Below, piece by piece: positions 1 to 64,000 of a DNA stretch of 64,000 nt. The DNA lies in contig NZ_FNCB01000001.1 in assembly GCF_900100855.1 (NCBI RefSeq), positions 324,124-388,123 of the forward strand. The letters are read 5' to 3'. Made by a program: the position numbers and the translations under genes. The notes beneath the pieces were generated by a model. The model was not told the origin of the DNA. It made no database searches and was given only the letters and a program-made list of their open reading frames with translations. Source of the DNA: Idiomarina zobellii. Lineage in GTDB: Bacteria; Pseudomonadota; Gammaproteobacteria; Enterobacterales; Alteromonadaceae. Position 1 is the stretch's first letter; each line of letters opens with the position of its first letter.

Positions 1-16
1 TCTAGACGAAGGGGAC
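1..16 (-). tRNA. tRNA-Glu, 5' end only (cut by window edge)
   Basis: Read on the minus strand, these 16 bases are GTCCCCTTCGTCTAGA, the usual first 16 nt of bacterial tRNA-Glu (acceptor strand, then the start of the D arm). The rest lies outside the window, so the anticodon cannot be seen. It lies 47 nt downstream of tRNA-Ala on the same strand and is probably cotranscribed with it. Identity rests on similarity to the familiar tRNA-Glu 5' end. Confidence 0.75.
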
Positions 17-63
17 GCAACCAAATACTTTTAACTACTGTCGGCGCTCTACCGAAAACAACT

Positions 64-139
64 TGGTGGAGCTAAGCGGGATCGAACCGCTGACCTCCTG
101 CGTGCAAGGCAGGCGCTCTCCCAGCTGAGCTATAGCCCC
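64..139 (-). tRNA. tRNA-Ala (anticodon TGC)
   Basis: A 76-nt cloverleaf on the minus strand. It has a GGGGCTA acceptor strand, anticodon stem CCTGC/GCAGG around loop CTTGCAC (anticodon TGC), T-loop GGTTCGATCC and an encoded CCA end. It reads Ala codons GCN. A near-consensus promoter lies upstream at 178-207, and the start of tRNA-Glu follows downstream. Confidence 0.97.
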
Positions 140-177
140 GCACCTGGCAATCACAGACTGCCTTGACAGCGGGGCGC

Positions 178-207
178 ATTCTATTTCGACCTGAGCTAAT
201 GTGTCAA
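178..207 (-). promoter_or_regulatory. Sigma-70 promoter of the tRNA-Ala/tRNA-Glu unit
   Basis: On the minus strand, TTGACA (202-207) is followed after 18 bp by TAGAAT (178-183). A GC-only discriminator (GCGCCCCGC) comes next. Such a discriminator after a strong -10 is typical of stable-RNA promoters under stringent control; that regulation is inferred. Confidence 0.75.
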
Positions 208-274
208 CTATTTTTTGAAAAAATGCGACCGTTTGACGATTTTTATGGCAATTCGCTCAGTTATTCATCAAAAA

Positions 275-931
275 CTATTTTTTCAGGCCGTCCGGCAGTT
301 TTTGGTGATAAACATGATACACCTGCTCCAACCCTTCCCGACTGGAAACAGAAACATTCATGTCATTCACTAAACCATTATCCAAACGATACACCCAACC
401 GTGTAAAGTCAGCGGTTGACCGCGGTCCCACGCTTCCTGAACCACGTTTGTCTTGGCGAGGTTTTTCACTTGTTCAATAACGTTGAGTTCACACAGACGA
501 TCAACTTTTTGCGACTCTTCCAGAGCCGCAATTTCATCGACATGCTCACGATAAACGTCGCGGATAGGATACAACCAGTGGTCAACCAAACCATGAGGTT
601 TTGACTCCATGGCGGCTTTGACGCCACCACAGCCATAATGACCCACTACCAATACATGACGTACTTTGAGAGTTTCTATCGCAAACTGAATCACAGACAA
701 ACAGTTAAAATCTGTCTGAATGACTTGGTTTGCCACATTTCTGTGTACGAATAACTCACCAGGGTCCATACCAACAATCTGGTTGGCAGGCACTCGACTA
801 TCGGAGCAGCCTATCCACAAATACTCCGGCGCCTGCTGCCCTACCAAGCGCTTAAAAAAGTCAGGATCTTTCTGAACCTGCTCTTCCGCCCACGCTTTGT
901 TGTTCTCAATCAAGTGCTTAATGTCTGGCAT
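275..931 (-). CDS. can: Beta-class carbonic anhydrase
   Basis: Interconverts CO2 and bicarbonate in the cytoplasm, supplying bicarbonate to carboxylases. The 218-residue protein has the normal length for the Can/YadF type. Zinc ligands and the catalytic dyad are visible: C42-S-D44-S-R46, then H98 and C101 in GHYGCGG. The start ATG has AGGAT upstream. It follows gltX on the same strand with a gap of about 30 bp, so readthrough from gltX is likely. Family assignment is firm; physiological role is taken from E. coli Can. Confidence 0.95.
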   Translation of the reverse strand: MPDIKHLIENNKAWAEEQVQKDPDFFKRLVGQQAPEYLWIGCSDSRVPANQIVGMDPGELFVHRNVANQVIQTDFNCLSVIQFAIETLKVRHVLVVGHYGCGGVKAAMESKPHGLVDHWLYPIRDVYREHVDEIAALEESQKVDRLCELNVIEQVKNLAKTNVVQEAWDRGQPLTLHGWVYRLDNGLVNDMNVSVSSREGLEQVYHVYHQKLPDGLKK

Positions 932-961
932 GATGTATCCTAAGGTCGTTTTAACGCTCTA

Positions 962-2368
962 TTAAGCGCTCTCACGCTTAGCTATAAATTCTAAAGCAAG
1001 GTCAATTCGCGCCAAAACGGTTTTTTGGGGTATTAATTCAAGGGTTTCACCTAACGAAGGAGAGTTACCTCCACCGGTAGCAGCTACCCTTAAAGGCATA
1101 CCTACTTTGCCCATACCCACATCCAAGTCAGCAGCGGTTTGATTAATAGCGGCTTGGATATTATCAGCATTCCAGTCGTTCACTGCTCCAAGCAGTTCTT
1201 TTGCCTTTAATAAAGGCTCTTTCGCTACCGGACGTAAATGCTTTTTCGCTGCTTTCTCATCAAACTCTTCAACCGACTCAAAGAAGTAACGGCTAATGGC
1301 AGCCATTTCTTTTAAGGTTTTTACCCTATCAGCCTGCAACGACACAACTTTCTCTAGCGCTGGACCATTGCTTGTGTCCACACTTATTTGGTCAAACTGC
1401 CATTGCAACTGCGGAGCAACTTTTTCCGCCGGTAACGTTTTCATGTAGTGCTGATTTAACCAATTAAGCTTTTCGGTATTAAACGCTGACGCTGCTTTGT
1501 TAACGTCATCCAGCTTAAAGTACTCAACCAGCTCTTCGCGGCTGAATATTTCCTGGTCACCATGAGACCAACCTAAACGCGCCAAATAGTTAACAACCGC
1601 TTCCGGCACATAACCGTCATCGCGATACTGCATAACGCTGACTGCACCATGACGTTTCGATAACTTCTTACCGTCGTCACCAAGAATCATCGACACATGA
1701 GCGTACTGAGGTACGGGCGCGCCCAAGGCTTTTAAGATATTAATCTGGCGCGGTGTGTTGTTAATGTGGTCTTCACCGCGAACAACGTGCGTAATGTCCA
1801 TGTCCCAGTCATCAACCACCACACAGAAGTTATAGGTCGGTGTACCGTCAGTACGGGCAATGATCAAATCATCCAGCTCGGTATTAGCGAATTCAATACG
1901 GCCACGAATGTGATCATCGAAAACCACACTGCCCTCTTGCGGGTTACGAAAGCGAATAACGTATTTATCACCGCCAACATTCGGGTTGTCACGGCAATGT
2001 CCGTCGTAACGAGGCTTTTCTCCCGCTGCCATTTGCTCTTCACGCATTTTCTCTAAACGCTCAGCCGAGCAATAGCATTTATAGGCTTTGTCTTCTTCCA
2101 GAAGCTTATCAATAAGTTCTTTATAGCGGTCAAAACGCTGAGTCTGGTAGTATGGTCCGCGATCCCAGCTTAAGCCCAGCCATTCCATGCCCTCTAAAAT
2201 GGCATCAATAGCAGGCTGAGTTGAACGTTCACGGTCGGTGTCTTCTATACGCAGTACGAACTCGCCGCCCTGCGCTTTTGCGACTAACCATGAATACAAT
2301 GCCGTACGGGCACCACCAACATGCAAATACCCAGTCGGGCTGGGGGCAAAACGCGTTACCACACTCAT
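962..2368 (-). CDS. gltX: Glutamyl-tRNA synthetase
   Basis: Class I synthetase that charges tRNA-Glu with glutamate. At 468 residues it has the normal discriminating GluRS length. The HIGH-type signature is HVGG (16-19) in [14 protein letters not shown], and the KMSKS-type motif is KLSKR (235-239). C98, C100 and C125 match the zinc site of E. coli GluRS, but the fourth ligand position carries Asp (C125-R-D127) instead of His. AGGAAG precedes the ATG. A tRNA-Glu gene and the tRNA-Val pair lie close by, as tRNA genes flank gltX in E. coli. Confidence 0.97.
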
Positions 2369-2495
2369 GTTTCTTCCTTTCTGTTAAACCGGTCAAAAAT
2401 AATGGCGGCAAGTTTATCAAGACTGAGCGCTCAGCGCATCTGCTAATCGAAATGATTAAAATGTCAGCAAACGATACAAAGTTCGCAATTTTTAT

Positions 2496-2523
2496 TTGAC
2501 AGTTTTCATCTGATCCCTATAAT
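2496..2523 (+). promoter_or_regulatory. Strong sigma-70 promoter of the tRNA-Val pair
   Basis: Both hexamers are perfect: TTGACA at 2496-2501 and TATAAT at 2518-2523, with a 16-bp spacer. A GC-rich discriminator (GCCTCCTCGC) follows. The first tRNA-Val begins 38 bp after the -10. It diverges from gltX. Confidence 0.88.
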
Positions 2524-2561
2524 GCCTCCTCGCAACGACGCAGAAGTGTCACAGTGAGAAT

Positions 2562-2637
2562 GGTTGCTTAGCTCAGTTGGGAGAGCATCGCCCTTACAAG
2601 GCGAGGGTCACTGGTTCAAGCCCAGTAGCAACCACCA
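2562..2637 (+). tRNA. tRNA-Val (anticodon TAC), copy 1
   Basis: A 76-nt cloverleaf. Acceptor GGTTGCT pairs with AGCAACC, the anticodon loop CTTACAA carries TAC, and CCA is encoded. The T-loop reads TTCAAGC. It differs from copy 2 at a single base, a purine change in the T loop. Confidence 0.97.
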
Positions 2638-2674
2638 CCTCTCCTTCTTCCCCTTAGTTGCAGACCTTCAGGAT

Positions 2675-2750
2675 GGTTGCTTAGCTCAGTTGGGAGAGCA
2701 TCGCCCTTACAAGGCGAGGGTCACTGGTTCGAGCCCAGTAGCAACCACCA
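2675..2750 (+). tRNA. tRNA-Val (anticodon TAC), copy 2
   Basis: Identical to copy 1 except for G instead of A in the T loop (TTCGAGC). It lies 37 bp downstream of copy 1 and is probably cotranscribed. A run of seven T directly follows the CCA end (2751-2757), though no separate hairpin precedes it. Confidence 0.97.
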
Positions 2751-2765
2751 TTTTTTTACTCCCAG

Positions 2766-3635
2766 TTACTTCAAATTTTCCAGTAAATAATCTAAAAGCA
2801 CCCTAACTTTGGGAATAACCTGTCTGTTTTCCGGGTACAATGCCCAAATACCGTCATCCGCTTGCCTATAATCGGCTAATACTTCTTTAAGCTGACCACT
2901 TGCCAAGGCATCTGTGACGTAATAATCCGGTAACATCGCCAGGCCTAAGCCTTTTATCGCGGCATCTCTAAGCGCCAAGCCGTTGTTACAATGCAAATAA
3001 AGCTCTGGCCGGTAAGTTTCTGAGCGCCCGTCCACCTCAAACCGCCATTGTTTGACGGTACCGGTAAAGCACTTATGCGCATCAAGATCATTAATGCTGC
3101 TAGGCTCACCAACACGCTCAAAGTAGCTCGGAGAGCCTACGACATAATGACGTCGGCTACCAAGCTTGCGCGCTCTTAGCCTTGGGTTTCCTAACTGTCC
3201 AAGTCGAATAGCCACGTCATAACTGCCTTCAATCAGGTCAACCTGATCATTCGTGAGTTGCAAATCGAGGCGACAGTCTTCATAAACTTGCAGAAAGTCA
3301 TTTAAAATCGGGGCTATAAAACGTTCACCATAATAGACAGGCGCAGTAATTCTAATAAGCCCCTGAGGTTGCTGTGTGCGCTGCTGAATGGCCTGATCGG
3401 CATCTCTCAGGCTGGCGACTAAATGCTGGCAATGCGGCAAGTATAGCTTCCCTTCTTCTGTTAAGCTGACACTGCGGGTCGACCGGTAAAGCAGTTGCAT
3501 ATGCAGTCGACTCTCCAGCGCAGCTATATTCCGACTGACCTGTGCGACAGACAGCCCTAACTCTTGCGCTGCAGCGGTAAAGCTCTGCCGTTCAGCGACA
3601 GCGGCAAACTCACTAATTCCCTGCCAAGCTTTCAT
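2766..3635 (-). CDS. LysR-family transcriptional regulator next to frmA
   Basis: A 289-residue LysR regulator. The N-terminal winged helix-turn-helix spans about residues 3-60 (FAAVAERQSFTAAAQELGLS with VSRNIAALE recognition helix), followed by a LysR substrate-binding domain from about residue 90. It is transcribed divergently from frmA across a 131-bp gap. LysR genes usually regulate their divergent neighbour, so a role in formaldehyde or glutathione-adduct response is inferred. No FrmR-type repressor is present here. Weak SD (AGG) precedes the ATG. Confidence 0.85.
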   Translation of the reverse strand: MKAWQGISEFAAVAERQSFTAAAQELGLSVAQVSRNIAALESRLHMQLLYRSTRSVSLTEEGKLYLPHCQHLVASLRDADQAIQQRTQQPQGLIRITAPVYYGERFIAPILNDFLQVYEDCRLDLQLTNDQVDLIEGSYDVAIRLGQLGNPRLRARKLGSRRHYVVGSPSYFERVGEPSSINDLDAHKCFTGTVKQWRFEVDGRSETYRPELYLHCNNGLALRDAAIKGLGLAMLPDYYVTDALASGQLKEVLADYRQADDGIWALYPENRQVIPKVRVLLDYLLENLK

Positions 3636-3736
3636 ATCAACCTATTATTGCATTTATGAAAAAGTAATTTGTATAAACATAAGATTACCTGCTTATGAGA
3701 AAAAGTTAAACTTAAGCTATGCTTTTACGTAATTAA

Positions 3737-4885
<1,149 letters not shown>

Positions 4886-4896
4886 TGGAGCCAGTG

Positions 4897-5733
4897 ATGA
4901 AACAAGTTAGCGAAACCCGCTGTTTTGGCGGTCGTCAGCTGCGCTTTGAACATGACTCTGAAGTACTGAACTGCACTATGCAGTTCAGTGTCTTTTTGCC
5001 ATTACGCGCAGAGAAAACAGAGGTTCCGGCGGTCTACTTTTTATCGGGCTTAACCTGCACTGACGAAAACTTTTCCACCAAAGCCGGTGCGCAGCGAGTG
5101 GCCACAGAGCTGGGTATTGCCTTAATTATTCCTGATACCAGCCCGCGTGGAGACGATGTAGCCGACGATGCAGACGGCGCTTACGACTTAGGTTTAGGTG
5201 CAGGCTTTTACGTCAACGCGACTGAAGAGCCGTGGAAGTCGAATTATCAAATGTACGACTACATTGTGAAAGAGCTGCCAGAATTGGTCGAAGCGGAGTT
5301 GCCGGTTAACGACAAGCGCGCTATTGCAGGTCATTCCATGGGCGGACACGGAGCTTTAGTTATTGGCTTACGTAACAGCGACCGCTACACCAGCATTTCT
5401 GCATTCTCGCCGATTACCAACCCAACACAATGCCCCTGGGGTGAAAAAGCCTTTAGCGCGTATTTGGGCGATGATCGCGAGCAATGGAAGCAATACGACG
5501 CGGTTGAGATCATCAAATCTAAAGGTCAGACACTTCCAATTCGAGTTGATCAGGGCTTAGCTGACGGATTTTTAGAAGAGCAGTTAAAACCGGAGAACTT
5601 AAAAGACGCCATTAACGAAGCTAACGGCGGCGGTACTGTTCATTTACACGACGGCTATGACCACAGCTATTACTTCATCTCGTCATTTATCGAAGCTCAG
5701 CTTCGCTTCCATGCGAAGTACTTAACGGCATGA
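4897..5733 (+). CDS. fghA: S-formylglutathione hydrolase
   Basis: Hydrolyses S-formylglutathione to formate and glutathione, completing glutathione-dependent formaldehyde oxidation with frmA. It has an esterase D alpha/beta-hydrolase fold. In the 278-residue form, S147 (GHSMGG), D223 and H256 form the expected triad. The start at 4897 was chosen because GGAG (4887-4890) lies six bases upstream; an in-frame ATG at 4885 overlapping the frmA stop has no such site. It is 11 bp from frmA, so the two form an operon. Confidence 0.95.
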   Translation: MKQVSETRCFGGRQLRFEHDSEVLNCTMQFSVFLPLRAEKTEVPAVYFLSGLTCTDENFSTKAGAQRVATELGIALIIPDTSPRGDDVADDADGAYDLGLGAGFYVNATEEPWKSNYQMYDYIVKELPELVEAELPVNDKRAIAGHSMGGHGALVIGLRNSDRYTSISAFSPITNPTQCPWGEKAFSAYLGDDREQWKQYDAVEIIKSKGQTLPIRVDQGLADGFLEEQLKPENLKDAINEANGGGTVHLHDGYDHSYYFISSFIEAQLRFHAKYLTA

Positions 5734-5742
5734 TAAATCAGG

Positions 5743-7581
5743 TCATACGGTGAATTTGATGACCGCCTGGCGCAGCTGCTCAGTTTGTTGACGAACCTGA
5801 GTGACTGCGTCAGCATTTGACTGTGCATCATTTGCCGCTTCCACGCCAGCGTCGCGTACTCGGGTAATATTTCTTGCAGTTTCATCCACAACCGCAGACT
5901 GCTCCTCAACCGCGGTAGCAATAGAGGCCGAGCGGTCGTTAATTTTAACCAGCTCAGTATGAATGCGATTAAATAGTTCATCGGATTCAGTCGAGTGTTG
6001 CGCGCTTTCTTCACCCAGCTCATTACACTCTTGCAGGGTCTTCACAATAACCTGCGTTTGCTGGTTCAGTTGACTAGTAATTGACTCTATCTCACCAATA
6101 GACTGCTGCGTGCGGGAGGCCAGTGTACGAACTTCATCTGCCACTACGGCAAAGCCACGCCCCTGCTCTCCAGCCCTTGCCGCTTCAATTGCCGCATTCA
6201 GCGCCAACAAATTCGTCTGTTCAGCAATGCCGTTAATCACCGTCACGATTTGTGTAATAGAGGCACTGCGCTCTGCCAAGGTATTCGCTTCAGTTACGCT
6301 ACTGTTCAATCGTTCTGCTAGGTAACGCACTTTCTCAACACCAGCCTGTACCGAGGTACTACCATGTGTCGCCTGTTCAGACAGACTGTTCACTTGCTCA
6401 GCAGTATCTTCCGCGTCATTGGCAATAGTGTGTGCCGTGCTACCCATCTCATTAATAGCAGCAGCAACCTGATCAACCTCATGCGACTGCATATCCAGGT
6501 TTTGTGAGGTATGAGTCACTGTATTAGATACTTGCTGTGTGAGACTATTTACCGTTTCGACAGACTGATTTATTTGTTGGATAACACCACGGAAGTACGT
6601 GAGCAACTCATTAAAGCTATCAACTAAATCACCGAGTTCGTCATCACGGAACTTCTCCGAGGACAGCGTTAAGTCATTGCTTCGCTGAACTTTGTGCATA
6701 TCTTTACGTAATTGATTCAGCGGCTTATTAATAGAACGTATCACCCAGACCAACATAGCAATAACAATGAGTGCGATAACAGCAAATACAACGACAGGTA
6801 CCCACTTCATGGTTGCCTGACGTGACTGCAGCAAGTCACTTAGCTGTTTATCTAACTGATCAAGCGAGGCTTCCATATTGCTCGCAACATCTCTCACTTC
6901 GCCTTTAATTCCTGACTCTTCATCAAGTCCTATCTCTTTTGAGCGCGTTGCATAACGATCAAAATCACGGCGATACGCATCAACCTTTGACGCGAGCTCA
7001 GGTGTTGCAGACAACTCTTTTTTCAGTTCATCCAGCAATCCCTCTACCCTGCCGAGATACTTATCGTCAAAGCGCAACATAAAGTCCTTTTCACTGCGAC
7101 GAACCTGCAGCAAAGTAACCAAAAGCTCAGTACGTCCGGCAGTATCAATCGCTTCTTCTAACTCATGAGTTGCTGAGCGCAGCGCGCCATAAGCACCACT
7201 ATTTTCATTTAACCCACGCTGCTCAAATGCGTTGACTAAGCGCTCAAAGTTTTTGCTATAACCTTCTACCTGGTTTTCTAACTGTGTAATCAATTGAGAG
7301 GAAGTTTTATCGTTAACCAGTGCGTTCAGCTGTTCAAGCCGTTTTTTGGTTACATCTGCCTGCTGATCTAACTTCTCCGCGTAGCTTTTATCCATTCGTA
7401 ACAGAAAGTCTTTTTCCGCACGGCGCAATTGCAGCAAGCTATTGTGTACGGACTCTCGAAGCTCACTCGCACGATGTAAGTCACTCACTTGTGACTGAAA
7501 TACCATCATCAGAACCAGCAGTAAAATAAAAGCGCCAGTAGCGACCAAGCCGACAGAAAGGAGCTTATTACGAATTGACAT
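5743..7581 (-). CDS. Methyl-accepting chemotaxis protein with HBM sensor domain
   Basis: A 612-residue inner-membrane chemoreceptor. TM1 spans about 9-29 and TM2 about 260-281, with the sensor domain between. The sensor contains two copies of an R-[RS]-x-E-K-D-F-x-L-R motif (53-62 and 161-170), the mark of helical bimodular (HBM) sensors such as Pseudomonas McpS. HAMP follows TM2, then the signalling domain with the conserved hairpin [23 protein letters not shown] receptors of known function bind organic acids; the ligand here is unknown. The start is placed at MSIRNK, directly before TM1; an in-frame ATG 66 bp upstream is less likely. It converges on fghA. Confidence 0.9.
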
Positions 7582-7786
7582 AGCAAACACTCGGCAATGA
7601 AAAGTGGCGGAATAATAGACAGTGGTCAACAATTCCGCAATGATCAATTTTGTTAATGATATGAACTTTTTATGACAGCTGCATGACAGGCAAAATAAGT
7701 ATCACTTACTGGGTAAATACCCCTATTCGTTAAACGGTTATACTTCTGATCTCGCTCAATACTTCTCGCTTAAAAAGGAAGCAGTA

Positions 7787-9067
7787 ATGAAGGTAAACTC
7801 AGCGGTAGAAGCCCTGTCAATTCTCGATGATGGCGATGTCATCTGGTGCCAGTCGATGGCTGCCACCCCTTATAAACTTCTTGAAGGTCTGAAAGAGATC
7901 GCAACACAACGTAAAGACCTGACGTTGTTACAGTTGCATACGGAGTACAGCGAAATACTCTGTGACCCTGAGCTTAAAGGACATCTTCGCCAACGTGCTT
8001 TCTTTGTTGGTGCTTCCACTCGGCAGGCCGTTAATCAAGGACTAGCCGACTATGTCCCTATTTTCCTGTCTGAAATTCCCAAGCTGTTTCGCTCGGGCGA
8101 GCAACCTCTGGATGCGGCTATAGTTCAAGTATCACCACCGGATAAACACGGTAATTGCAGTTTAGGTATTTCGGTTGAAGCAACCCGGGCCGCGCTGCAA
8201 GTGGCAAAAAAAGTGGTTGCCTGGATAAACCCTAACATGCCGCGCACACATGGCGACGCGCTAGTTTCCTTAAAACGATTTGATCGCTACTTTGAAGAAT
8301 CGGCTCCTATTCCAATTCACAACCAGCCACCGCAAAACCCTGTGACACAAAAAATTGGCGAGCGCGTTGCCAGCCTTATTAATGACGGGGACTGTTTGCA
8401 AATGGGTATTGGCGCAATACCAGATGCAACATTGGCTTGCCTGCATCACCACAAAGACTTAGGCATTCACACCGAAATGTTCTCTGACGGCGTATTACCG
8501 CTGGTTGAGCGTGGCGTCATAAATAACAGCCGCAAACGTAAGCACCGTGGCCGCATTGTCACCACTTTTGCGATGGGTTCTCAGGCACTTTATGACTTTG
8601 TTGATGACAACCAGGAAGTGTTTTTCCTCGACGTTGAGTACACCAATGACACCTCGGTTATTCGCCAGAATAAGCAGGTTATGTCCATAAACAGCGCCCT
8701 TCAGGTCGACCTGAGCGGTCAGGTTTGCGCAGACTCTATTGGCACTAAAATATACTCGGGCGTTGGCGGTCAAATGGACTTTGTGCGCGGTGCCAGCTTG
8801 TCGGAAGGCGGTCGTTCGGTTATTGCTTTGCCTTCAACGGCCTGTGGCGGAACAGTGTCGCGCATTAGCTCTCTGCTTGCTCCTGGCGCTGGCGTAGTCA
8901 CCACACGCGCCCATGTGCATTACATTGTCACCGAACACGGAGTCGCTAACTTACGCGCTAAAAGTATGAGCGAACGAGCGCGCGAGCTGATTCATATTGC
9001 CGACCCGAAATTCCGTGAAGAACTGGCAAAAGCGGCTTATGACGACTGGGGCTTGAACATAACCTAG
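7787..9067 (+). CDS. Acetyl-CoA hydrolase/CoA-transferase family protein
   Basis: A 426-residue cytoplasmic enzyme that moves CoA between acyl groups, resembling 4-hydroxybutyrate or propionate CoA-transferases (Cat2/AbfT type). E230 in GIHTEMFSDG is the likely catalytic glutamate that forms the glutamyl-CoA thioester. A glycine-rich GVGGQMDFVRGA segment lies near residue 325. AGGAAG precedes the ATG. It stands alone, with the racemase gene 81 bp downstream. The acyl substrate cannot be told from sequence. Confidence 0.87.
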   Translation: MKVNSAVEALSILDDGDVIWCQSMAATPYKLLEGLKEIATQRKDLTLLQLHTEYSEILCDPELKGHLRQRAFFVGASTRQAVNQGLADYVPIFLSEIPKLFRSGEQPLDAAIVQVSPPDKHGNCSLGISVEATRAALQVAKKVVAWINPNMPRTHGDALVSLKRFDRYFEESAPIPIHNQPPQNPVTQKIGERVASLINDGDCLQMGIGAIPDATLACLHHHKDLGIHTEMFSDGVLPLVERGVINNSRKRKHRGRIVTTFAMGSQALYDFVDDNQEVFFLDVEYTNDTSVIRQNKQVMSINSALQVDLSGQVCADSIGTKIYSGVGGQMDFVRGASLSEGGRSVIALPSTACGGTVSRISSLLAPGAGVVTTRAHVHYIVTEHGVANLRAKSMSERARELIHIADPKFREELAKAAYDDWGLNIT

Positions 9068-9148
9068 ATAAATTCTGTCTAAATCGCGAATTAACTTCAC
9101 ACCTTAGCTACTGTAAGCTACTTTTAATACACATTAGCGGAGGCGGTG

Positions 9149-9841
9149 ATGAAAACAGTCGGCATTATTGGCGGTATGAGCTGGGAGTCCACCAGTACTT
9201 ATTATCGCCGTTTAAATCAATTGATTAATGAGCGGTTAGGCGGTCTACACAGCGCTGAGCTCATACTTGCCAGTGTCGACTTTGCGCCTATTGAAAATAT
9301 GCAGAGTAAGGGCGACTGGAATGCCGCCGCAAGTGCGCTTGTGACTAAAGCCAGACAACTGGAAAAGGTCGGGGCCGAATGTATTGTTATCGCAACCAAT
9401 ACAATGCATAAAGTCGCCCCTGAAATTGAGGCAGCCGTTTCCATTCCGCTTATCCATATTGTTGATGCTCTGGCAAACCACCTTAAAAAAAACAAGGTTG
9501 AACGTGCGGGGCTTTTAGGCACTCGTTTCACCATGCAACAACCTTTTTATAAAGAGCGCCTTGAGCAGCAAGGTATTAAAGTTCTGACACCCAATGAAAG
9601 TGACAGCAAAGCAATAGACAGCATCATTTTTAAAGAGCTCTGCCACGGTCAATTTACTGATGATGCACGAAAACAATATCTAAAAGTTATTGATGACCTG
9701 TCAGCTAAAGGCGCACAAGGCGTTATTTTAGGCTGCACCGAAATCGGCTTGCTCGTTCAGCAGGAACACTCTGAACTGCCACTGTTTGACACCACTGAAG
9801 TTCACTGCCAAGCCATAGCTGATTGGATGCTAAAGTCTTGA
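9149..9841 (+). CDS. ygeA: Aspartate/glutamate racemase family protein (YgeA-like)
   Basis: A 230-residue cofactor-independent amino-acid racemase. Most family members use two cysteines. Here the first position is T83 (ATNTMH) and the second is C196 (GCTEI). This Thr/Cys pair matches the reported arrangement in E. coli YgeA, an L-Asp/Glu-specific racemase. The GGMSWEST N-terminus is typical. The start ATG at 9149 sits five bases after GGAGG (9139-9143); an in-frame GTG at 9146 is too close to that site. Confidence 0.85.
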   Translation: MKTVGIIGGMSWESTSTYYRRLNQLINERLGGLHSAELILASVDFAPIENMQSKGDWNAAASALVTKARQLEKVGAECIVIATNTMHKVAPEIEAAVSIPLIHIVDALANHLKKNKVERAGLLGTRFTMQQPFYKERLEQQGIKVLTPNESDSKAIDSIIFKELCHGQFTDDARKQYLKVIDDLSAKGAQGVILGCTEIGLLVQQEHSELPLFDTTEVHCQAIADWMLKS

Positions 9842-9918
9842 ATATAAAATAATAAAATTCTTAAAATTTAATATGTTAAAGGGTATAGTAAACTCTTTTC
9901 TCAACCAAGGAGAGACTC

Positions 9919-10539
9919 ATGAGAAAAGCAGCTATAGCCTTAGCCATACTTACCCTGCCATCAGCAGCATTAGCCGATTCCCCAAACTGGAATAAAGTTG
10001 AAGCGTCCTACCTGGACACTGATCTTGGTGTTGATAATGTTGGCGAACTATCTCTAGACGGTTTTCGTGCGGGCGGCTCTGTCGCAATTGATCAAGATTT
10101 TGTAGTCTTAAAAAATATCTTCGCATTTGCTGATTTCAGCTCGGTCTCAGAAGAAGACAATAGCGCCAGCATTGACTTGGACTACTTATCAGCGGGTATT
10201 GGTTCATTTAAATCTTTATCTGACAGCACTGACTTGTATGCGACTGCATCGTTTGAACGTATAGAAGTCGCAACATCGAGCATACTCACTGAGCCTACAT
10301 CAGACTCCGAAAAAGCCGTAGGTGTCGGAATTGGTCTTAGATCGATGGTCACGCCTAATATTGAAACAAACGCTAAAATCGATTACATCGCTTTTGATGA
10401 AGCAACTGTTCGTCTAGATATTTCCGCCTTTTACCACCTAACCAATAGCTTATCTTTTGGACTCGCGTACGAGACTTATAAAGAACTTGATTACGCTGAT
10501 ATCGACAGTATCAGAGCTTCGGTTCGCTATTCTTTCTAA
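9919..10539 (+). CDS. Putative outer-membrane beta-barrel protein
   Basis: A 206-residue protein with a clear signal peptide (about 1-19, cleaved after ALA). The mature part alternates polar and hydrophobic residues and ends in RYSF, the C-terminal aromatic expected for BAM-inserted barrels. It probably forms an eight-stranded barrel. AAGGAGAG precedes the ATG, and the upstream DNA is very AT-rich. I do not recognise a specific family, and its function is unknown. Confidence 0.7.
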   Translation: MRKAAIALAILTLPSAALADSPNWNKVEASYLDTDLGVDNVGELSLDGFRAGGSVAIDQDFVVLKNIFAFADFSSVSEEDNSASIDLDYLSAGIGSFKSLSDSTDLYATASFERIEVATSSILTEPTSDSEKAVGVGIGLRSMVTPNIETNAKIDYIAFDEATVRLDISAFYHLTNSLSFGLAYETYKELDYADIDSIRASVRYSF

Positions 10540-10574
10540 GTAGCTTGCATCAGCGAACTTTATCTGCATATTAT

Positions 10575-10607
10575 TAAGGTGTTAATTCTTCGTTAATTAA
10601 CACCTTA
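10575..10607. repeat. Perfect 13-bp inverted repeat, possible terminator or operator
   Basis: TAAGGTGTTAATT (10575-10587) and its exact reverse complement (10595-10607) flank a 7-nt loop. It lies between the barrel gene and the TM2 gene, 30 bp before the latter's start. The stem is AT-rich and has no T run after it. It may terminate or stabilise the upstream mRNA, or act as an operator. Confidence 0.55.
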
Positions 10608-10636
10608 GGATATAACAACAACAATTGGAGCTTTTT

Positions 10637-10858
10637 ATGGATCCTGCAGAAGTCAGTCCGCATAGTCGCGTTGTTTTAGCGATTGTTTGCTTTTTCCTGG
10701 GTAGTTTAGGTATTCACCGCTTTGTCGTTGGCAAGGTAGGTACAGGCATTTTAATGCTGGTAACCCTGGGTTTCCTTGGTCTTTGGACGCTTATCGACTT
10801 TATCGTTATTTTGGTTGGTGGCTTCCGCGATAAGCAAGGTCGCCTAGTTAAGCAATAA
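10637..10858 (+). CDS. TM2 domain-containing small membrane protein
   Basis: A 73-residue protein that is almost entirely a TM2 domain: two hydrophobic helices joined by a short turn. The first helix ends in the G-x-x-G-x-H-R-F motif (LGSLGIHRF). The start ATG at 10637 is set by GGAG (10627-10630) six bases upstream; an in-frame TTG at 10625 is rejected. TM2 proteins are widespread and mostly uncharacterised. A second TM2 protein, fused to a cold-shock-like domain, is encoded at 30381. Confidence 0.85.
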   Translation: MDPAEVSPHSRVVLAIVCFFLGSLGIHRFVVGKVGTGILMLVTLGFLGLWTLIDFIVILVGGFRDKQGRLVKQ

Positions 10859-10883
10859 GCAGCTAAGCAATAAAGCCGACATA

Positions 10884-10904
10884 AAGCGTGCCCCGCGCAC
10901 GCTT
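10884..10904. terminator. Hairpin between convergent TM2 and LysR genes
   Basis: AAGCGTGC and GCACGCTT form an 8-bp perfect stem around CCCGC. A pyrimidine-rich tail follows on the plus strand. It sits between two converging genes and could serve both, but neither side has a strong T run. Confidence 0.55.
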
Positions 10905-10910
10905 CTCTTC

Positions 10911-11804
10911 TTACCGATTTCTGCACAGCGTCACTAACCAGTCGCCCAATGCTTCTAAACCCGGGCTTTTTGCGGTTGATGACGGATAGACAAAATAGAA
11001 GCTGTCGTCTGTACGGATACTGTGAAAAGGCAATTCAAAGAGACTATTCTTCCGTTCTTCTTCGGTGGTCATAAATTCATTTAAAAGCGCAATGCCCTGA
11101 CCGTATTTGGCCGCCTCTGCCGCTAACAATAAATGACTGAAGTGATGCACTTTTGCGGTTTTAGGGAGTCGTAATGACACCTTTTCGAACCAACGTTGCC
11201 AGTCGGTACCCGGCTTTCCGTTTGCGAAAGCAGAAATTGCTGAAAGCAAAGGAAAACGAGCCAACTCAGCAGGGTCAGTAATGCGATGCGCTTCCGCCCA
11301 AACCGCTTTTGAACAATAAGGCTTCAATGTTTCATCATACAAATGATAGCGCTGATACCCAGTACCCGGCGGTTGTGTCGTAATGAAACAGTCCGCCCAC
11401 TGACTGTCAAACTGACCGTCCTGAGTCAGCATTTGCAAGGTTAAATCAATATTTGGATACCGCTCTCTGAAGTCATCAAGTGCAGGGATTAACCACTTAA
11501 CGGCCAATGAGCCGTGAATGGCCAAACGTACCTGACGCGTGTCATTTTCTTTCACATTGCGTGTTGCGCTTTCAACCAGTTCTAACGCTCCAACCACTTC
11601 CTGAAAATAGCTCTGCCCAACCGCGGTAAGCATGACTGTGCGCCCTTTGCGGACAAATAGTGGTTTATCCAGATAAGACTCTAATAATTTAACCTGATGA
11701 CTGACCGCACTTTGAGAGACATGTAACTGCTCGGCCGCACGAGAGAAGCTCTGCAAGCGGGCCACTTCCACAAAGTAATGTATCGCTCGGAACGGAACAC
11801 TCAT
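10911..11804 (-). CDS. LysR-family regulator (GcvA-like)
   Basis: A 297-residue LysR regulator with N-terminal wHTH (FVEVARLQSFSRAAEQLHVSQSAVSHQVKLLE) and a C-terminal effector domain. The overall look (MSVPFRAIHYF start, G-x-G-I-A-L-L near the C-terminus) is that of the GcvA/AmpR branch. It is divergent from an EamA transporter across a 102-bp gap and probably controls it. The ligand is unknown. Confidence 0.85.
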   Translation of the reverse strand: MSVPFRAIHYFVEVARLQSFSRAAEQLHVSQSAVSHQVKLLESYLDKPLFVRKGRTVMLTAVGQSYFQEVVGALELVESATRNVKENDTRQVRLAIHGSLAVKWLIPALDDFRERYPNIDLTLQMLTQDGQFDSQWADCFITTQPPGTGYQRYHLYDETLKPYCSKAVWAEAHRITDPAELARFPLLSAISAFANGKPGTDWQRWFEKVSLRLPKTAKVHHFSHLLLAAEAAKYGQGIALLNEFMTTEEERKNSLFELPFHSIRTDDSFYFVYPSSTAKSPGLEALGDWLVTLCRNR

Positions 11805-11906
11805 TATCTATATTTCTCATGAATTGATTATTTAATATCATTATATTTTATAAAAGGCTTTTCGTACAATGCTCACACTTTCAAGCAGTTTAACGGAGGT
11901 GTTGGT

Positions 11907-12770
11907 ATGGATCGTTCCCTGATATTAGCGGTATTGCTTTTGGTTCTTGGCAATAATGTGGTCATTCTGTCTGACTCTCTGATTAAGCTGCTTGACGGTT
12001 TTGAAGCGCCATTTCAATTTGTGCTGTTCCGTCAGCTCAGCGCAACGCTTATTTTGTTGCCGGTCATTCTTTACTTTCGCAGACCCCTATTGCCTAAAAA
12101 CCTGCGCTGGCACGCAACTCGAGCGCACATATTTTTAATTGGTACAGTCTTTATGGTGGTGTCTTTAACGACGCTACCGCTGGCAACCGCTAACGCTATT
12201 TTTTACGCAGCGCCATTAATCACGGTCGTTTTTGCACGCCTGTTATTTAAAGAAAGAGTAACCATTATCTCATTAGTCACAGCTGCGTTAGGAATGGTGG
12301 GTGTCATGGTTATCTTGAACCCGACCGGTGCCAATATCTTTGCGTTAGCGGCGCTGGTGGTAGCGACGACGCTGGCTCTTAACAACCTACTTATTAAGAA
12401 ACTACCGACGCAACACGGCATTATTGACACCTTATATCTGACAAACTTGCTGGGTATTCCAACCGCCCTCATACTGGCGCTGATTGAGTTTGCCCCGTTC
12501 GACTGGAATGTTCTGCTCATTGCGGTGGGCTCGAGTTTATTCTCAATGATTTATGCGGCAACCTGCGTTTATGCCTACCGTGCAGCGGACAGTAACCAGG
12601 TAACCAGCGCGGAGTATACAGGGCTACTCGGAGCGGTATTCTTCGGCGTTGTTTTCTTTGCGGAGCAACCCGATATGCGCTTTTACATCGGCTCTATGTT
12701 GATTGTGGTGCCATTAACGGTGCTAACCACAATGAACTCTCGCTCGAAAACACCGAGTAATGAAGCCTAA
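11907..12770 (+). CDS. EamA/DMT-superfamily transporter
   Basis: A 287-residue inner-membrane protein with about ten hydrophobic segments in two repeated EamA halves (about 5-140 and 150-285). Drug/metabolite transporters of this type usually export amino acids or metabolites; the substrate here is unknown. GGAGG sits seven bases before the ATG. The divergent LysR gene is its likely regulator. Its last 4 bp overlap the convergent gene's end. Confidence 0.87.
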   Translation: MDRSLILAVLLLVLGNNVVILSDSLIKLLDGFEAPFQFVLFRQLSATLILLPVILYFRRPLLPKNLRWHATRAHIFLIGTVFMVVSLTTLPLATANAIFYAAPLITVVFARLLFKERVTIISLVTAALGMVGVMVILNPTGANIFALAALVVATTLALNNLLIKKLPTQHGIIDTLYLTNLLGIPTALILALIEFAPFDWNVLLIAVGSSLFSMIYAATCVYAYRAADSNQVTSAEYTGLLGAVFFGVVFFAEQPDMRFYIGSMLIVVPLTVLTTMNSRSKTPSNEA

Positions 12771-13300
12771 CTCTTTTCTGCTGTTGGGTCAGCAGGCTCT
12801 CTGCTGGCCAAATGTGTTCGGTAAAAGCGCCAGCGGCGAGAGTTTAATAAATACCAAAAACAAATAAACCAACCAAAGACAATGGCGGCACGTCCAAACG
12901 AGAACGCGCCATAGCTTTCGACAAAAAGCCAACCGATAAGTACCGCATCAACCAGCAAAGAAAGCATCAGTAAAGGCTGGGCGAATCGCATAACAGCATT
13001 TGCCCAGTTACGGTCGTCCTCAGCCGCAAAAGCCGTTGCTAAGAGCACAACTAAAGCAGGTAAGCCCACCAATAACATGACACCGAACTGCTCGGTGTTG
13101 GTATAGAAGAGTTTAAGAAGTCGAGTGCGGTCTTCCGCGAAGGTGATAGAAATTATGCCGGCGACATAGCCTCGCATTTGAAACAGAATGACAAGCAGGA
13201 GCGAGAGCGGGAAGCTCGCTCTGCCCTCTTTATCCAAGTAACGTGCTTTCTCGTACAGTTGTTGTCCGGCGCTTGTCTGTGCGCTGCCAGATTTTCTCAT
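12767..13300 (-). CDS. DUF2919-like membrane protein (YfeZ-like)
   Basis: A 177-residue protein with about four membrane segments. An N-terminal Y-L-D-x-E-G-x-x-x-x-P motif followed by a hydrophobic helix ending in RG resembles DUF2919/YfeZ. The ATG at 13300 lies inside the upstream DUF2061 gene in another frame and has only a weak ribosome site. A TTG at about 13238, overlapping the DUF2061 stop, would give a coupled start just before that motif. The start is therefore uncertain, and function is unknown. Confidence 0.6.
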   Translation of the reverse strand: MRKSGSAQTSAGQQLYEKARYLDKEGRASFPLSLLLVILFQMRGYVAGIISITFAEDRTRLLKLFYTNTEQFGVMLLVGLPALVVLLATAFAAEDDRNWANAVMRFAQPLLMLSLLVDAVLIGWLFVESYGAFSFGRAAIVFGWFICFWYLLNSRRWRFYRTHLASREPADPTAEKS

Positions 13301-13448
13301 GAAAATAATAACCTACTGTATTTACTAGCGGCTCTATAAGCGCAACTGCGCCTCCAAGAACCACGTCGCCTGTCATCAACCACACCACACTAAATGCGAT
13401 AGCAAAGTGCATAATACCAAATGAAACTGTTTTCGCTGCGTCTTTCAT
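13230..13448 (-). CDS. DUF2061 family membrane protein
   Basis: A 72-residue protein matching DUF2061: K-T-V-S-F near the start, a first membrane segment, G-D-V-x-x-G-x-A, then a second segment with E-P-x-x-N-T-V-x-Y-Y-x-H-E-x-I-W. GGGAGG lies just upstream of the ATG at 13448; an in-frame ATG 15 bp earlier is less well placed. It is probably cotranscribed with the following DUF2919-like gene, which it overlaps. The family's function is unknown. Confidence 0.82.
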   Translation of the reverse strand: MKDAAKTVSFGIMHFAIAFSVVWLMTGDVVLGGAVALIEPLVNTVGYYFHEKIWQRTDKRRTTTVRESTLLG

Positions 13449-13556
13449 AAATTCCTCCCGCATGACCTTTATTCTATTCTGGTCGATTGGGAGGTTTATA
13501 TCTAACAGATAAAACCGATAAAGCTGTTCGCTACCATCAATGTGCTTACTGGCAAA

Positions 13557-15590
13557 TTATACAGCGCGTTTTAGCTGCTCTCGCAACTGTGCAATGTCAT
13601 CTCGCAACTGCCCGGCTTTCTCAAACTCGAGATCCTGCGCTGCTTGGTACATTTGCTTTTCTTTGTTCTCAATTTCTTTCAATAACGACTTGGTGTCTTT
13701 AATCACCACCGTGCGGGCATCATAGCCTGACGCGACTTCCGCCAGAGCTTTGTCCGCTTTACTCTTACGAGCAGGCGCACTGCCCTGCCCCAAATCCATG
13801 ACATCGGTAATTTTCTTATTCAAGCCTTTCGGCGTTATGCCATGCTCTTTGTTAAACGCAATCTGCTTTTCACGGCGGCGCTCGGTCTCTTCAATCGCGC
13901 GTTGCATAGATCCGGTAATGCGATCGCCATATAAAATGGCCTTACCATTCACATTACGCGCTGCCCGACCTATCGTCTGGATAAGGGAGCGATCTGAACG
14001 CAAGAAACCTTCTTTGTCTGCGTCTAAAATAGCCACCAACGACACTTCCGGCATATCCAAACCTTCACGCAACAAGTTAATGCCGACCAGAACATCAAAC
14101 TCGCCTAATCGTAAGTCACGAATAATTTCCATGCGCTCGACAGTATCAATATCCGAGTGTAAGTAACGAACCTTGATTCCATGCTCATCCAAATAATCGG
14201 ATAAATCTTCCGCCATTTTTTTGGTGAGCGTGGTTGCTAATACCCGCTCGCCCTGTTCTGTGCGCAAACGAATTTCCGACATCAAGTCGTCAACCTGAGT
14301 TGCGACCGGGCGCACTTCAATGGTTGGGTCGACCAACCCTGTCGGCCTGACAACCTGTTCAACCACCTCGTTACTGCTTCGCTCGAGCTCATATTTACCG
14401 GGCGTTGCGGATACGTAGATGGTCTGAGGTGCTATAGCCTCAAATTCGTCAAATTTTAATGGGCGGTTATCCAACGCAGACGGTAACCGGAACCCGTATT
14501 CCACCAGATTTTCTTTACGTGAACGATCGCCTTTGTACATAGCACCAACTTGCGAGACTGTTACGTGAGACTCGTCAATAATAAGCAAGGCATCGTCCGG
14601 TAGATAATCCATCAATGTCGGGGGCGGCTCGCCCGGTGCGCGTCCGGACAAGTAACGGGAATAGTTTTCAATGCCCGAGCAGTAGCCAAGTTCTAACATC
14701 ATTTCAATATCGAACTGAGTCCGCTGGTTGATGCGCTGCTCTTCTATCAGCTTATTTTGCTTCAGCAATATATCGCGACGGTCTTTCAGCTCGTCTTTAA
14801 TTTTATCAATGGCTTTGACCAATACTTCCCTAGGCGTCACATAGTGCGTTTTCGGGTAAATCGTTGCGCGGGCGACGTCTTTTTCTGTGACCTGGCCTGT
14901 CAGTGGCTCGAAGAAACTGATTCTATCAACTTCGTTGTCAAACAACTCAACGCGTACCGCCATTTCCTCCGACTCTGCCGGAAAAATATCAATGACCTCA
15001 CCACGAACGCGATACGTACCACGCTCAAAAGCAGCGTCGTTACGTTTGTATTGCAGCTGGGCTAAACGACGCAAAATATCACGTTGGTCAATAATGTCGC
15101 CGCGACGTAAATGCAGCATCATTTTCATGTACGACTCAGGGTCACCCAAACCATAAATCGCCGACACTGACGCCACCAGGACAACATCCCGACGTTCCAT
15201 CAGCGCTTTTGTCGCGGACAAACGCATTTGTTCTATATGGTCATTAATGGAAGCATCTTTCTCAATAAAGGTATCGGTCGTTGGCACATAAGCTTCTGGC
15301 TGATAATAGTCATAGTAAGAAACAAAATACTCCACCGCGTTGTTAGGGAAGTATTCTTTCATTTCACCATAAAGCTGTGCGGCGAGCGTTTTGTTGTGCG
15401 CCAATATTAATGTTGGGCGTTGAGAACGTTCAATGACATTCGCCATAGTGAACGTTTTACCTGAGCCAGTAACCCCCAGTAAGACTTGATGAGCTAAGCC
15501 TGCATCCAGATTGTCGAGCAAACTTTCAATGGCTTTCGGCTGGTCGCCGGCTGGCTTGTATTTTGAAACCAACTGAAATGACTTAGCCAT
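13557..15590 (-). CDS. uvrB: UvrABC excinuclease subunit B
   Basis: Damage-verifying helicase-like subunit of nucleotide excision repair; it receives DNA from UvrA and recruits UvrC. The 677-residue product has Walker A G-V-T-G-S-G-K-T (39-46), the beta-hairpin region [10 protein letters not shown], helicase motifs ([13 protein letters not shown]) and a C-terminal UVR domain for UvrC contact. AGGAGGGAG precedes the ATG at 15590, inside the end of the MATE gene, which it overlaps by 8 bp. Translation is probably coupled. No convincing LexA box was seen directly upstream. Confidence 0.97.
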
Positions 15591-16941
15591 GCTCCCTCCT
15601 GAGTTCTTTTGAAAACCACACATAGGCAATGGTCGCCGTTAGCAGGTTTGCCACAACACCGCCAATAAAGAGACCGGTTAAATCCGCCAGTAAGCTGCCT
15701 AAGTACGACAAGGGCACAAACAAGATAAATAAACGGACAATGCTAAGCCATAATGCGTTCATCGGTTTATGCACCGCATTAAAACTAGAGTTTGTCAGAA
15801 TAATTACGCCCTGTAGTCCATAACCCAACGGCATAATATAAATAAAGAGTTTAACAATGTCGGCCACCGCCTTTTCTTCGGCAAAAGCCATCGCTATCCA
15901 ATGCGCTGTAACCAACATCAGCAAGTAAATAACAGCCTGAATAATCAGCACTGATTTTAATGCAGTACGATACGCCTGCTGCACACGATCAATTCTGTCG
16001 GCACCATAGTTTTGGCTGATTAACGGCGGCAGTGACATCGATAAAGCCAATATAATAACGCTTGCCAATGACTCTAAACGCGACCCAACTCCAAACGCAG
16101 CAACGGCAGGGGCGCCATAAGCCGCAACTATGGCGGTCATTACTGACATTGCCAAGGGCGTTAGCATATTCGCACCGGCTGCGGGCATACCAATTTTTAA
16201 AACCTCTCTTGCGGATTTCACCCAAGCCGCCAAGAAGTTCAGACCGTTGGCTGGCGTAAAAGACACCAGCTTATTTCGACTGAGTAACCAAAACACCAGT
16301 AACACACCGCTAAACCATGATATAACGCTAGCTAAAGCTGCACCTTCAATCCCCATAGCGGGTATAGGTCCCCAGCCGAAGATTAAAATCGGATCAAAAA
16401 TAGCATTCGCAAGGCCCCCGGAAGCCATTATTAATGACGGTGTCCGGGTATCTCCTGCCGCTCGTAAAACCGCATTTCCCACCATGGGTGTCACCAACAT
16501 GACACAGCCAAAGAACCACAGGCTCATATATTCACGAATTAACGGCATTAATCTGGTTTGAGCCTGAAGCAAGCTAAAGATAGGCTCCATGAGTAAATAA
16601 CCAATAACCGCCAGTGCAGCAACTAATAAGGCCGATACAGAGAGTGCCGAGAAACCATCAAAGTGGGCTTCTTCAGGTTTATCCGAGCCATACTTTCTGG
16701 CAATAACAGCGGAGGTGCCTATTCCCAGGCCAATGGCCAGGCTGACAACTGTAAAGGTAACGGGAAAGGTAAAACTAACGGCAGCTAAAGGATCTGTGCC
16801 CAATAAACTGATAAAGAAGGTGTCGACAACATTGAAGCTGATAAGGGTGGCCACACCGAAAATAACAGGCCAGGTCATTTCCCAAAGCTTCTGTCCTACC
16901 GGCGCGCTGATAAGACTTCGTGATGCGTCGGCAGCTGCCAT
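15583..16941 (-). CDS. MATE-family efflux transporter
   Basis: A 452-residue inner-membrane protein with about twelve hydrophobic segments arranged as two MATE halves (about 10-215 and 240-450). MATE pumps export cationic compounds using sodium or proton gradients; the substrate is unknown. GAGGAGG precedes the ATG. It is the first gene of a two-gene unit with uvrB, recalling the SOS-linked MATE gene dinF of E. coli, but the sequence does not show that it is the dinF orthologue. Confidence 0.9.
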
Positions 16942-17075
16942 TCTATTCCTCCTCAGTTAAGTAGCCCAGTAGTGTAACTCAGACCGCTGTTTGTGGCTAC
17001 GGAGAATAGACTTTAACCGCCCTAATCCGTATAGTATTGGGCAATTCTCCTCTATCTAAAAAACAGGATCTGAAC

Positions 17076-18263
17076 GTGGATTATCAACTCTCCGACCGTA
17101 TTAATTCGATTCAACCATCACCCACATTAGCGGTGACTCAGAAAGCCAATGAGCTTCGTCAACAGGGCAAAGACGTTATTGGTTTGGGTGTGGGAGAACC
17201 TGATTTTGATACGCCAGAATTTGTTAAAGACGCCGCCATTCAAGCCATTAAAGATGGTAAGACAAAATATACCGCGGTCGATGGTATTGTTGAGCTAAAA
17301 GATGCCGTTATTAGAAAGTTAGAGCGAGACAACCAGTTAAGCTACCAGCGTAACGAAATTATTGTTTCATCGGGTGGTAAGCACAGCATCTATAACCTAC
17401 TCAGTGCGTGGCTAAACCCCGGCGACGAAGTCGTTATTCCTGCGCCTTACTGGGTATCGTATCCGGATATGACAAAACTGGTAGGTGCCACCCCGGTTAT
17501 CGTACAAGCCGGTATTGATCAGCGTTTTAAAATTACCGCAGAGCAGCTGCGTGGTGCATTAACCGATAAAACTCGCTTAATGTTCATTAATAGCCCGTCA
17601 AACCCGGCTGGTACTGCCTACACTGCGGAAGAATTGAAAGCGTTAGCGGACGTGTTAAGAGACTATCCGAATGTGCTAATTGCCACAGACGATATGTACG
17701 AGCACATTTTATGGTCCGATTCGCCATTTGCTAACCTGCCTATGGTTGCTCCCGATCTAAAAGATCGCACGGTTATTCTTACCGGCGTTTCCAAAGCCTA
17801 TGCGATGACAGGCTGGCGAATTGGATATGCTGCTGGTCCTGCACCTATTATTGCCGCCATGAAAAAAATGCAGTCGCAAAGCACATCTAACCCGGCCAGT
17901 ATCAGCCAATATGCTGCCGCTGCGGCTCTCGATGGCGATCAAAGCTGTATAAAGACAATGGTAACGGCATTCAAAGAACGTCACGATTATTTAGTCGACG
18001 CCTTAAATGCAATTGATGGCATAAACTGTGTGCCCGGAGATGGTACTTTCTATGCGTTTGCACACATTGAAAAACTGATGGAAAAAGCAGGAACGAAGGA
18101 CGACGTCTCGTTTTGTGAGAAATTACTCTCTGATGCTAATGTCGCGTTAGTGCCAGGCTCGGCCTTTGGCGCTGAAGGCTATTGCCGTCTGTCTTTTGCA
18201 ACTGACCTCAACACGCTAAAAGAAGCGGTCAAACGCATTAAATCTTTTGCAGAAAACTTATAA
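17076..18263 (+). CDS. Class I aspartate aminotransferase (type I-gamma-like)
   Basis: PLP-dependent transfer of the amino group between aspartate and 2-oxoglutarate. The 395-residue protein resembles the AspC/AatA of thermophiles and many marine bacteria more than E. coli AspC. K240 in GVSKAYAMTGWRIGY is the PLP lysine, and NSPSNPAG (172-179) and YAAGPA are family motifs. The start was set to GTG at 17076 because AGGA (17065-17068) lies seven bases upstream and no ATG fits. A strong terminator follows. Confidence 0.9.
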   Translation: MDYQLSDRINSIQPSPTLAVTQKANELRQQGKDVIGLGVGEPDFDTPEFVKDAAIQAIKDGKTKYTAVDGIVELKDAVIRKLERDNQLSYQRNEIIVSSGGKHSIYNLLSAWLNPGDEVVIPAPYWVSYPDMTKLVGATPVIVQAGIDQRFKITAEQLRGALTDKTRLMFINSPSNPAGTAYTAEELKALADVLRDYPNVLIATDDMYEHILWSDSPFANLPMVAPDLKDRTVILTGVSKAYAMTGWRIGYAAGPAPIIAAMKKMQSQSTSNPASISQYAAAAALDGDQSCIKTMVTAFKERHDYLVDALNAIDGINCVPGDGTFYAFAHIEKLMEKAGTKDDVSFCEKLLSDANVALVPGSAFGAEGYCRLSFATDLNTLKEAVKRIKSFAENL

Positions 18264-18268
18264 AAAAT

Positions 18269-18319
18269 AGGGTTTTGGTGCTAAACAGCAATGTAAGCGC
18301 CAAAACCCTTTTGCTTTTT
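18269..18319 (+). terminator. Rho-independent terminator of the aminotransferase gene
   Basis: A 14-bp stem with one G-T wobble (18269-18282 with 18296-18309) encloses a 13-nt loop. Tracts TTTT and TTTTT follow. It begins 5 bp after the stop codon. Confidence 0.85.
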
Positions 18320-18691
18320 CCGCCCAGTAATACGTATCTCCTCAATTTCCTACTTCTTTTCGTTTGACGCTTTTATTACAAATTAACAAAATTTACTGCG
18401 ATCCTTTGCGTGCCTTTTAGTTAAATGACTTACAAGAAGTCAAGAGAAAAAACGCAGAAATTTGATGTTAAACGGGACCAAATTTCAATCAATTTAACCA
18501 AGAAATACACAAGTTGCTGATTCTGCAAGCATTGCCTGATGAACAAACCACCAAACTGAACAGTTGTTCACCGAATTTATATAAGCCATTAATTTTAAAG
18601 GATATATATTTATCTAGGTAATTTTTAACCATCGCTTAAATTGCGCTCGACACCGCATAAACCGTATTATTTAACAGAGTTAAGCACAGGG
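18320..18691. other. Gene-free, AT-rich intergenic stretch
   Basis: I see no credible gene here on either strand. The segment becomes strongly AT-rich at about 18575-18640, with runs such as GATATATATTTAT. It leads directly into the DnaA-box cluster, so it could serve as a DNA-unwinding or regulatory flank. Confidence 0.5.
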
Positions 18692-18761
18692 TTATCCACA
18701 GATTCCGTGGATAAGATCCTGTAGCCGTTATCTACTGGGCAACTCAGTGATCTGTGGATAA
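18692..18761. promoter_or_regulatory. DnaA-box cluster with interleaved GATC sites
   Basis: Two perfect DnaA boxes TTATCCACA occur, one on the plus strand (18692-18700) and one on the minus strand (18753-18761). A near-perfect inverted box (TTATCCACG, minus, 18706-18714) lies five bases after the first. A weak box (TTATCTACT, plus, 18728-18736) lies between. GATC sites occur at 18715, 18749 and 18772. This is DnaA-binding DNA: an oriC-like, datA-like or DARS-like element, or a DnaA-controlled promoter. Which one cannot be settled from sequence. Confidence 0.7.
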
Positions 18762-18815
18762 TCACTTCAGCGATCAACTTATGACTTATGTTATAGCAGA
18801 GATTATGACCAAAGC

Positions 18816-18842
18816 TTGACATTGTTTTCCGTGAGGTATAGA
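18816..18842 (+). promoter_or_regulatory. Possible upstream promoter toward tRNA-Asn
   Basis: TTGACA (18816-18821) and TATAGA (18837-18842) are separated by a short 15-bp spacer. No ORF follows before the tRNA genes, so it could add to their transcription or produce a short leader RNA. Confidence 0.35.
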
Positions 18843-18932
18843 CGATATTTTCACAAAAAGTATCGTGTTTTCCTAAATTGTTGAGTTTTTCAGCAGACAG
18901 TCATGTTTCCCTAAAAAACCTTAATGGAACAG

Positions 18933-18961
18933 TTGACAGTCTCAGGCAGTAGCTTTAATAT
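18933..18961 (+). promoter_or_regulatory. Promoter of the tRNA-Asn pair
   Basis: A perfect -35 TTGACA (18933-18938) is followed by an AT-rich -10 area: TTTAAT at 18954-18959 or TAATAT at 18956-18961, giving spacers of 15 or 17 bp. The first tRNA starts about 21 bp further on. Confidence 0.6.
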
Positions 18962-18981
18962 TCGCAGCCGTTGAACGTTGT

Positions 18982-19058
18982 TCCCCAGTAGCTCAGTTGG
19001 TTAGAGCGGTGGACTGTTAATCCATGTGTCGTTGGTTCGAATCCAACCTGGGGAGCCA
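18982..19058 (+). tRNA. tRNA-Asn (anticodon GTT), copy 1
   Basis: A 77-nt cloverleaf with acceptor TCCCCAG/CTGGGGA, anticodon loop CTGTTAA (GTT), T-loop GGTTCGAATCC, discriminator G and encoded CCA. Confidence 0.97.
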
Positions 19059-19084
19059 ATACAACGTTAACGAAACTTATCTAT

Positions 19085-19161
19085 TCCCCAGTAGCTCAGT
19101 TGGTTAGAGCGGTGGACTGTTAATCCATGTGTCGTTGGTTCGAATCCAACCTGGGGAGCCA
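19085..19161 (+). tRNA. tRNA-Asn (anticodon GTT), copy 2
   Basis: Identical in sequence to the first tRNA-Asn, 26 bp downstream, and probably cotranscribed. A short TTTT follows the CCA end. The convergent glycosyltransferase gene ends 16 bp away. Confidence 0.97.
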
Positions 19162-19176
19162 AGTTTTCCAGACCCC

Positions 19177-20193
19177 TTAAAGCCCCCAAAGCCTTTTACT
19201 CAAATCCCGGACTGACTCTTTTGCGCCATCAGCAATCCAATTCGCTAAGTGTTTTGCAACGTTAGGCCATTGCATATAAGCGCTTTGTCGTTCCTGCAGA
19301 GCCCGTTCAATAGAGGCACAACTCACATTTTTCATTACTGTTGCAAGCCCCTTACGCTCTAGTATTTCCGCATTTTTCTGTTGTTCGAACTGGCCTGTCA
19401 AAGGCTTTATGATCAGTGACTTCCCTTCTCTCAATGCCTCACAACTGGTTTCAAAGCCCGCATTAGAAATTACCGCTGACGCTCGACTAAACTGCTCTGA
19501 AAACTGTTTTCTTGACGGTGCGAAGCATTCAATGTGCCCATAGCTGCACCGCGTTAATTTGGGATGAAAGACCGAGAATTCATAATCATCAATAGGGTAA
19601 AGCGCGTTAATAATAACTTTAGGATCCTCAAACGGCAGGTAAACGATCACTCGTTGGGCTAAGCCGCCCTTACAGCCATTATCAGGCTCTCTAACAACCG
19701 GAGGTATGGCATTACCACACTCTAACCAGTGCATGCCTACAGGCGTTGAACAGGGAGCAAATTGCTTAATCATTTGACGCTGCCAGAGGCTCAGCGTTTT
19801 ATAAAGCTCGGGCTCCCAGAATGCGTATTGCCGCCCCAAACCAATAGAACGCACTCCAGCTCGTTTAGCTGCCCAGGCACTCACTGGCTCGTAGTCCGTA
19901 ATGACCAGATCATATTGCGTTACATCTAACGCTTTTACGTCGTTGTAAAACTGTCTCCAGTTATTTGAGGTGAGCGTTTTTCGGCGTTTCAAGGCGCCAT
20001 TTTCAGTGACAAAAGACAGTCCCTCGCGGCTTTGATAGGCACCAAAAACGTCCATATCAAACAAGCCATAGTTCCTGCGTCCGGAAATCAGATAGTCAAC
20101 GTGAATCGGCTGCTGACTTAAGTAAGTAGCCAAAGTGTGGCTTCTGGAAAGGTGACCATTTCCGGTGCCCTGAATACCATATAGAACTCTCAT
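19177..20193 (-). CDS. MJ1255-like glycosyltransferase family protein
   Basis: A 338-residue protein with an N-terminal GIQGTGNGHLSRS loop, as in MurG-like GT-B glycosyltransferases. A C-terminal nucleotide-sugar region (ISNAGFETSCEALREGKSLIIKP, then EQQKNA) resembles the conserved MJ1255/TIGR00661 family. It probably acts at the cytoplasmic face of the membrane; donor and acceptor are unknown. The start at 20193 is supported by GGGAG upstream and by a 4-bp ATGA overlap with the PAP2 gene, suggesting coupled translation. An upstream in-frame extension lies inside that gene. Confidence 0.75.
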   Translation of the reverse strand: MRVLYGIQGTGNGHLSRSHTLATYLSQQPIHVDYLISGRRNYGLFDMDVFGAYQSREGLSFVTENGALKRRKTLTSNNWRQFYNDVKALDVTQYDLVITDYEPVSAWAAKRAGVRSIGLGRQYAFWEPELYKTLSLWQRQMIKQFAPCSTPVGMHWLECGNAIPPVVREPDNGCKGGLAQRVIVYLPFEDPKVIINALYPIDDYEFSVFHPKLTRCSYGHIECFAPSRKQFSEQFSRASAVISNAGFETSCEALREGKSLIIKPLTGQFEQQKNAEILERKGLATVMKNVSCASIERALQERQSAYMQWPNVAKHLANWIADGAKESVRDLSKRLWGL

Positions 20194-20699
20194 AGCATAA
20201 GCTCCCAAATAAGTACTGCTAACAATACGCCGGCTAATATGTCTGACGGGAAGTGCACGCCAACAATAATTCGTGAAGCACCAATGGCAGACGCCCACAG
20301 GTAGCAAATGACGCCGAATTCGGGAAAGTGGACGTGGGTTATTCCTGCAAAGATAAAAGCGGCTGCAGTGTGTCCGGAGGGAAAACTGAACTTGTCAGAC
20401 GCGACAATCAGCGCTGCCAGCGACAACCCTAAGTCACTGGGGCGTCGGCGTTTGAAGCTACTTTTTAAAAGCCAGTAAATGGGCAGTTCAATTAGGAAAG
20501 CAAGTAATAAATGCTTAAAGTAGGCGGTACCAGAGTCGTTCAACAGCACACTCGCTAGTGCAATTGCAAAGTAGGCGTAGCCGTCTCCGGAACGGGAAAT
20601 CCAAACCGCTAACCGCCCGGCAACGGGACGCGCTCGTATCCCTGAGCACAGGCAGTAACAGTAGGTATCAAAACGCTGTAAATAACTGAGCAGTACCAT
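20190..20699 (-). CDS. PAP2-family phosphatase (membrane lipid phosphatase)
   Basis: A 169-residue integral membrane protein with all three PAP2 motifs: K79-x6-R86-P87, P107-S-G-H110, and S142-R143-x5-H149-x3-D153. Such enzymes dephosphorylate lipid phosphates such as undecaprenyl pyrophosphate or phosphatidylglycerophosphate; the substrate cannot be assigned. It overlaps the glycosyltransferase by ATGA, so the pair may act in one envelope-lipid pathway. It is divergent from rnfA. Confidence 0.85.
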   Translation of the reverse strand: MVLLSYLQRFDTYCYCLCSGIRARPVAGRLAVWISRSGDGYAYFAIALASVLLNDSGTAYFKHLLLAFLIELPIYWLLKSSFKRRRPSDLGLSLAALIVASDKFSFPSGHTAAAFIFAGITHVHFPEFGVICYLWASAIGASRIIVGVHFPSDILAGVLLAVLIWELML

Positions 20700-20891
20700 G
20701 GCTTTTATACCGTTTTAGCGCCAGTTGCAGCCACTTTGCCTACCACTTATGACAGTTTTAATGCGCTAGCATGACAATAAAGTGACAATTTGCCGGATTT
20801 CGCCGAGAAACCCTACCCAAAGGCGGTTGTTTATAAGCCTCAAAACACCGATAATATGCGCTCTTTATTTTTCACTGTTGCGGAATGCTCA

Positions 20892-21473
20892 ATGACCGAC
20901 TATTTGCTGCTATTAATTGGCACAGTATTGGTAAATAACTTTGTGCTCGTTAAGTTTCTTGGCTTGTGCCCATTTATGGGGGTATCCAATAAACTCGACA
21001 CAGCTATTGGTATGTCCGCAGCTACGACCTTCGTACTGACATTAGCGTCTGTTTGCAGCTATTTAGTGAATGAATACTTACTCGAGCCGTTAGGACTTAT
21101 GTCGCTGCAAACACTGAGCTTTATTCTGGTTATTGCGGTGGTTGTTCAGTTCACCGAAATGGTCGTGCATAAAACCAGCCCTACCTTATATCGCTTACTG
21201 GGCATATTTTTACCGCTAATTACAACCAATTGTGCGGTACTGGGTGTGGCTTTATTGAACATTAATGAGCAGCACAACTTCGTTCAGTCTATTGTTTATG
21301 GACTTGGCGCTGCCATTGGTTTCTCGCTGGTTCTTATTCTTTTCTCAGCGTTACGCGAACGTCTGGCTGCCGCCGATGTGCCAGTAACCTTTAAAGGTTC
21401 AGCGGTAGCAATGATAACAGCCGGTCTTATGTCTCTTGCCTTTATGGGCTTCAGCGGATTAGTGAGCAGTTAA
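20892..21473 (+). CDS. rnfA: Electron transport complex subunit RnfA/RsxA
   Basis: Integral membrane subunit of the Rnf complex, which couples electron flow between NADH and ferredoxin to ion movement; in E. coli the homologous Rsx complex reduces SoxR. The 193 residues match E. coli RsxA exactly in length. Six membrane segments are visible, with the N-terminal motif [14 protein letters not shown] carrying a conserved Cys and ITTNCAVLG carrying another. The ATG at 20892 was chosen by homology; the reading frame stays open upstream, but the added residues do not look like RnfA. Confidence 0.95.
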
Positions 21474-22055
21474 ATGAGTGTATTAGGAGCAGTTATTACA
21501 CTTGGCATTTTAGCGCTGATATTCGGCGTTATTCTAGGCTTTGCTGCGGTTAAGTTTAAAGTTGAAAGCGACCCTATTGTTGACCAAATCGATGAAATTC
21601 TGCCACAAACCCAGTGTGGGCAATGCGGCTATCCAGGCTGTCGTCCTTATGCCGAAGCCATCGCAAACGGTGACGATATCAATAAGTGTCCTCCAGGCGG
21701 CGAAGCAACTATCAAGCAATTGGCCGACTTAATGGGTGTTGAGGCAAAACCTTTAGACTCCGCGCACGGTGAAGAAGACGTCAAAAAAGTCGCCGTTATT
21801 CGGGAAGACGAATGCATAGGCTGTACTAAATGTATTCAGGCCTGCCCTGTCGACGCTATTTTAGGCGCGGCCAAGCAAATGCACATCGTTATTGAACACG
21901 AATGTACCGGTTGCGACTTATGTGTTGAGCCTTGCCCGGTCGACTGCATCGATATGGTCTCTGTCAAAGCAAGCCCTGAAACCTGGCAATGGGATCTCGA
22001 TACGGTTAAAGAAAACATCAAAAAGAACAGTATTCCGGTGAAGGTGGTTGAATGA
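21474..22055 (+). CDS. rnfB: Electron transport complex subunit RnfB/RsxB
   Basis: Iron-sulfur subunit of the Rnf complex, anchored by an N-terminal helix (about 5-25). A four-cysteine cluster (C48, C51, C56, C72) binds one [4Fe-4S] centre. Two ferredoxin motifs follow: C114, C117, C120, C124 and C144, C147, C150, C154. The 193-residue product starts directly after the rnfA stop (TAAATG), showing tight coupling. Confidence 0.96.
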
Positions 22056-23692
22056 GTCGTCCAGATAACAACACCATTTATGTGTCAAGCAATGTATCTG
22101 GGCATTTCCCTGGTGGTATACATCCGCCAGAGAGAAAAGCACCTGCGTGTAACAAACCAATACGCTCGCTGCCTTTACCTAACGAGTTAATTTTGCCGGT
22201 ACGTCAGCATATTGGCCCATCGGGCAATATGTTAGTTGAGCCGGGTCAGACGGTTGATAAAGGTCAGCAACTCACTGAGGCCGGTTTGAGTCTGGGGCTA
22301 CCACTACACGCCCCAACGTCCGGTGTTATTCACGCTATTGAAGAACGCCCAACGGCACATGCTTCAGGTTTGCCCGAACTAGCCATTGTAATAAGACCCG
22401 ATGGTAAAGACCGCTGGGGCAATAAGCACGCCATTCCGGATTATCGGGAAGTTGAAGTCTCTCGCTTGCTTGAGTTGATACAACAAGCCGGTATTGCCGG
22501 TTTAGGTGGAGCGGGTTTCCCAACCGCGCAAAAACTGGCACAGCAAAAGCCTTTGCGTCATCTCATTATTAATGGCGTTGAGTGCGAACCTTATATTGCC
22601 GCAGACGATGGGTTAATGCAGGAGTACGCTGAAGACATAATCGCGGGTGTGAAAATTCTTCAGTACATTACTCATTGTGACTCCGTGCTGTTCGCCATAG
22701 AAAACAATAAGCCTAAGGCTATTGAAGCTATTCGCACCGCCATTGGGGACGACTCGCAAATAGCACTAAAGGTCGTACCAACAAAATACCCTTCCGGCGG
22801 CGAGAAGCAACTCATTGAGCTACTGACCGGTGAGCAGGTCCCCAGCGGCAAACTGCCAATGGATATTGGTTTCTTGATGCAAAATGTCGGAACCGCATAC
22901 GCCATTAAGCGCGCTATTATTCATGGTGAACCATTACTTGAACGTGTTGTGACGGTCACCGGTGATGCCTTAAAGGAAAAGCGTAACCTTTGGGCGCTGT
23001 TGGGAACACCTATTGAACATTTGCTAAAGGAATCTGGGTTTACTCCCGAAAATAAACAACGCGTCATTATGGGTGGCCCTATGATGGGCTTTACCCTACC
23101 TAGCATTGATGTTCCGGTCATTAAAACCACCAACTGTGTTTTAGCACCAACAGAAGCAGAGCTGCCTGCGCCAGGGTCTGAATTAGCCTGCATACGTTGC
23201 GGTGCCTGCGCCGACGCCTGTCCGGCCAGCTTGCAGCCACAGCAACTGCAATTACTGGCTAAAGCCAAAGACTATGACGCGCTGGACGAGCAAAACCTGT
23301 TTGACTGCATAGAGTGCGGCGCGTGCGCCTATGTCTGCCCCAGCGAAATTCCCTTAGTGCACTATTATCGGAAAGCGAAAGCAGAGATTCGCAACATTGC
23401 TCGTGAAAAAGCTAAAGCGGAACATGCGCGCCAGCGCTTTGAAGCTCGACAAGAGCGTTTAGAGCGTGAGAAGCAGGAGCGCTTAGAGCGCCATAGAAAA
23501 GCAGCCGAAGCCCGCAAGAAAGCCCAGGCTGAAAAAGCGGAAACCGCAACGACAGACAACAAAGAAAAAACCGAGTCAGGCGGCAAGTCTGCTGCCGTTG
23601 CTGCTGCAATTGCGCGTGCAAAAGCCAAAAAAGCCGCCCAGGCGCAAAAAGCCGATGAAGAAAATAACTCAGCGAAAGGAAATGAGTCATGA
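22052..23692 (+). CDS. rnfC: Electron transport complex subunit RnfC/RsxC
   Basis: NADH-contacting peripheral subunit of the Rnf complex. It contains a [10 protein letters not shown] region for flavin/NADH binding, a SLBB-like part, and two ferredoxin motifs near residues 380-425 ([11 protein letters not shown] and [11 protein letters not shown]). The last 120 residues are an Ala/Lys/Glu/Arg-rich, probably helical tail; such tails vary widely between species and are far longer in E. coli. The 546-residue gene overlaps rnfB and rnfD by 4 bp each. Confidence 0.96.
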
Positions 23693-24747
23693 GTTTTAAA
23701 ATAGCGTCGTCACCTCATGGGCACAGCCAACACAGTACCAGCAGCATGATGCGCTGGGTTTGCTACGCGCTGGTGCCCGGTGTGTTGATACAAAGCTATT
23801 TCTTCGGTTTCGGTGTTTGGTTTCAAATAATTCTGGCGGTAACTACCGCTTTAATTGCGGAGTCAGCCTGTATTATTGCTCGTGATCGCCCCGCTATGTC
23901 CGCACTGCGAGACAATACAGCCTTGGTCACTGCCATTTTGTTGGCCATTAGTATTCCGCCTTTAGCCCCCTGGTGGATCATTGTTATTGGTACGTTGTTT
24001 GCCATTGTTGTCGTTAAGCATGTTTACGGTGGCATGGGACAAAACCTGTTTAATCCGGCGATGGCGGGTTACGTTTTATTGCTGGTATCTTTTCCGGTAC
24101 AAATGACCAACTGGCTACCACCATCGACAATAGGTGAGCATTCACTCACGCTTTGGCAGACGTTACACACCATACTGTTTGAATATACACCGGCAGGTTA
24201 CAGCGTCGAACAGCTACGTGCCGGTATTGACGGTGTCACTATGGCAACCCCATTAGATGCCATAAAAACAGGTTTAACACAGGGCTTCACACTGACCGAA
24301 GTATATGCCAAACCTCAGTTTAGCTTTTTAGCGGGCGCTGGCTGGCAATGGGTTAACCTCGGCTTTCTCATTGGTGGTTTGTTACTCATACAGCAACGTA
24401 TTATCAGCTGGCACATTCCTGTCGGACTCATCGCGGGATTGTGTGTTCCGGCCTTCTTTGCTTATCTTTTCGCCCCCGACCTTATGGCAGGACCTGTGGT
24501 TCACGCACTGAGCGGCGCAACAATGCTTGGCGCATTTTTCATTGCGACCGACCCGGTCTCTGCGGCGACCTCGAACCGGGGGCGGGTTATTTTCGGCGTG
24601 TTAATCGGTTTATTGGTGTTTATTATCCGCAGTTGGGGTGGGTATCCCGACGGGGTTGCGTTCGCTGTGCTGCTAGCCAATATGTGTGTTCCTATTATTG
24701 ATCGTTATACAAGACCAACCGTTTATGGTCACGGAGAACGCAAATGA
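23689..24747 (+). CDS. rnfD: Electron transport complex subunit RnfD/RsxD
   Basis: Membrane subunit homologous to NqrB, carrying a covalently bound FMN. The flavin-attachment threonine is T187 in the GVTMATPLD segment, the same residue number reported for Vibrio cholerae RnfD. Around ten hydrophobic segments are visible in 352 residues. It overlaps rnfC and rnfG by 4 bp each. Confidence 0.95.
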   Translation: MSFKIASSPHGHSQHSTSSMMRWVCYALVPGVLIQSYFFGFGVWFQIILAVTTALIAESACIIARDRPAMSALRDNTALVTAILLAISIPPLAPWWIIVIGTLFAIVVVKHVYGGMGQNLFNPAMAGYVLLLVSFPVQMTNWLPPSTIGEHSLTLWQTLHTILFEYTPAGYSVEQLRAGIDGVTMATPLDAIKTGLTQGFTLTEVYAKPQFSFLAGAGWQWVNLGFLIGGLLLIQQRIISWHIPVGLIAGLCVPAFFAYLFAPDLMAGPVVHALSGATMLGAFFIATDPVSAATSNRGRVIFGVLIGLLVFIIRSWGGYPDGVAFAVLLANMCVPIIDRYTRPTVYGHGERK

Positions 24748-25385
24748 CCATTAATAGTATGCAGAAAAACGGCCTTATACTAGCCGCCTTTGCGGTTATT
24801 GCTACGGCTTTAGTGGTGGGTGTACAAGTGCTAACCAAAGATAAAATTGCACAACAACAGCAAGCTCAGGTACTGCGCACGCTGAACCAACTCATTCCTC
24901 CGGCAATGCACGACAATGACCTTTACCAGTCTTGTCGTTTGGTGACTCATAACGCACTGGGTAGCAACGAACCGCACCCAATGTATCGAGCCTGGGTTAA
25001 CGATGAACCCACCGCGTTGGCTGCCGAAATTGTCGCTCCCGATGGCTACTCAGGTGCCATTCGCTTATTACTGGCAGTGAAGCCTTCAGGAGAGCTACTG
25101 GGTGTCAGGACGTTGCGCCACCAGGAAACACCAGGCCTGGGTGATAAAATAGAAATAGAGAAAAACGACTGGATCACGTCGTTTTCAGGCAAGCGAGTTA
25201 AATCCGAAGACGATGACCGTTGGGCAGTAAAGCGCGACGGTGGCATGTTTGATCAATTCACAGGCGCAACCATTACACCGCGAGCGGTGGTTGGCGCAGT
25301 CAAACGAGCGACACTGTACCTAGAAGAAAACGCGGACACATTATTCAATGCTGAGCTTCAGCGCTGTGAGGAGGCCGCACAATGA
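24744..25385 (+). CDS. rnfG: Electron transport complex subunit RnfG/RsxG
   Basis: Periplasmically exposed subunit with one N-terminal membrane helix (about 10-30) and a covalent FMN domain. The attachment motif is T173-G-A-T176, with T176 the expected flavinylated residue. The 213-residue length is normal. It overlaps rnfD and rnfE by 4 bp each. Flavinylation would need an ApbE-type transferase, which is not in this window. Confidence 0.95.
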
Positions 25386-26068
25386 ACGAGTACAAAGAAC
25401 TAACCTGGCAAGGACTCTGGGATAACAACCCAGCTTTAGTGCAACTACTTGGCTTATGCCCTCTCTTGGCTGTCACGGCGTCTGTCACTAACGCTTTAGG
25501 ACTCGGCCTGGCGACACTGTTTGTGCTTATTGGCTCTAATGTAACCGTGTCACTAGTGCGCAGTTTTGTGCCTCAGGAAATACGCATTCCGGTCTTTGTA
25601 ATGGTCATTGCCACTTTTGTTACTGTTATTCAATTGCTCATGAATGCTTATGTGTTCGAGCTGTACCAATCGCTCGGTATTTTCATTCCATTAATAGTCA
25701 CAAACTGCGCCATTATCGGCCGTGCCGAAGCTTATGCGTCTAAAAACCCGTGGCAGAAAGCAGCATTTGACGGCTTGATGATGGGTGTTGGCTTTGCCCT
25801 GGTACTTATGCTGCTGGGCGCCATACGTGAAATTATTGGTAATGGTACTTTGTTCGATGGAGCAGAGCTCTTACTTGGCGACTGGGCCGCTCAATTAAGA
25901 ATTGAGTTATTCACCGTTGACTACCCGCTTCTGCTCGCCATATTGCCGCCAGGTGCCTTTATTGGTATGGGCTTTATCATTGCCCTGAAAAACCGAATTG
26001 ATGCCATAAAAGCCGAGCGCGCAGAGAAGAAAACCGTCACCCGCGCCCGTGTAACCGCACAACAGTAA
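25382..26068 (+). CDS. rnfE: Electron transport complex subunit RnfE/RsxE
   Basis: Integral membrane subunit paralogous to RnfA, with the mirrored motif [14 protein letters not shown] and a matching [11 protein letters not shown]. About six membrane segments lie in 228 residues. It is the last rnf gene; nth follows after 9 bp, so both are probably on one transcript, as in E. coli. Confidence 0.95.
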
Positions 26069-26077
26069 TAATTAATT

Positions 26078-26713
26078 ATGAATAAAACTAAGCGCTACGA
26101 AATTTTAAGCCGTCTTCGCGACAATAACCCAAACCCAACCACGGAGCTGGAATACGACTCCCCTTTTCAGTTATTGATTGCGGTTTTGTTATCCGCACAG
26201 GCTACCGACGTTGGGGTTAATAAAGCCACTCGTAAACTCTTTCCCGCAGCGCCTACCGCAGAAAAAATGCTGGCTCTGGGTGTGGATGGCATAAAAGAAT
26301 ATATAAAAACCATCGGCCTGTTTAATTCCAAAGCCGAAAACGCCTACAAGACCTGTAAAATTCTGGTTGAGCAATACGGTGGTGAAGTCCCGGAAGACAG
26401 AGCCGCCTTGGAAGCTCTGCCAGGGGTCGGACGTAAAACGGCTAATGTCGTTTTAAATACCGCGTTCGGCTGGCCGACCATTGCTGTGGATACCCATATT
26501 TTCCGCGTGTCTAACCGCACCAAACTGGCACCGGGAAAAAACGTTAAAGAAGTGGAAGAAAAACTGATAAAAGTGGTGCCAAAGGAATTTAAAGTCGACG
26601 TACACCATTGGCTTATTCTGCACGGTCGCTACACCTGTATTGCCCGAAAACCTCGCTGTGGCTCGTGCATTATTGAAGACTTGTGCGAATTTAAAGACAA
26701 AACCAGCGATTGA
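26078..26713 (+). CDS. nth: Endonuclease III (DNA glycosylase/AP lyase)
   Basis: Removes oxidised pyrimidines and cleaves abasic sites in base excision repair. The 211-residue protein has the helix-hairpin-helix LPGVGRKTA with catalytic K120, catalytic D138 in VDTH, and a C-terminal [4Fe-4S] motif Cys-x6-Cys-x2-Cys-x5-Cys. It sits at the end of the rnf operon. Confidence 0.97.
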   Translation: MNKTKRYEILSRLRDNNPNPTTELEYDSPFQLLIAVLLSAQATDVGVNKATRKLFPAAPTAEKMLALGVDGIKEYIKTIGLFNSKAENAYKTCKILVEQYGGEVPEDRAALEALPGVGRKTANVVLNTAFGWPTIAVDTHIFRVSNRTKLAPGKNVKEVEEKLIKVVPKEFKVDVHHWLILHGRYTCIARKPRCGSCIIEDLCEFKDKTSD

Positions 26714-26730
26714 GCGATTAAAGCTCAATC
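26708..26730. terminator. Inverted repeat over the nth/motY convergent ends
   Basis: GATTGAGC and GCTCAATC form a perfect 8-bp stem with a 7-nt loop. It covers the end of nth and the last codons of motY. There is no T run, so terminator function is only possible. Confidence 0.4.
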
Positions 26731-27614
26731 CCTGACGGTTTTGCCAACTGTACAATGACCCGGCGGTTTAACTGACGATTAATTTCGTTGTCATTCGACT
26801 TAATCGGTCTGTCCTCACCGTGCCCAACGGTTTTTATGCGATCAGCCGCTATGCCACGTTCAACAAAAAACGCCTGTATTTCTTTGGCTCGTTCTTCGGT
26901 TAGCTCTTGGTTCGGCCCCCGGGCTCCGAGTGAGTCGGTGTAAGCATCGACAAGCACCAACTCAAGATCATTGTCGACTTTCAGGTAGTCGCTAATTTGC
27001 TTGAGCTTACGCTGTGACGATATGGTCAGCTTTTCACTGCCATCTTCATGATTCAATACCGTGTAAGCAATGTCTTCAAAGCTAAACGGCAACAGCGCAT
27101 TGACACAACTTAAAAAGTCATCGTATTTATTTCGAAAATTCACTGACGACAATGACACCGCCACCTGATCACGATTGTTGTACCAGTCGTCGTAGAAAAA
27201 CGTTGGATAGCGCCCTTTTTCCAATTCACTCAACAGTGTCCAGGCCAGTTGCTTTTGTAACTCGCCATTAAACTGCTTATAGAGTTGCATAGAGCCAATC
27301 TCGTAACTTGCTTCCCCTGGTCGCCAGCGAGGCGGCACAGATTCAATCGCAGAGACATCATAGCTGTCAGGCAGCTTTTTCATGTCCATTTTCATGCGTA
27401 AGTTCAGCTCTTTACTGGCTTCGCTTTGAAAACGAACTTTACCGTAGCGCGGAATTTCGTGCTCTAACGCACACTCCAACCGACTAGCCTCGCTAAGTTG
27501 CCACGACGAGCTATCAAGGTCAGCACTGTAATGCCTAACTGCATTGGCGTTTGCCTGGCTCGTTGCCAGCAATACAGACGCTGCAGCTGCAGTTAACATC
27601 GGCCAGTTTTTCAT
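26718..27614 (-). CDS. motY: Sodium-type flagellar protein MotY (OmpA-like C-terminal domain)
   Basis: T-ring component that holds sodium-driven stators around the flagellar motor, located in the periplasm. The 298-residue protein has a signal peptide (about 1-23), a MotY-type N-terminal domain, and an OmpA/peptidoglycan-binding C-terminal domain (about 180-298; DAYTDSLG, R-A-x-x-I, GHGEDRP, NRRV). GGAG lies five bases before the ATG at 27614. Placement beside rnt matches Vibrio and Shewanella motY. A generic OmpA-family lipoprotein is excluded by the lack of a lipobox. Confidence 0.85.
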   Translation of the reverse strand: MKNWPMLTAAAASVLLATSQANANAVRHYSADLDSSSWQLSEASRLECALEHEIPRYGKVRFQSEASKELNLRMKMDMKKLPDSYDVSAIESVPPRWRPGEASYEIGSMQLYKQFNGELQKQLAWTLLSELEKGRYPTFFYDDWYNNRDQVAVSLSSVNFRNKYDDFLSCVNALLPFSFEDIAYTVLNHEDGSEKLTISSQRKLKQISDYLKVDNDLELVLVDAYTDSLGARGPNQELTEERAKEIQAFFVERGIAADRIKTVGHGEDRPIKSNDNEINRQLNRRVIVQLAKPSGIEL

Positions 27615-27754
27615 AGGCACTCCGGTTTAAAATTCTAATACGCTTTTATCGGCATTTATTCGCTGTGCTTTAGAGTTTCTCTCAGCATTATCGATATATC
27701 TTTGGCATAATAGGTGCAAATTGAAATAACCACCTAAATAACTAAAGGGTCTTT

Positions 27755-28393
27755 ATGTCTGACACTTCTGAGTCGCTAATGAAGAAACGGTTTCGTGGCT
27801 ATATGCCTGTCGTTGTGGACGTTGAAACCGCGGGTTTTAACGCAAAAACAGATGCCCTTTTAGAAATAGCGGCGGTACTGCTGGACTTCGATAGCGACGG
27901 CACTTTAAAGCCGGTTGATTCAGTGCATTATAACGTTGAACCTTTTGAAGGCGCTAATATAGAGCAAGCAGCTATCGACTTTAACGGTATTGACCCAGAC
28001 AGCCCCCTGCGCGGCGCAGTCACGGAGTCAGAAGCACTACGAGAAATGTTTAAGCCCATTAGAAAAGCGCAAAAGGCAGCGGGTTGTCAGCGCTCAGTTC
28101 TGGTCGGTCATAACTCGAACTTTGACCATAGCTTTGTCATGGCTGCGGCTGAACGGGCCAATTTAAAACGTAACCCGTTTCACCCCTTTGTAAGCTTTGA
28201 CACCACGTCTTTGGCAGCTTTGACATTAGGTCAAACAGTGCTTATAAAAGCTTGTCAGGCTGCCGGAATTGAGTTTGATGGGAAACAGGCGCATTCCGCT
28301 CTTTATGACACTGAGCGCACAGCTGAATTATTCTGTTGGATGGTCAACCGCTGGAAAGATTTAGGTGGCTGGCCACTGGACTCTAATGACTAG
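27755..28393 (+). CDS. rnt: Ribonuclease T
   Basis: DEDDh 3'-5' exoribonuclease that trims tRNA and other stable-RNA 3' ends, including CCA turnover. The 212-residue product shows ExoI V-x-D-V-E-T-A-G, Exo[11 protein letters not shown] and Exo[19 protein letters not shown] precedes the ATG. Divergent from motY; a shared terminator with the peroxiredoxin gene follows. Confidence 0.96.
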
Positions 28394-28415
28394 CTTAAAA
28401 ACACAAAGGGAAAAC

Positions 28416-28445
28416 AAAAAAGTCGCTCCGAAGAGCGACTTTTTT
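28416..28445. terminator. Bidirectional terminator between rnt and the peroxiredoxin gene
   Basis: AGTCGCTC/GAGCGACT forms an 8-bp GC-rich stem with a CGAA tetraloop. It is flanked by A runs on one side and T runs on the other, so it can work for both converging genes. Confidence 0.9.
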
Positions 28446-28460
28446 AATATCATTAAACGC

Positions 28461-29066
28461 TTATAGTTTGTCAGCGTTTTTAGACAGGTAAGAAGCAACG
28501 CCTTCTGCGTTTTCTTTCATGCCTTCTTTACCTTCTTCCCAACCTGCTGGGCAAACTTCACCGTGCTTCTGGTGGAAGTTCAATGCGTCAACCATACGCA
28601 GCATTTCGTCGATGTTACGACCTAATGGTAAGTCGTTAACAACCTGGTGACGAACCATACCGTCTTCATCGATCAGGAATGAGCCACGGAACGCAACGCC
28701 TGCTTCTGGGTGTTCAACGTCATACGCTTTACAGATGCTGTGACGTACGTCAGCAACCAATGGGTATTTCACCTGACCGATACCACCGTCGTCAGTTGAC
28801 GTGTTACGCCATGCGTTGTGCGTAAATTGAGAATCGATAGAAACACCGATAACTTCTACGCCACGCTTGTTGAATTCTTCTAAACGCTTGTCAAAAGCGA
28901 TTAGCTCAGAAGGACATACGAAAGTGAAGTCCAGTGGGTAGAAGAAAATAACTGCTTTTTTGCCTTTGATATGGTCAGACAATTTGAAATCTTCAACAAT
29001 TTCACCTGAGCCAAGTACCGCTGCTGCAGTAAAATCAGGTGCTTTACGACCTACTAATACAGACAT
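28461..29066 (-). CDS. 2-Cys peroxiredoxin (AhpC/TSA family)
   Basis: Thiol peroxidase that reduces hydrogen peroxide and organic peroxides. In this 201-residue protein C51 (DFTFVCPSE) is the peroxidatic and C172 (EVCPAGW) the resolving cysteine. GGIG (94-97) and a C-terminal YL resemble the GGLG/YF motifs of overoxidation-sensitive enzymes. No AhpF is adjacent, so it may use thioredoxin. It sits with grxD and sodB in an oxidative-defence cluster. Confidence 0.93.
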   Translation of the reverse strand: MSVLVGRKAPDFTAAAVLGSGEIVEDFKLSDHIKGKKAVIFFYPLDFTFVCPSELIAFDKRLEEFNKRGVEVIGVSIDSQFTHNAWRNTSTDDGGIGQVKYPLVADVRHSICKAYDVEHPEAGVAFRGSFLIDEDGMVRHQVVNDLPLGRNIDEMLRMVDALNFHQKHGEVCPAGWEEGKEGMKENAEGVASYLSKNADKL

Positions 29067-29115
29067 TGATTCTCTCCATTTCAGTTAAAGTAAATGAAAC
29101 CTTCACAATCGGTAA

Positions 29116-29128
29116 TGGGGATACCCCA
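29116..29128. repeat. 13-bp dyad upstream of the peroxiredoxin gene
   Basis: TGGGGATACCCCA is symmetric around its centre and lies about 50 bp upstream of the peroxiredoxin start. It resembles an operator in form, but I do not recognise a known regulator site. Confidence 0.35.
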
Positions 29129-29190
29129 CGTCAAAAACAAGGGGCTCCGTCAAAACTTTTGACCGATTGCTTAATATTCGTTCAGCTGTT

Positions 29191-29529
29191 TTACTCTGCT
29201 GAAGGTTCCGGATGGCGCTCTGCAACTTCTGTGATCAATTGCTGCAACTCACCGTTTTGGAACATCTCAATGATAATATCACAACCACCGACTAATTCAC
29301 CTTCAACCCAAAGCTGTGGGAAGGTTGGCCAATTTGCGTACTTTGGAAGTTCCGCACGAATGTCTGGGTTCTGTAGAATATCAACATAAGCAAATGGCTG
29401 ACCACAGCCCATTAATGCTTGTGATGCCTGTGACGAAAAGCCACAGCTTGGCAGTTTCGGCGAGCCTTTCATGTATAACAAGATGGGATTTTCTTCGATT
29501 TGCTGCTTAATTCTGTCAACCGTTTCCAT
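29191..29529 (-). CDS. grxD: Monothiol glutaredoxin 4
   Basis: A 112-residue CGFS-type monothiol glutaredoxin. Active-site C29 in LPSCGFS binds a bridging [2Fe-2S] cluster with glutathione in this family, serving iron-sulfur cluster delivery. Other conserved elements are YMKG and LWVEGELVGGCDI. It is divergent from sodB and upstream of the peroxiredoxin gene on the same strand. Confidence 0.96.
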   Translation of the reverse strand: METVDRIKQQIEENPILLYMKGSPKLPSCGFSSQASQALMGCGQPFAYVDILQNPDIRAELPKYANWPTFPQLWVEGELVGGCDIIIEMFQNGELQQLITEVAERHPEPSAE

Positions 29530-29615
29530 AACACCTCTGCTCTAAATAATGGTTGATTAAAACACTCAAGTATTCTAGCACAGCAGAAAAGATTTGCCTA
29601 AATTGAAAGATTTCC

Positions 29616-29646
29616 TTGAAAAGCAATCTAACCAACCCTATATAAC
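29616..29646 (+). promoter_or_regulatory. Probable sodB promoter
   Basis: TTGAAA (29616-29621) is followed after 17 bp by TATATA (29639-29644), or after 19 bp by TATAAC (29641-29646). The resulting leader of about 90 nt contains a small hairpin, GGTGGC/GCCACC (29676-29697). Confidence 0.5.
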
Positions 29647-29739
29647 GTAGATACAAAGAACACAATTCGTCTTCTGGTGGCTCAGTAAATGGCCACCGGA
29701 TACTAATTTGCCCTAAAAGAAAAACTACGGAGAGAGACT

Positions 29740-30321
29740 ATGGCATTTGAACTACCCGCTCTTCCTTATGAGAAAAACGCTTTAGCGCCTCATATCTCAG
29801 AAGAGACTTTAGAGTATCACTACGGCAAACACCACGCGACTTACGTCAACAAACTGAACGACGCGGTAAAAGGTACTGACCTTGAAAACAAATCGTTAGA
29901 AGACATCATTAAGTCTGAGAAAGGTGGTTTGTTTAACAACGCAGCTCAAGTCTGGAACCATACGTTTTACTGGAATTGCTTAAGCCCTAACGGTGGCGGC
30001 GCTCCAACAGGTGCAGTTGCTGATGCTATCAACGACAAATGGGGCTCTTTCGAGAAGTTCCAGGAAGAGTTCAACGCAAGCGCTGCAGGCAACTTCGGCT
30101 CAGGCTGGACTTGGTTGGTGAAAAAATCTGACGGCTCTGTTGATATCCTGAATACGGATGACGCAGATACTCCAGTTGCACACGACGGTGTTGAAGCACT
30201 GTTAACTGTCGACGTATGGGAACACGCCTACTACATCGACTATCGCAATTCTCGTCCTAACTACTTAGAAGCGTTCTGGAAGTTAGTGAACTGGGACTTT
30301 GTGAACAAAAACTTAGGCTAA
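29740..30321 (+). CDS. sodB: Iron superoxide dismutase
   Basis: Cytoplasmic dismutation of superoxide to oxygen and peroxide. The 193 residues carry metal ligands H27, H74, D158 and H162. Q70 in the AAQVWNH region is the glutamine that marks iron-type rather than manganese-type enzymes. GGAGAGA precedes the ATG. A strong terminator follows. Confidence 0.97.
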
Positions 30322-30341
30322 TAGTACTGAGTTTTAATCAT

Positions 30342-30368
30342 AAAAAAGGCGCCAATGGCGCCTTTTTT
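30342..30368. terminator. Bidirectional terminator after sodB
   Basis: AAAAAAGGCGCC pairs perfectly with GGCGCCTTTTTT around a 3-nt loop. It serves sodB and the convergent TM2-fusion gene. Confidence 0.92.
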
Positions 30369-30380
30369 ATTGCCTAGCTC

Positions 30381-30830
30381 TTAAAACCAAGGACGATGCC
30401 CCTGAACATAGGTTTCCTCGAATTCATCGTCGGGCTTAACGATATAAATAATGAATTCAATAAACGCGATAATACCAATGATGAATGATGGGATTCCCAG
30501 TAGGATAAAACCAAACAAGAACACCAACAGCATAATAACGCCTTCTTTGGTGTATCCCAGATAGAATTTATGGGCACCAAAAGCGCCTAAGAAAAAGGCC
30601 AAGACAGCGGCGGCAATTTTCTTCGACGATGTGCTGGTATTTGAAGCCGCAGAGTCAGGGTAAACCCCTTCTGCTTTATCACCAGTGACTGCAAAATCAA
30701 CTTTTGCACCCGCTTTCGGCAGCTGGTTTCCTTTCCATTCTGAAATATCGAGAGTATAACGATTACCGTCTTCACCAGAGATAATGCCGCTACGGTTGCC
30801 TTCGTCAAAATCTAGTACTGATCCCTTCAT
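30381..30830 (-). CDS. Cold-shock-like domain fused to TM2 membrane domain
   Basis: A 149-residue protein. Residues 1-60 look like a small OB/cold-shock fold (KGSVLDFDEGNRSGIISGEDGNR...YTLD), with a polar Ser/Thr linker around 60-70. A TM2 domain follows, its first helix ending in GAFGAHKFYLG. The C-terminus (PDDEFEETYVQGHRPWF) is polar. Function is unknown; a nucleic-acid- or ligand-binding domain tethered to the membrane is an inference. It is the second TM2 protein in the window. Confidence 0.78.
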   Translation of the reverse strand: MKGSVLDFDEGNRSGIISGEDGNRYTLDISEWKGNQLPKAGAKVDFAVTGDKAEGVYPDSAASNTSTSSKKIAAAVLAFFLGAFGAHKFYLGYTKEGVIMLLVFLFGFILLGIPSFIIGIIAFIEFIIYIVKPDDEFEETYVQGHRPWF

Positions 30831-30919
30831 TTTTTATTTTCCTTTTCGCTATTAGGTAGGTATCAACTACTAGGTTATAGAATTGTAAATAGCTAAGCAA
30901 CGCAAAATTTTTAGCCATA

Positions 30920-30946
30920 AATAAAGCGCCTTTCAGGCGCTTTATT
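30920..30946. terminator. Hairpin at the end of fadR
   Basis: AATAAAGCGCC pairs with GGCGCTTTATT around TTTCA, an 11-bp stem. It overlaps the fadR stop codon and could also end leftward or rightward transcripts in this gap. Confidence 0.7.
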
Positions 30947-31652
30947 CGACTAGGTTATTGGGCATGTCGCCGCGCAGACTGTGCCATATTTCCGCAGACT
31001 CATAACCATAGCGGCGTACAAGGTTTACCGACTCGTTATAGTCGCCTTCTTCGGCGCAGTTCACTAAGTTTTCATAATAGTCTCGAGCCAGCTGACGAGC
31101 CTCGGGTGAGGAGAAGTAGTACTGCCCAATACGAGAATACAGACCTTTGAATCCGTTTAAGACGAGTACATAAATAGGATTTCCAGACGCCATCGCTAAA
31201 TCATGGTTTAACTGGTAATCAAATTCAGCAAAGCTCTTTTCGTCATCCTCAAGCTCTTTGGCCGCTTCTATCAGCTCAATAACACGGGCTGGGTTATGGC
31301 GGATCGCAGCTCGAATATAAATTGCGCTAATGTTTGTACGCGCAGACAACAGCTGATCCACTAGCTCAGGCATGCCATCTTCGTCAAGACGAGCTAAGGT
31401 TTCCAGTATATTTAACCCGGAGGTTTCCCAGAAGTTATTCACCTTAGTCGGTTTGCCATGTTGAATGGTCAACCAACCATCACGAGCTAAGCGTTGCAGA
31501 ACTTCGCGTAACGTCGTTCTAGTAACGCCAATTAGCTCCGATAATTCACGTTCTGCGGGTAAAATGGTTCCTGGCGCAAAATGCCCGTTCCAAATAGACT
31601 TAACGATATACTCTTCGGCAAATCCCGCCGGACTTTTGGCTTTTATAATCAT
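30942..31652 (-). CDS. fadR: Fatty-acid metabolism regulator FadR
   Basis: GntR-family regulator that represses fatty-acid degradation and activates synthesis, released from DNA by long-chain acyl-CoA. The 236-residue protein starts [15 protein letters not shown], closely like E. coli FadR, so the ATG at 31652 is preferred to one 12 bp upstream. The wHTH covers about 5-70 ([30 protein letters not shown]) and the acyl-CoA-binding domain the rest. It is divergent from dsbB; the E. coli neighbour nhaB is absent. FadR-like sites occur near its own promoter and upstream of fadD. Confidence 0.95.
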
Positions 31653-31698
31653 TTTCCCGCCCAAATGCTGAATGATAGAGTGATTCTAGCAGCCTTAT

Positions 31699-31715
31699 AC
31701 GAGGTCGGACAAGAT
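31699..31715. promoter_or_regulatory. Possible FadR operator in the fadR/dsbB gap
   Basis: The core GAGGTCGGACAAG fits the FadR operator pattern (A-N-CTGGTC-N-GACCAG-N-T) at 11 of 15 fixed positions, including GGTC-N-GAC. It lies 47 bp upstream of the fadR start, where autoregulation would be expected. The fit is moderate. Confidence 0.4.
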
Positions 31716-31795
31716 AACTTCAGCCTTTATATCGACATTCCCAAAGCATTTGGGTATGGTTTCATCGTTTTTACACTTTCTTAAGGAATAGAGTG

Positions 31796-32341
31796 ATGCT
31801 GTCTATAGGTCAATGGCCGACCAAACCGTTTGCCTGGCTGCTTCTTTTTCTGGGGTGCGCTGTACTGTTAGGGGCTGCCTTGTACTTTCAGGCTGTATTA
31901 GGTCTTGAACCTTGTGTTAAATGTGTCTACCAACGCATGGCCGTTGTTGGTATTGCGCTATCCGCCATTATCGGACTCATCGGGTCAAGTTACGCGTTAC
32001 TACGCTGGATAGGGCTATTTGGTTGGTTATACAGCAGCTTTGAAGGGCTGCGTATTGCTTACGACCACTGGGACTTACAAACTTCTAAGAACGCCTTTTT
32101 CGCCGTATGCGAAAGCGCGCCAAATTTTCCAAGCTGGGCGCCGCTACATGAGTGGTTTCCTGGGTTGTTTGCTGCACCAGGCTTATGCGGTGATATTGAC
32201 TGGCAGTGGCTTGGAATGGGAATGCCCGGCTGGATGACATGGATATTTGGTGGGTTACTGCTCTTAGGTGTTATTGTCACGCTAGCCCACTTCATTGGCT
32301 TATTTAAAAAGCGTAAAGGCTTAGTGCTTTACCATAAATAG
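31796..32341 (+). CDS. dsbB: Disulfide bond formation protein DsbB
   Basis: Inner-membrane quinone reductase that reoxidises periplasmic DsbA. The 181-residue product has four membrane segments, the first cysteine pair C40-V-K-C43 and the second C104/C130, matching E. coli DsbB. A GTG three bases upstream could also start translation; AGGA (31784-31787) fits either. It converges on ycgN. Confidence 0.95.
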   Translation: MLSIGQWPTKPFAWLLLFLGCAVLLGAALYFQAVLGLEPCVKCVYQRMAVVGIALSAIIGLIGSSYALLRWIGLFGWLYSSFEGLRIAYDHWDLQTSKNAFFAVCESAPNFPSWAPLHEWFPGLFAAPGLCGDIDWQWLGMGMPGWMTWIFGGLLLLGVIVTLAHFIGLFKKRKGLVLYHK

Positions 32342-32344
32342 ATC

Positions 32345-32788
32345 TTAGTTGAGCGGCCAGGTAACGATTCTGTCCTCCAGATCGCCACTGTATTTCCGTT
32401 CACTGATGCATTGGCCGGCAACACAATAGCCGGCTTTTTTCATGGGCTCTTTGCTACCGTTATGCTTTAACGGATGCCATTTGGGCAAAGGTTGTCCTTG
32501 CGCCCTCAAGCGATACGCGCAAGTCGCCGGCATGAAGTAAACATCTTCAATGTTTTTCGGCGTTAACGTCACACAGGCAGGCACACGCTGACTTCGGTTT
32601 GCATAATCGGTACAGCGTGCTGTCTCGGTATCGAGCAACTGACAAGCGACATCCGTAGAGTAGAGGTTATCTTCTTCGTCGAGCAGCTGGTTGACGCAGC
32701 ACTGCCCGCAGCCGTCACAGAGAGCCTCCCACTCGGCAGTGGTCAGCTCTTGCAAAGGCTTTTCATACCAGGACATCAAACTCCCCAT
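32345..32788 (-). CDS. ycgN: UPF0260 protein YcgN
   Basis: A 147-residue Cys-rich protein of the YcgN family. It starts with a W-E-x-L-C-D-G-C-G-Q-C-C motif and later has P-x-T-C-A-Y-R, typical of YkgJ/YcgN-like zinc- or iron-binding proteins of unknown function. The start at 32788 has GGAG six bases upstream; an ATG at 32776 is also plausible. It lies just after mltB on the same strand, the last gene of the fadD-rnd-ycgL-mltB-ycgN run. Confidence 0.88.
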   Translation of the reverse strand: MGSLMSWYEKPLQELTTAEWEALCDGCGQCCVNQLLDEEDNLYSTDVACQLLDTETARCTDYANRSQRVPACVTLTPKNIEDVYFMPATCAYRLRAQGQPLPKWHPLKHNGSKEPMKKAGYCVAGQCISERKYSGDLEDRIVTWPLN

Positions 32789-32803
32789 ACCCGACTCCGG
32801 CAA

Positions 32804-33796
32804 TTACCGGGGGAAGCGAATACGGTCAGACAAATAACCAACAGCTGCCACAAAGTAATGTGAGCGATTCCAGTGCATCAGTGCGTCGTAGTTCGCGTAA
32901 GCCAGATAAACACGACCTTCTTTATCATCAGGAATAACAACTGACGCTTCAATGTCGTCTCGTTGAGGCAGTTCCGAGCCATCATATCGAGTAACACCTA
33001 AGTCGCCCCACTCACTAAGCTTTTTCTTCGTGTCAAGCCCAGACAAAGAGGTATCAAACCCTTCTGGTAGCTGCACCTGACGTCCCCAGGTGACGTCGTC
33101 ACGCCAGCCGACCGAGCTCAAATAGTTAGCGGCAGAAGCAAACACGTCCGGGTAGCTGCCCCAAATATCTTTACGTCCATCGCCGTCATAATCCACCGCG
33201 TAATTCATAAAGGAGCTGGGCATAAACTGAGTTTGCCCCATAGCGCCTGCCCAGGAACCTTGCATTTTTTCTGGCGCAATATGCCCGTCCTGAATGATGG
33301 TTAATGCGTGCCAAAGCTGCTTCTTAAAGAAAGCTTCACGACGACCGTCAAATGCCAGTGTGGTCAATGCGGAAATCACGTCAAAGCCGCCCGTATAAGA
33401 GCCAAAGTTTGTTTCAATTCCCCACAAAGCGACGATAAAGCGTGGCTGAACACCAAACTCTTTACCTACTTTTTCCAGCAACTCTTTATGCTCTTCGTAT
33501 TTCTCTAATGCCTTTTCTGCTTTCCATTCAGGTACTGCGCGAGGCAGATAAGTGTCCAGCGTCAATTTAAATTCCGGCTGGTTCTTATCAAGTTCAACGG
33601 CTCGCTCGTAATACTTTACTTTCGCAAAGGCCTTTTCCAGTGTTTCCTCGCTGTAATCATTGCCTCTGGCTTCGTCTTTTAACGCTTCCACATAGTCAGA
33701 AAACTTTTCTTCAACACTCTTCTCTTGTGCAGAGGCACTCACACTGACAAGTGCCAACGCCCCAATTAACGCACTACTCACGAATTTGATTAACAT
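32804..33796 (-). CDS. mltB: Lytic murein transglycosylase B-type
   Basis: Periplasmic peptidoglycan-cleaving enzyme that forms 1,6-anhydromuropeptides. The 330-residue protein has a signal peptide ending SASA (about 1-23) with no lipobox, so it looks soluble rather than lipidated. Catalytic E128 lies in LWGIETNFG, followed by GAMGQTQFMPS and a typical YDGDGRKDIW segment. GAGG precedes the ATG. The start overlaps the end of ycgL by 7 bp. Confidence 0.92.
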   Translation of the reverse strand: MLIKFVSSALIGALALVSVSASAQEKSVEEKFSDYVEALKDEARGNDYSEETLEKAFAKVKYYERAVELDKNQPEFKLTLDTYLPRAVPEWKAEKALEKYEEHKELLEKVGKEFGVQPRFIVALWGIETNFGSYTGGFDVISALTTLAFDGRREAFFKKQLWHALTIIQDGHIAPEKMQGSWAGAMGQTQFMPSSFMNYAVDYDGDGRKDIWGSYPDVFASAANYLSSVGWRDDVTWGRQVQLPEGFDTSLSGLDTKKKLSEWGDLGVTRYDGSELPQRDDIEASVVIPDDKEGRVYLAYANYDALMHWNRSHYFVAAVGYLSDRIRFPR

Positions 33797-34038
33797 GAAA
33801 TGTCCTCTTGCTTAGGTGGAAGCTGTAAATAAAAACCGTCACTGGCCAAGTGCTCAGTTAATTCTTTGACGCTCAAACGAGCCAGTTGTTCACGCGTCGT
33901 TAAGTTTATGGTCAGTATTTTCTCTGCTTTACCGAAACTTTGCACAAGGGCATCCGGTAATTCACTGAAGTCTTCACCATGAGGAAGGTAAACATAGGTA
34001 TCCGCTTTGCGGGAACTGCGATACACATCGCACAACAT
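33790..34038 (-). CDS. ycgL: YcgL domain protein
   Basis: An 82-residue YcgL-family protein: V-Y-R-S-S-R-K-x-x-T-Y-V-Y near the start, G-F-Y-L-Q-L-P-P at the end. The ATG at 34038 has GGAGA upstream and fits the family start; the frame remains open 66 bp further into rnd. E. coli also has ycgL beside ycgN and the min region. Biochemical function is unknown. Confidence 0.88.
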   Translation of the reverse strand: MLCDVYRSSRKADTYVYLPHGEDFSELPDALVQSFGKAEKILTINLTTREQLARLSVKELTEHLASDGFYLQLPPKQEDISC

Positions 34039-34052
34039 AAGTGTCTCCGACG

Positions 34053-35222
34053 CTATGACGTTACAATAGCTCTTAATTCTGCCCCAATTGCTGCATTTCG
34101 CCAACCCGTCAGTAAGTCTGGTTGCGGCAGACGTTCCTGTTGCTGCGGCGAGTACTGCCAGAAGAAATTAATCAGTTCGTTTATTTGTTTGCGTGATGCC
34201 ACTAATGAGACAGGCACATCAAGTGACTCAGCTAGCTCGGTGACTTTTTGCTTTATTGCTTTAAACGTCTCCTTATAGCCAGGCATATCATCCAAGCGGC
34301 TCAAGGGCTTCAGCGATTTAGAAGTCGCCTGCTCTTCGGCTTTTTTAATGACAGTAATCATTTCATTGCCGGAATACTTTTTTGATAACGGCGGTAAGTC
34401 ACGAATATGATTTAAATCGCTTTGTGATTTGGGTTTGCGTCTGGCCAGCTCTAACAATGCGCCGTCTTTAGCTATAAACCCTAACGGAATGTTTTTCTTT
34501 CTAGCCTTGTTGAATCGCCAACTCGCCAGCTCTTGTAAAATCGCTAACTGTTCATTATTGAGTTGCCAGGCATTACCGACTTGCAAGTATAAGAGGTCGT
34601 CAGGAATACGAGTTGTTCGCTTACGAACCTGAAGTACAGATTCTTCATAGACGATATCCAGACAACCTTTCTCTTCACAAAGTGCTTTCAAATAAGGATA
34701 CATAACAGCCAGATAGCTAGCATCAGCGGCAGCGTAATCCATTTGCTCAGGACTTAAAGGCCGTTTTAACCAGTTGGTCCGGGACAAGCTTTTGTCGAGC
34801 TCCACATTATCAAAGAGCTCACTGACTAAGCGTGCGTAGCCCATAGACTCACCTATACCACAGAACCCGGCTGCTATTTGGCTATCAAACACACGGCTTG
34901 GTTGAGCACCGCCACTTTCATAGAAAAACAGCTCAATGTCTTCCCCCCCGGCGTGCAGAACGGTTTCAATGCTATCCGAAGAAATGAGCGACCATACTGG
35001 ATCCAAATTAATATCAGCCAGCGGATCCACAATAACCGTGTCGCCGCCCGCATGCATCTGTAACAGTCCAAGATTCGCGTAAAAAGTCCGCTCTCGCACG
35101 AACTCAGAGTCAATTGCAAACCAACCGGTCTGACGAGCTTTAGAGCAAAAATCGGCTAATTCATCGGTAGAAGAGATGAGTCGGTACTGACGCACCGACT
35201 CCGGAAGTTCAAGCTGCGTCAA
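34053..35222 (-). CDS. rnd: Ribonuclease D
   Basis: DEDDy 3'-5' exoribonuclease for tRNA and small-RNA 3' processing. In 389 residues it shows ExoI F-A-I-D-S-E-F, Exo[12 protein letters not shown] and Exo[12 protein letters not shown], then HRDC domains. The start is a TTG at 35222 that overlaps the fadD stop (TTGA); GAGGA lies about seven bases upstream and no ATG fits. Coupled translation with fadD is likely, as fadD-rnd are adjacent in E. coli. Confidence 0.95.
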
Positions 35223-36886
35223 GAGTTTTCCTCGTCACGCAGCTCTTTACGTAAAATTTTACCAACGTTTGACTTAGGCAACTCATCACGAAACTCAACT
35301 AACTTAGGTACCTTATAGCCAGTCATGTTCTCCCGTGAAAAGTCGATAACTTCACGCTCCGACAGAGACTTATCTTTAGCCACAATAAAGACTTTAACAA
35401 CCTCTCCTGAGGACTCATGCGGCACACCAATAGCCGCTGACTCAAGCACCTTCGGATGATCAGCCAACACGTCTTCGACTTCATTAGGGTACACATTAAA
35501 GCCGGACACCAGAATCATGTCTTTCTTGCGGTCTACAATTTTAAAGTAACCGCGGTCGTCAACCATCGCCATATCGCCAGTTGCAAACCAACCGTCTTTA
35601 ATGGACTCGGCCGTATCTTCAGGGCGGTTCAAATACCCGACCATAACCTGAGGACCTTTTACTTGCAGCTCACCTGGCTCGCCCATCGGCACTTCTTCAC
35701 GCGTTTCCGGGTCAACAATACGAACGTCGGTACTAGGCACAGGTAAGCCGATGCTGCCCGTATAGTGTTCGATATCATAAGGGTTCACCGTAACAATCGG
35801 CGCGCACTCGGTCAGGCCATAACCTTCCAGAAGTCTGGATTTCGTGACTCGTTCCCATTCTTCTGCGACCGCTTTTTGAACAGCCATACCGCCGCCAATA
35901 GCGACTTTCAGGTTAGAGAAGTTAACGTCCTTAAACCCTTTGGTGTTGAGCAGGCCGTTAAATAACGTGTTAACCCCTGAAATTATTGAGAATGGGTATT
36001 TATTCAACTCTTTCACAAAATTCGGCATGTCGCGCGGGTTTGTAATGAGGATATTCTTACCACCATGCTTAATGAACGTCAGGCAGTTCGCCGTTAACGC
36101 AAAGATATGATAAAGCGGCAATGCCGTAATAATGACTTCTTCGCCATCATTCATAATAGGCGTAATACAGGCCGACACTTGTTCTAAATTGGCGACCATA
36201 TTGCGATGAGACAGCATTGCCCCTTTTGCGACGCCAGTGGTTCCGCCGGTGTATTGTAGAAATGCAATATCGTCACCGGTGACTTCAGGACGCTGGTACT
36301 CTGCCTGAGCCCCCTTCGCCATTGCCTGGTTCAGGCTTATGGTATTTTTAACACCGTGAGATGGCACCATGCGCTTAATGTATTTAACAACAAAGTTGAC
36401 AATAAAGCGTTTAGGTACTGGCAACTGGTCACCTATTTGTGTGGTAACCACCAAGTCGAGCGGTGCCTCATCTTTAATTTTGTCGTAGGTATGCGCAAAG
36501 TTTTCTAAGATAACCAACGCTTTTGCCTGAGAGTCCGTCAGCTGATGCTTTAATTCGCGGGGCGTGTATAGCGGGTTTACGTTCACCACCGACATTCCCG
36601 CTCGCAAAATACCAAATAAAGCAATCGGGTACTGCAACAAGTTTGGCATCATCACCGCAACCGCATCGCCTTTTTTCAATCCCTGACTTTGCAGGTAAGC
36701 GGCGAATTCGCGAGATTTTAGCCCCAACTCTTTAAAACTCATCTCTGAGTCCATATTCACGAATGCGGTCTTCTCTCCGTATTTCTCAATGGACTGCTCG
36801 AGAATATCTACCAGCGACGAGAAATGATCCGGATCGATAGTTTCAGGAACACCAGCCGGGTAGTTTTTTAGCCAAATCTTTTCCAT
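35219..36886 (-). CDS. fadD: Long-chain fatty-acid-CoA ligase
   Basis: Activates imported long-chain fatty acids to acyl-CoA at the inner membrane. The 555-residue enzyme carries the AMP-binding P-loop motif [28 protein letters not shown] and the C-terminal GWFATGDMA...[16 protein letters not shown] segment. N-terminus [14 protein letters not shown] matches E. coli FadD. A FadR-like operator lies 52 bp upstream. Confidence 0.96.
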
Positions 36887-36937
36887 AAAAGGCTCTGCCT
36901 CTCACTCTTAAATTTTGTTTTGTTAACACTTTATCTT

Positions 36938-36954
36938 CGCATATCCGACCAGTT
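36938..36954 (-). promoter_or_regulatory. FadR operator-like site upstream of fadD
   Basis: On the minus strand AACTGGTCGGATATGCG matches the left half and centre of the E. coli FadR consensus (CTGGTC-N-GA), comparable in quality to the E. coli fadL and fadD sites. FadR is encoded in this window, which supports regulation of fadD by it. Confidence 0.6.
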
Positions 36955-36975
36955 AATCCTAGTCATACAGCGCTG

Positions 36976-37845
36976 CTAACCGCTCGATTTTAACAACTCA
37001 GCTATTTTTTCTGGTTGCTCCATATGAACATGATGTCCACCGTTCAGTGTTATTAAGTTTAGATCAGTGACCTGATGCTGCCATTTTTCGATGGCGCGTG
37101 ATAGATTTTCATGGCCTTTGTCTCCCCTGACGACTTTCACAGGCATAGTCAGTCCCTGGAGCAGTTCATCGACAGCGGTGGAATGCAAACGATAAGGCGA
37201 TACCGACTTAACTCTTGGGTCGGCGCGCCAGGAAAATGAATGGTCGGACGCTTTATGCAAGCCTCGATCAACCAGCAGCGCGACTAAGTCTCTGGAAAAG
37301 TCAGCCTGAGCAGCGCGCGCATCAATCGCTGTGTCAAGCGTTGAATAGCCGCGCCAGCGACCGCTTCGTTTTTTATAACGACTCGAAAAGCCCTTTGCTA
37401 ACTGCTCTCTGGCATTCATTTCATCAGAAACCAGTAACCCGAAGGCTTCGACCAAAATAAGTTTGTCGACTTTTTCAGGGCAAATGGAGGCAACCACGTT
37501 ACTGACAAAACCACCCATAGAGTGACCCAGTAAGGTCACAGGCGAATTAATATGATGCGTGAGGATTTGCCAGAGGTCGTAGGCGTAATCAATAAAGTGG
37601 TAGTGAGTTCCTCGCGGGCGGTGGTCACTGTGTCCGTGCCCTGCCCAATCGAGAGCGATTAAACCACCATGGTCAGAGTTCCAGTGCTCTGCTAACGGAA
37701 GGAAGCTATGGCAATTGTCTAACCAGCCATGGGTTGCAATAACCGTGACGTTGTTGGGATCGCCCCAACACAGTCCCCGAACAACGCCCCACTCTAATTC
37801 ATAGCTGACTGGTGTCGCTTGCGCAGCCGTTGCCCGGAAACTCAT
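36976..37845 (-). CDS. Alpha/beta hydrolase
   Basis: A 289-residue alpha/beta hydrolase. S109 in GHSMGG is the nucleophile, an early HGW-x-D-N oxyanion segment lies near 39, and a late GGHHVHME gives the catalytic histidine. It resembles serine-hydrolase-like (SERHL) or MhpC-type enzymes; the substrate is unknown. It lies between slp and fadD on the same strand, 5 bp after slp. Confidence 0.85.
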   Translation of the reverse strand: MSFRATAAQATPVSYELEWGVVRGLCWGDPNNVTVIATHGWLDNCHSFLPLAEHWNSDHGGLIALDWAGHGHSDHRPRGTHYHFIDYAYDLWQILTHHINSPVTLLGHSMGGFVSNVVASICPEKVDKLILVEAFGLLVSDEMNAREQLAKGFSSRYKKRSGRWRGYSTLDTAIDARAAQADFSRDLVALLVDRGLHKASDHSFSWRADPRVKSVSPYRLHSTAVDELLQGLTMPVKVVRGDKGHENLSRAIEKWQHQVTDLNLITLNGGHHVHMEQPEKIAELLKSSG

Positions 37846-37850
37846 TAAAA

Positions 37851-38429
37851 TCAGTTACGTTCTTTTGCCGGTGTACCTGAATTGTCCTCTACTCGCACAC
37901 GCACGGGTACCGGATAGCGGTAGGGATAGTACGGTGAATAGAAGTTATGACGGAACCACAGCGGTGAGTAGTCAACTTCTACGTGGTTCTTTTGTGCTTT
38001 AGGCTTCCACAAATAGTGGTTATCCGCTTCGAGAACCGGATAAATGTATGTGTACTCATCAATTTTGCCCTGCTGAGTTTCACCAATCGTACCAACGAAG
38101 CTTATCGCACGACCTTTTTTATAGACTTCAGGGTCAATAAAACCATCAATAACCGCTAAGAAACGGCCATCACTGTCGTCACTCACTTCGGGGCGTCCCC
38201 AACGTTGCAGCGGGAAGCTCACTACTTCAAATACCGTGTTATCTTCTGTATTGCGAACGTCAGCGATAACACCACCCCAGCGGGCCGGTTGACCAACCAC
38301 TTTGTCCTGCTGAGCTTTTGCTTGCTTGTAAGCGACCAGCGCATCTTCATCGGCGGTTTCCAACTCTGTCGGAACAGACGCACAGCCAGCTAGGCCAATA
38401 GCGAATAACAAACATGTCAGTAATCTCAT
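37851..38429 (-). CDS. slp: Slp-family outer-membrane lipoprotein
   Basis: A 192-residue lipoprotein. The lipobox LAGC puts the lipidated cysteine at C16. The rest matches the Slp domain (F-x-V-V-S-F-P-L, W-x-G-x-I, D-G-F-I-D-P-E). Start at 38429 with AGAGAG upstream is chosen because the lipoprotein signal begins there. In E. coli the paralogue yeaY lies between fadD and tsaB, as here. The role is probably in outer-membrane stability, not proven. Confidence 0.88.
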   Translation of the reverse strand: MRLLTCLLFAIGLAGCASVPTELETADEDALVAYKQAKAQQDKVVGQPARWGGVIADVRNTEDNTVFEVVSFPLQRWGRPEVSDDSDGRFLAVIDGFIDPEVYKKGRAISFVGTIGETQQGKIDEYTYIYPVLEADNHYLWKPKAQKNHVEVDYSPLWFRHNFYSPYYPYRYPVPVRVRVEDNSGTPAKERN

Positions 38430-38442
38430 AACAGATCTCTCT

Positions 38443-38745
38443 TTAGGCATAAACGTCGACACCAAACATTGACGCAACTTCTTCACGTTTTTCATTCAAA
38501 GCTACCGTTTGATAAGCACTTAACGCCTTTTGTGAGCGTTGAGGTGGTTCGTCATACATGGTGTTTAATGACTGCCAACGCTCTGCCTGACGGCGGCTTT
38601 GCTTCGCATCAGGAACGACCTGCGGTAACTCCACAGCATTAGACACGGCAGCACTTTTCTGCTGCTCGTTGTCTCGCTGCACCGTCTGTTGCGATGCCTG
38701 CTGCTGGTTACTTAACGGCTGTACCGTTTGCGGATTTATCTGCAC
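38443..38745 (-). CDS. Small Gln-rich hydrophilic protein, unknown function
   Basis: A 100-residue protein with no signal peptide or membrane segment. The N-terminal half is rich in Gln and Ser; the C-terminal half is charged and ends MFGVDVYA. It fits the tsaB-to-slp operon run (13 bp before slp). I do not recognise a family. Its end resembles that of the protein at 41479 (HIDTYA). Confidence 0.6.
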   Translation of the reverse strand: MQINPQTVQPLSNQQQASQQTVQRDNEQQKSAAVSNAVELPQVVPDAKQSRRQAERWQSLNTMYDEPPQRSQKALSAYQTVALNEKREEVASMFGVDVYA

Positions 38746-38812
38746 GTCAATATTGGCTCATCTGTTATGTAAGACAGGATCTATTATGGCGAGTTCCTGA
38801 GCGTTCAGCAAG

Positions 38813-39496
38813 TTAACGCCCCGGTAACTTTTTCCAGGTCACTTCATTACGCACATAGAGTGGCTCAAGCTGTTCGGCCTGAACCGGCTCAACACCAGCA
38901 CTATTCACTACTGTCAGCATATCCTCCGCCAACGGTAGCCGGCTATTATCGCTGTGTTTTAGCTCATGATTTTCATCAAGAATATCTGCATAGACGTCCC
39001 AACCTGTACCAGCAGTACCCCAGCCCTTCAAGCGCCCTGTATCAATAAGGTTCGTGTCTGGTTTTGCTACCGCCGGCTCTGACTGAGCCACAGCAACTCC
39101 GTTCTCATTCGCATACAAAGAGTAATAAACCTCGCCCATGCGTGCATCAATACAAGCCACCACACCAGCAACATCGTTTTTGCGGATGGCTTGCTGTGCC
39201 AGTGCCTGTAAACTGCACACGGGGTAAACGGGTAAGTCAGCGCTAAATGCAAGTCCCTGAGCCATAGACACGCCGATACGCACGCCTGTAAAGCTACCTG
39301 GGCCAGCGCCAACCACAAGCCCGTCCAACTCGGCTAAAGACACGCCAGCACTGTCGAGAACCTCCTCCACAAAAGGCAGCAGCTTTTGTGAGTGCTCCCG
39401 GGGACTTTCAATATCACGGGTTGTCAGCTTGCCATCGTGAACAAGCGCGACAGAACAATTTTCAGTTGATGTATCTATAGCTAATAACGACTTCAT
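38813..39496 (-). CDS. tsaB: tRNA threonylcarbamoyladenosine biosynthesis protein TsaB
   Basis: Scaffold partner of TsaD in making t6A37 on ANN-reading tRNAs. The 227-residue ASKHA-fold protein starts LLAIDTST and carries GAGPGSFTGVRIG. Overlaps the helicase gene by 4 bp, matching the E. coli yoaA-tsaB order. Confidence 0.95.
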   Translation of the reverse strand: MKSLLAIDTSTENCSVALVHDGKLTTRDIESPREHSQKLLPFVEEVLDSAGVSLAELDGLVVGAGPGSFTGVRIGVSMAQGLAFSADLPVYPVCSLQALAQQAIRKNDVAGVVACIDARMGEVYYSLYANENGVAVAQSEPAVAKPDTNLIDTGRLKGWGTAGTGWDVYADILDENHELKHSDNSRLPLAEDMLTVVNSAGVEPVQAEQLEPLYVRNEVTWKKLPGR

Positions 39497-41427
39497 ACAT
39501 TTTGCTCTTCTGTAGAACTTTTATGCGCCAGAAATTCAAGCGCGGTATCTAAGCTACGGGTGCGACTCATAGCCGGTAAGCTGGCCAAAAACTGCTTACC
39601 ATACTGACGTGTTACCAGTCGGTTATCGCAAACCACCAGAATACCTGAGTCGTACTTATCCCGGATAAGCCGCCCTGCGCCCTGCTTTAGCGCAATAACG
39701 GCTTGCGGAAGCTGAATGGTGCCAAAGGCATCTACTCCTCGCAGGCGTGCGTCTTCCACCCGGGCATTCAATAAAGGATCATCCGGCGATGCAAACGGTA
39801 GTTTATCAATAATCACACAACGCAGAGCATTACCTCTGACATCCACACCTTCCCAGAACGACGAGGTGCCCAACAATACCGCATTACCGGCTTTGGTAAA
39901 GCGCTCTAACAACTCACCTTTATTCGACTCGCCCTGCACCAAAATTTCATTGTCGACGTGTTCTCTCAAAATTCCTGCCATTTGTTGCAGCATTCGATGG
40001 CTGGTAAACAATAAAAACGTTCCGCCGTCGTTATGTGTTATGCATTGTTTGGCAATATCCGTCAGCATTTCATGGCGGTTACGATCATTAGCGTCCGGTA
40101 AATAACGAGGCAGGCACAAGGTAGCCTGCTTTTTAAAGTCAAACGGGCTTTCCAGAACCAGGGTGTCCGCTTGCTCAATCCCCAGTCGGCGTGTGAAAAA
40201 CTCAAAGTTGCCGTTAACCGCTAATGTCGCCGAAGTGAATATCCAGCTCATGTTATTGCGCTTAATATAGCCACCAAAGGTCTTCGCCACACTTAGTGGC
40301 GTTTGATGCAAGCTGATTTGTCTTGGCGTGGTTTCAAACCAAAAGCTGTAACCGGTACGTTCAACGTCCATTAACTGACGCCAAATGATGCGATGTTGCT
40401 CTGCTCTCTCTAATAAATTGTCGAGATCTTTATTTCGACCCTGCGCGGTTTTTAGCACATCAATAAGCAGGGTTAAGCGCTCGTCAAGACGATCCGTCAC
40501 TTCGACAATGTCTTCTTTATTGCGCCATTCGCGCCAATTGCCGCGCATAGGATCATGAGGAAACAGTAACCGAAAATCGCGCAGCGATTGTAATAACGTT
40601 CGCGCCATCGCACTGGCCTGTGACAAGTCTTTTAACTCCGTCAGGCACAAGCGCTGAATTTCTTCACACATTTCGCTTAATTGACGCGTCGACACCGTTT
40701 CACCAAAGTACTGACTGGCAATATCAGGGATTTGATGGGCCTCATCAAATACCACGGTATCAACAGCCGGAATAAGCTCGCCAAACCCCGTATCTTTTAA
40801 TGCCATGTCCGCAAAAAACAAGTGATGATTAACCACCACAACATCGGCTTCTAAAGCCTGCTTCCGCGCTTGTACTAAATGACAGTCATCATAAACCGGG
40901 CAGTCACGCCCCAGGCAGTTATCCTGAGTGCTGGTCACCTGAGGTAAAACCGCCGCTCCTTCCGGAAGCACATTCAGCTCACCCATATCACCGCTGCGGG
41001 TTGTCGTTGACCAACGCGTCACGGTAATAAGCTGATCCTGAATCTCTTTAGGGAGCTGCCCCGCTTGCTGCTTGGCTTGTTCAAGTCGATGCAGACAGAG
41101 GTAATTCGAGCGCCCTTTCAGCAAGGCGACCACTTTTTGCGGCGCCAGCTTTTTTCGTAATACGGGCAAGTCCCGGTGAAACAGCTGCTCTTGCAGGTTT
41201 TTCGTGCCGGTAGAGACAATAGCCTTACCTTTGGAAAGCAGAATGGGCGCAAGGTAAGCAAAGGTTTTGCCGGTGCCGGTCTCAGCTTCAACCACGAGTT
41301 GGCTTTTCTTTTTCAGCGTTTTTTCAATGGCTTGTGCCATTGTCGTTTGCGACGGACGAGGCTGGAAGTTGTCTATTGTTGAGGCCAGCTCACCATCGGG
41401 CTGAAAAATGGAAGAAACGGTCGGCAT
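39493..41427 (-). CDS. yoaA: DinG-family ATP-dependent DNA helicase (YoaA)
   Basis: XPD-like superfamily 2 helicase with an iron-sulfur cluster, involved in DNA damage tolerance. In 644 residues it has Walker A AETGTGKT (48-55), the four cluster cysteines C111, C171, C176 and C182, DEAH (227-230), and a late QGAGRLIR. The neighbour tsaB identifies it as the yoaA orthologue rather than dinG. Confidence 0.93.
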   Translation of the reverse strand: MPTVSSIFQPDGELASTIDNFQPRPSQTTMAQAIEKTLKKKSQLVVEAETGTGKTFAYLAPILLSKGKAIVSTGTKNLQEQLFHRDLPVLRKKLAPQKVVALLKGRSNYLCLHRLEQAKQQAGQLPKEIQDQLITVTRWSTTTRSGDMGELNVLPEGAAVLPQVTSTQDNCLGRDCPVYDDCHLVQARKQALEADVVVVNHHLFFADMALKDTGFGELIPAVDTVVFDEAHQIPDIASQYFGETVSTRQLSEMCEEIQRLCLTELKDLSQASAMARTLLQSLRDFRLLFPHDPMRGNWREWRNKEDIVEVTDRLDERLTLLIDVLKTAQGRNKDLDNLLERAEQHRIIWRQLMDVERTGYSFWFETTPRQISLHQTPLSVAKTFGGYIKRNNMSWIFTSATLAVNGNFEFFTRRLGIEQADTLVLESPFDFKKQATLCLPRYLPDANDRNRHEMLTDIAKQCITHNDGGTFLLFTSHRMLQQMAGILREHVDNEILVQGESNKGELLERFTKAGNAVLLGTSSFWEGVDVRGNALRCVIIDKLPFASPDDPLLNARVEDARLRGVDAFGTIQLPQAVIALKQGAGRLIRDKYDSGILVVCDNRLVTRQYGKQFLASLPAMSRTRSLDTALEFLAHKSSTEEQNV

Positions 41428-41478
41428 AATTTGCGCTAGTTAATGATAATTGGCGCGCATTATGACATAGAAAAAGAG

Positions 41479-41760
41479 TCAGGCGTAGGTGTCTATATGA
41501 CCAGAATTGCTATCCAGACTGTCCTCTGTTGACTCTTCCTGAGTCACCTCAGGTTCAGACTGTTGCTGTTCAGAAGACTGCTGTTGCCGTTGTTTCTCGC
41601 GGTTAGGATCATTATCAATAGTGGTGCTTTCCTCATCGCTAATTGCTTGAAGCTCTTTGGTTTTCTCAATTTGATTGACTCTCATTTGATCCTGAGAGTG
41701 GTCAACCGGTACCCGGGTATCCTTTGGTATTAATGGCACCATTGCATCGAAGTTTGCCAT
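41479..41760 (-). CDS. Small Gln/Glu-rich hydrophilic protein, unknown function
   Basis: A 93-residue, highly polar protein with a Gln-rich centre (QQQSSEQQQSEPE) and an acidic end, GHIDTYA. No signal peptide or membrane segment. It lies upstream of yoaA on the same strand, 51 bp away. Likely disordered; no family recognised. Its C-terminus and composition resemble the protein at 38443. Confidence 0.6.
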   Translation of the reverse strand: MANFDAMVPLIPKDTRVPVDHSQDQMRVNQIEKTKELQAISDEESTTIDNDPNREKQRQQQSSEQQQSEPEVTQEESTEDSLDSNSGHIDTYA

Positions 41761-41946
41761 GAGTTTGCTCCGCTGTATCCTTGCTTTTTGTCACCGACGT
41801 TACCGTCTTGATTATACAACCACTGGTTAAATATTAACCTACTATCGACCCATAAAGGAATAAATTTACGCTTGCATTACAAAATTAACCTGCTAAGGTA
41901 TTATACAACTTTGCGAAATACAGCATACATTATTGGAGTCAACAAA

Positions 41947-42000
41947 ATGAAATTCGTTCATCACCATCATGCACATCATTGGATTTTATGGGCTAGCTGA
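41947..42000 (+). CDS. hisL: His operon leader peptide
   Basis: A 17-residue ORF, MKFVHHHHAHHWILWAS, with six His codons in seven consecutive positions. GGAG (41935-41938) lies eight bases upstream. Ribosome stalling at the His codons when charged tRNA-His is scarce is the known attenuation signal of his operons. Confidence 0.93.
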   Translation: MKFVHHHHAHHWILWAS

Positions 42001-42083
42001 GAGCGAGTTTCTGGCTAGCCGCATAAGCGCTAGCCTTTCGATTGACTATACAACCTCCGAAAGGCAACTTTCGGAGGTTTTTT
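41991..42083 (+). terminator. His operon attenuator
   Basis: The terminator is a 12-bp perfect stem (42052-42063 with 42068-42079) with a GCAA loop and a T run. Upstream, GCCTTTCG (42033-42040) is the exact complement of CGAAAGGC (42058-42065), giving an antiterminator. Three GCTAGC-containing segments (41991-41997, 42013-42020, 42029-42035) can pair in alternative ways, the first overlapping the end of hisL. This is a complete set of competing structures for transcription attenuation. Confidence 0.9.
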
Positions 42084-42100
42084 AATTTTTAGGAGTAATT

Positions 42101-42994
42101 ATGACTAACCGTTTAACGATAGCGATACAAAAATCTGGCCGCCTGAGTAAAGAGTCAATGGCGTTATTAAATGCCTGCGGGGTAAAATTCAGCATTAATG
42201 AAGCCCGCCTCATTGCCCACAGCACCAGTCATCCTATCGATTTACTCCGGGTGCGTGACGATGACATTCCCGGCTTAGTCATGGACGGTGTTGTCGACTT
42301 AGGCCTGGTCGGCGAAAACGTGCTGGAGGAAGCTCGACTTGAGCGCATAGCCAGCGATACAGCAGCCGTATTTCAGCCACTCAGAGCGCTGGAGTTCGGT
42401 CAGTGCCGTTTGTCCATTGCAGTACCTCGTGAGCTCTCTTACCAGTCACAAGCTGACTTAGACGGAATGCGAATTGCCACGACCTATCCGCAACTCTTAA
42501 AGCGTTACCTTAAGGACAATGGTATCAATGCCCGCGTTGTCATGCTGACAGGCTCCGTCGAAGTAGCCCCGCGAGCAGGCTTAGCCGATGCGATTTGTGA
42601 CCTGGTCTCAACAGGGGCAACACTTGAAGCTAACGGCCTGGTCGAGAAAGAAGTGATATTCCGTTCACAGGCACAGCTTATTCAAAACTCCGAAACTTTG
42701 TCTGATGAAAAACAAGCAATGATTGATCAATTACTGCCGCGTATCGATGGCGTACAAATGGCGAAGGAAAGCAAATACATTATGCTCCACGTGCCCAAAG
42801 ATAAGCTTGAAGAAGTGGTTGAACTGTTGCCGGGGGCAGAAACCCCGACCATTTTGCCGCTCAGTCACACTGACAAACAAGTGGCTGTGCACATGGTCAG
42901 TACAGAAAAGCTGTTCTGGGAAACCATGGAAGATTTAAAGGCGAAAGGTTGCAGCTCTATTCTTGTTCTGCCAATTGAAAAAATGATGGGGTAA
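42101..42994 (+). CDS. hisG: ATP phosphoribosyltransferase (long form)
   Basis: First and feedback-controlled step of histidine synthesis, joining PRPP and ATP. The 297-residue protein is the long form with its own C-terminal regulatory domain, so no HisZ is needed. Recognisable parts: [12 protein letters not shown] start, [25 protein letters not shown] loop, ACT-like C-terminus. AGGAG precedes the ATG. Confidence 0.97.
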
Positions 42995-42996
42995 CT

Positions 42997-44307
42997 ATGC
43001 AAGGCTTAAACATCAAGGTTGAGCGCTGGGCAGACTTGTCTGCCGACGAAAAGGAGCAGCGGCTTTCGCGTCCCCGTCAGGCAACAGCGACAAACACGCA
43101 ACAAACAGTTCAAAAGATTATTGCCGATATTCGTGATAACGGTGACAGTGCACTGCTGAATTACACTCGGCAGTTTGACTATCCTGAAGCGACCTCGCTG
43201 CGCGTATCGCAACAGCGTATAGAGCAAGCAGTGAATCGCCTCGACAAAAAAGTGGCAGAGGCGATTGATACAGCTTACGGCACTATTCGTCGTTTTCACC
43301 AGGCACAAGTCCCTGAAAACCTTGCTGTTAAAACCATAAAAGGTGTTCAGTGTGAACTTCGCTATGCGCCATTAGATGCCGTTGGGCTTTATATTCCCGG
43401 AGGCAGTGCCACCTTACCTTCCACCGCGTTAATGCTTGGTGTACCGGCCCAGCTGGCTGGCTGTCAACGCGTTGTGCTGGTCAGTCCGCCGGATAAAAGC
43501 GGTGACTTACCGGATGCGCTGTTGTACGCCGCAAACCGTTGTGGCATTACAGAAATATACACCTGCGGCGGCGCTCAAGCCGTTGCCGCCCTAGCTTATG
43601 GTACAGAGTCCATCGCCCCGGTCGATAAAGTATTTGGCCCGGGCAACAGTTTTGTCACTGAAGCTAAGCAACAAGTGAGCAATGACGCCAGTGGCTGTGC
43701 TATCGACTTGCCCGCGGGTCCTTCTGAATTACTGGTTATTGGTGATGACACTGCTAACCCAGCGTATATTGCAGCCGACTTGTTGTCTCAAGCCGAGCAC
43801 GGCCCGGACTCACAAGTTATTCTGGTCACGCCATCAAGCACACTGGCAGACAGAGTGAAACAAGCACTCATTGAGCAGTGTCAGCAGTTACAACGGGCTG
43901 ATATTGCAGCCCAGGCGTTAGCCGAAAGCCGTTTACTGGTTGTCGAGACTATTGATGAAGCAATAACCATTAGCGAGCAATATGCGCCTGAGCACTTATC
44001 CATACAAACAGACAATGCGCGCTCATTACTGCCGAAATTGACCCGGGCGGGCTCTGTTTTTGTGGGTCATTATACACCGGAGTCTGGTGGTGACTACGCA
44101 ACAGGCACTAACCATGTACTGCCTACCTACGGCTACGCGCGCAATTACAGTAGTTTGGGACTATTGGACTTTTATCGCCGTTACACCGTACAAGAAGTGT
44201 CCTACGAAGGCTTAGCGACTTTGTCAGAGGCGATTACAACCCTGGCGAATGTTGAGGGACTCGATGCACACGCTAAAGCTGTCACCATTCGCATGGAGGA
44301 CCAATAA
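42997..44307 (+). CDS. hisD: Histidinol dehydrogenase
   Basis: Zinc enzyme for the last two oxidations, histidinol to histidine, using two NAD. The 436-residue product carries the family signature around AEHGPDSQV and the EQYAPEHLSI motif. It begins 2 bp after hisG and overlaps hisC by one base. Confidence 0.97.
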   Translation: MQGLNIKVERWADLSADEKEQRLSRPRQATATNTQQTVQKIIADIRDNGDSALLNYTRQFDYPEATSLRVSQQRIEQAVNRLDKKVAEAIDTAYGTIRRFHQAQVPENLAVKTIKGVQCELRYAPLDAVGLYIPGGSATLPSTALMLGVPAQLAGCQRVVLVSPPDKSGDLPDALLYAANRCGITEIYTCGGAQAVAALAYGTESIAPVDKVFGPGNSFVTEAKQQVSNDASGCAIDLPAGPSELLVIGDDTANPAYIAADLLSQAEHGPDSQVILVTPSSTLADRVKQALIEQCQQLQRADIAAQALAESRLLVVETIDEAITISEQYAPEHLSIQTDNARSLLPKLTRAGSVFVGHYTPESGGDYATGTNHVLPTYGYARNYSSLGLLDFYRRYTVQEVSYEGLATLSEAITTLANVEGLDAHAKAVTIRMEDQ

Positions 44308-45389
44308 TGTCATTAGTGGAAAAGTCTCAGCGCCAGCATCTGAAAACACTGACGCCCTATGCGTCGGCCAGACGCAGTATGAGCGGTGGTAATGTGTGGC
44401 TGAACGCCAATGAGTCACCTTTTGATAACGGTTACCGCTTTGACGATGGCGCTCTGAACCGGTATCCACAGTTTCAGTCAGAGGCGCTGAATACCACTTA
44501 TGCCGACTATGCTGGTGTACAACCCAACCAGGTGTTAAGTACTCGCGGCTCTGATGAGGGTATCGAATTGTTGATTCGGGCGTTTTGCGAGCCGGGACAG
44601 GACAATATTCTCATTTGCCCGCCGACTTATGGTATGTATGCGATATCGGCTAAAACTTATGCCGTCAATACTACTGAGGTGCCGCTAATAGACTCAGGGC
44701 AGCGAAAAGGCCAACTGAACGTTGAGCAGGTGATCTCGCAGGCCAGGAATTGTAAGGTCGCGTTTCTGTGTTCACCGTCCAACCCCCTGGGTAACACGCT
44801 AAATGCAGCAGACATTAAGCAAGTACTGGACGCCTGCCCCAACACAGTTATTGCGGTTGACGAAGCCTATATTGAATTCTGTTATGACAACAGCAAAGCA
44901 TCATGGCTGAAGACCTACCCTAACCTGGTGGTATTGAGGACATTATCAAAAGCCTTTGCGCTTGCCGGCATTCGCTGCGGCTTTTTGCTCGCCAATGATG
45001 ACATTATTGAGCTGATGAAAAAGATATTGGCGCCCTACCCGCTGCCGGAGCCTACCATTAACATAGCAACACAGGCTCTGAGCCCGGACAATATTGAGCG
45101 TATGCAGCAGCAGGTCGATACACTTATCGGCGAACGTGAACGGCTTGTGGAGTTACTCAGTGACTTACCACTAACGCTGGAATTTGACAGCGTAACAAAT
45201 TTTTTACTGTATCGTTGTGATACCACCCGAGCCAATGCGGCCGACATTGTCAGTGCACTGCAACAACAAGGTGTGTTGATTCGGGACCAATCTAAACAAC
45301 TCGGGTTAGACGGTTGTATTAGAATAACGGTAGGTAGCCGCGAAGAAAATGACGAGCTGGCACAACAATTAAAAGGGTATTTTTCATGA
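44307..45389 (+). CDS. hisC: Histidinol-phosphate aminotransferase
   Basis: PLP enzyme that transaminates imidazole acetol phosphate to histidinol phosphate. In 360 residues K215 ([11 protein letters not shown]) binds PLP, and NANESP and SPSNPLG are present. It overlaps hisB by 4 bp. Confidence 0.97.
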
Positions 45390-46462
45390 CACAGCAATCC
45401 ATACTTTTTATTGACCGCGACGGCACGCTGGTTGAAGAGCCGCCCGTCGATAAGCAGCTCGACAGTGTCGACAAGCTCGTTTTTGAGCCAAATGTCATAC
45501 CGGCACTGTTAAAGCTTCAAAATGCCGGGTACCGACTGGTCATGGTGTCTAACCAAGACGGGCTGGGTACCGAGAGCTTCCCGACAGACACCTTTGAGGC
45601 TCCGCACAATTTAATGATGTCGGTATTTAAGTCACAAGGGGTTCGTTTTGATGACGTATTAATTTGCCCACATTTTGACGAGGACAACTGCGCCTGTCGT
45701 AAGCCTAAGCTGGGGCTTGTGCAACCCTATCTAACGGAAGGCAAAGTCGACTTTGCTAACTCTTTCGTTATTGGCGACAGAGAAACTGACTTACAACTGG
45801 CACAAGGCATGGGCATTCGCGGCATTCGCTACAACCGGGAAGAATACAGCTGGGATGACATTGTCCACGAAATTGTTGACCGGCCCCGTACCGCCAAAGT
45901 GTCTCGAAAAACTCATGAAACTGACATTAATATCGCCATTGATCTGGACAGCTCTGCACGCGGCACATTCAGCACCGGCATTGGCTTTTTTGACCACATG
46001 CTGGAGCAAATTGCCACACATGCGGGCATTTATATGAGTGTTGTGGTAGAGGGCGATTTGCACATTGATGATCACCACACCATTGAGGATACAGCTTTAG
46101 CACTGGGTCAGGCCTTGCGTTCGGCGCTTGGCGACAAACGCGGTATTGGTCGCTTTGGCTTCGCGCTGCCGATGGACGAATGTAAAGCAGAGTGCCTGAT
46201 TGACTTATCCGGCCGTCCTTACTTGAAGTGGCAAGCGGACTTTAGTCGTGACAAAGTCGGTGAACTGTCGACAGAAATGGTTGAACATTTCTTCCGCTCG
46301 CTGACCGATGCTATGGCCATTAGCCTGCACCTCTCAACAACCGAGGGCAACAGTCATCACCAGGTAGAAAGCCTGTTTAAAGTCTTTGGTCGCGCGTTAC
46401 GTCAGGCGGTCGCTAAAACCGGAGACCAACAACTGCCATCGAGTAAAGGAATGCTGGCATGA
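45386..46462 (+). CDS. hisB: Bifunctional histidinol-phosphatase / imidazoleglycerol-phosphate dehydratase
   Basis: Two steps in one 358-residue protein, as in enterobacteria. The N-terminal HAD phosphatase (about 1-165) has D10 and D12 in FIDRDGTL and a CxH..C..C zinc-type loop ([15 protein letters not shown]). The C-terminal dehydratase (about 170-358) has the two metal-binding motifs GFFDHM...H and DDHHTIED plus [12 protein letters not shown]. It overlaps hisH by 4 bp. Confidence 0.97.
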
Positions 46463-47049
46463 AGGTGGTGATTGTTGATACAGAGTGCGCAAACCTGACA
46501 TCGGTTCGCTTTGCGATTGAACGACTGGGCTACTCATGCACTGTAACCGACGATGCAGACGCGATTCGCGCCACTGATCGTGTCATTTTGCCCGGCGTTG
46601 GCACTGCTGCTGCAGCAATGCGTAACCTACAGAGAAAACAGTTGGTTGACGTGCTGAAGTCGCTCGAACAGCCAGTGCTCGGCATTTGTTTGGGAATGCA
46701 ACTCATGACATCGCATTCGGAAGAAGGGGATGTCGAGTGCCTGGGATTAATTCCGTCATTGACTAAACGGCTTGAGGTTGGCGAACTGCCGCTGCCGCAC
46801 ATGGGTTGGAATACGTCGGTGCCAACCAATAATAATCCGCTGCTGAAGTCTGCCGAACAATACTGTTACTTTGTTCACAGCTATGCGGTTGCCGTTGATG
46901 AATATACCATTGCCGAAGCGGAGTACGGTCAACGCTTTGCATCAATGATTCGCCACAACAATTATTTCGGCGCGCAATTTCACCCAGAACGCTCAGGCAA
47001 AGTGGGTGAGTCAATTTTACGTGAGTTTCTGGAGGCTAAGCTGTGCTAA
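46459..47049 (+). CDS. hisH: Imidazole glycerol phosphate synthase, glutaminase subunit
   Basis: Class I glutamine amidotransferase that supplies ammonia to HisF. In 196 residues the triad is C77 (GICLGMQ), H175 and E177 (FHPE). It overlaps both neighbours. Confidence 0.97.
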
Positions 47050-47780
47050 TACCTGCGTTAGACTTAATCAATGGTGCCGTTGTACGACTGTACCAAGGTG
47101 ACTTTGCTCAGAAAACCGAATATCAGTTTTCACCGGTTGAACAAGCTCAAAGCTACGCTAAAGCTGGCGCAAAATGGCTTCATTTAGTCGACTTAGACGG
47201 CGCCAAGGACCCTAAGCAGCGTCAAACAAAGCTGCTGGAAAAGCTGATTAAAGAGTCAGGTATGAGTTGTCAGGTGGGTGGTGGTATTCGCACGACTGAA
47301 GATATCGACGCTCTTCTGGCTGTTGGTGTTAAGCGAGTAGTGATAGGCTCAACCGCTGTCAGCTCACCGGAAAAAGTACTCGAATGGTTTAAAACCTACG
47401 GCCCTGAAAAAATCGTACTGGCGCTGGATGTCAACATTCAACCCAACGGTCAGGCGTTAGTTGCAACGCACGGCTGGCAAGAGTCTTCAGGCAAGGCTTT
47501 GGAAGATGTTTTAGACCAATACCTTGAAGTAGGCTGCCAGCACGTATTATGCACCGACATTAGCAAAGACGGCACACTCAGCGGAAGCAACGTCGAGCTG
47601 TACCAAAAATACAAAAGCAAATACCCCAGCGTACAGTGGCAAGCATCGGGTGGCGTGAGCAGCCTGGACGATATAAAGGCGCTGAAAGCTATTAACTGCG
47701 ATTCTGTGATTCTGGGTAAATCGCTGCTAACCAACCAATTCACTCTGGAGGATGCACTGGCATGTTGGCAAAGCGAGTAA
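47043..47780 (+). CDS. hisA: ProFAR isomerase
   Basis: TIM-barrel Amadori isomerase (phosphoribosylformimino-AICAR-P isomerase) of histidine synthesis, 245 residues. D7 in PALDLI and the phosphate motifs GGGIRT and ASGGVSS are visible. The start is GTG at 47043, set by GGAGG seven bases upstream; it overlaps the hisH stop by 7 bp. Confidence 0.96.
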
Positions 47781-48544
47781 TTCCCTGCCTGGACGTTCGT
47801 GACGGACAGGTCGTTAAAGGCGTTAAGTTTCGTAACCACGAAGTCATTGGTGACATTATTCCGTTGGCTCGCCATTACGCCGAAAGCGGTGCCGACGAGC
47901 TGGTTTTCTATGACATTACCGCTTCGTCCGATGGCCGTACGGTGGATAAATCGTGGGTAGAGCGGGTTGCCAAAGAAATTAATATCCCGTTTACGGTCGC
48001 CGGCGGTATTCGCTCTGTAGCTCAGGCTCAAGAGTTACTGTCAAAAGGCGCAGATAAGCTGTCTATTAACTCACCTGCATTACTGGACCCGTCACTTATC
48101 GACACGCTGGTGGCAGAGTTCGGTCAACAGTGCATTGTTATCGGTATTGACAGTTTCTTCAATGAAGAGACCGGTACCTATGAGGTACACCAGTTTACCG
48201 GCGATGAAAAGAAGTCACGCAAATCGGCATGGCAAACTAAAGACTGGTTGCAGGAAGTGATTAAACGAGGCGCCGGCGAAATTGTCTTGAACTGCATGAA
48301 TCAGGACGGCGTACGCAAAGGATACGATATTGAGCAACTGGCGGCTTTACGCGACTACTGTTCAATACCCATAATCGCCTCTGGTGGCGCTGGTGAAATA
48401 CAGCATTTTGTCGATGTTTTTAATGACGCCAAAGTTGATGGAGCTCTGGCAGCTTCAGTCTTTCATAAGAACGTTTTTTCAATTGCCGATGTGAAAAGCG
48501 CGATGCACAACAATGGCATTGCCGTGCGTCCCATTGAACCCTAA
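47762..48544 (+). CDS. hisF: Imidazole glycerol phosphate synthase, cyclase subunit
   Basis: TIM-barrel cyclase partner of HisH, forming IGP and AICAR. The 260-residue protein has catalytic D11 (VIPCLDV) and the second Asp in GIDSFF, with phosphate sites AGGIRS and ASGGAGE. It overlaps hisA by 19 bp, which is long for this operon. Confidence 0.97.
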
Positions 48545-48553
48545 GGAGTGACA

Positions 48554-49162
48554 GTGAGAGTCGACAAGCAAAATTTAAACAGCCTTGACTGGGCAAAAAT
48601 GGACAATCTGGTTCCCTGTGTTGTCCAGCACGTTCTAACCGGCAAGGTTCTAATGCTGGGCTACATGAACGACAAGGCACTTGAGAAGACATTAGAGTCA
48701 GGTCAGGTCACTTTTTACAGCCGCAGCAAAGAACGTTTATGGACTAAGGGTGAAAGTTCTGGCCATGTCCTTGAATTGGAAGAGGTCCATACCGACTGCG
48801 ACAGTGACGCTCTGTTAATTAAAGCGACCCCGAATGGGCCAACCTGCCACTTAGGCACCCAAAGCTGCTTTGCTGACACGTCAGGCTCTTTTTTACACCA
48901 CTTAGAAGGGGTTATTAATTCAAGAAAAGGCGCCGATGCCGGTGAAAGTTACACTGCCAGCCTCTTCCAGAAAGGCATTAAACGATGCGCTCAGAAAGTC
49001 GGTGAAGAAGGTGTCGAAGTGGCACTTGCAGCGGCAACCAACGACAAAGACGAACTGCTCAATGAAAGTGCTGATCTGCTGTACCACTTATTGGTGGTGC
49101 TGAGCGCCAGTGACTTATCGATGAGTGATGTCCTTAAGGTACTGAAACAGCGCCATAATTAG
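48554..49162 (+). CDS. hisI: Bifunctional phosphoribosyl-AMP cyclohydrolase / phosphoribosyl-ATP pyrophosphatase
   Basis: Fused HisIE, 202 residues. The cyclohydrolase part (about 1-115) has VLMLGYMN, FYSRSKERLWTKGESSG and zinc residues in HTDCDSDALL and C-H-L-G-T-Q-S-C. The pyrophosphatase part (about 118-202) has KVGEEGVEVALAA. GTG at 48554 is preferred because AGGAG lies five bases upstream; a GTG at 48548 overlaps that site. It is the last his gene. Confidence 0.95.
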   Translation: MRVDKQNLNSLDWAKMDNLVPCVVQHVLTGKVLMLGYMNDKALEKTLESGQVTFYSRSKERLWTKGESSGHVLELEEVHTDCDSDALLIKATPNGPTCHLGTQSCFADTSGSFLHHLEGVINSRKGADAGESYTASLFQKGIKRCAQKVGEEGVEVALAAATNDKDELLNESADLLYHLLVVLSASDLSMSDVLKVLKQRHN

Positions 49163-49173
49163 TGTAATGCTTG

Positions 49174-50559
49174 TTAAGCGCTATTCAGCTGCTCTTGAAA
49201 GTGGCGGCGTTTGTAGGCTTTTGATACTTTCTTCAGCCTGACAGACAGCAGTACGGCCGCCACACTCAGGCCACTAATAAAGCCTATCCAGAACCCAGCA
49301 GCGCCCATGGCTGGCACCACTAAGTTGGTTCGTCCTAGCACATACCCCACAGTTAAGCCGAAAGGCCAATAGGATATAAAAGCCAGTACCATAGGGTAAG
49401 TCGTATCTTTGTAGCCTCTCAGTGTTCCCATTGCCACGACCTGGAAGGTGTCGGACAAGGTAAAAATAGCAGCCAGCCCCATTAATGTTGCGGCTAAATT
49501 AATGACTTCTGTGTTCGGTGTGTAGAGACTGGCCAGGAAACTACCACCCAGGTACATAATAAGCCCGTTTACAGCCGCAAACACACCACCAAACCAAAGT
49601 GCAATTCTGAAGCTACGCATTGCGTTGTCAGGGTTTCCGGCACCAAGCGCAAACCCCACTCGCAACGTCACCGCCATAGAAATACTGAGAGGGACCATAT
49701 AGACCAACGAGCTTATGTTCAGGGCTATTTGGTGAGCTGAAACCACTGTCGCTCCTAACGGCGCTATTAACAGGGCAACCGCTGCGAATAAGCTCACCTC
49801 GAAAAACAGCGACATTGAAATAGGAAACCCCAGACGAATGACATAAGTCACGTCATCCCAGTTAGGTTTGTACCAACTGCGCAGTAAGCGGAGGCTCTTG
49901 TAGCGCTTGGCGCCAAAGGTATAAATAGCCATTGAAATCGCCATTCCCCAAAGCACGAGAGCCGTTGCTACACCACAGCCAGCGCCGCCAAGTGCCGGCA
50001 TTCCAAACTCGCCATATACGAAAATATAGTTCGCCGGAATATTGATGATAAGCCCGATAAAACCAATAATCAGCGATGGCATTGTGTTCGACATACCTTC
50101 GCAAAAGTTTCTCAGAACGGCATAAATAACAAAGCCGGGAATGCCCCAGGCAATGTAAAACAGATAGTCGAGCGTAACCTGCCGGAACTTGTCTTCTACT
50201 TCCATTAAGTCCAGTAACCACGGAGCGGAAGACATGCCTACTAAGGTTATCGCGCCAACAATGGCACAGGCATAGAAGCCCTGTTGCAGCATATTCGCCA
50301 TTTTACGATGACCACCAGAGCCGTCGAAATGGGAAATAATAGGCGCAAGCGCTAACGCCAAACCAAATACCAGCAAGGTTGCCGGCACAAAAATACTGCC
50401 ACCAACAGATACTGCTGCTAGGTCAATCGCACTTTTTCGGCCCGCCATTACCGTATCGACAACACTCATGAGCATTTGTGTCAGCTGTGCGATAAGTATA
50501 GGGCCCGTCAGTCGAGCAAGTTTTACCACTTCGCTTTTATTGTCTTGCCAGGATTTCAC
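49174..50559 (-). CDS. norM: MATE efflux transporter NorM/MdtK
   Basis: A 461-residue sodium- or proton-driven multidrug pump with twelve hydrophobic segments. It is closely similar in pattern to E. coli MdtK: VDTVMAGRKSAIDLAAV, CEGMSNTMPSLIIGFIGLIINIPANY-type region, GGAGCGVATA and GAAGFWIGFISGL. The start is GTG at 50559 with no clear ribosome site. It converges on the his operon. It is distinct from the MATE gene beside uvrB. Confidence 0.92.
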   Translation of the reverse strand: MKSWQDNKSEVVKLARLTGPILIAQLTQMLMSVVDTVMAGRKSAIDLAAVSVGGSIFVPATLLVFGLALALAPIISHFDGSGGHRKMANMLQQGFYACAIVGAITLVGMSSAPWLLDLMEVEDKFRQVTLDYLFYIAWGIPGFVIYAVLRNFCEGMSNTMPSLIIGFIGLIINIPANYIFVYGEFGMPALGGAGCGVATALVLWGMAISMAIYTFGAKRYKSLRLLRSWYKPNWDDVTYVIRLGFPISMSLFFEVSLFAAVALLIAPLGATVVSAHQIALNISSLVYMVPLSISMAVTLRVGFALGAGNPDNAMRSFRIALWFGGVFAAVNGLIMYLGGSFLASLYTPNTEVINLAATLMGLAAIFTLSDTFQVVAMGTLRGYKDTTYPMVLAFISYWPFGLTVGYVLGRTNLVVPAMGAAGFWIGFISGLSVAAVLLSVRLKKVSKAYKRRHFQEQLNSA

Positions 50560-50601
50560 GTTGGAGTGTCTCGCTCGTTTTGACCTTTCAGGGATTGTCG
50601 C

Positions 50602-51384
50602 TTATGCGTTTATAAACTGAACCAGTTTATCATTGACTTCTGACGGGTGAGTTAACGGTCCCATGTGCCCCGCTGCTATCGACTCTCGTTTTAAGTCACT
50701 AATGACCGTCGATAAAGCATCTGCCACAGCCTTAGCACTACGACGCGTATGCTCCCCCTGAACAAGCAATACCGGTTGCTCAACAGCCGCATAATCATTC
50801 AGTCGCTTGGGCTCATTGAGCAAGGCATCAAAGTCGAGTGCGACCTTAGCGGCCTGCTTTACCATCAACGCCTGTATTTTGGACGGCAAGGCGTCGAAAT
50901 AGCCCGGACTGTTCCAGTAATCGACAAAGGTGCGGGTGCACTCTTCAGCGTCTTTACCATGCATCGCCTGGCTAATTTCTTGTATTTCAATCATCCCGGG
51001 GGAGTCGTCAGCTAACACATGAAAAGCCACAGGTTCATACACCGCCAGTTTTGAGATTGCGAAAGGTTGCTCCAAGGCGAGTTTAAGCGCCAAAGCCCCT
51101 CCATAAGAGTGACCAACAACATCAATAGCAGTATCAATTTTTAACGCTGAAATAGCCTCTACCACTCGCGGGACTTCATCGGCTAAGCGAAAGTTTGCCA
51201 CCGCTTCAGGCTCTGGCGCTTTGCCATAACCAAGCAGGTCGACAGCAATGACGAAGCGAGAATGGCTTAAGCGTTGAATTAAATCTCGCCACTGAGAACT
51301 TGCACTTTGTGAGCTATGCAACAACAGCACTGGAGGGTTGTGCTTCTCACCGAAAACGTATACTCCGGAACCTAATTCTGACAT
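50602..51384 (-). CDS. Alpha/beta hydrolase
   Basis: A 260-residue alpha/beta hydrolase with nucleophile S93 in VVGHSYGGA and a late GHMGPLTHP giving the catalytic histidine. It resembles haloperoxidase/esterase-like members, with no clue to substrate. It is 9 bp downstream of the MAPEG gene, so the two probably share a transcript. Confidence 0.83.
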   Translation of the reverse strand: MSELGSGVYVFGEKHNPPVLLLHSSQSASSQWRDLIQRLSHSRFVIAVDLLGYGKAPEPEAVANFRLADEVPRVVEAISALKIDTAIDVVGHSYGGALALKLALEQPFAISKLAVYEPVAFHVLADDSPGMIEIQEISQAMHGKDAEECTRTFVDYWNSPGYFDALPSKIQALMVKQAAKVALDFDALLNEPKRLNDYAAVEQPVLLVQGEHTRRSAKAVADALSTVISDLKRESIAAGHMGPLTHPSEVNDKLVQFINA

Positions 51385-51393
51385 GTCACTTCT

Positions 51394-51795
51394 CTACAGC
51401 AGACTAAAGCCGATAAATTGACCCACGCAGATCCCGGCACTGAATAGTAGAACAGCGAAGGTGCCCAACACGCCTATGGTGCGGAAAATACTTGGCCCAA
51501 TCGTTTTGGTTAAACCAATAGCATGGCTTATACGAGCAATTAATGTAGCAATTCCAATGCCGTGAACAAGCTCAGTTGAGGTCCCATTAGCTTCAACCAT
51601 ACCAAGCAAAATAAGAATAAACGGAACATACTCAATAAAGTTACCGTGGACCCGTACCGCCACTTTCAGCTCGTCTTCTCCACCGGTACCAATACCAACA
51701 CGATACTTCCAGCGTAAGCGAACAATTCGCACAGCCAAAATTAAATAAAGTACTGCAAGTAAGCCAGCGTAAAAACCGGTGATGCGAATATCCAT
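51394..51795 (-). CDS. MAPEG family membrane protein
   Basis: A 133-residue protein with four membrane helices and the MAPEG pattern: V-R-x-H-x-N-x-x-E-Y-V-P near 50-60 and A-R-x-x-H-A-x-G-L near 87-95. Eukaryotic relatives are glutathione transferases and peroxidases; bacterial roles are poorly defined. Confidence 0.85.
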   Translation of the reverse strand: MDIRITGFYAGLLAVLYLILAVRIVRLRWKYRVGIGTGGEDELKVAVRVHGNFIEYVPFILILLGMVEANGTSTELVHGIGIATLIARISHAIGLTKTIGPSIFRTIGVLGTFAVLLFSAGICVGQFIGFSLL

Positions 51796-51813
51796 TGTGC
51801 CGCCCCTTTATTC

Positions 51814-51839
51814 AAAAAAGGCCCACCAAGTGAGCCTTT
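51814..51839 (-). terminator. Terminator after adk
   Basis: On the minus strand AAAGGC-TCAC pairs with GTGG-GCCTTT (10 bp with one G-T pair, 3-nt loop) and a T run follows. It starts five bases past the adk stop. Confidence 0.85.
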
Positions 51840-51843
51840 GTGT

Positions 51844-52512
<669 letters not shown>

Positions 52513-52603
52513 TCAAAAGTCTGCCACGAACTTTACCCTGACAGGCAAGCTATTACAAGCTTAGAGAAGCGCTGCGGCCAATGGTATGACCGCAGCAGGA
52601 AGG

Positions 52604-54517
52604 TTATGCGTTAAGCATTAACTTATTCAGTTTAGTGACAAATGACGCTGGATCTTTCAAGTTTCCACGCTCTGCGAGCGTGGCTTGATCGAGCAAAACT
52701 TCAGCCCATTCTTTGAAGGTGTCGTCGTCTTTTTCCAACATACGCTGAACTAAGGCGTGCTCTGGATTTACCTCAAAGATATACTTGGTTTCAGGAACAG
52801 CCTGACCAGCAGCTTCCATTAACTTAGCCATTTGCGTACTCATATCATGCTCGTCGGTAATGATACACGCCGGTGAGTCTGTCAAACGATGAGTCACGCG
52901 CACTTTCTTCACTTTGTCACCCAAAGCTTTTTCGAAACGCTCAAGGTTCTCTTTAAAGGCTTCTTCCGCTTTTTCTTGCTCAGCCTTATTTTCTTCGTCG
53001 TCGAGCTCACCAAGATCCAGGTCGCCACGAGTGACCGACTGTAACTGTTTCTCTTTGAACTCGGTTAAATGGCTCATGAGCCATTCATCGATTCGATCAG
53101 ACAACAACAGAACTTCAATGCCTTTCTTACGGAAAATTTCCAATGCAGGGTTATTCTTCGCAGCTTCGTAGCTATCTGCCACAATGTAGAAGATCTTATC
53201 CTGAGCATCTTTCATGCGCTCAATGTAGTCGTCAAGACTAACAGACTGAACAGCACTGTCGTTATGAGTCGATGCAAAGCGCAGTAACTCAGCGATGCGC
53301 TCACGATTACTGTGATCTTCCGCCGGACCTTCTTTCAAGACATTACCGAAGGTATCCCAGAACTGCTGGTACTCTTCTTTATTGTCCTTCGCTAGTTTCT
53401 TCAGAATTTGTAGCACTTTTTTAGTGCTACCGTTGCGCATGGAACGGGTAATTTTATTGTCCTGAAGAATTTCGCGAGACACATTCAACGGCAAGTCGTT
53501 TGAGTCCACCAAACCGCGTACAAAGCGCAGATAAGTCGGCATTAACTGCTCTGCGTCATCCATAATGAAGACACGCTTAACATACAGCTTCACGCCATGC
53601 TGCTGTTCACGGTTCCATAAGTCCCAGGGCGCTCTTTTCGGAATGTACAACAAGTTTGTGTACTCTGTAGTGCCTTCCACCTTATTGTGCGTCCAAAGCA
53701 GTGGCTCATCAAAGTCGTGCGCAACGGTTTTATAGAACTCTTTGTATTCGTCGTCAGTAATTTCTGACTTGTCACGCGTCCACAGCGCTTTACCTGAGTT
53801 TACTGTTTCCCACTCGCCTGGCTGTGCTTCTACCTTGTTGCCTTCACTGTCTTCAGATTCAGGTACTGGCTCTTTCCACATTTGTACAGGAATACTCAGG
53901 TGCTCTGAGTATTTGTTAATAATACCCCGCAGACGATACTCGTCTAAGAACTCCTCAGCGTCATCTTTTAAGTGCAGAACAATGTCCGTACCACGACGCG
54001 CCTTTTCAATGTCAGCAATTTCGAACTCACCTTCACCACGCGAACGCCACTCAACACCGGCAGTGTTATTATCGAGCGCAGAGCGAGTGCGTACAGTGAC
54101 CTCTTCGGCAACAATAAATGCTGAATAGAAACCAACACCAAACTGACCAATAAGCTGACTGTCTTTTGCCTGGTCACCTGACAGCTGCCCAAAAAACTCA
54201 GCTGTGCCCGACTTAGCGATAGTGCCCAAATTGTTCATGACATCGTCTCGGGTCATGCCGATACCGTTATCGCTTATGGTGATAGTTTTAGCGTCTTTAT
54301 CGACCGAAATACGGACGAACAACTCACTGTCGTCGCCGTATAAAGAGTTGTCACTCAGCGCTTTAAAGCGCAGCTTATCCGCCGCGTCAGACGCGTTGGA
54401 AACCAATTCACGTAAGAAAATTTCTTTATTGGAATACAAAGAATGGATCATCAAATGAAGTAATTGTTTTACTTCTGTCTGAAACCCGTGTTTTTCCATT
54501 TGACCGGCTTCCGCCAT
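52604..54517 (-). CDS. htpG: Chaperone HtpG (Hsp90)
   Basis: ATP-dependent Hsp90 chaperone, 637 residues. The GHKL ATPase motifs are present: [19 protein letters not shown] and [11 protein letters not shown]. Middle and C-terminal dimerisation domains follow. A sigma-32 promoter lies just upstream, overlapping the spacer after recR. Confidence 0.97.
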
Positions 54518-54565
54518 AGTGTTTTCTCCTACTGTTTAAAACGTACAGTGATACCTATCGTTTTA

Positions 54566-54593
54566 AAATGGGGATGACACCAGGCTTTTCAAG
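54566..54593 (-). promoter_or_regulatory. Sigma-32 heat-shock promoter of htpG
   Basis: On the minus strand CTTGAAA (54587-54593) and CCCCATTT (54566-54573) are separated by 13 bp, a near-perfect RpoH promoter. It begins right after the recR stop and 49 bp before the htpG start. Confidence 0.88.
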
Positions 54594-55199
54594 TCAGCGA
54601 GTGAATTGTTTTCGGCCACTAAAAGCGTGACCTAAAGTTGTTTGGTCAACGTAACCCAGTTCACCGCCTACAGGAACACCGTGAGCGATGCGAGTCGTGT
54701 TAATGTTGTACTGATCCGCCATGTCCGCAATGTAATGCGCTGTCGCATCACCTTCTACGGTGGGGTTAGTGGCAAGTATGATTTCTTCGATATTGTCCGA
54801 TTGAAGCTGCTGCTCGAGTTTATCTAAGCCAATATCGGAAGGCCCAACACCATCAAGCGGCGATAAATGGCCCATTAGAACAAAGTAGCGCCCTTTAAAC
54901 TGGGATGTTTGCTCGATGGCTAAAACATCGGCCGGCGTTTCCACAACGCAAAGCACGCCACTGTCGCGACGTCTTTCATCGAGGCATATTGAGCAAAGGT
55001 CATTTTCCGTTAATGTTCGACAACTATTACAGTGTCCTACGGTTTCAACGGCATGTTTTAAAGAGTCAGATAACCGTGAAGCACCCGGCTTGTCCCGTTC
55101 CAGTAAATGGAAAGCCATACGCTGTGCGCTTTTCTGCCCAACACCAGGCAAACGCTTCAAGCTTTCCACCAGTTGTTCGATAGCCGGGCTTAACTTCAT
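54594..55199 (-). CDS. recR: Recombination protein RecR
   Basis: RecFOR component that helps load RecA at gaps. The 201-residue protein has an N-terminal HhH ([17 protein letters not shown]), a C4 zinc finger (CNSC...CSIC) and a Toprim domain ([12 protein letters not shown]). It follows ybaB by 15 bp. Confidence 0.97.
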
Positions 55200-55214
55200 T
55201 AAACTGACTCCGAA

Positions 55215-55541
55215 TTAAAACGGCATTTTAAAGCCTGGAGGCAAACCCATACCGCCAGTAATTTCAGACATACGCTCTTTGCTGGTCTCTTCAACGCGGC
55301 GTACTGCATCGTTTGTCGCTGCCGCAACTAAGTCTTCCAGCATTTCCTGGTCGTCGTCCATCAGGCTTGGGTCAATGCTAACGCGTTTCACGTTGTGATT
55401 GCCCAGCATAGTCACTTTCACCATGCCTGCACCAGCTTCGCCGGTGACTTCCATATTTGCGATTTCATCCTGGGCTTGCTGCATGCGCTCTTGCATTTGT
55501 TGCGCCTGCTTCATCATATTTCCCATTCCGCCTTTAAACAT
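55215..55541 (-). CDS. ybaB: Nucleoid-associated protein YbaB/EbfC
   Basis: Small dimeric DNA-binding protein, 108 residues, with the typical [17 protein letters not shown]-terminal helix and [11 protein letters not shown] end. It lies between dnaX and recR as in E. coli. Confidence 0.96.
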
Positions 55542-55570
55542 GTTTACTTCCTCATCATTAATTAAATACG

Positions 55571-57652
55571 TTAAAGCGCTTGCACCGATTCTTCATCAAT
55601 TTGTGCGCCGAAGCGTTTTTTCAACTCCATAACGCCATTATCTTTTTCCAAACGTTCTAAAGCACGCTTATGTCGATATTCATTGATACGCTGTTGCAGC
55701 ATAAGGGGCGTAGGGTTTGCCGGTGTACCTACAGCAAATGATACCACCGCGCTGCTTCCCAAGAGTCCTTGTAAAGACTCTCTCACAGCCTGCTCTGTCG
55801 CATTATTTAGAAGGGACTGTTGATCGCTGTTGACTAAAATAGTCCAGTTATCCCCTTCGTTGTCCTGTAATTCGGAGTTCAGTAACACCTGTCGAGCCAA
55901 ACCGGAAATATCCATACCCGCTATCATGGCGCTCCAGCGGTCAATGTCAGCTGCATCCTTAATTTCATCGGTAATTTCAGGGTAGTCGTAGCTGCTCGGG
56001 GCTGCATCGGAAGAATGCGGCTGCCCAGAGGTGTCAGCACTTCCTTGCGGGATTTCAGAAGACACGACTGGCTCAGTCTCTTTAAGCTTAGGCGCCTCTG
56101 GTGCCTGTGCCCGGGGTGCTTGTTTCTGCGGCGTTTCTCGAAAGTCTTTAGAAGCTATTTCATCTGGCTTTTTTTTTTGCATTAAGTCTTGCCGCATTTG
56201 CAGCAAGTCATCAAGACCCGATGCATCAGGCTGATCTTGTGATGCTTCTTCTTGCTCAGACACATTGTCGTTCGATTGCTGCGCCACCTGGTTATGTGGC
56301 TCCGATTTCTCCACCATGTCAGGAGTTGGTTCGTATGAATCTGCAAATTCATCGGTATTACCAAAGCTCACTGGCTCTTCATTGATTTCAGGAGGCTGTT
56401 CCGGCGTAGGCCGGTCGTCATGATACTCTGGTTTTAATTCTGGTTTTAATTCTGATTTTAGTTCTGGCTCTGGCCCGCCTGAAGGCTCATTTGGTTTCGA
56501 CAATTCAGCGGCTAAAGGTGTTTCTTCGCCGTTTGTCTCTTCGCCATTTGTTTCGTCAGTTAAAGGGCCTGCCTTAGGTCGAAATGCCAATAAACGAAGC
56601 AAGGTCATTTCCAGACCACTTCTGGCATCCACTGCATAAGGCTGCTCTCGCCGCCCTTCCAACACTATGCGATAAAATACTTGTATAAGTTCCGCCGGCA
56701 TTTGGCGCAACAGCGGCTTTATTATTTCTGCGTCATCAAATGCCTGCTGTGCATCAGGTAGCTGCTGCATGAGAGCCAGCTGGTGCAGCATATTCTGCAT
56801 TTCGACAAGCACGGAGCTTAAATCGGGAACAACAGCAACCATGGTATCAACACGTTGCATTAACGACGCCGCATCGTTATTTAATACATCTTTTAGCAGG
56901 CCAGCTATGTCAGCAGTGGGTACATTACCCAGCATTTGCCGAACACTGTCTAACAGCACTTCTCCATGACCCTGAGCAATAGCTTGGTCAGTCAGGCTCA
57001 GTGCATCTCGCATACTGCCTTTTGCGGCTCGCGCAAGTAAAGAAAGTGAGGTGGAATCCGCTGAAATACCTTCCTGCTGCAAAACATGCTGCAGCTGACC
57101 GGCAATATCTTCTTTTGAAAGCGCTTTTAAATTAAATTGTAAGCAACGGGAAAGTACGGTCACTGGTAGTTTTTGCGGATCAGTTGTGGCCAGCAAGAAC
57201 TTAACATGCTCCGGTGGCTCTTCCAGGGTTTTAAGAAGTGCATTGAAGCTATGACGCGACAGCATGTGTACCTCATCAATAAGGTACACTTTGTAACGCC
57301 CCCGAGTTGGACGGTACTGGACGTTATCGAGGAGCTCTCGCGTATCTTCTACTTTTGTTCGCGACGCCGCATCAATTTCTAACAAGTCGACAAAGCGTCC
57401 CTGATCAATTTCCTGGCAAGCAGAACATTGCCCGCATGGAGTTGAAGTCACTCCCGTATCGCAATTCAGAGCCTTAGCCAGAATTCGAGCTATTGTGGTT
57501 TTGCCAACGCCGCGCGTTCCGGAAAAGAGGTAAGCATGGTGAAGCCTTTGCTTAAGCAACGCATGTTCTAATGGTTTCAATACATGCTGCTGCCCAACCA
57601 CCTCAGAGAACTGAGACGGTCGCCACTTTCTTGCCAGAACTTGATAACTCAT
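55571..57652 (-). CDS. dnaX: DNA polymerase III tau/gamma subunit
   Basis: Clamp-loader ATPase; tau also holds polymerase cores and DnaB. The 693-residue protein has Walker [10 protein letters not shown] (about 45-53), a four-cysteine zinc module (C64-type [16 protein letters not shown]), DEVHMLS and an SRC sensor. A long acidic/proline-rich linker (about 365-545) precedes the C-terminal tau domain. An A10 run at codons 492-495 may generate a gamma form of about 497 residues. It follows apt by 21 bp. Confidence 0.97.
56169..56178 (-). other. A10 slippery run in dnaX (putative gamma-producing slippage site)
   Basis: On the coding strand codons CAA-AAA-AAA-AAG give ten consecutive A. The -1 frame stops at TGA two codons after the run (Ala-Arg-stop). 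The +1 frame stops at TAG after Ser-Gln-Met-Lys. Either slip would yield a gamma-like protein of 497-498 residues, cut in the linker. Thermus dnaX uses transcriptional slippage on an A9 run, while E. coli uses ribosomal -1 shifting on A6-G. Confidence 0.65.
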
Positions 57653-57673
57653 AAGAAACTCAGGTTATAGTTT

Positions 57674-58207
57674 TTAGAATTGACACAAGGTATAGCACGC
57701 AACACCCGCTTGCCGCAATTTATCTTCGCCACCGAGTTCAGGCAAAGAAACAACGAAAGCGGCTTCCGCAACCGTTGCTCCAGTCGAACGAATCAGCTTA
57801 TCTGCGGCTAAAACAGTTCCACCGGTAGCCAATAAGTCATCGATAATGAGAACCTTATCATTGCTCGTTAAAGCGTTCTCATGCATTTGTAGCTCATCAG
57901 TACCATATTCCAGTGCGTAAGTTTGACTGACGATATTACCGGGAAGCTTTCCGGGCTTTCTTAGTAACGTTATGCCACAACCAAGTGCGTAAGCTAATGC
58001 CGACCCGAATAAGAAACCCCGAGCTTCAATAGCCGCAATTTGGGTCACTCCACTTTTTTCATAACGCTGTTTAAGTGCATCAATACTGCTCTTAAAAGCA
58101 TCGTGATTTTGCAATAGTGGAGTAATATCCCGGAAAACAATTCCCGGTTTTGGGTAGTCGTGAATAGCACCGATAGAGTCCTTCACTTCCTTTAGACTTG
58201 CTTCCAT
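57674..58207 (-). CDS. apt: Adenine phosphoribosyltransferase
   Basis: Purine salvage: adenine plus PRPP to AMP. The 177-residue protein has the PRPP-binding motif VLIIDDLLATGGT and an N-terminal FRDITPLL. AAGGAT precedes the ATG. Upstream of dnaX as in E. coli, and 17 bp after the response-regulator gene. Confidence 0.97.
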   Translation of the reverse strand: MEASLKEVKDSIGAIHDYPKPGIVFRDITPLLQNHDAFKSSIDALKQRYEKSGVTQIAAIEARGFLFGSALAYALGCGITLLRKPGKLPGNIVSQTYALEYGTDELQMHENALTSNDKVLIIDDLLATGGTVLAADKLIRSTGATVAEAAFVVSLPELGGEDKLRQAGVACYTLCQF

Positions 58208-58224
58208 AAATCCTTGCTCTTCAG

Positions 58225-58611
58225 TTAAGCAACCGCTTTAGCTGACCAATTCTGGACAGAGTCTACTAAATACTCTGCATCCAACGGCTTAGATAAACAT
58301 TGTGTTGCACCGGCGGCCAGTGCTTTAGGCTCTACCTCAACTAATGAGTCAGTCGACATAAAGAGTAACGGTGCATTTCTATAGTTCTCGAGTTCTCTCA
58401 AGTTTTTCAACAGCGAGAAACCGTCCATGACCGGCATTTTGTGGTCAATGAGAATAATATCGTAGTAATCTTTTTTGGCCTTACTAAGACCGTCAAGCCC
58501 ATCTTGGGCAGTTTGAATGTCGAGCTTTAACGGCTCTAACATTCTACGAATTGCCTGAAGCGTGTTGTCTTTATCTTCGACAATAAGCATTGAAATGGAC
58601 ATAACTGTCAC
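58225..58611 (-). CDS. Single-domain response regulator (CheY-like)
   Basis: A 128-residue receiver domain with no output domain. Acidic pocket residues E12 and D13, phospho-acceptor D56 (ILIDHKMPVMDG), T87/S86 and K108 (SKP) are present. The start is GTG at 58611, favoured by AAGG about five bases upstream; ATG at 58602 is an alternative. The partner kinase is not in the window. It precedes apt closely, so it may share a transcript. Confidence 0.88.
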   Translation of the reverse strand: MTVMSISMLIVEDKDNTLQAIRRMLEPLKLDIQTAQDGLDGLSKAKKDYYDIILIDHKMPVMDGFSLLKNLRELENYRNAPLLFMSTDSLVEVEPKALAAGATQCLSKPLDAEYLVDSVQNWSAKAVA

Positions 58612-58641
58612 TTACACCTTAAGCCTTTTACAGCTTGACTA

Positions 58642-58764
58642 TTAGGCAGATAACACTTGTATTAGGCGCAGTACTAATGGCAAGCAGCCTGCGATAACAA
58701 ACAAGACAATAGCGAACAACAAATAACCGAACCCAGCAGGTTCTTTAAACGACTCTGATGACAT
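58642..58764 (-). CDS. Putative 40-residue single-span membrane protein
   Basis: A short ORF with a perfect AGGAGG (58773-58778) eight bases before its ATG. The product begins MSSESFKEPAGFGYLL, has one hydrophobic helix (about 12-33) and ends QVLSA. It lies alone between the response regulator and the TonB cluster. The strong ribosome site and membrane pattern support it. No family recognised. Confidence 0.6.
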   Translation of the reverse strand: MSSESFKEPAGFGYLLFAIVLFVIAGCLPLVLRLIQVLSA

Positions 58765-58837
58765 ACCATCTACCTCCTAAATAAGTCGAGGCAGATCATA
58801 CTTGATCCTTCCGGTTGATAAAAGCAGTTCAGCCAAT

Positions 58838-58870
58838 AAAAAACCCGACCTAATTAGGCCGGGTTTTTTT
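58838..58870. terminator. Terminator between the TonB cluster and the small ORF
   Basis: AAAAAACCCG pairs with CGGGTTTTTT, with an inner CCTA/TAGG extension after one mismatch. A and T runs on either side suit both strands. On the minus strand it would act on transcripts leaving the small ORF region before the TPR gene's end. Confidence 0.75.
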
Positions 58871-58896
58871 AAGATAACGAACGCTATCAGGTTAAA

Positions 58897-60189
58897 TTAT
58901 AATTCAATGCCTTTGCGTTTCGCGGTTGATTGAATATAACCTTTCCAGCTGCGAGCACTACGACGTTGACCGTCGAATTTAGCTGCTTCGTTAACGTATC
59001 TCATTGCCTGGCGGTAGTCACCACCGTAGAAATACGCTTCAGCTAAAGACATATAAACACGACCTTCGTCACGACCTTCTAAATAGTCCAATGCTTTTTT
59101 CAAAGGCTCTGCTGCTGCAATGTACTGTTCGTTTAGCAGCATAATGTTACCGCGTTTACGATAGTACTCACCTTTGTTATCGGCATCTTCTGCAGCTTCC
59201 GCTGCACGAAGGTACCATTCAACCGCTTTATCTAGCGTTTTCGCACGATGATAGCTGTTTGCTATGGTCGCGAAATTCTTAGCGGTTTGCTCAATATCGC
59301 CTGCTTCTACATGCTTTTCCATAGTAGTAGCTGCTTTATACGGAATACCTTCATTATCATAAAGCTGAACCAGCATTTTAAATTGGCTTTCTTTATCTAG
59401 GTATCCTGCTAAATAAGCAACTTCTATGGTTTGAAGCGCTTTCGCTAAGTTCTCTTCCAGCATGTAGAACTGCGCTAACTGCGGCCACCATTGAGTCACT
59501 TCAGGAAGCTTATTCAAGCCTTCCTCAAGTACCCCAATTGCATCCGAGTACATTTTACGCTCGTAGTAAGAAGCCATCATTAACGTGTAAACGTTTTTGT
59601 CCGGCTCTCCATACTCTAGCGCAGCTTCAGCAAATGGGATTATCTGAGCGAATTCCTTCTTCTGGTAATAGGCATTCGCCATGTACAAGAAGACTTGAGG
59701 ATCTTTCTCGCCAGTAAACTGAACCCACTTACGAAGGTACTCGATAGACTGGTCATACTTTTCTTCCTGAAGGCTGATTTGGCCAACAAGTTTCATAGCT
59801 GCAGCTTGGTCACTCCAGCCTAAAACATCTTGGTCAACCGAGCTTTTCAAGACTCTCAAAGCATCCGCCATACGCTCGTCAGCAGCATAGAGGTTACCAA
59901 GGAAGCGACCTAAATACGCAGAGTCGTAGCCAGGATCTGGCTCCTGCTCTTCCAGTACCGCTATCGCTTCTTTAATTTGCTCTTCTTCGTAAAGCTCGAA
60001 CGCATCCATAATAGCGCGACCAATACTTTGCGAAGCCGCTTTATTGTCGCGAGCTTTTTTCTGCGCCTCAACGGTCTCTTTGTCCGGAATGTTGAAGCCA
60101 AGGTCCTGGGCCGAAGCCTGGACCGTGGTCATCGACATAACCGAAACAAAAGCCAGGGCACTAACAAATGTTTTCGCTAAATATTTCAT
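58897..60189 (-). CDS. TPR-repeat protein of the TonB2-type cluster
   Basis: A 430-residue periplasmic protein with signal peptide (about 1-27) and many tetratricopeptide-like helical repeats from about residue 60 to 420. Proteins of this type end TonB2-type operons in Vibrio, Shewanella and Idiomarina, and probably scaffold the complex. It starts 3 bp after tonB, so it belongs to the operon. Confidence 0.87.
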   Translation of the reverse strand: MKYLAKTFVSALAFVSVMSMTTVQASAQDLGFNIPDKETVEAQKKARDNKAASQSIGRAIMDAFELYEEEQIKEAIAVLEEQEPDPGYDSAYLGRFLGNLYAADERMADALRVLKSSVDQDVLGWSDQAAAMKLVGQISLQEEKYDQSIEYLRKWVQFTGEKDPQVFLYMANAYYQKKEFAQIIPFAEAALEYGEPDKNVYTLMMASYYERKMYSDAIGVLEEGLNKLPEVTQWWPQLAQFYMLEENLAKALQTIEVAYLAGYLDKESQFKMLVQLYDNEGIPYKAATTMEKHVEAGDIEQTAKNFATIANSYHRAKTLDKAVEWYLRAAEAAEDADNKGEYYRKRGNIMLLNEQYIAAAEPLKKALDYLEGRDEGRVYMSLAEAYFYGGDYRQAMRYVNEAAKFDGQRRSARSWKGYIQSTAKRKGIEL

Positions 60190-60192
60190 TTC

Positions 60193-60804
60193 TTAGTTCC
60201 CATCCATTGTAAAGTCGAGCTGGACGGTCATACCTTCCTGACGAACAGGCTTGCCGTCAATGATTTTCGGCTTGTACTTCCAGCGCAACAATGCGCGACG
60301 AGCTTCACGGTCAAATACTCGACGAGGTTCAGAGTCAATGACTTCAACGTCAGTTACACCACCTTGTTGATCGATAGTGAACCGTAGTTGAACCCAACCT
60401 TCCGTGCCATTACGAGCCGCTTGAGGTGGGTAGCGTGGTTCGATACGAACGATAGGCGTTGCATCACCATCGCTGCTCAAACCTCCGCCAGGACCGGAAA
60501 GACCGGTGTCAGCTCCACCAACATCCACATCAAAGCCCATGTTCATGTTTAGGCTTGAGTCTGAGGTATCAGGCTCAGACTGTGGTGTTTCTGGCGGCTG
60601 CTCTGGTGGCGGCGGTGGCGGCGGCGGAGTACGCCGACGCTCTTGTACGTCAGACTCAGGTGGCGACGTTACGATGTCAATGACCGGTGTTGGAGGCGGC
60701 GCATCGTTGCGCTGCGCTCCTCCGCCGATTAAGTAAGCCATGAAAGCAAACAAAGCAAACGTAACGGCCGCACCTAGTAGTAAAGATACTAAAAAGCGCA
60801 CCAT
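60193..60804 (-). CDS. tonB: Energy transducer TonB (TonB2 type)
   Basis: A 203-residue protein with one N-terminal membrane helix (about 5-27), a proline-rich periplasmic stretch (PPPPPPPP with PEQPPETP) and a C-terminal TonB domain (PRYPPQAARNGTEGWVQLRFTID, ending in LDFTMDGN). It links ExbB/ExbD proton flow to outer-membrane receptors. Short length is typical of TonB2. Confidence 0.93.
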   Translation of the reverse strand: MVRFLVSLLLGAAVTFALFAFMAYLIGGGAQRNDAPPPTPVIDIVTSPPESDVQERRRTPPPPPPPPEQPPETPQSEPDTSDSSLNMNMGFDVDVGGADTGLSGPGGGLSSDGDATPIVRIEPRYPPQAARNGTEGWVQLRFTIDQQGGVTDVEVIDSEPRRVFDREARRALLRWKYKPKIIDGKPVRQEGMTVQLDFTMDGN

Positions 60805-60805
60805 A

Positions 60806-61207
60806 TTAGTTAGTCTCCGCTGCTATGGATATCTTATCGATACCCGCTTCCTTAATTTGGTCCATGACTTCAACGACGCGACCATGTTCAGCTTCTTTAT
60901 CTGCCTGAATAACCACTAAGTCGGTAGGTTGCTCTGCTAGCATACGTTCTAAGTTTGCAGCAACGCGTTTAACGTCGACTTGGCGTTTATCCATCCAGAT
61001 TTCACCAGTATCACGAATTGCGATAAAGATGTTAGCTGAAGGCTCCTTGTTCGCCTGATTAGCTTCAGGTTTATTAACCTGAATACCAGCTTCTTTAACG
61101 AATGAAGTCGTTACGATAAAGAAGATCAACATGATGAAGACGATGTCGAGCATCGGCGTCATATCGATAGACGCATCTTCTTCTTCTCGATTACGATTAC
61201 GTGCCAT
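60806..61207 (-). CDS. exbD: Biopolymer transport protein ExbD (ExbD2)
   Basis: A 133-residue protein with a single N-terminal helix carrying D21 (MTPMLDIVFIMLIFF), the proton-binding Asp of the family, and a periplasmic domain. It lies between tonB and exbB with gaps of 1 and 12 bp. Confidence 0.94.
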   Translation of the reverse strand: MARNRNREEEDASIDMTPMLDIVFIMLIFFIVTTSFVKEAGIQVNKPEANQANKEPSANIFIAIRDTGEIWMDKRQVDVKRVAANLERMLAEQPTDLVVIQADKEAEHGRVVEVMDQIKEAGIDKISIAAETN

Positions 61208-61219
61208 AGTTTTACTCTC

Positions 61220-61744
61220 TTAGTGATGTGGCAAACTGTCAACCAGGCCTTCTTTCGCGCGACGAACCTTACTTTCAAGTCGAGTTGCGAAAAACATGCC
61301 GGATAAAGCTGCAACCATACCCGCCATTGTTGGGATAGTTGCCATCGAAATACCCGATGCCATTAGACGAGGGTTACCCGTCCCTTGCACTGCCATGATT
61401 TCGAAAACCGTAATCATACCGGTTACAGTCCCTAACAGTCCGACTAACGGACACAAGGCAACACAAGTTTTAATTAACAGAATACGAGCATTCAGTTTAT
61501 CGTTCGCTTCGGAAATCCATGCTTCACGGATTCTATGGGCGTACCATGAGGTGGTGTCCTTACGGGCATCCCACTTCGCAATAATTTCGTTGCGAAGCTT
61601 AGGGAATGCGCCGGTAAGGTACCAATAACGCTCAATCATCAGTACCCACATTAGAAAGAGCACCCCCATGACGATGAACAATACATCGCCACCGGTAGCC
61701 AGAAAATCCCTGATAGATTCCCAAAGTTCCATCAGGTAAAGCAT
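61220..61744 (-). CDS. exbB: ExbB-family proton channel protein (ExbB2)
   Basis: A 174-residue MotA/TolQ/ExbB protein with three membrane segments. The conserved C-terminal part holds LCPLVGLLGTVTGMI and ATIPTMAGMVAALSGMF. It is shorter than enterobacterial ExbB, as expected for ExbB2. Confidence 0.94.
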   Translation of the reverse strand: MLYLMELWESIRDFLATGGDVLFIVMGVLFLMWVLMIERYWYLTGAFPKLRNEIIAKWDARKDTTSWYAHRIREAWISEANDKLNARILLIKTCVALCPLVGLLGTVTGMITVFEIMAVQGTGNPRLMASGISMATIPTMAGMVAALSGMFFATRLESKVRRAKEGLVDSLPHH

Positions 61745-61747
61745 GGG

Positions 61748-63115
61748 TTACTCCTTCTCCGAGTGCGCAGCTACGATTCCCGCTGCCTGTTCGTCCAGAA
61801 TGTGAACGATAGACTTAGCGCGAGATGCCACAATACTGTGAGCCAAAATCAATGGAATAGCCGCGATAAGACCCATAGCTGTTGTTACCAACGCCATTGA
61901 GATATCGCCTGCCATGATCTTCGGATCACCGGTACCGAACAGTGTGATTGACTGGAACGTACCAATCATACCAACAACTGTACCTAATAGACCAAGCAAT
62001 GGTGCGATAGCTGCGAAGATCTTGATGACGTTTACGCCACTGTCGATTTTCGGAGTTTCGCGCAGAATCGCTTCGTCCAATTTCAGTTCTAAGTTTTCAG
62101 GATCGGCATTCTTGTTCTCTTGATACACTTTCAGGATACGACCTAAAGCGTTGCTGTCTTTCGGGCTGTCAGGATTTTTCAGCTGCGAACGGATTTTGCC
62201 TGCAGCGCCAGTCAGCGTGATCAGCTTGAACAGAGAAATTAATAGACCGATGATTAATACAGCGGTAATAACATAACCAACTGTACCACCTTGGTGATAA
62301 CGCTCAGAAAGTGTTGCTTTTTGAGTTAACAGACCAAGAATCTGACCTTTAGATGGGTCAAGGAAAACACCTTCGTAACCACTTTCAGTGTTCACAAAGT
62401 CTTGCGCTTGTCCTGTAGCACCACCTTCTGGTTGACGACCTAACGGCTGAACTTGTTCAGTCGTGTCGTTATAAACCAGGTATTGGTCATCAGAAATAAG
62501 GTTAAAAGTACCTAAACGAACAACTTCGCGTTGCTCAGTACCACCGTCAAGCAGAGTTACTTCAGTGTTAAACTTAACCACTTTACCTGACTGAACCATT
62601 TCTGTAAGAAGTGCTTGCCAAAGCTCTTCTAACTCTTCCAGAGTTGGAAGCTCTTTTGCTTCAGATAAGCTTTCCAGAACGTCTTCACGACCTGGGTACT
62701 GAGCACTGATAATTGATGTTGCGATACGACCGATAGTTTCTGTTGCCGCACCACGAACAACACCAAACATTTCGCCCAGTGTACCTTTCGCGTTCTCTAG
62801 CTCTTGCTCTTTGTTAGCAAGCGCTACTTCGTTTTCAGAAAATTGATTCTGCAAACGTTTACCACGTGCTTTCTCGTCTTCTAACTGTTGCTTAGCACGG
62901 TTTAGCATTGCTTGCTTGTCAGCACGCGCTGCTGTGAACTCGCGCTCACGCTCAGCATTTAATTCACGAGAAGAAACACGGTTTTTCTCAACTAGCTGTA
63001 ACAGCTCGTCAAGGTTCTTAGCTTCAGATGTATCCTGAGCTTGTGCAGCGAGAGTCGTACCGGCAGAAAGGGTGACTGCTGCTGCAATCATTAACGATTT
63101 TACTAATTTATTCAT
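61748..63115 (-). CDS. ttpC: TtpC-like ExbB-family protein with long N-terminal extension
   Basis: A 455-residue protein: signal peptide (about 1-26), a periplasmic coiled-coil part (about 35-110), a central domain, then three membrane segments and the MotA/TolQ/ExbB domain (APLLGLLGTVVGMIGTF). This layout is that of TtpC, an essential partner in Vibrio TonB2 systems. It overlaps the DUF3450 gene by 4 bp. Confidence 0.88.
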   Translation of the reverse strand: MNKLVKSLMIAAAVTLSAGTTLAAQAQDTSEAKNLDELLQLVEKNRVSSRELNAEREREFTAARADKQAMLNRAKQQLEDEKARGKRLQNQFSENEVALANKEQELENAKGTLGEMFGVVRGAATETIGRIATSIISAQYPGREDVLESLSEAKELPTLEELEELWQALLTEMVQSGKVVKFNTEVTLLDGGTEQREVVRLGTFNLISDDQYLVYNDTTEQVQPLGRQPEGGATGQAQDFVNTESGYEGVFLDPSKGQILGLLTQKATLSERYHQGGTVGYVITAVLIIGLLISLFKLITLTGAAGKIRSQLKNPDSPKDSNALGRILKVYQENKNADPENLELKLDEAILRETPKIDSGVNVIKIFAAIAPLLGLLGTVVGMIGTFQSITLFGTGDPKIMAGDISMALVTTAMGLIAAIPLILAHSIVASRAKSIVHILDEQAAGIVAAHSEKE

Positions 63116-63900
63116 TCTGCACTCTCCGCTGCGAATACTGGAAGTTTCACCAGATCGTAAGCTGTTTGCTTACGTGACATACGAATCGCTTGGGTCAGAG
63201 GACGGATAAACTCGTCTTCCAAAGCAGTCCACTCATCAGTTTCGTTGTTGTAAATCCAAGCGTTTCTCAAATCGAGAGACTGTGCCAGGAATGCAACACG
63301 ACCCATGTGGAAATAGTCAACAGCCACTTGCTCACCGTCTACTTCCAAGTTGCCTTGGTAAGAAATCAAGCCCGAACCGTAATCCATTTCTGTCTGGTAC
63401 GCTTCAATGATTTGACGGAATTGCTCAGACGTTGAAACGTTTGCGCTGTCCATAATGTCGCGCAGACCTTCAACACGTTCCATACGCTTCTCGCGGTGAA
63501 TTGGAATATCCAACTTCACAAATTGCTCTAACGCATCGATCATTTCGTACATAAGAGGAACAACGCCCTGCTTAGTACGTTCGATGCCGTCAATTTGCTT
63601 CTGCAAAGAGGCTAACGTTGCTTCTTGGTCATTAACCAAGCGCTGAACGTGGTCGTTGTAAACTTTCAAGTTCTCGTACTCAGCAACAACTGAGCGATAC
63701 TCGATAAGAAGATCCTGGCTTTGCTCAAACAGAGAGTTCACTTTCTCTTGAGATTGAGCGTCCGCTTCAAGAATCTTTTTCTCTTCGTTTTGTAGCTTAG
63801 CTACATCGACTTGCTGTGCAGCGGCAACGCCGGTGCCAGCAAACGCCATCACACCCATCAGGGTTGCAGCGAGTTTGGTTCTTTTGATTACTTTGGTCAT
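63112..63900 (-). CDS. DUF3450 family protein
   Basis: A 262-residue periplasmic protein with signal peptide (about 1-28) and a long coiled coil (about 35-105). Residues 110-260 are conserved in TonB2-type operons. The ATG at 63900 has GGGA upstream; the frame extends a further 54 bp without a ribosome site. It is the first gene of the six-gene cluster. Its function is unknown. Confidence 0.87.
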   Translation of the reverse strand: MTKVIKRTKLAATLMGVMAFAGTGVAAAQQVDVAKLQNEEKKILEADAQSQEKVNSLFEQSQDLLIEYRSVVAEYENLKVYNDHVQRLVNDQEATLASLQKQIDGIERTKQGVVPLMYEMIDALEQFVKLDIPIHREKRMERVEGLRDIMDSANVSTSEQFRQIIEAYQTEMDYGSGLISYQGNLEVDGEQVAVDYFHMGRVAFLAQSLDLRNAWIYNNETDEWTALEDEFIRPLTQAIRMSRKQTAYDLVKLPVFAAESAE

Positions 63901-64000
63901 AGTTCCCAACCAATTTGACTTAACTTCCGCTTCAACGCCTAAGGCGCGAAACACCAGTTGTTTGAATGACGAAAAGATCTCGTTCTACGGTTTATAGTAT

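Follow-up and report, generated by a model that had tools for sequence, protein, structure and literature searches.

The window analyzed here comprises 64 kb of the Idiomarina zobellii genome, and the site described below occupies a gene-free gap between the stop codon of an aminotransferase class I/II gene (17037..18263, plus strand) and the first of two plus-strand tRNA genes (18982-19055 and 19085-19158), which comparison with relatives identifies as tRNA-Asn. An initial annotation of this DNA had put the gap at 0.7 kb and uvrB at 3 kb from the site. The gap indeed measures 0.72 kb (18263 to 18982), and uvrB (13557..15629, minus strand; 76% match to E. coli uvrB) is found ~3.05 kb from the core of the site, in the direction from box I to box III as defined below. 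A MatE-family transporter gene (15583..16941, minus strand) and the aminotransferase gene, which is convergent on the core, lie between the two. On the other side of the gap, a promoter-like TTGACA-N17-TAATAT sequence (18933..18961, plus strand) points away from the core and most likely serves the tRNA pair. A separate TTGACA island (18815-18825), conserved across the genus, is located between box IV and this promoter. An Rfam search at the locus returned nothing above gathering scores except the two tRNAs.

Read on the minus strand, the gap contains a core of three DnaA boxes, TTATCCACG-gaatc-TGTGGATAA-ccc-TGTGCTTAA. Box I (TTATCCACG, 18714-18706, minus strand) carries one mismatch, and its counterpart in E. 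coli DARS1 is TTATCCACT. Box II (18692-18700, plus strand; TTATCCACA on the plus strand, corresponding to TGTGGATAA on the minus strand) is perfect, runs opposite to box I and is separated from it by a 5-bp spacer. Box III (18680-18688, plus strand; TTAAGCACA on the plus strand, corresponding to TGTGCTTAA on the minus strand) is located 3 bp from box II and is two bases off the consensus, as is its E. coli equivalent. Boxes III and II together make up a 'double DnaA box', TTAAGCACA-ggg-TTATCCACA, on the plus strand. An accessory perfect box IV (18753-18761, minus strand) has the orientation of box I and lies 47 bp from it, start to start, and the cluster including box III spans 18680-18761. 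Three GATC sites begin at 18715, 18749 and 18772, the first of which (18715-18718) adjoins box I. The two perfect boxes, the box with a single differing base and the interleaved GATC sites had all been correctly recognized in the initial annotation, and the third core box at 18680-18688 was absent from its inventory. When we read the core on the plus strand, no acceptable third box was found; box III emerges on the minus strand. A weak plus-strand box, TTATCTACT (18728-18736), has two mismatches and is a doubtful part of the arrangement. The boxes had originally been grouped into two inverted pairs. The I-II pair is conserved, but the conserved unit consists of boxes I, II and III plus an outlying fourth box, and only about half of the genomes retain the weak member of the second pair, at 18728.

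We compared these boxes with chance expectations. Boxes with at most one mismatch show no clear excess in the window (18 versus 13.4 expected, with 10 of 100 shuffles reaching 18), and perfect boxes show none in the whole genome (26 versus 27 for the reversed control). A genome-wide box scan had been proposed as a check, and among these 26 boxes the two perfect ones of the site, 61 bp apart, form the only pair closer than 700 bp on one contig. Of the 148 genomes of the order, 82 contain the inverted pair TTATCCAC-N7-GTGGATAA, compared with one of 148 for the reversed control; an exact box I-II match is absent from the other 66, and from two of 10 family genomes (G024 and G070). When spacers between 0 and 20 bp were allowed in the genus loci, only spacers of 5 (19/19), 17 (18 loci) and 16 bp (10 loci) occurred. 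The 17-bp spacer fits box I combined with box III, and the 16-bp spacer represents the weak box at 18728 combined with box IV. We conclude that the boxes are real, conserved and not a product of chance.

Conservation across Idiomarina, on which the initial annotation had made its reading depend, was assessed with a scan that demanded a perfect box II and the TGTG of box III. The core is present in register in all 19 genomes of the genus, with box I reading TTACCCACA in one of them. Box IV, which the scan did not demand, is found at exactly -47 relative to box I in all 19 as well (perfect in 15, with one mismatch in four). The GATC abutting box I, at -4, is likewise kept in 19/19 genomes, and the other two GATC sites vary. 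Counted from box I, mean column identity is 0.95-0.98 for bases 1-30 and 0.87 for bases 31-40, where most of box III is located. Elsewhere in the gap it is mostly 0.5-0.75, with islands at box IV, at the TTGACA near -110, at a block near +190 and at the tRNA promoter, and no other part of the aligned gap is as well conserved as the core. The weak 18728 box reads TTATCTACT in eight of 18 aligned genomes, and its 16-bp pair with box IV (at most two mismatches in all) is found in 10 of 19 loci versus 19 of 19 for the core. We also inspected cores linked to uvrB or matE in other genera, 44 distinct ones after removal of E. coli DARS2 from 45 rows. Three of them have a box with no more than one mismatch at -47 and ten others have one at -46, and since 13 of 44 outside cores thus have one, an accessory box near -47 is not peculiar to the genus. 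Among those 44 cores, none was seen in E. coli K-12 or in the other family loci.

The arrangement resembles the DARS elements of E. coli. In strain MG1655, DARS1 reads TTATCCACT-attcc-TGTGGATAA-cca-TGTGTATTA and is located upstream of uvrB, and DARS2 has the same core layout, TTATTCACC-ttttc-TGTGGATAG-agt-TGTGAAGAA. The common DARS core is described as three boxes, with box I opposite to boxes II and III and with equal spacing in DARS1 and DARS2 (PMC5742627), and DnaA molecules are reported to make a head-to-head contact at boxes I and II (PMC5742627, PMC8682772). A double DnaA box whose members are 2-3 bp apart is reported to predict DnaA binding in ChIP-seq, and the entry for E. coli DARS1 is TAATACACA-tgg-TTATCCACA (PMC11317965, Table 1 for the entry). 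The Idiomarina site shares with E. coli DARS1 the three-box spacers (N5, N3), the orientations, the direction to uvrB and a similar replichore position. It is intergenic, on the upstream side of uvrB and in the same orientation as DARS1, and differs in that two genes, for the aminotransferase and the MatE transporter, intervene before uvrB. It also has the fourth box at -47, the GATC abutting box I and an IHF-like block near +192, and the corresponding scans found none of these three at E. coli DARS1. DARS2, in contrast, has different neighbors and lies on a different arm, between rppH and mutH instead of by uvrB.

Since our own genome is split into 30 contigs, replichore positions were measured in four single-contig relatives, using dnaA as a proxy for oriC and a dif pattern without mismatch. 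The core maps to 0.628, 0.640, 0.640 and 0.645 of the replichore in these genomes. The corresponding value for E. coli DARS1 is 0.663, calculated with the E. coli dif coordinate.

A scan of genome contigs with the core pattern yielded at least 118 loci. In 18 of those listed, uvrB or matE is found, each time on the downstream side with the same direction; 100 have neither gene in the sequence piece examined, so geometry alone is no proof of orthology. The gene orders are graded. The core leads directly to uvrB, at a distance of 0.34-0.52 kb, in enterobacteria, Vibrio and Photobacterium. Seven family loci (L203-L206, L209, L211 and L213) and a Colwellia MAG (L138) show the order core, matE, uvrB, and 18 of the 19 genus genomes show the order core, convergent aminotransferase gene, matE, uvrB. 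None of the three genes was matched in the 19th genome (G004), whose piece is interrupted by a stretch of N close to the core. A tRNA-Asn gene is located on the box I side in three of three genus loci and in nine of 14 non-genus loci scanned, including Vibrio owensii; the five loci that do not have one include E. coli. The simplest reading would be a single inherited locus that was displaced from uvrB by other genes. The initial annotation had suggested a DARS-like element from the location of DARS1 beside uvrB in E. coli, and the geometry, the direction to uvrB, the intermediate gene orders and the replichore position all point the same way. Sequence, synteny and position firmly support the assignment of the site as the putative DARS1 orthologue.

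The three-box geometry also occurs in other bacteria. An Alcaligenaceae MAG (L133) contains four cores in tandem, 295, 295 and 303 bp apart, and a Duganella sp. (L107) contains two, 435 bp apart; one box I is weaker in each case. Six Pseudomonas and one gamma proteobacterium (L093, L094, L103, L114, L117, L136 and L147), as well as Legionella, Nitrosomonas and Woeseiaceae loci, have the geometry with no match to uvrB, dnaA, dnaN or mnmG in the pieces examined. We considered whether core loci lacking uvrB represent oriC, and rejected this idea: dnaA, dnaN or mnmG was matched in none of 80 loci listed first and in only one of the full set of at least 118. The flanking frames of eight such loci revealed no obvious shared neighbor by eye.

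Upstream of the cluster lies the strongly AT-rich tract mentioned in the initial annotation (18570..18632), with 79.4% A+T compared with 52.7% for the window. Only 0.11% of 63-bp windows equal this value, and the sequence of the tract is poorly conserved. Farther along, the genus alignment reveals a conserved 25-bp block (18500..18524, minus strand) that contains an IHF-consensus-like AATCAGCAACTTG (18522-18510); TGTGTATTT adjoins this sequence within the block. Fifteen of the 19 genus genomes match the IHF consensus at positions +191 to +193 relative to box I, three more are one base off by eye, and the site is unreadable in G004, where a stretch of N interrupts the piece. The same consensus has nine perfect matches in the 64-kb window. 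At E. coli DARS1, no match was found between -300 and +500 even when one mismatch was allowed. E. coli DARS2 is reported to require IHF and Fis (PMC4245941), compared with which the site here has one IHF-consensus match. The block as a whole is matched in seven of 98 family genomes, three of them from the genus. An IHF input to the site through this block is a lead only; the block extends beyond the consensus and may be something other than an IHF site.

The DnaA boxes, GATC sites and AT-rich tract had also raised the possibility that the locus is a secondary replication origin or a relocated oriC. The dnaA gene is not nearby, as already stated in the initial annotation, and maps to a different contig (C20) of the genome, in which dam, seqA and hda are present too. 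Arguing against an origin at the site, dnaA and dif are located at opposite poles in the four single-contig genus genomes and divide the chromosome into near-equal arms (1.39/1.45, 1.32/1.27, 1.31/1.30 and 1.41/1.39 Mb), and the sequence of the AT-rich tract is, as outlined above, poorly maintained. The GC skew, a suggested check, is negative in 14 of 16 4-kb bins of the window; the bin after the site (20001-24000) reaches +0.018, and the next one is negative again. There is consequently no lasting skew switch at the site at the resolution of 4-kb bins in the 64-kb window, and we regard an origin here as very unlikely.

Alternatively, the boxes could switch the transcription of uvrB or another neighbor in response to DnaA instead of reactivating it, given that E. 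coli DARS1 is reported to overlap the promoter uvrBp3 and that DnaA represses uvrB (PMC6015884). Such a switch is improbable in Idiomarina, where the convergent aminotransferase gene and matE separate the core from uvrB in 18 of 19 genus genomes, where a promoter scan shows no site over the core, and where the likely tRNA promoter starts 172 bp past box IV. We also considered a site that titrates DnaA, or a datA-like element. The four good boxes and the IHF-like site at a fixed distance would fit such a role, and E. coli datA likewise is described as a DnaA-box locus linked to tRNA genes, with a reported tie to tRNA transcription (PMC10950094). However, its activity is described as opposite to that of DARS (PMC5742627), and the head-to-head I-II arrangement with a 5-bp spacer is a DARS hallmark (PMC5742627, PMC8682772). 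Judged against published descriptions of datA, there is little positive evidence for such an element here, and we regard a titration or datA-like function as very improbable.

We favor the interpretation that the site is the DARS1 of the genus and that it reactivates DnaA, which we hold to be very probable by analogy with E. coli. ADP-DnaA would bind boxes I and II head to head, with box III, as part of the double box II-III, contributing a third DnaA protomer. DnaA contact at the core would loosen ADP, and apo-DnaA would depart and take up ATP, so that more ATP-DnaA would be available for the following round of initiation at oriC. Box IV would probably recruit a further DnaA molecule and is a candidate counterpart of the ~50-bp stimulatory flank of DARS1. 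DnaA binding, ADP release and an effect on initiation timing at the site are inferred from E. coli, for which Asp-269, Arg-334 and Leu-290 of DnaA are reported to be involved in ADP release (PMC4245941, PMC5742627). The DnaA of our genome, which shares 330 of 456 aligned residues with the E. coli protein, keeps Asp-269, Arg-281, Arg-285, Leu-290 and Arg-334, and Glu-21 is replaced by glutamine. A conceptual problem with the DARS1 boxes of E. coli is that reactivation and uvrB control are hard to separate because the two overlap. Here the DARS1 core and uvrB have been separated by nature, by 3 kb, and the core is still kept. Its survival despite a convergent gene between it and uvrB favors DnaA reactivation over uvrB control.

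A loose core pattern with at most two mismatches matched two places in each of the 19 genus genomes. The only extra match came from G014, where the first site was also read in reverse, and the reversed control gave one match (G013). In our genome, this second DARS-type core (contig C21, 85590-85619; 7591-7620 of piece L288) has an EIIA-like gene on one side and yfbV (DUF412) on the other, with dapE and xthA close by. It is flanked by yfbV, xthA and dapE in all six genus regions read and by the EIIA-like gene in five of them. An Hda-like gene is found 11-13 kb away in 19/19 genus genomes, and in our genome the distances to hda and seqA are 11-16 kb. Outside the genus, a core lies 0.8-2 kb from dapE in four genomes of two other family genera (G049, G124 and G139; G108). 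The second core maps to 0.864-0.876 of the replichore in the four single-contig genus genomes, on the same arm as the first. It was rejected as DARS2 at mutH: E. coli rppH, mutH and their neighbors are unmatched in all six regions.

The classical place of DARS2 is nevertheless retained as a gene pair. mutH is present in 19/19 genus genomes and lies beside a divergent rppH in all ten regions read, on the opposite arm at 0.34-0.38 of the replichore in the four single-contig genomes (0.41 in E. coli). No core within four mismatches was found at rppH-mutH in any of these ten regions; G018 has one lone one-mismatch box in the gap. We compared 24 further genomes, hand-picked from the 148 of the order, 16 of them outside and eight inside the family. 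A core with spacers of 5 and 3 bp is found between rppH and mutH in 13 of the 16 outside genomes versus none of the eight inside, and other spacers occur in at most two of the 16. The outside genomes lacking it are G019, G032 and G033, of which G019 has an exact box I-II pair 1.8 kb from mutH, with rppH beyond the piece. Measured from one matched gene start to the other, rppH and mutH are 612-984 bp apart outside the family (15 loci with both genes) versus 124-434 bp inside it. The gap is short and devoid of a DARS2 core in 18 family genomes read (L312-L321, L333, L335, L336, L338-L341 and L343). Sampled family genomes thus have no DARS2 core at the classical place, and they carry another core elsewhere where this was tested. 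In titles and abstract openings of the open-licence literature, we found no earlier description of this site or of DARS2 loss.

The site is known in kind, and what makes it interesting is that it has been parted from uvrB and that DARS2 is altered. In E. coli, DARS2 is viewed as the dominant element (PMC4245941), and DARS2 moved near terC is reported to be only partly functional, while a copy at equal distance on the other arm is functional (PMC5010248). We tentatively propose, at somewhat less than even chances, that this family has a rewired DARS system, in which DARS2 may have been deleted from rppH-mutH, with the core at dapE, near the terminus and on the DARS1 arm, replacing or supplementing it. 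The principal reactivator may then be DARS1, which has been freed from the uvrB promoter and carries box IV and perhaps an IHF site. The missing classical DARS2, together with an extra core near the terminus, would constitute a natural test of DARS2 dominance and of the partial function of such elements near the terminus.
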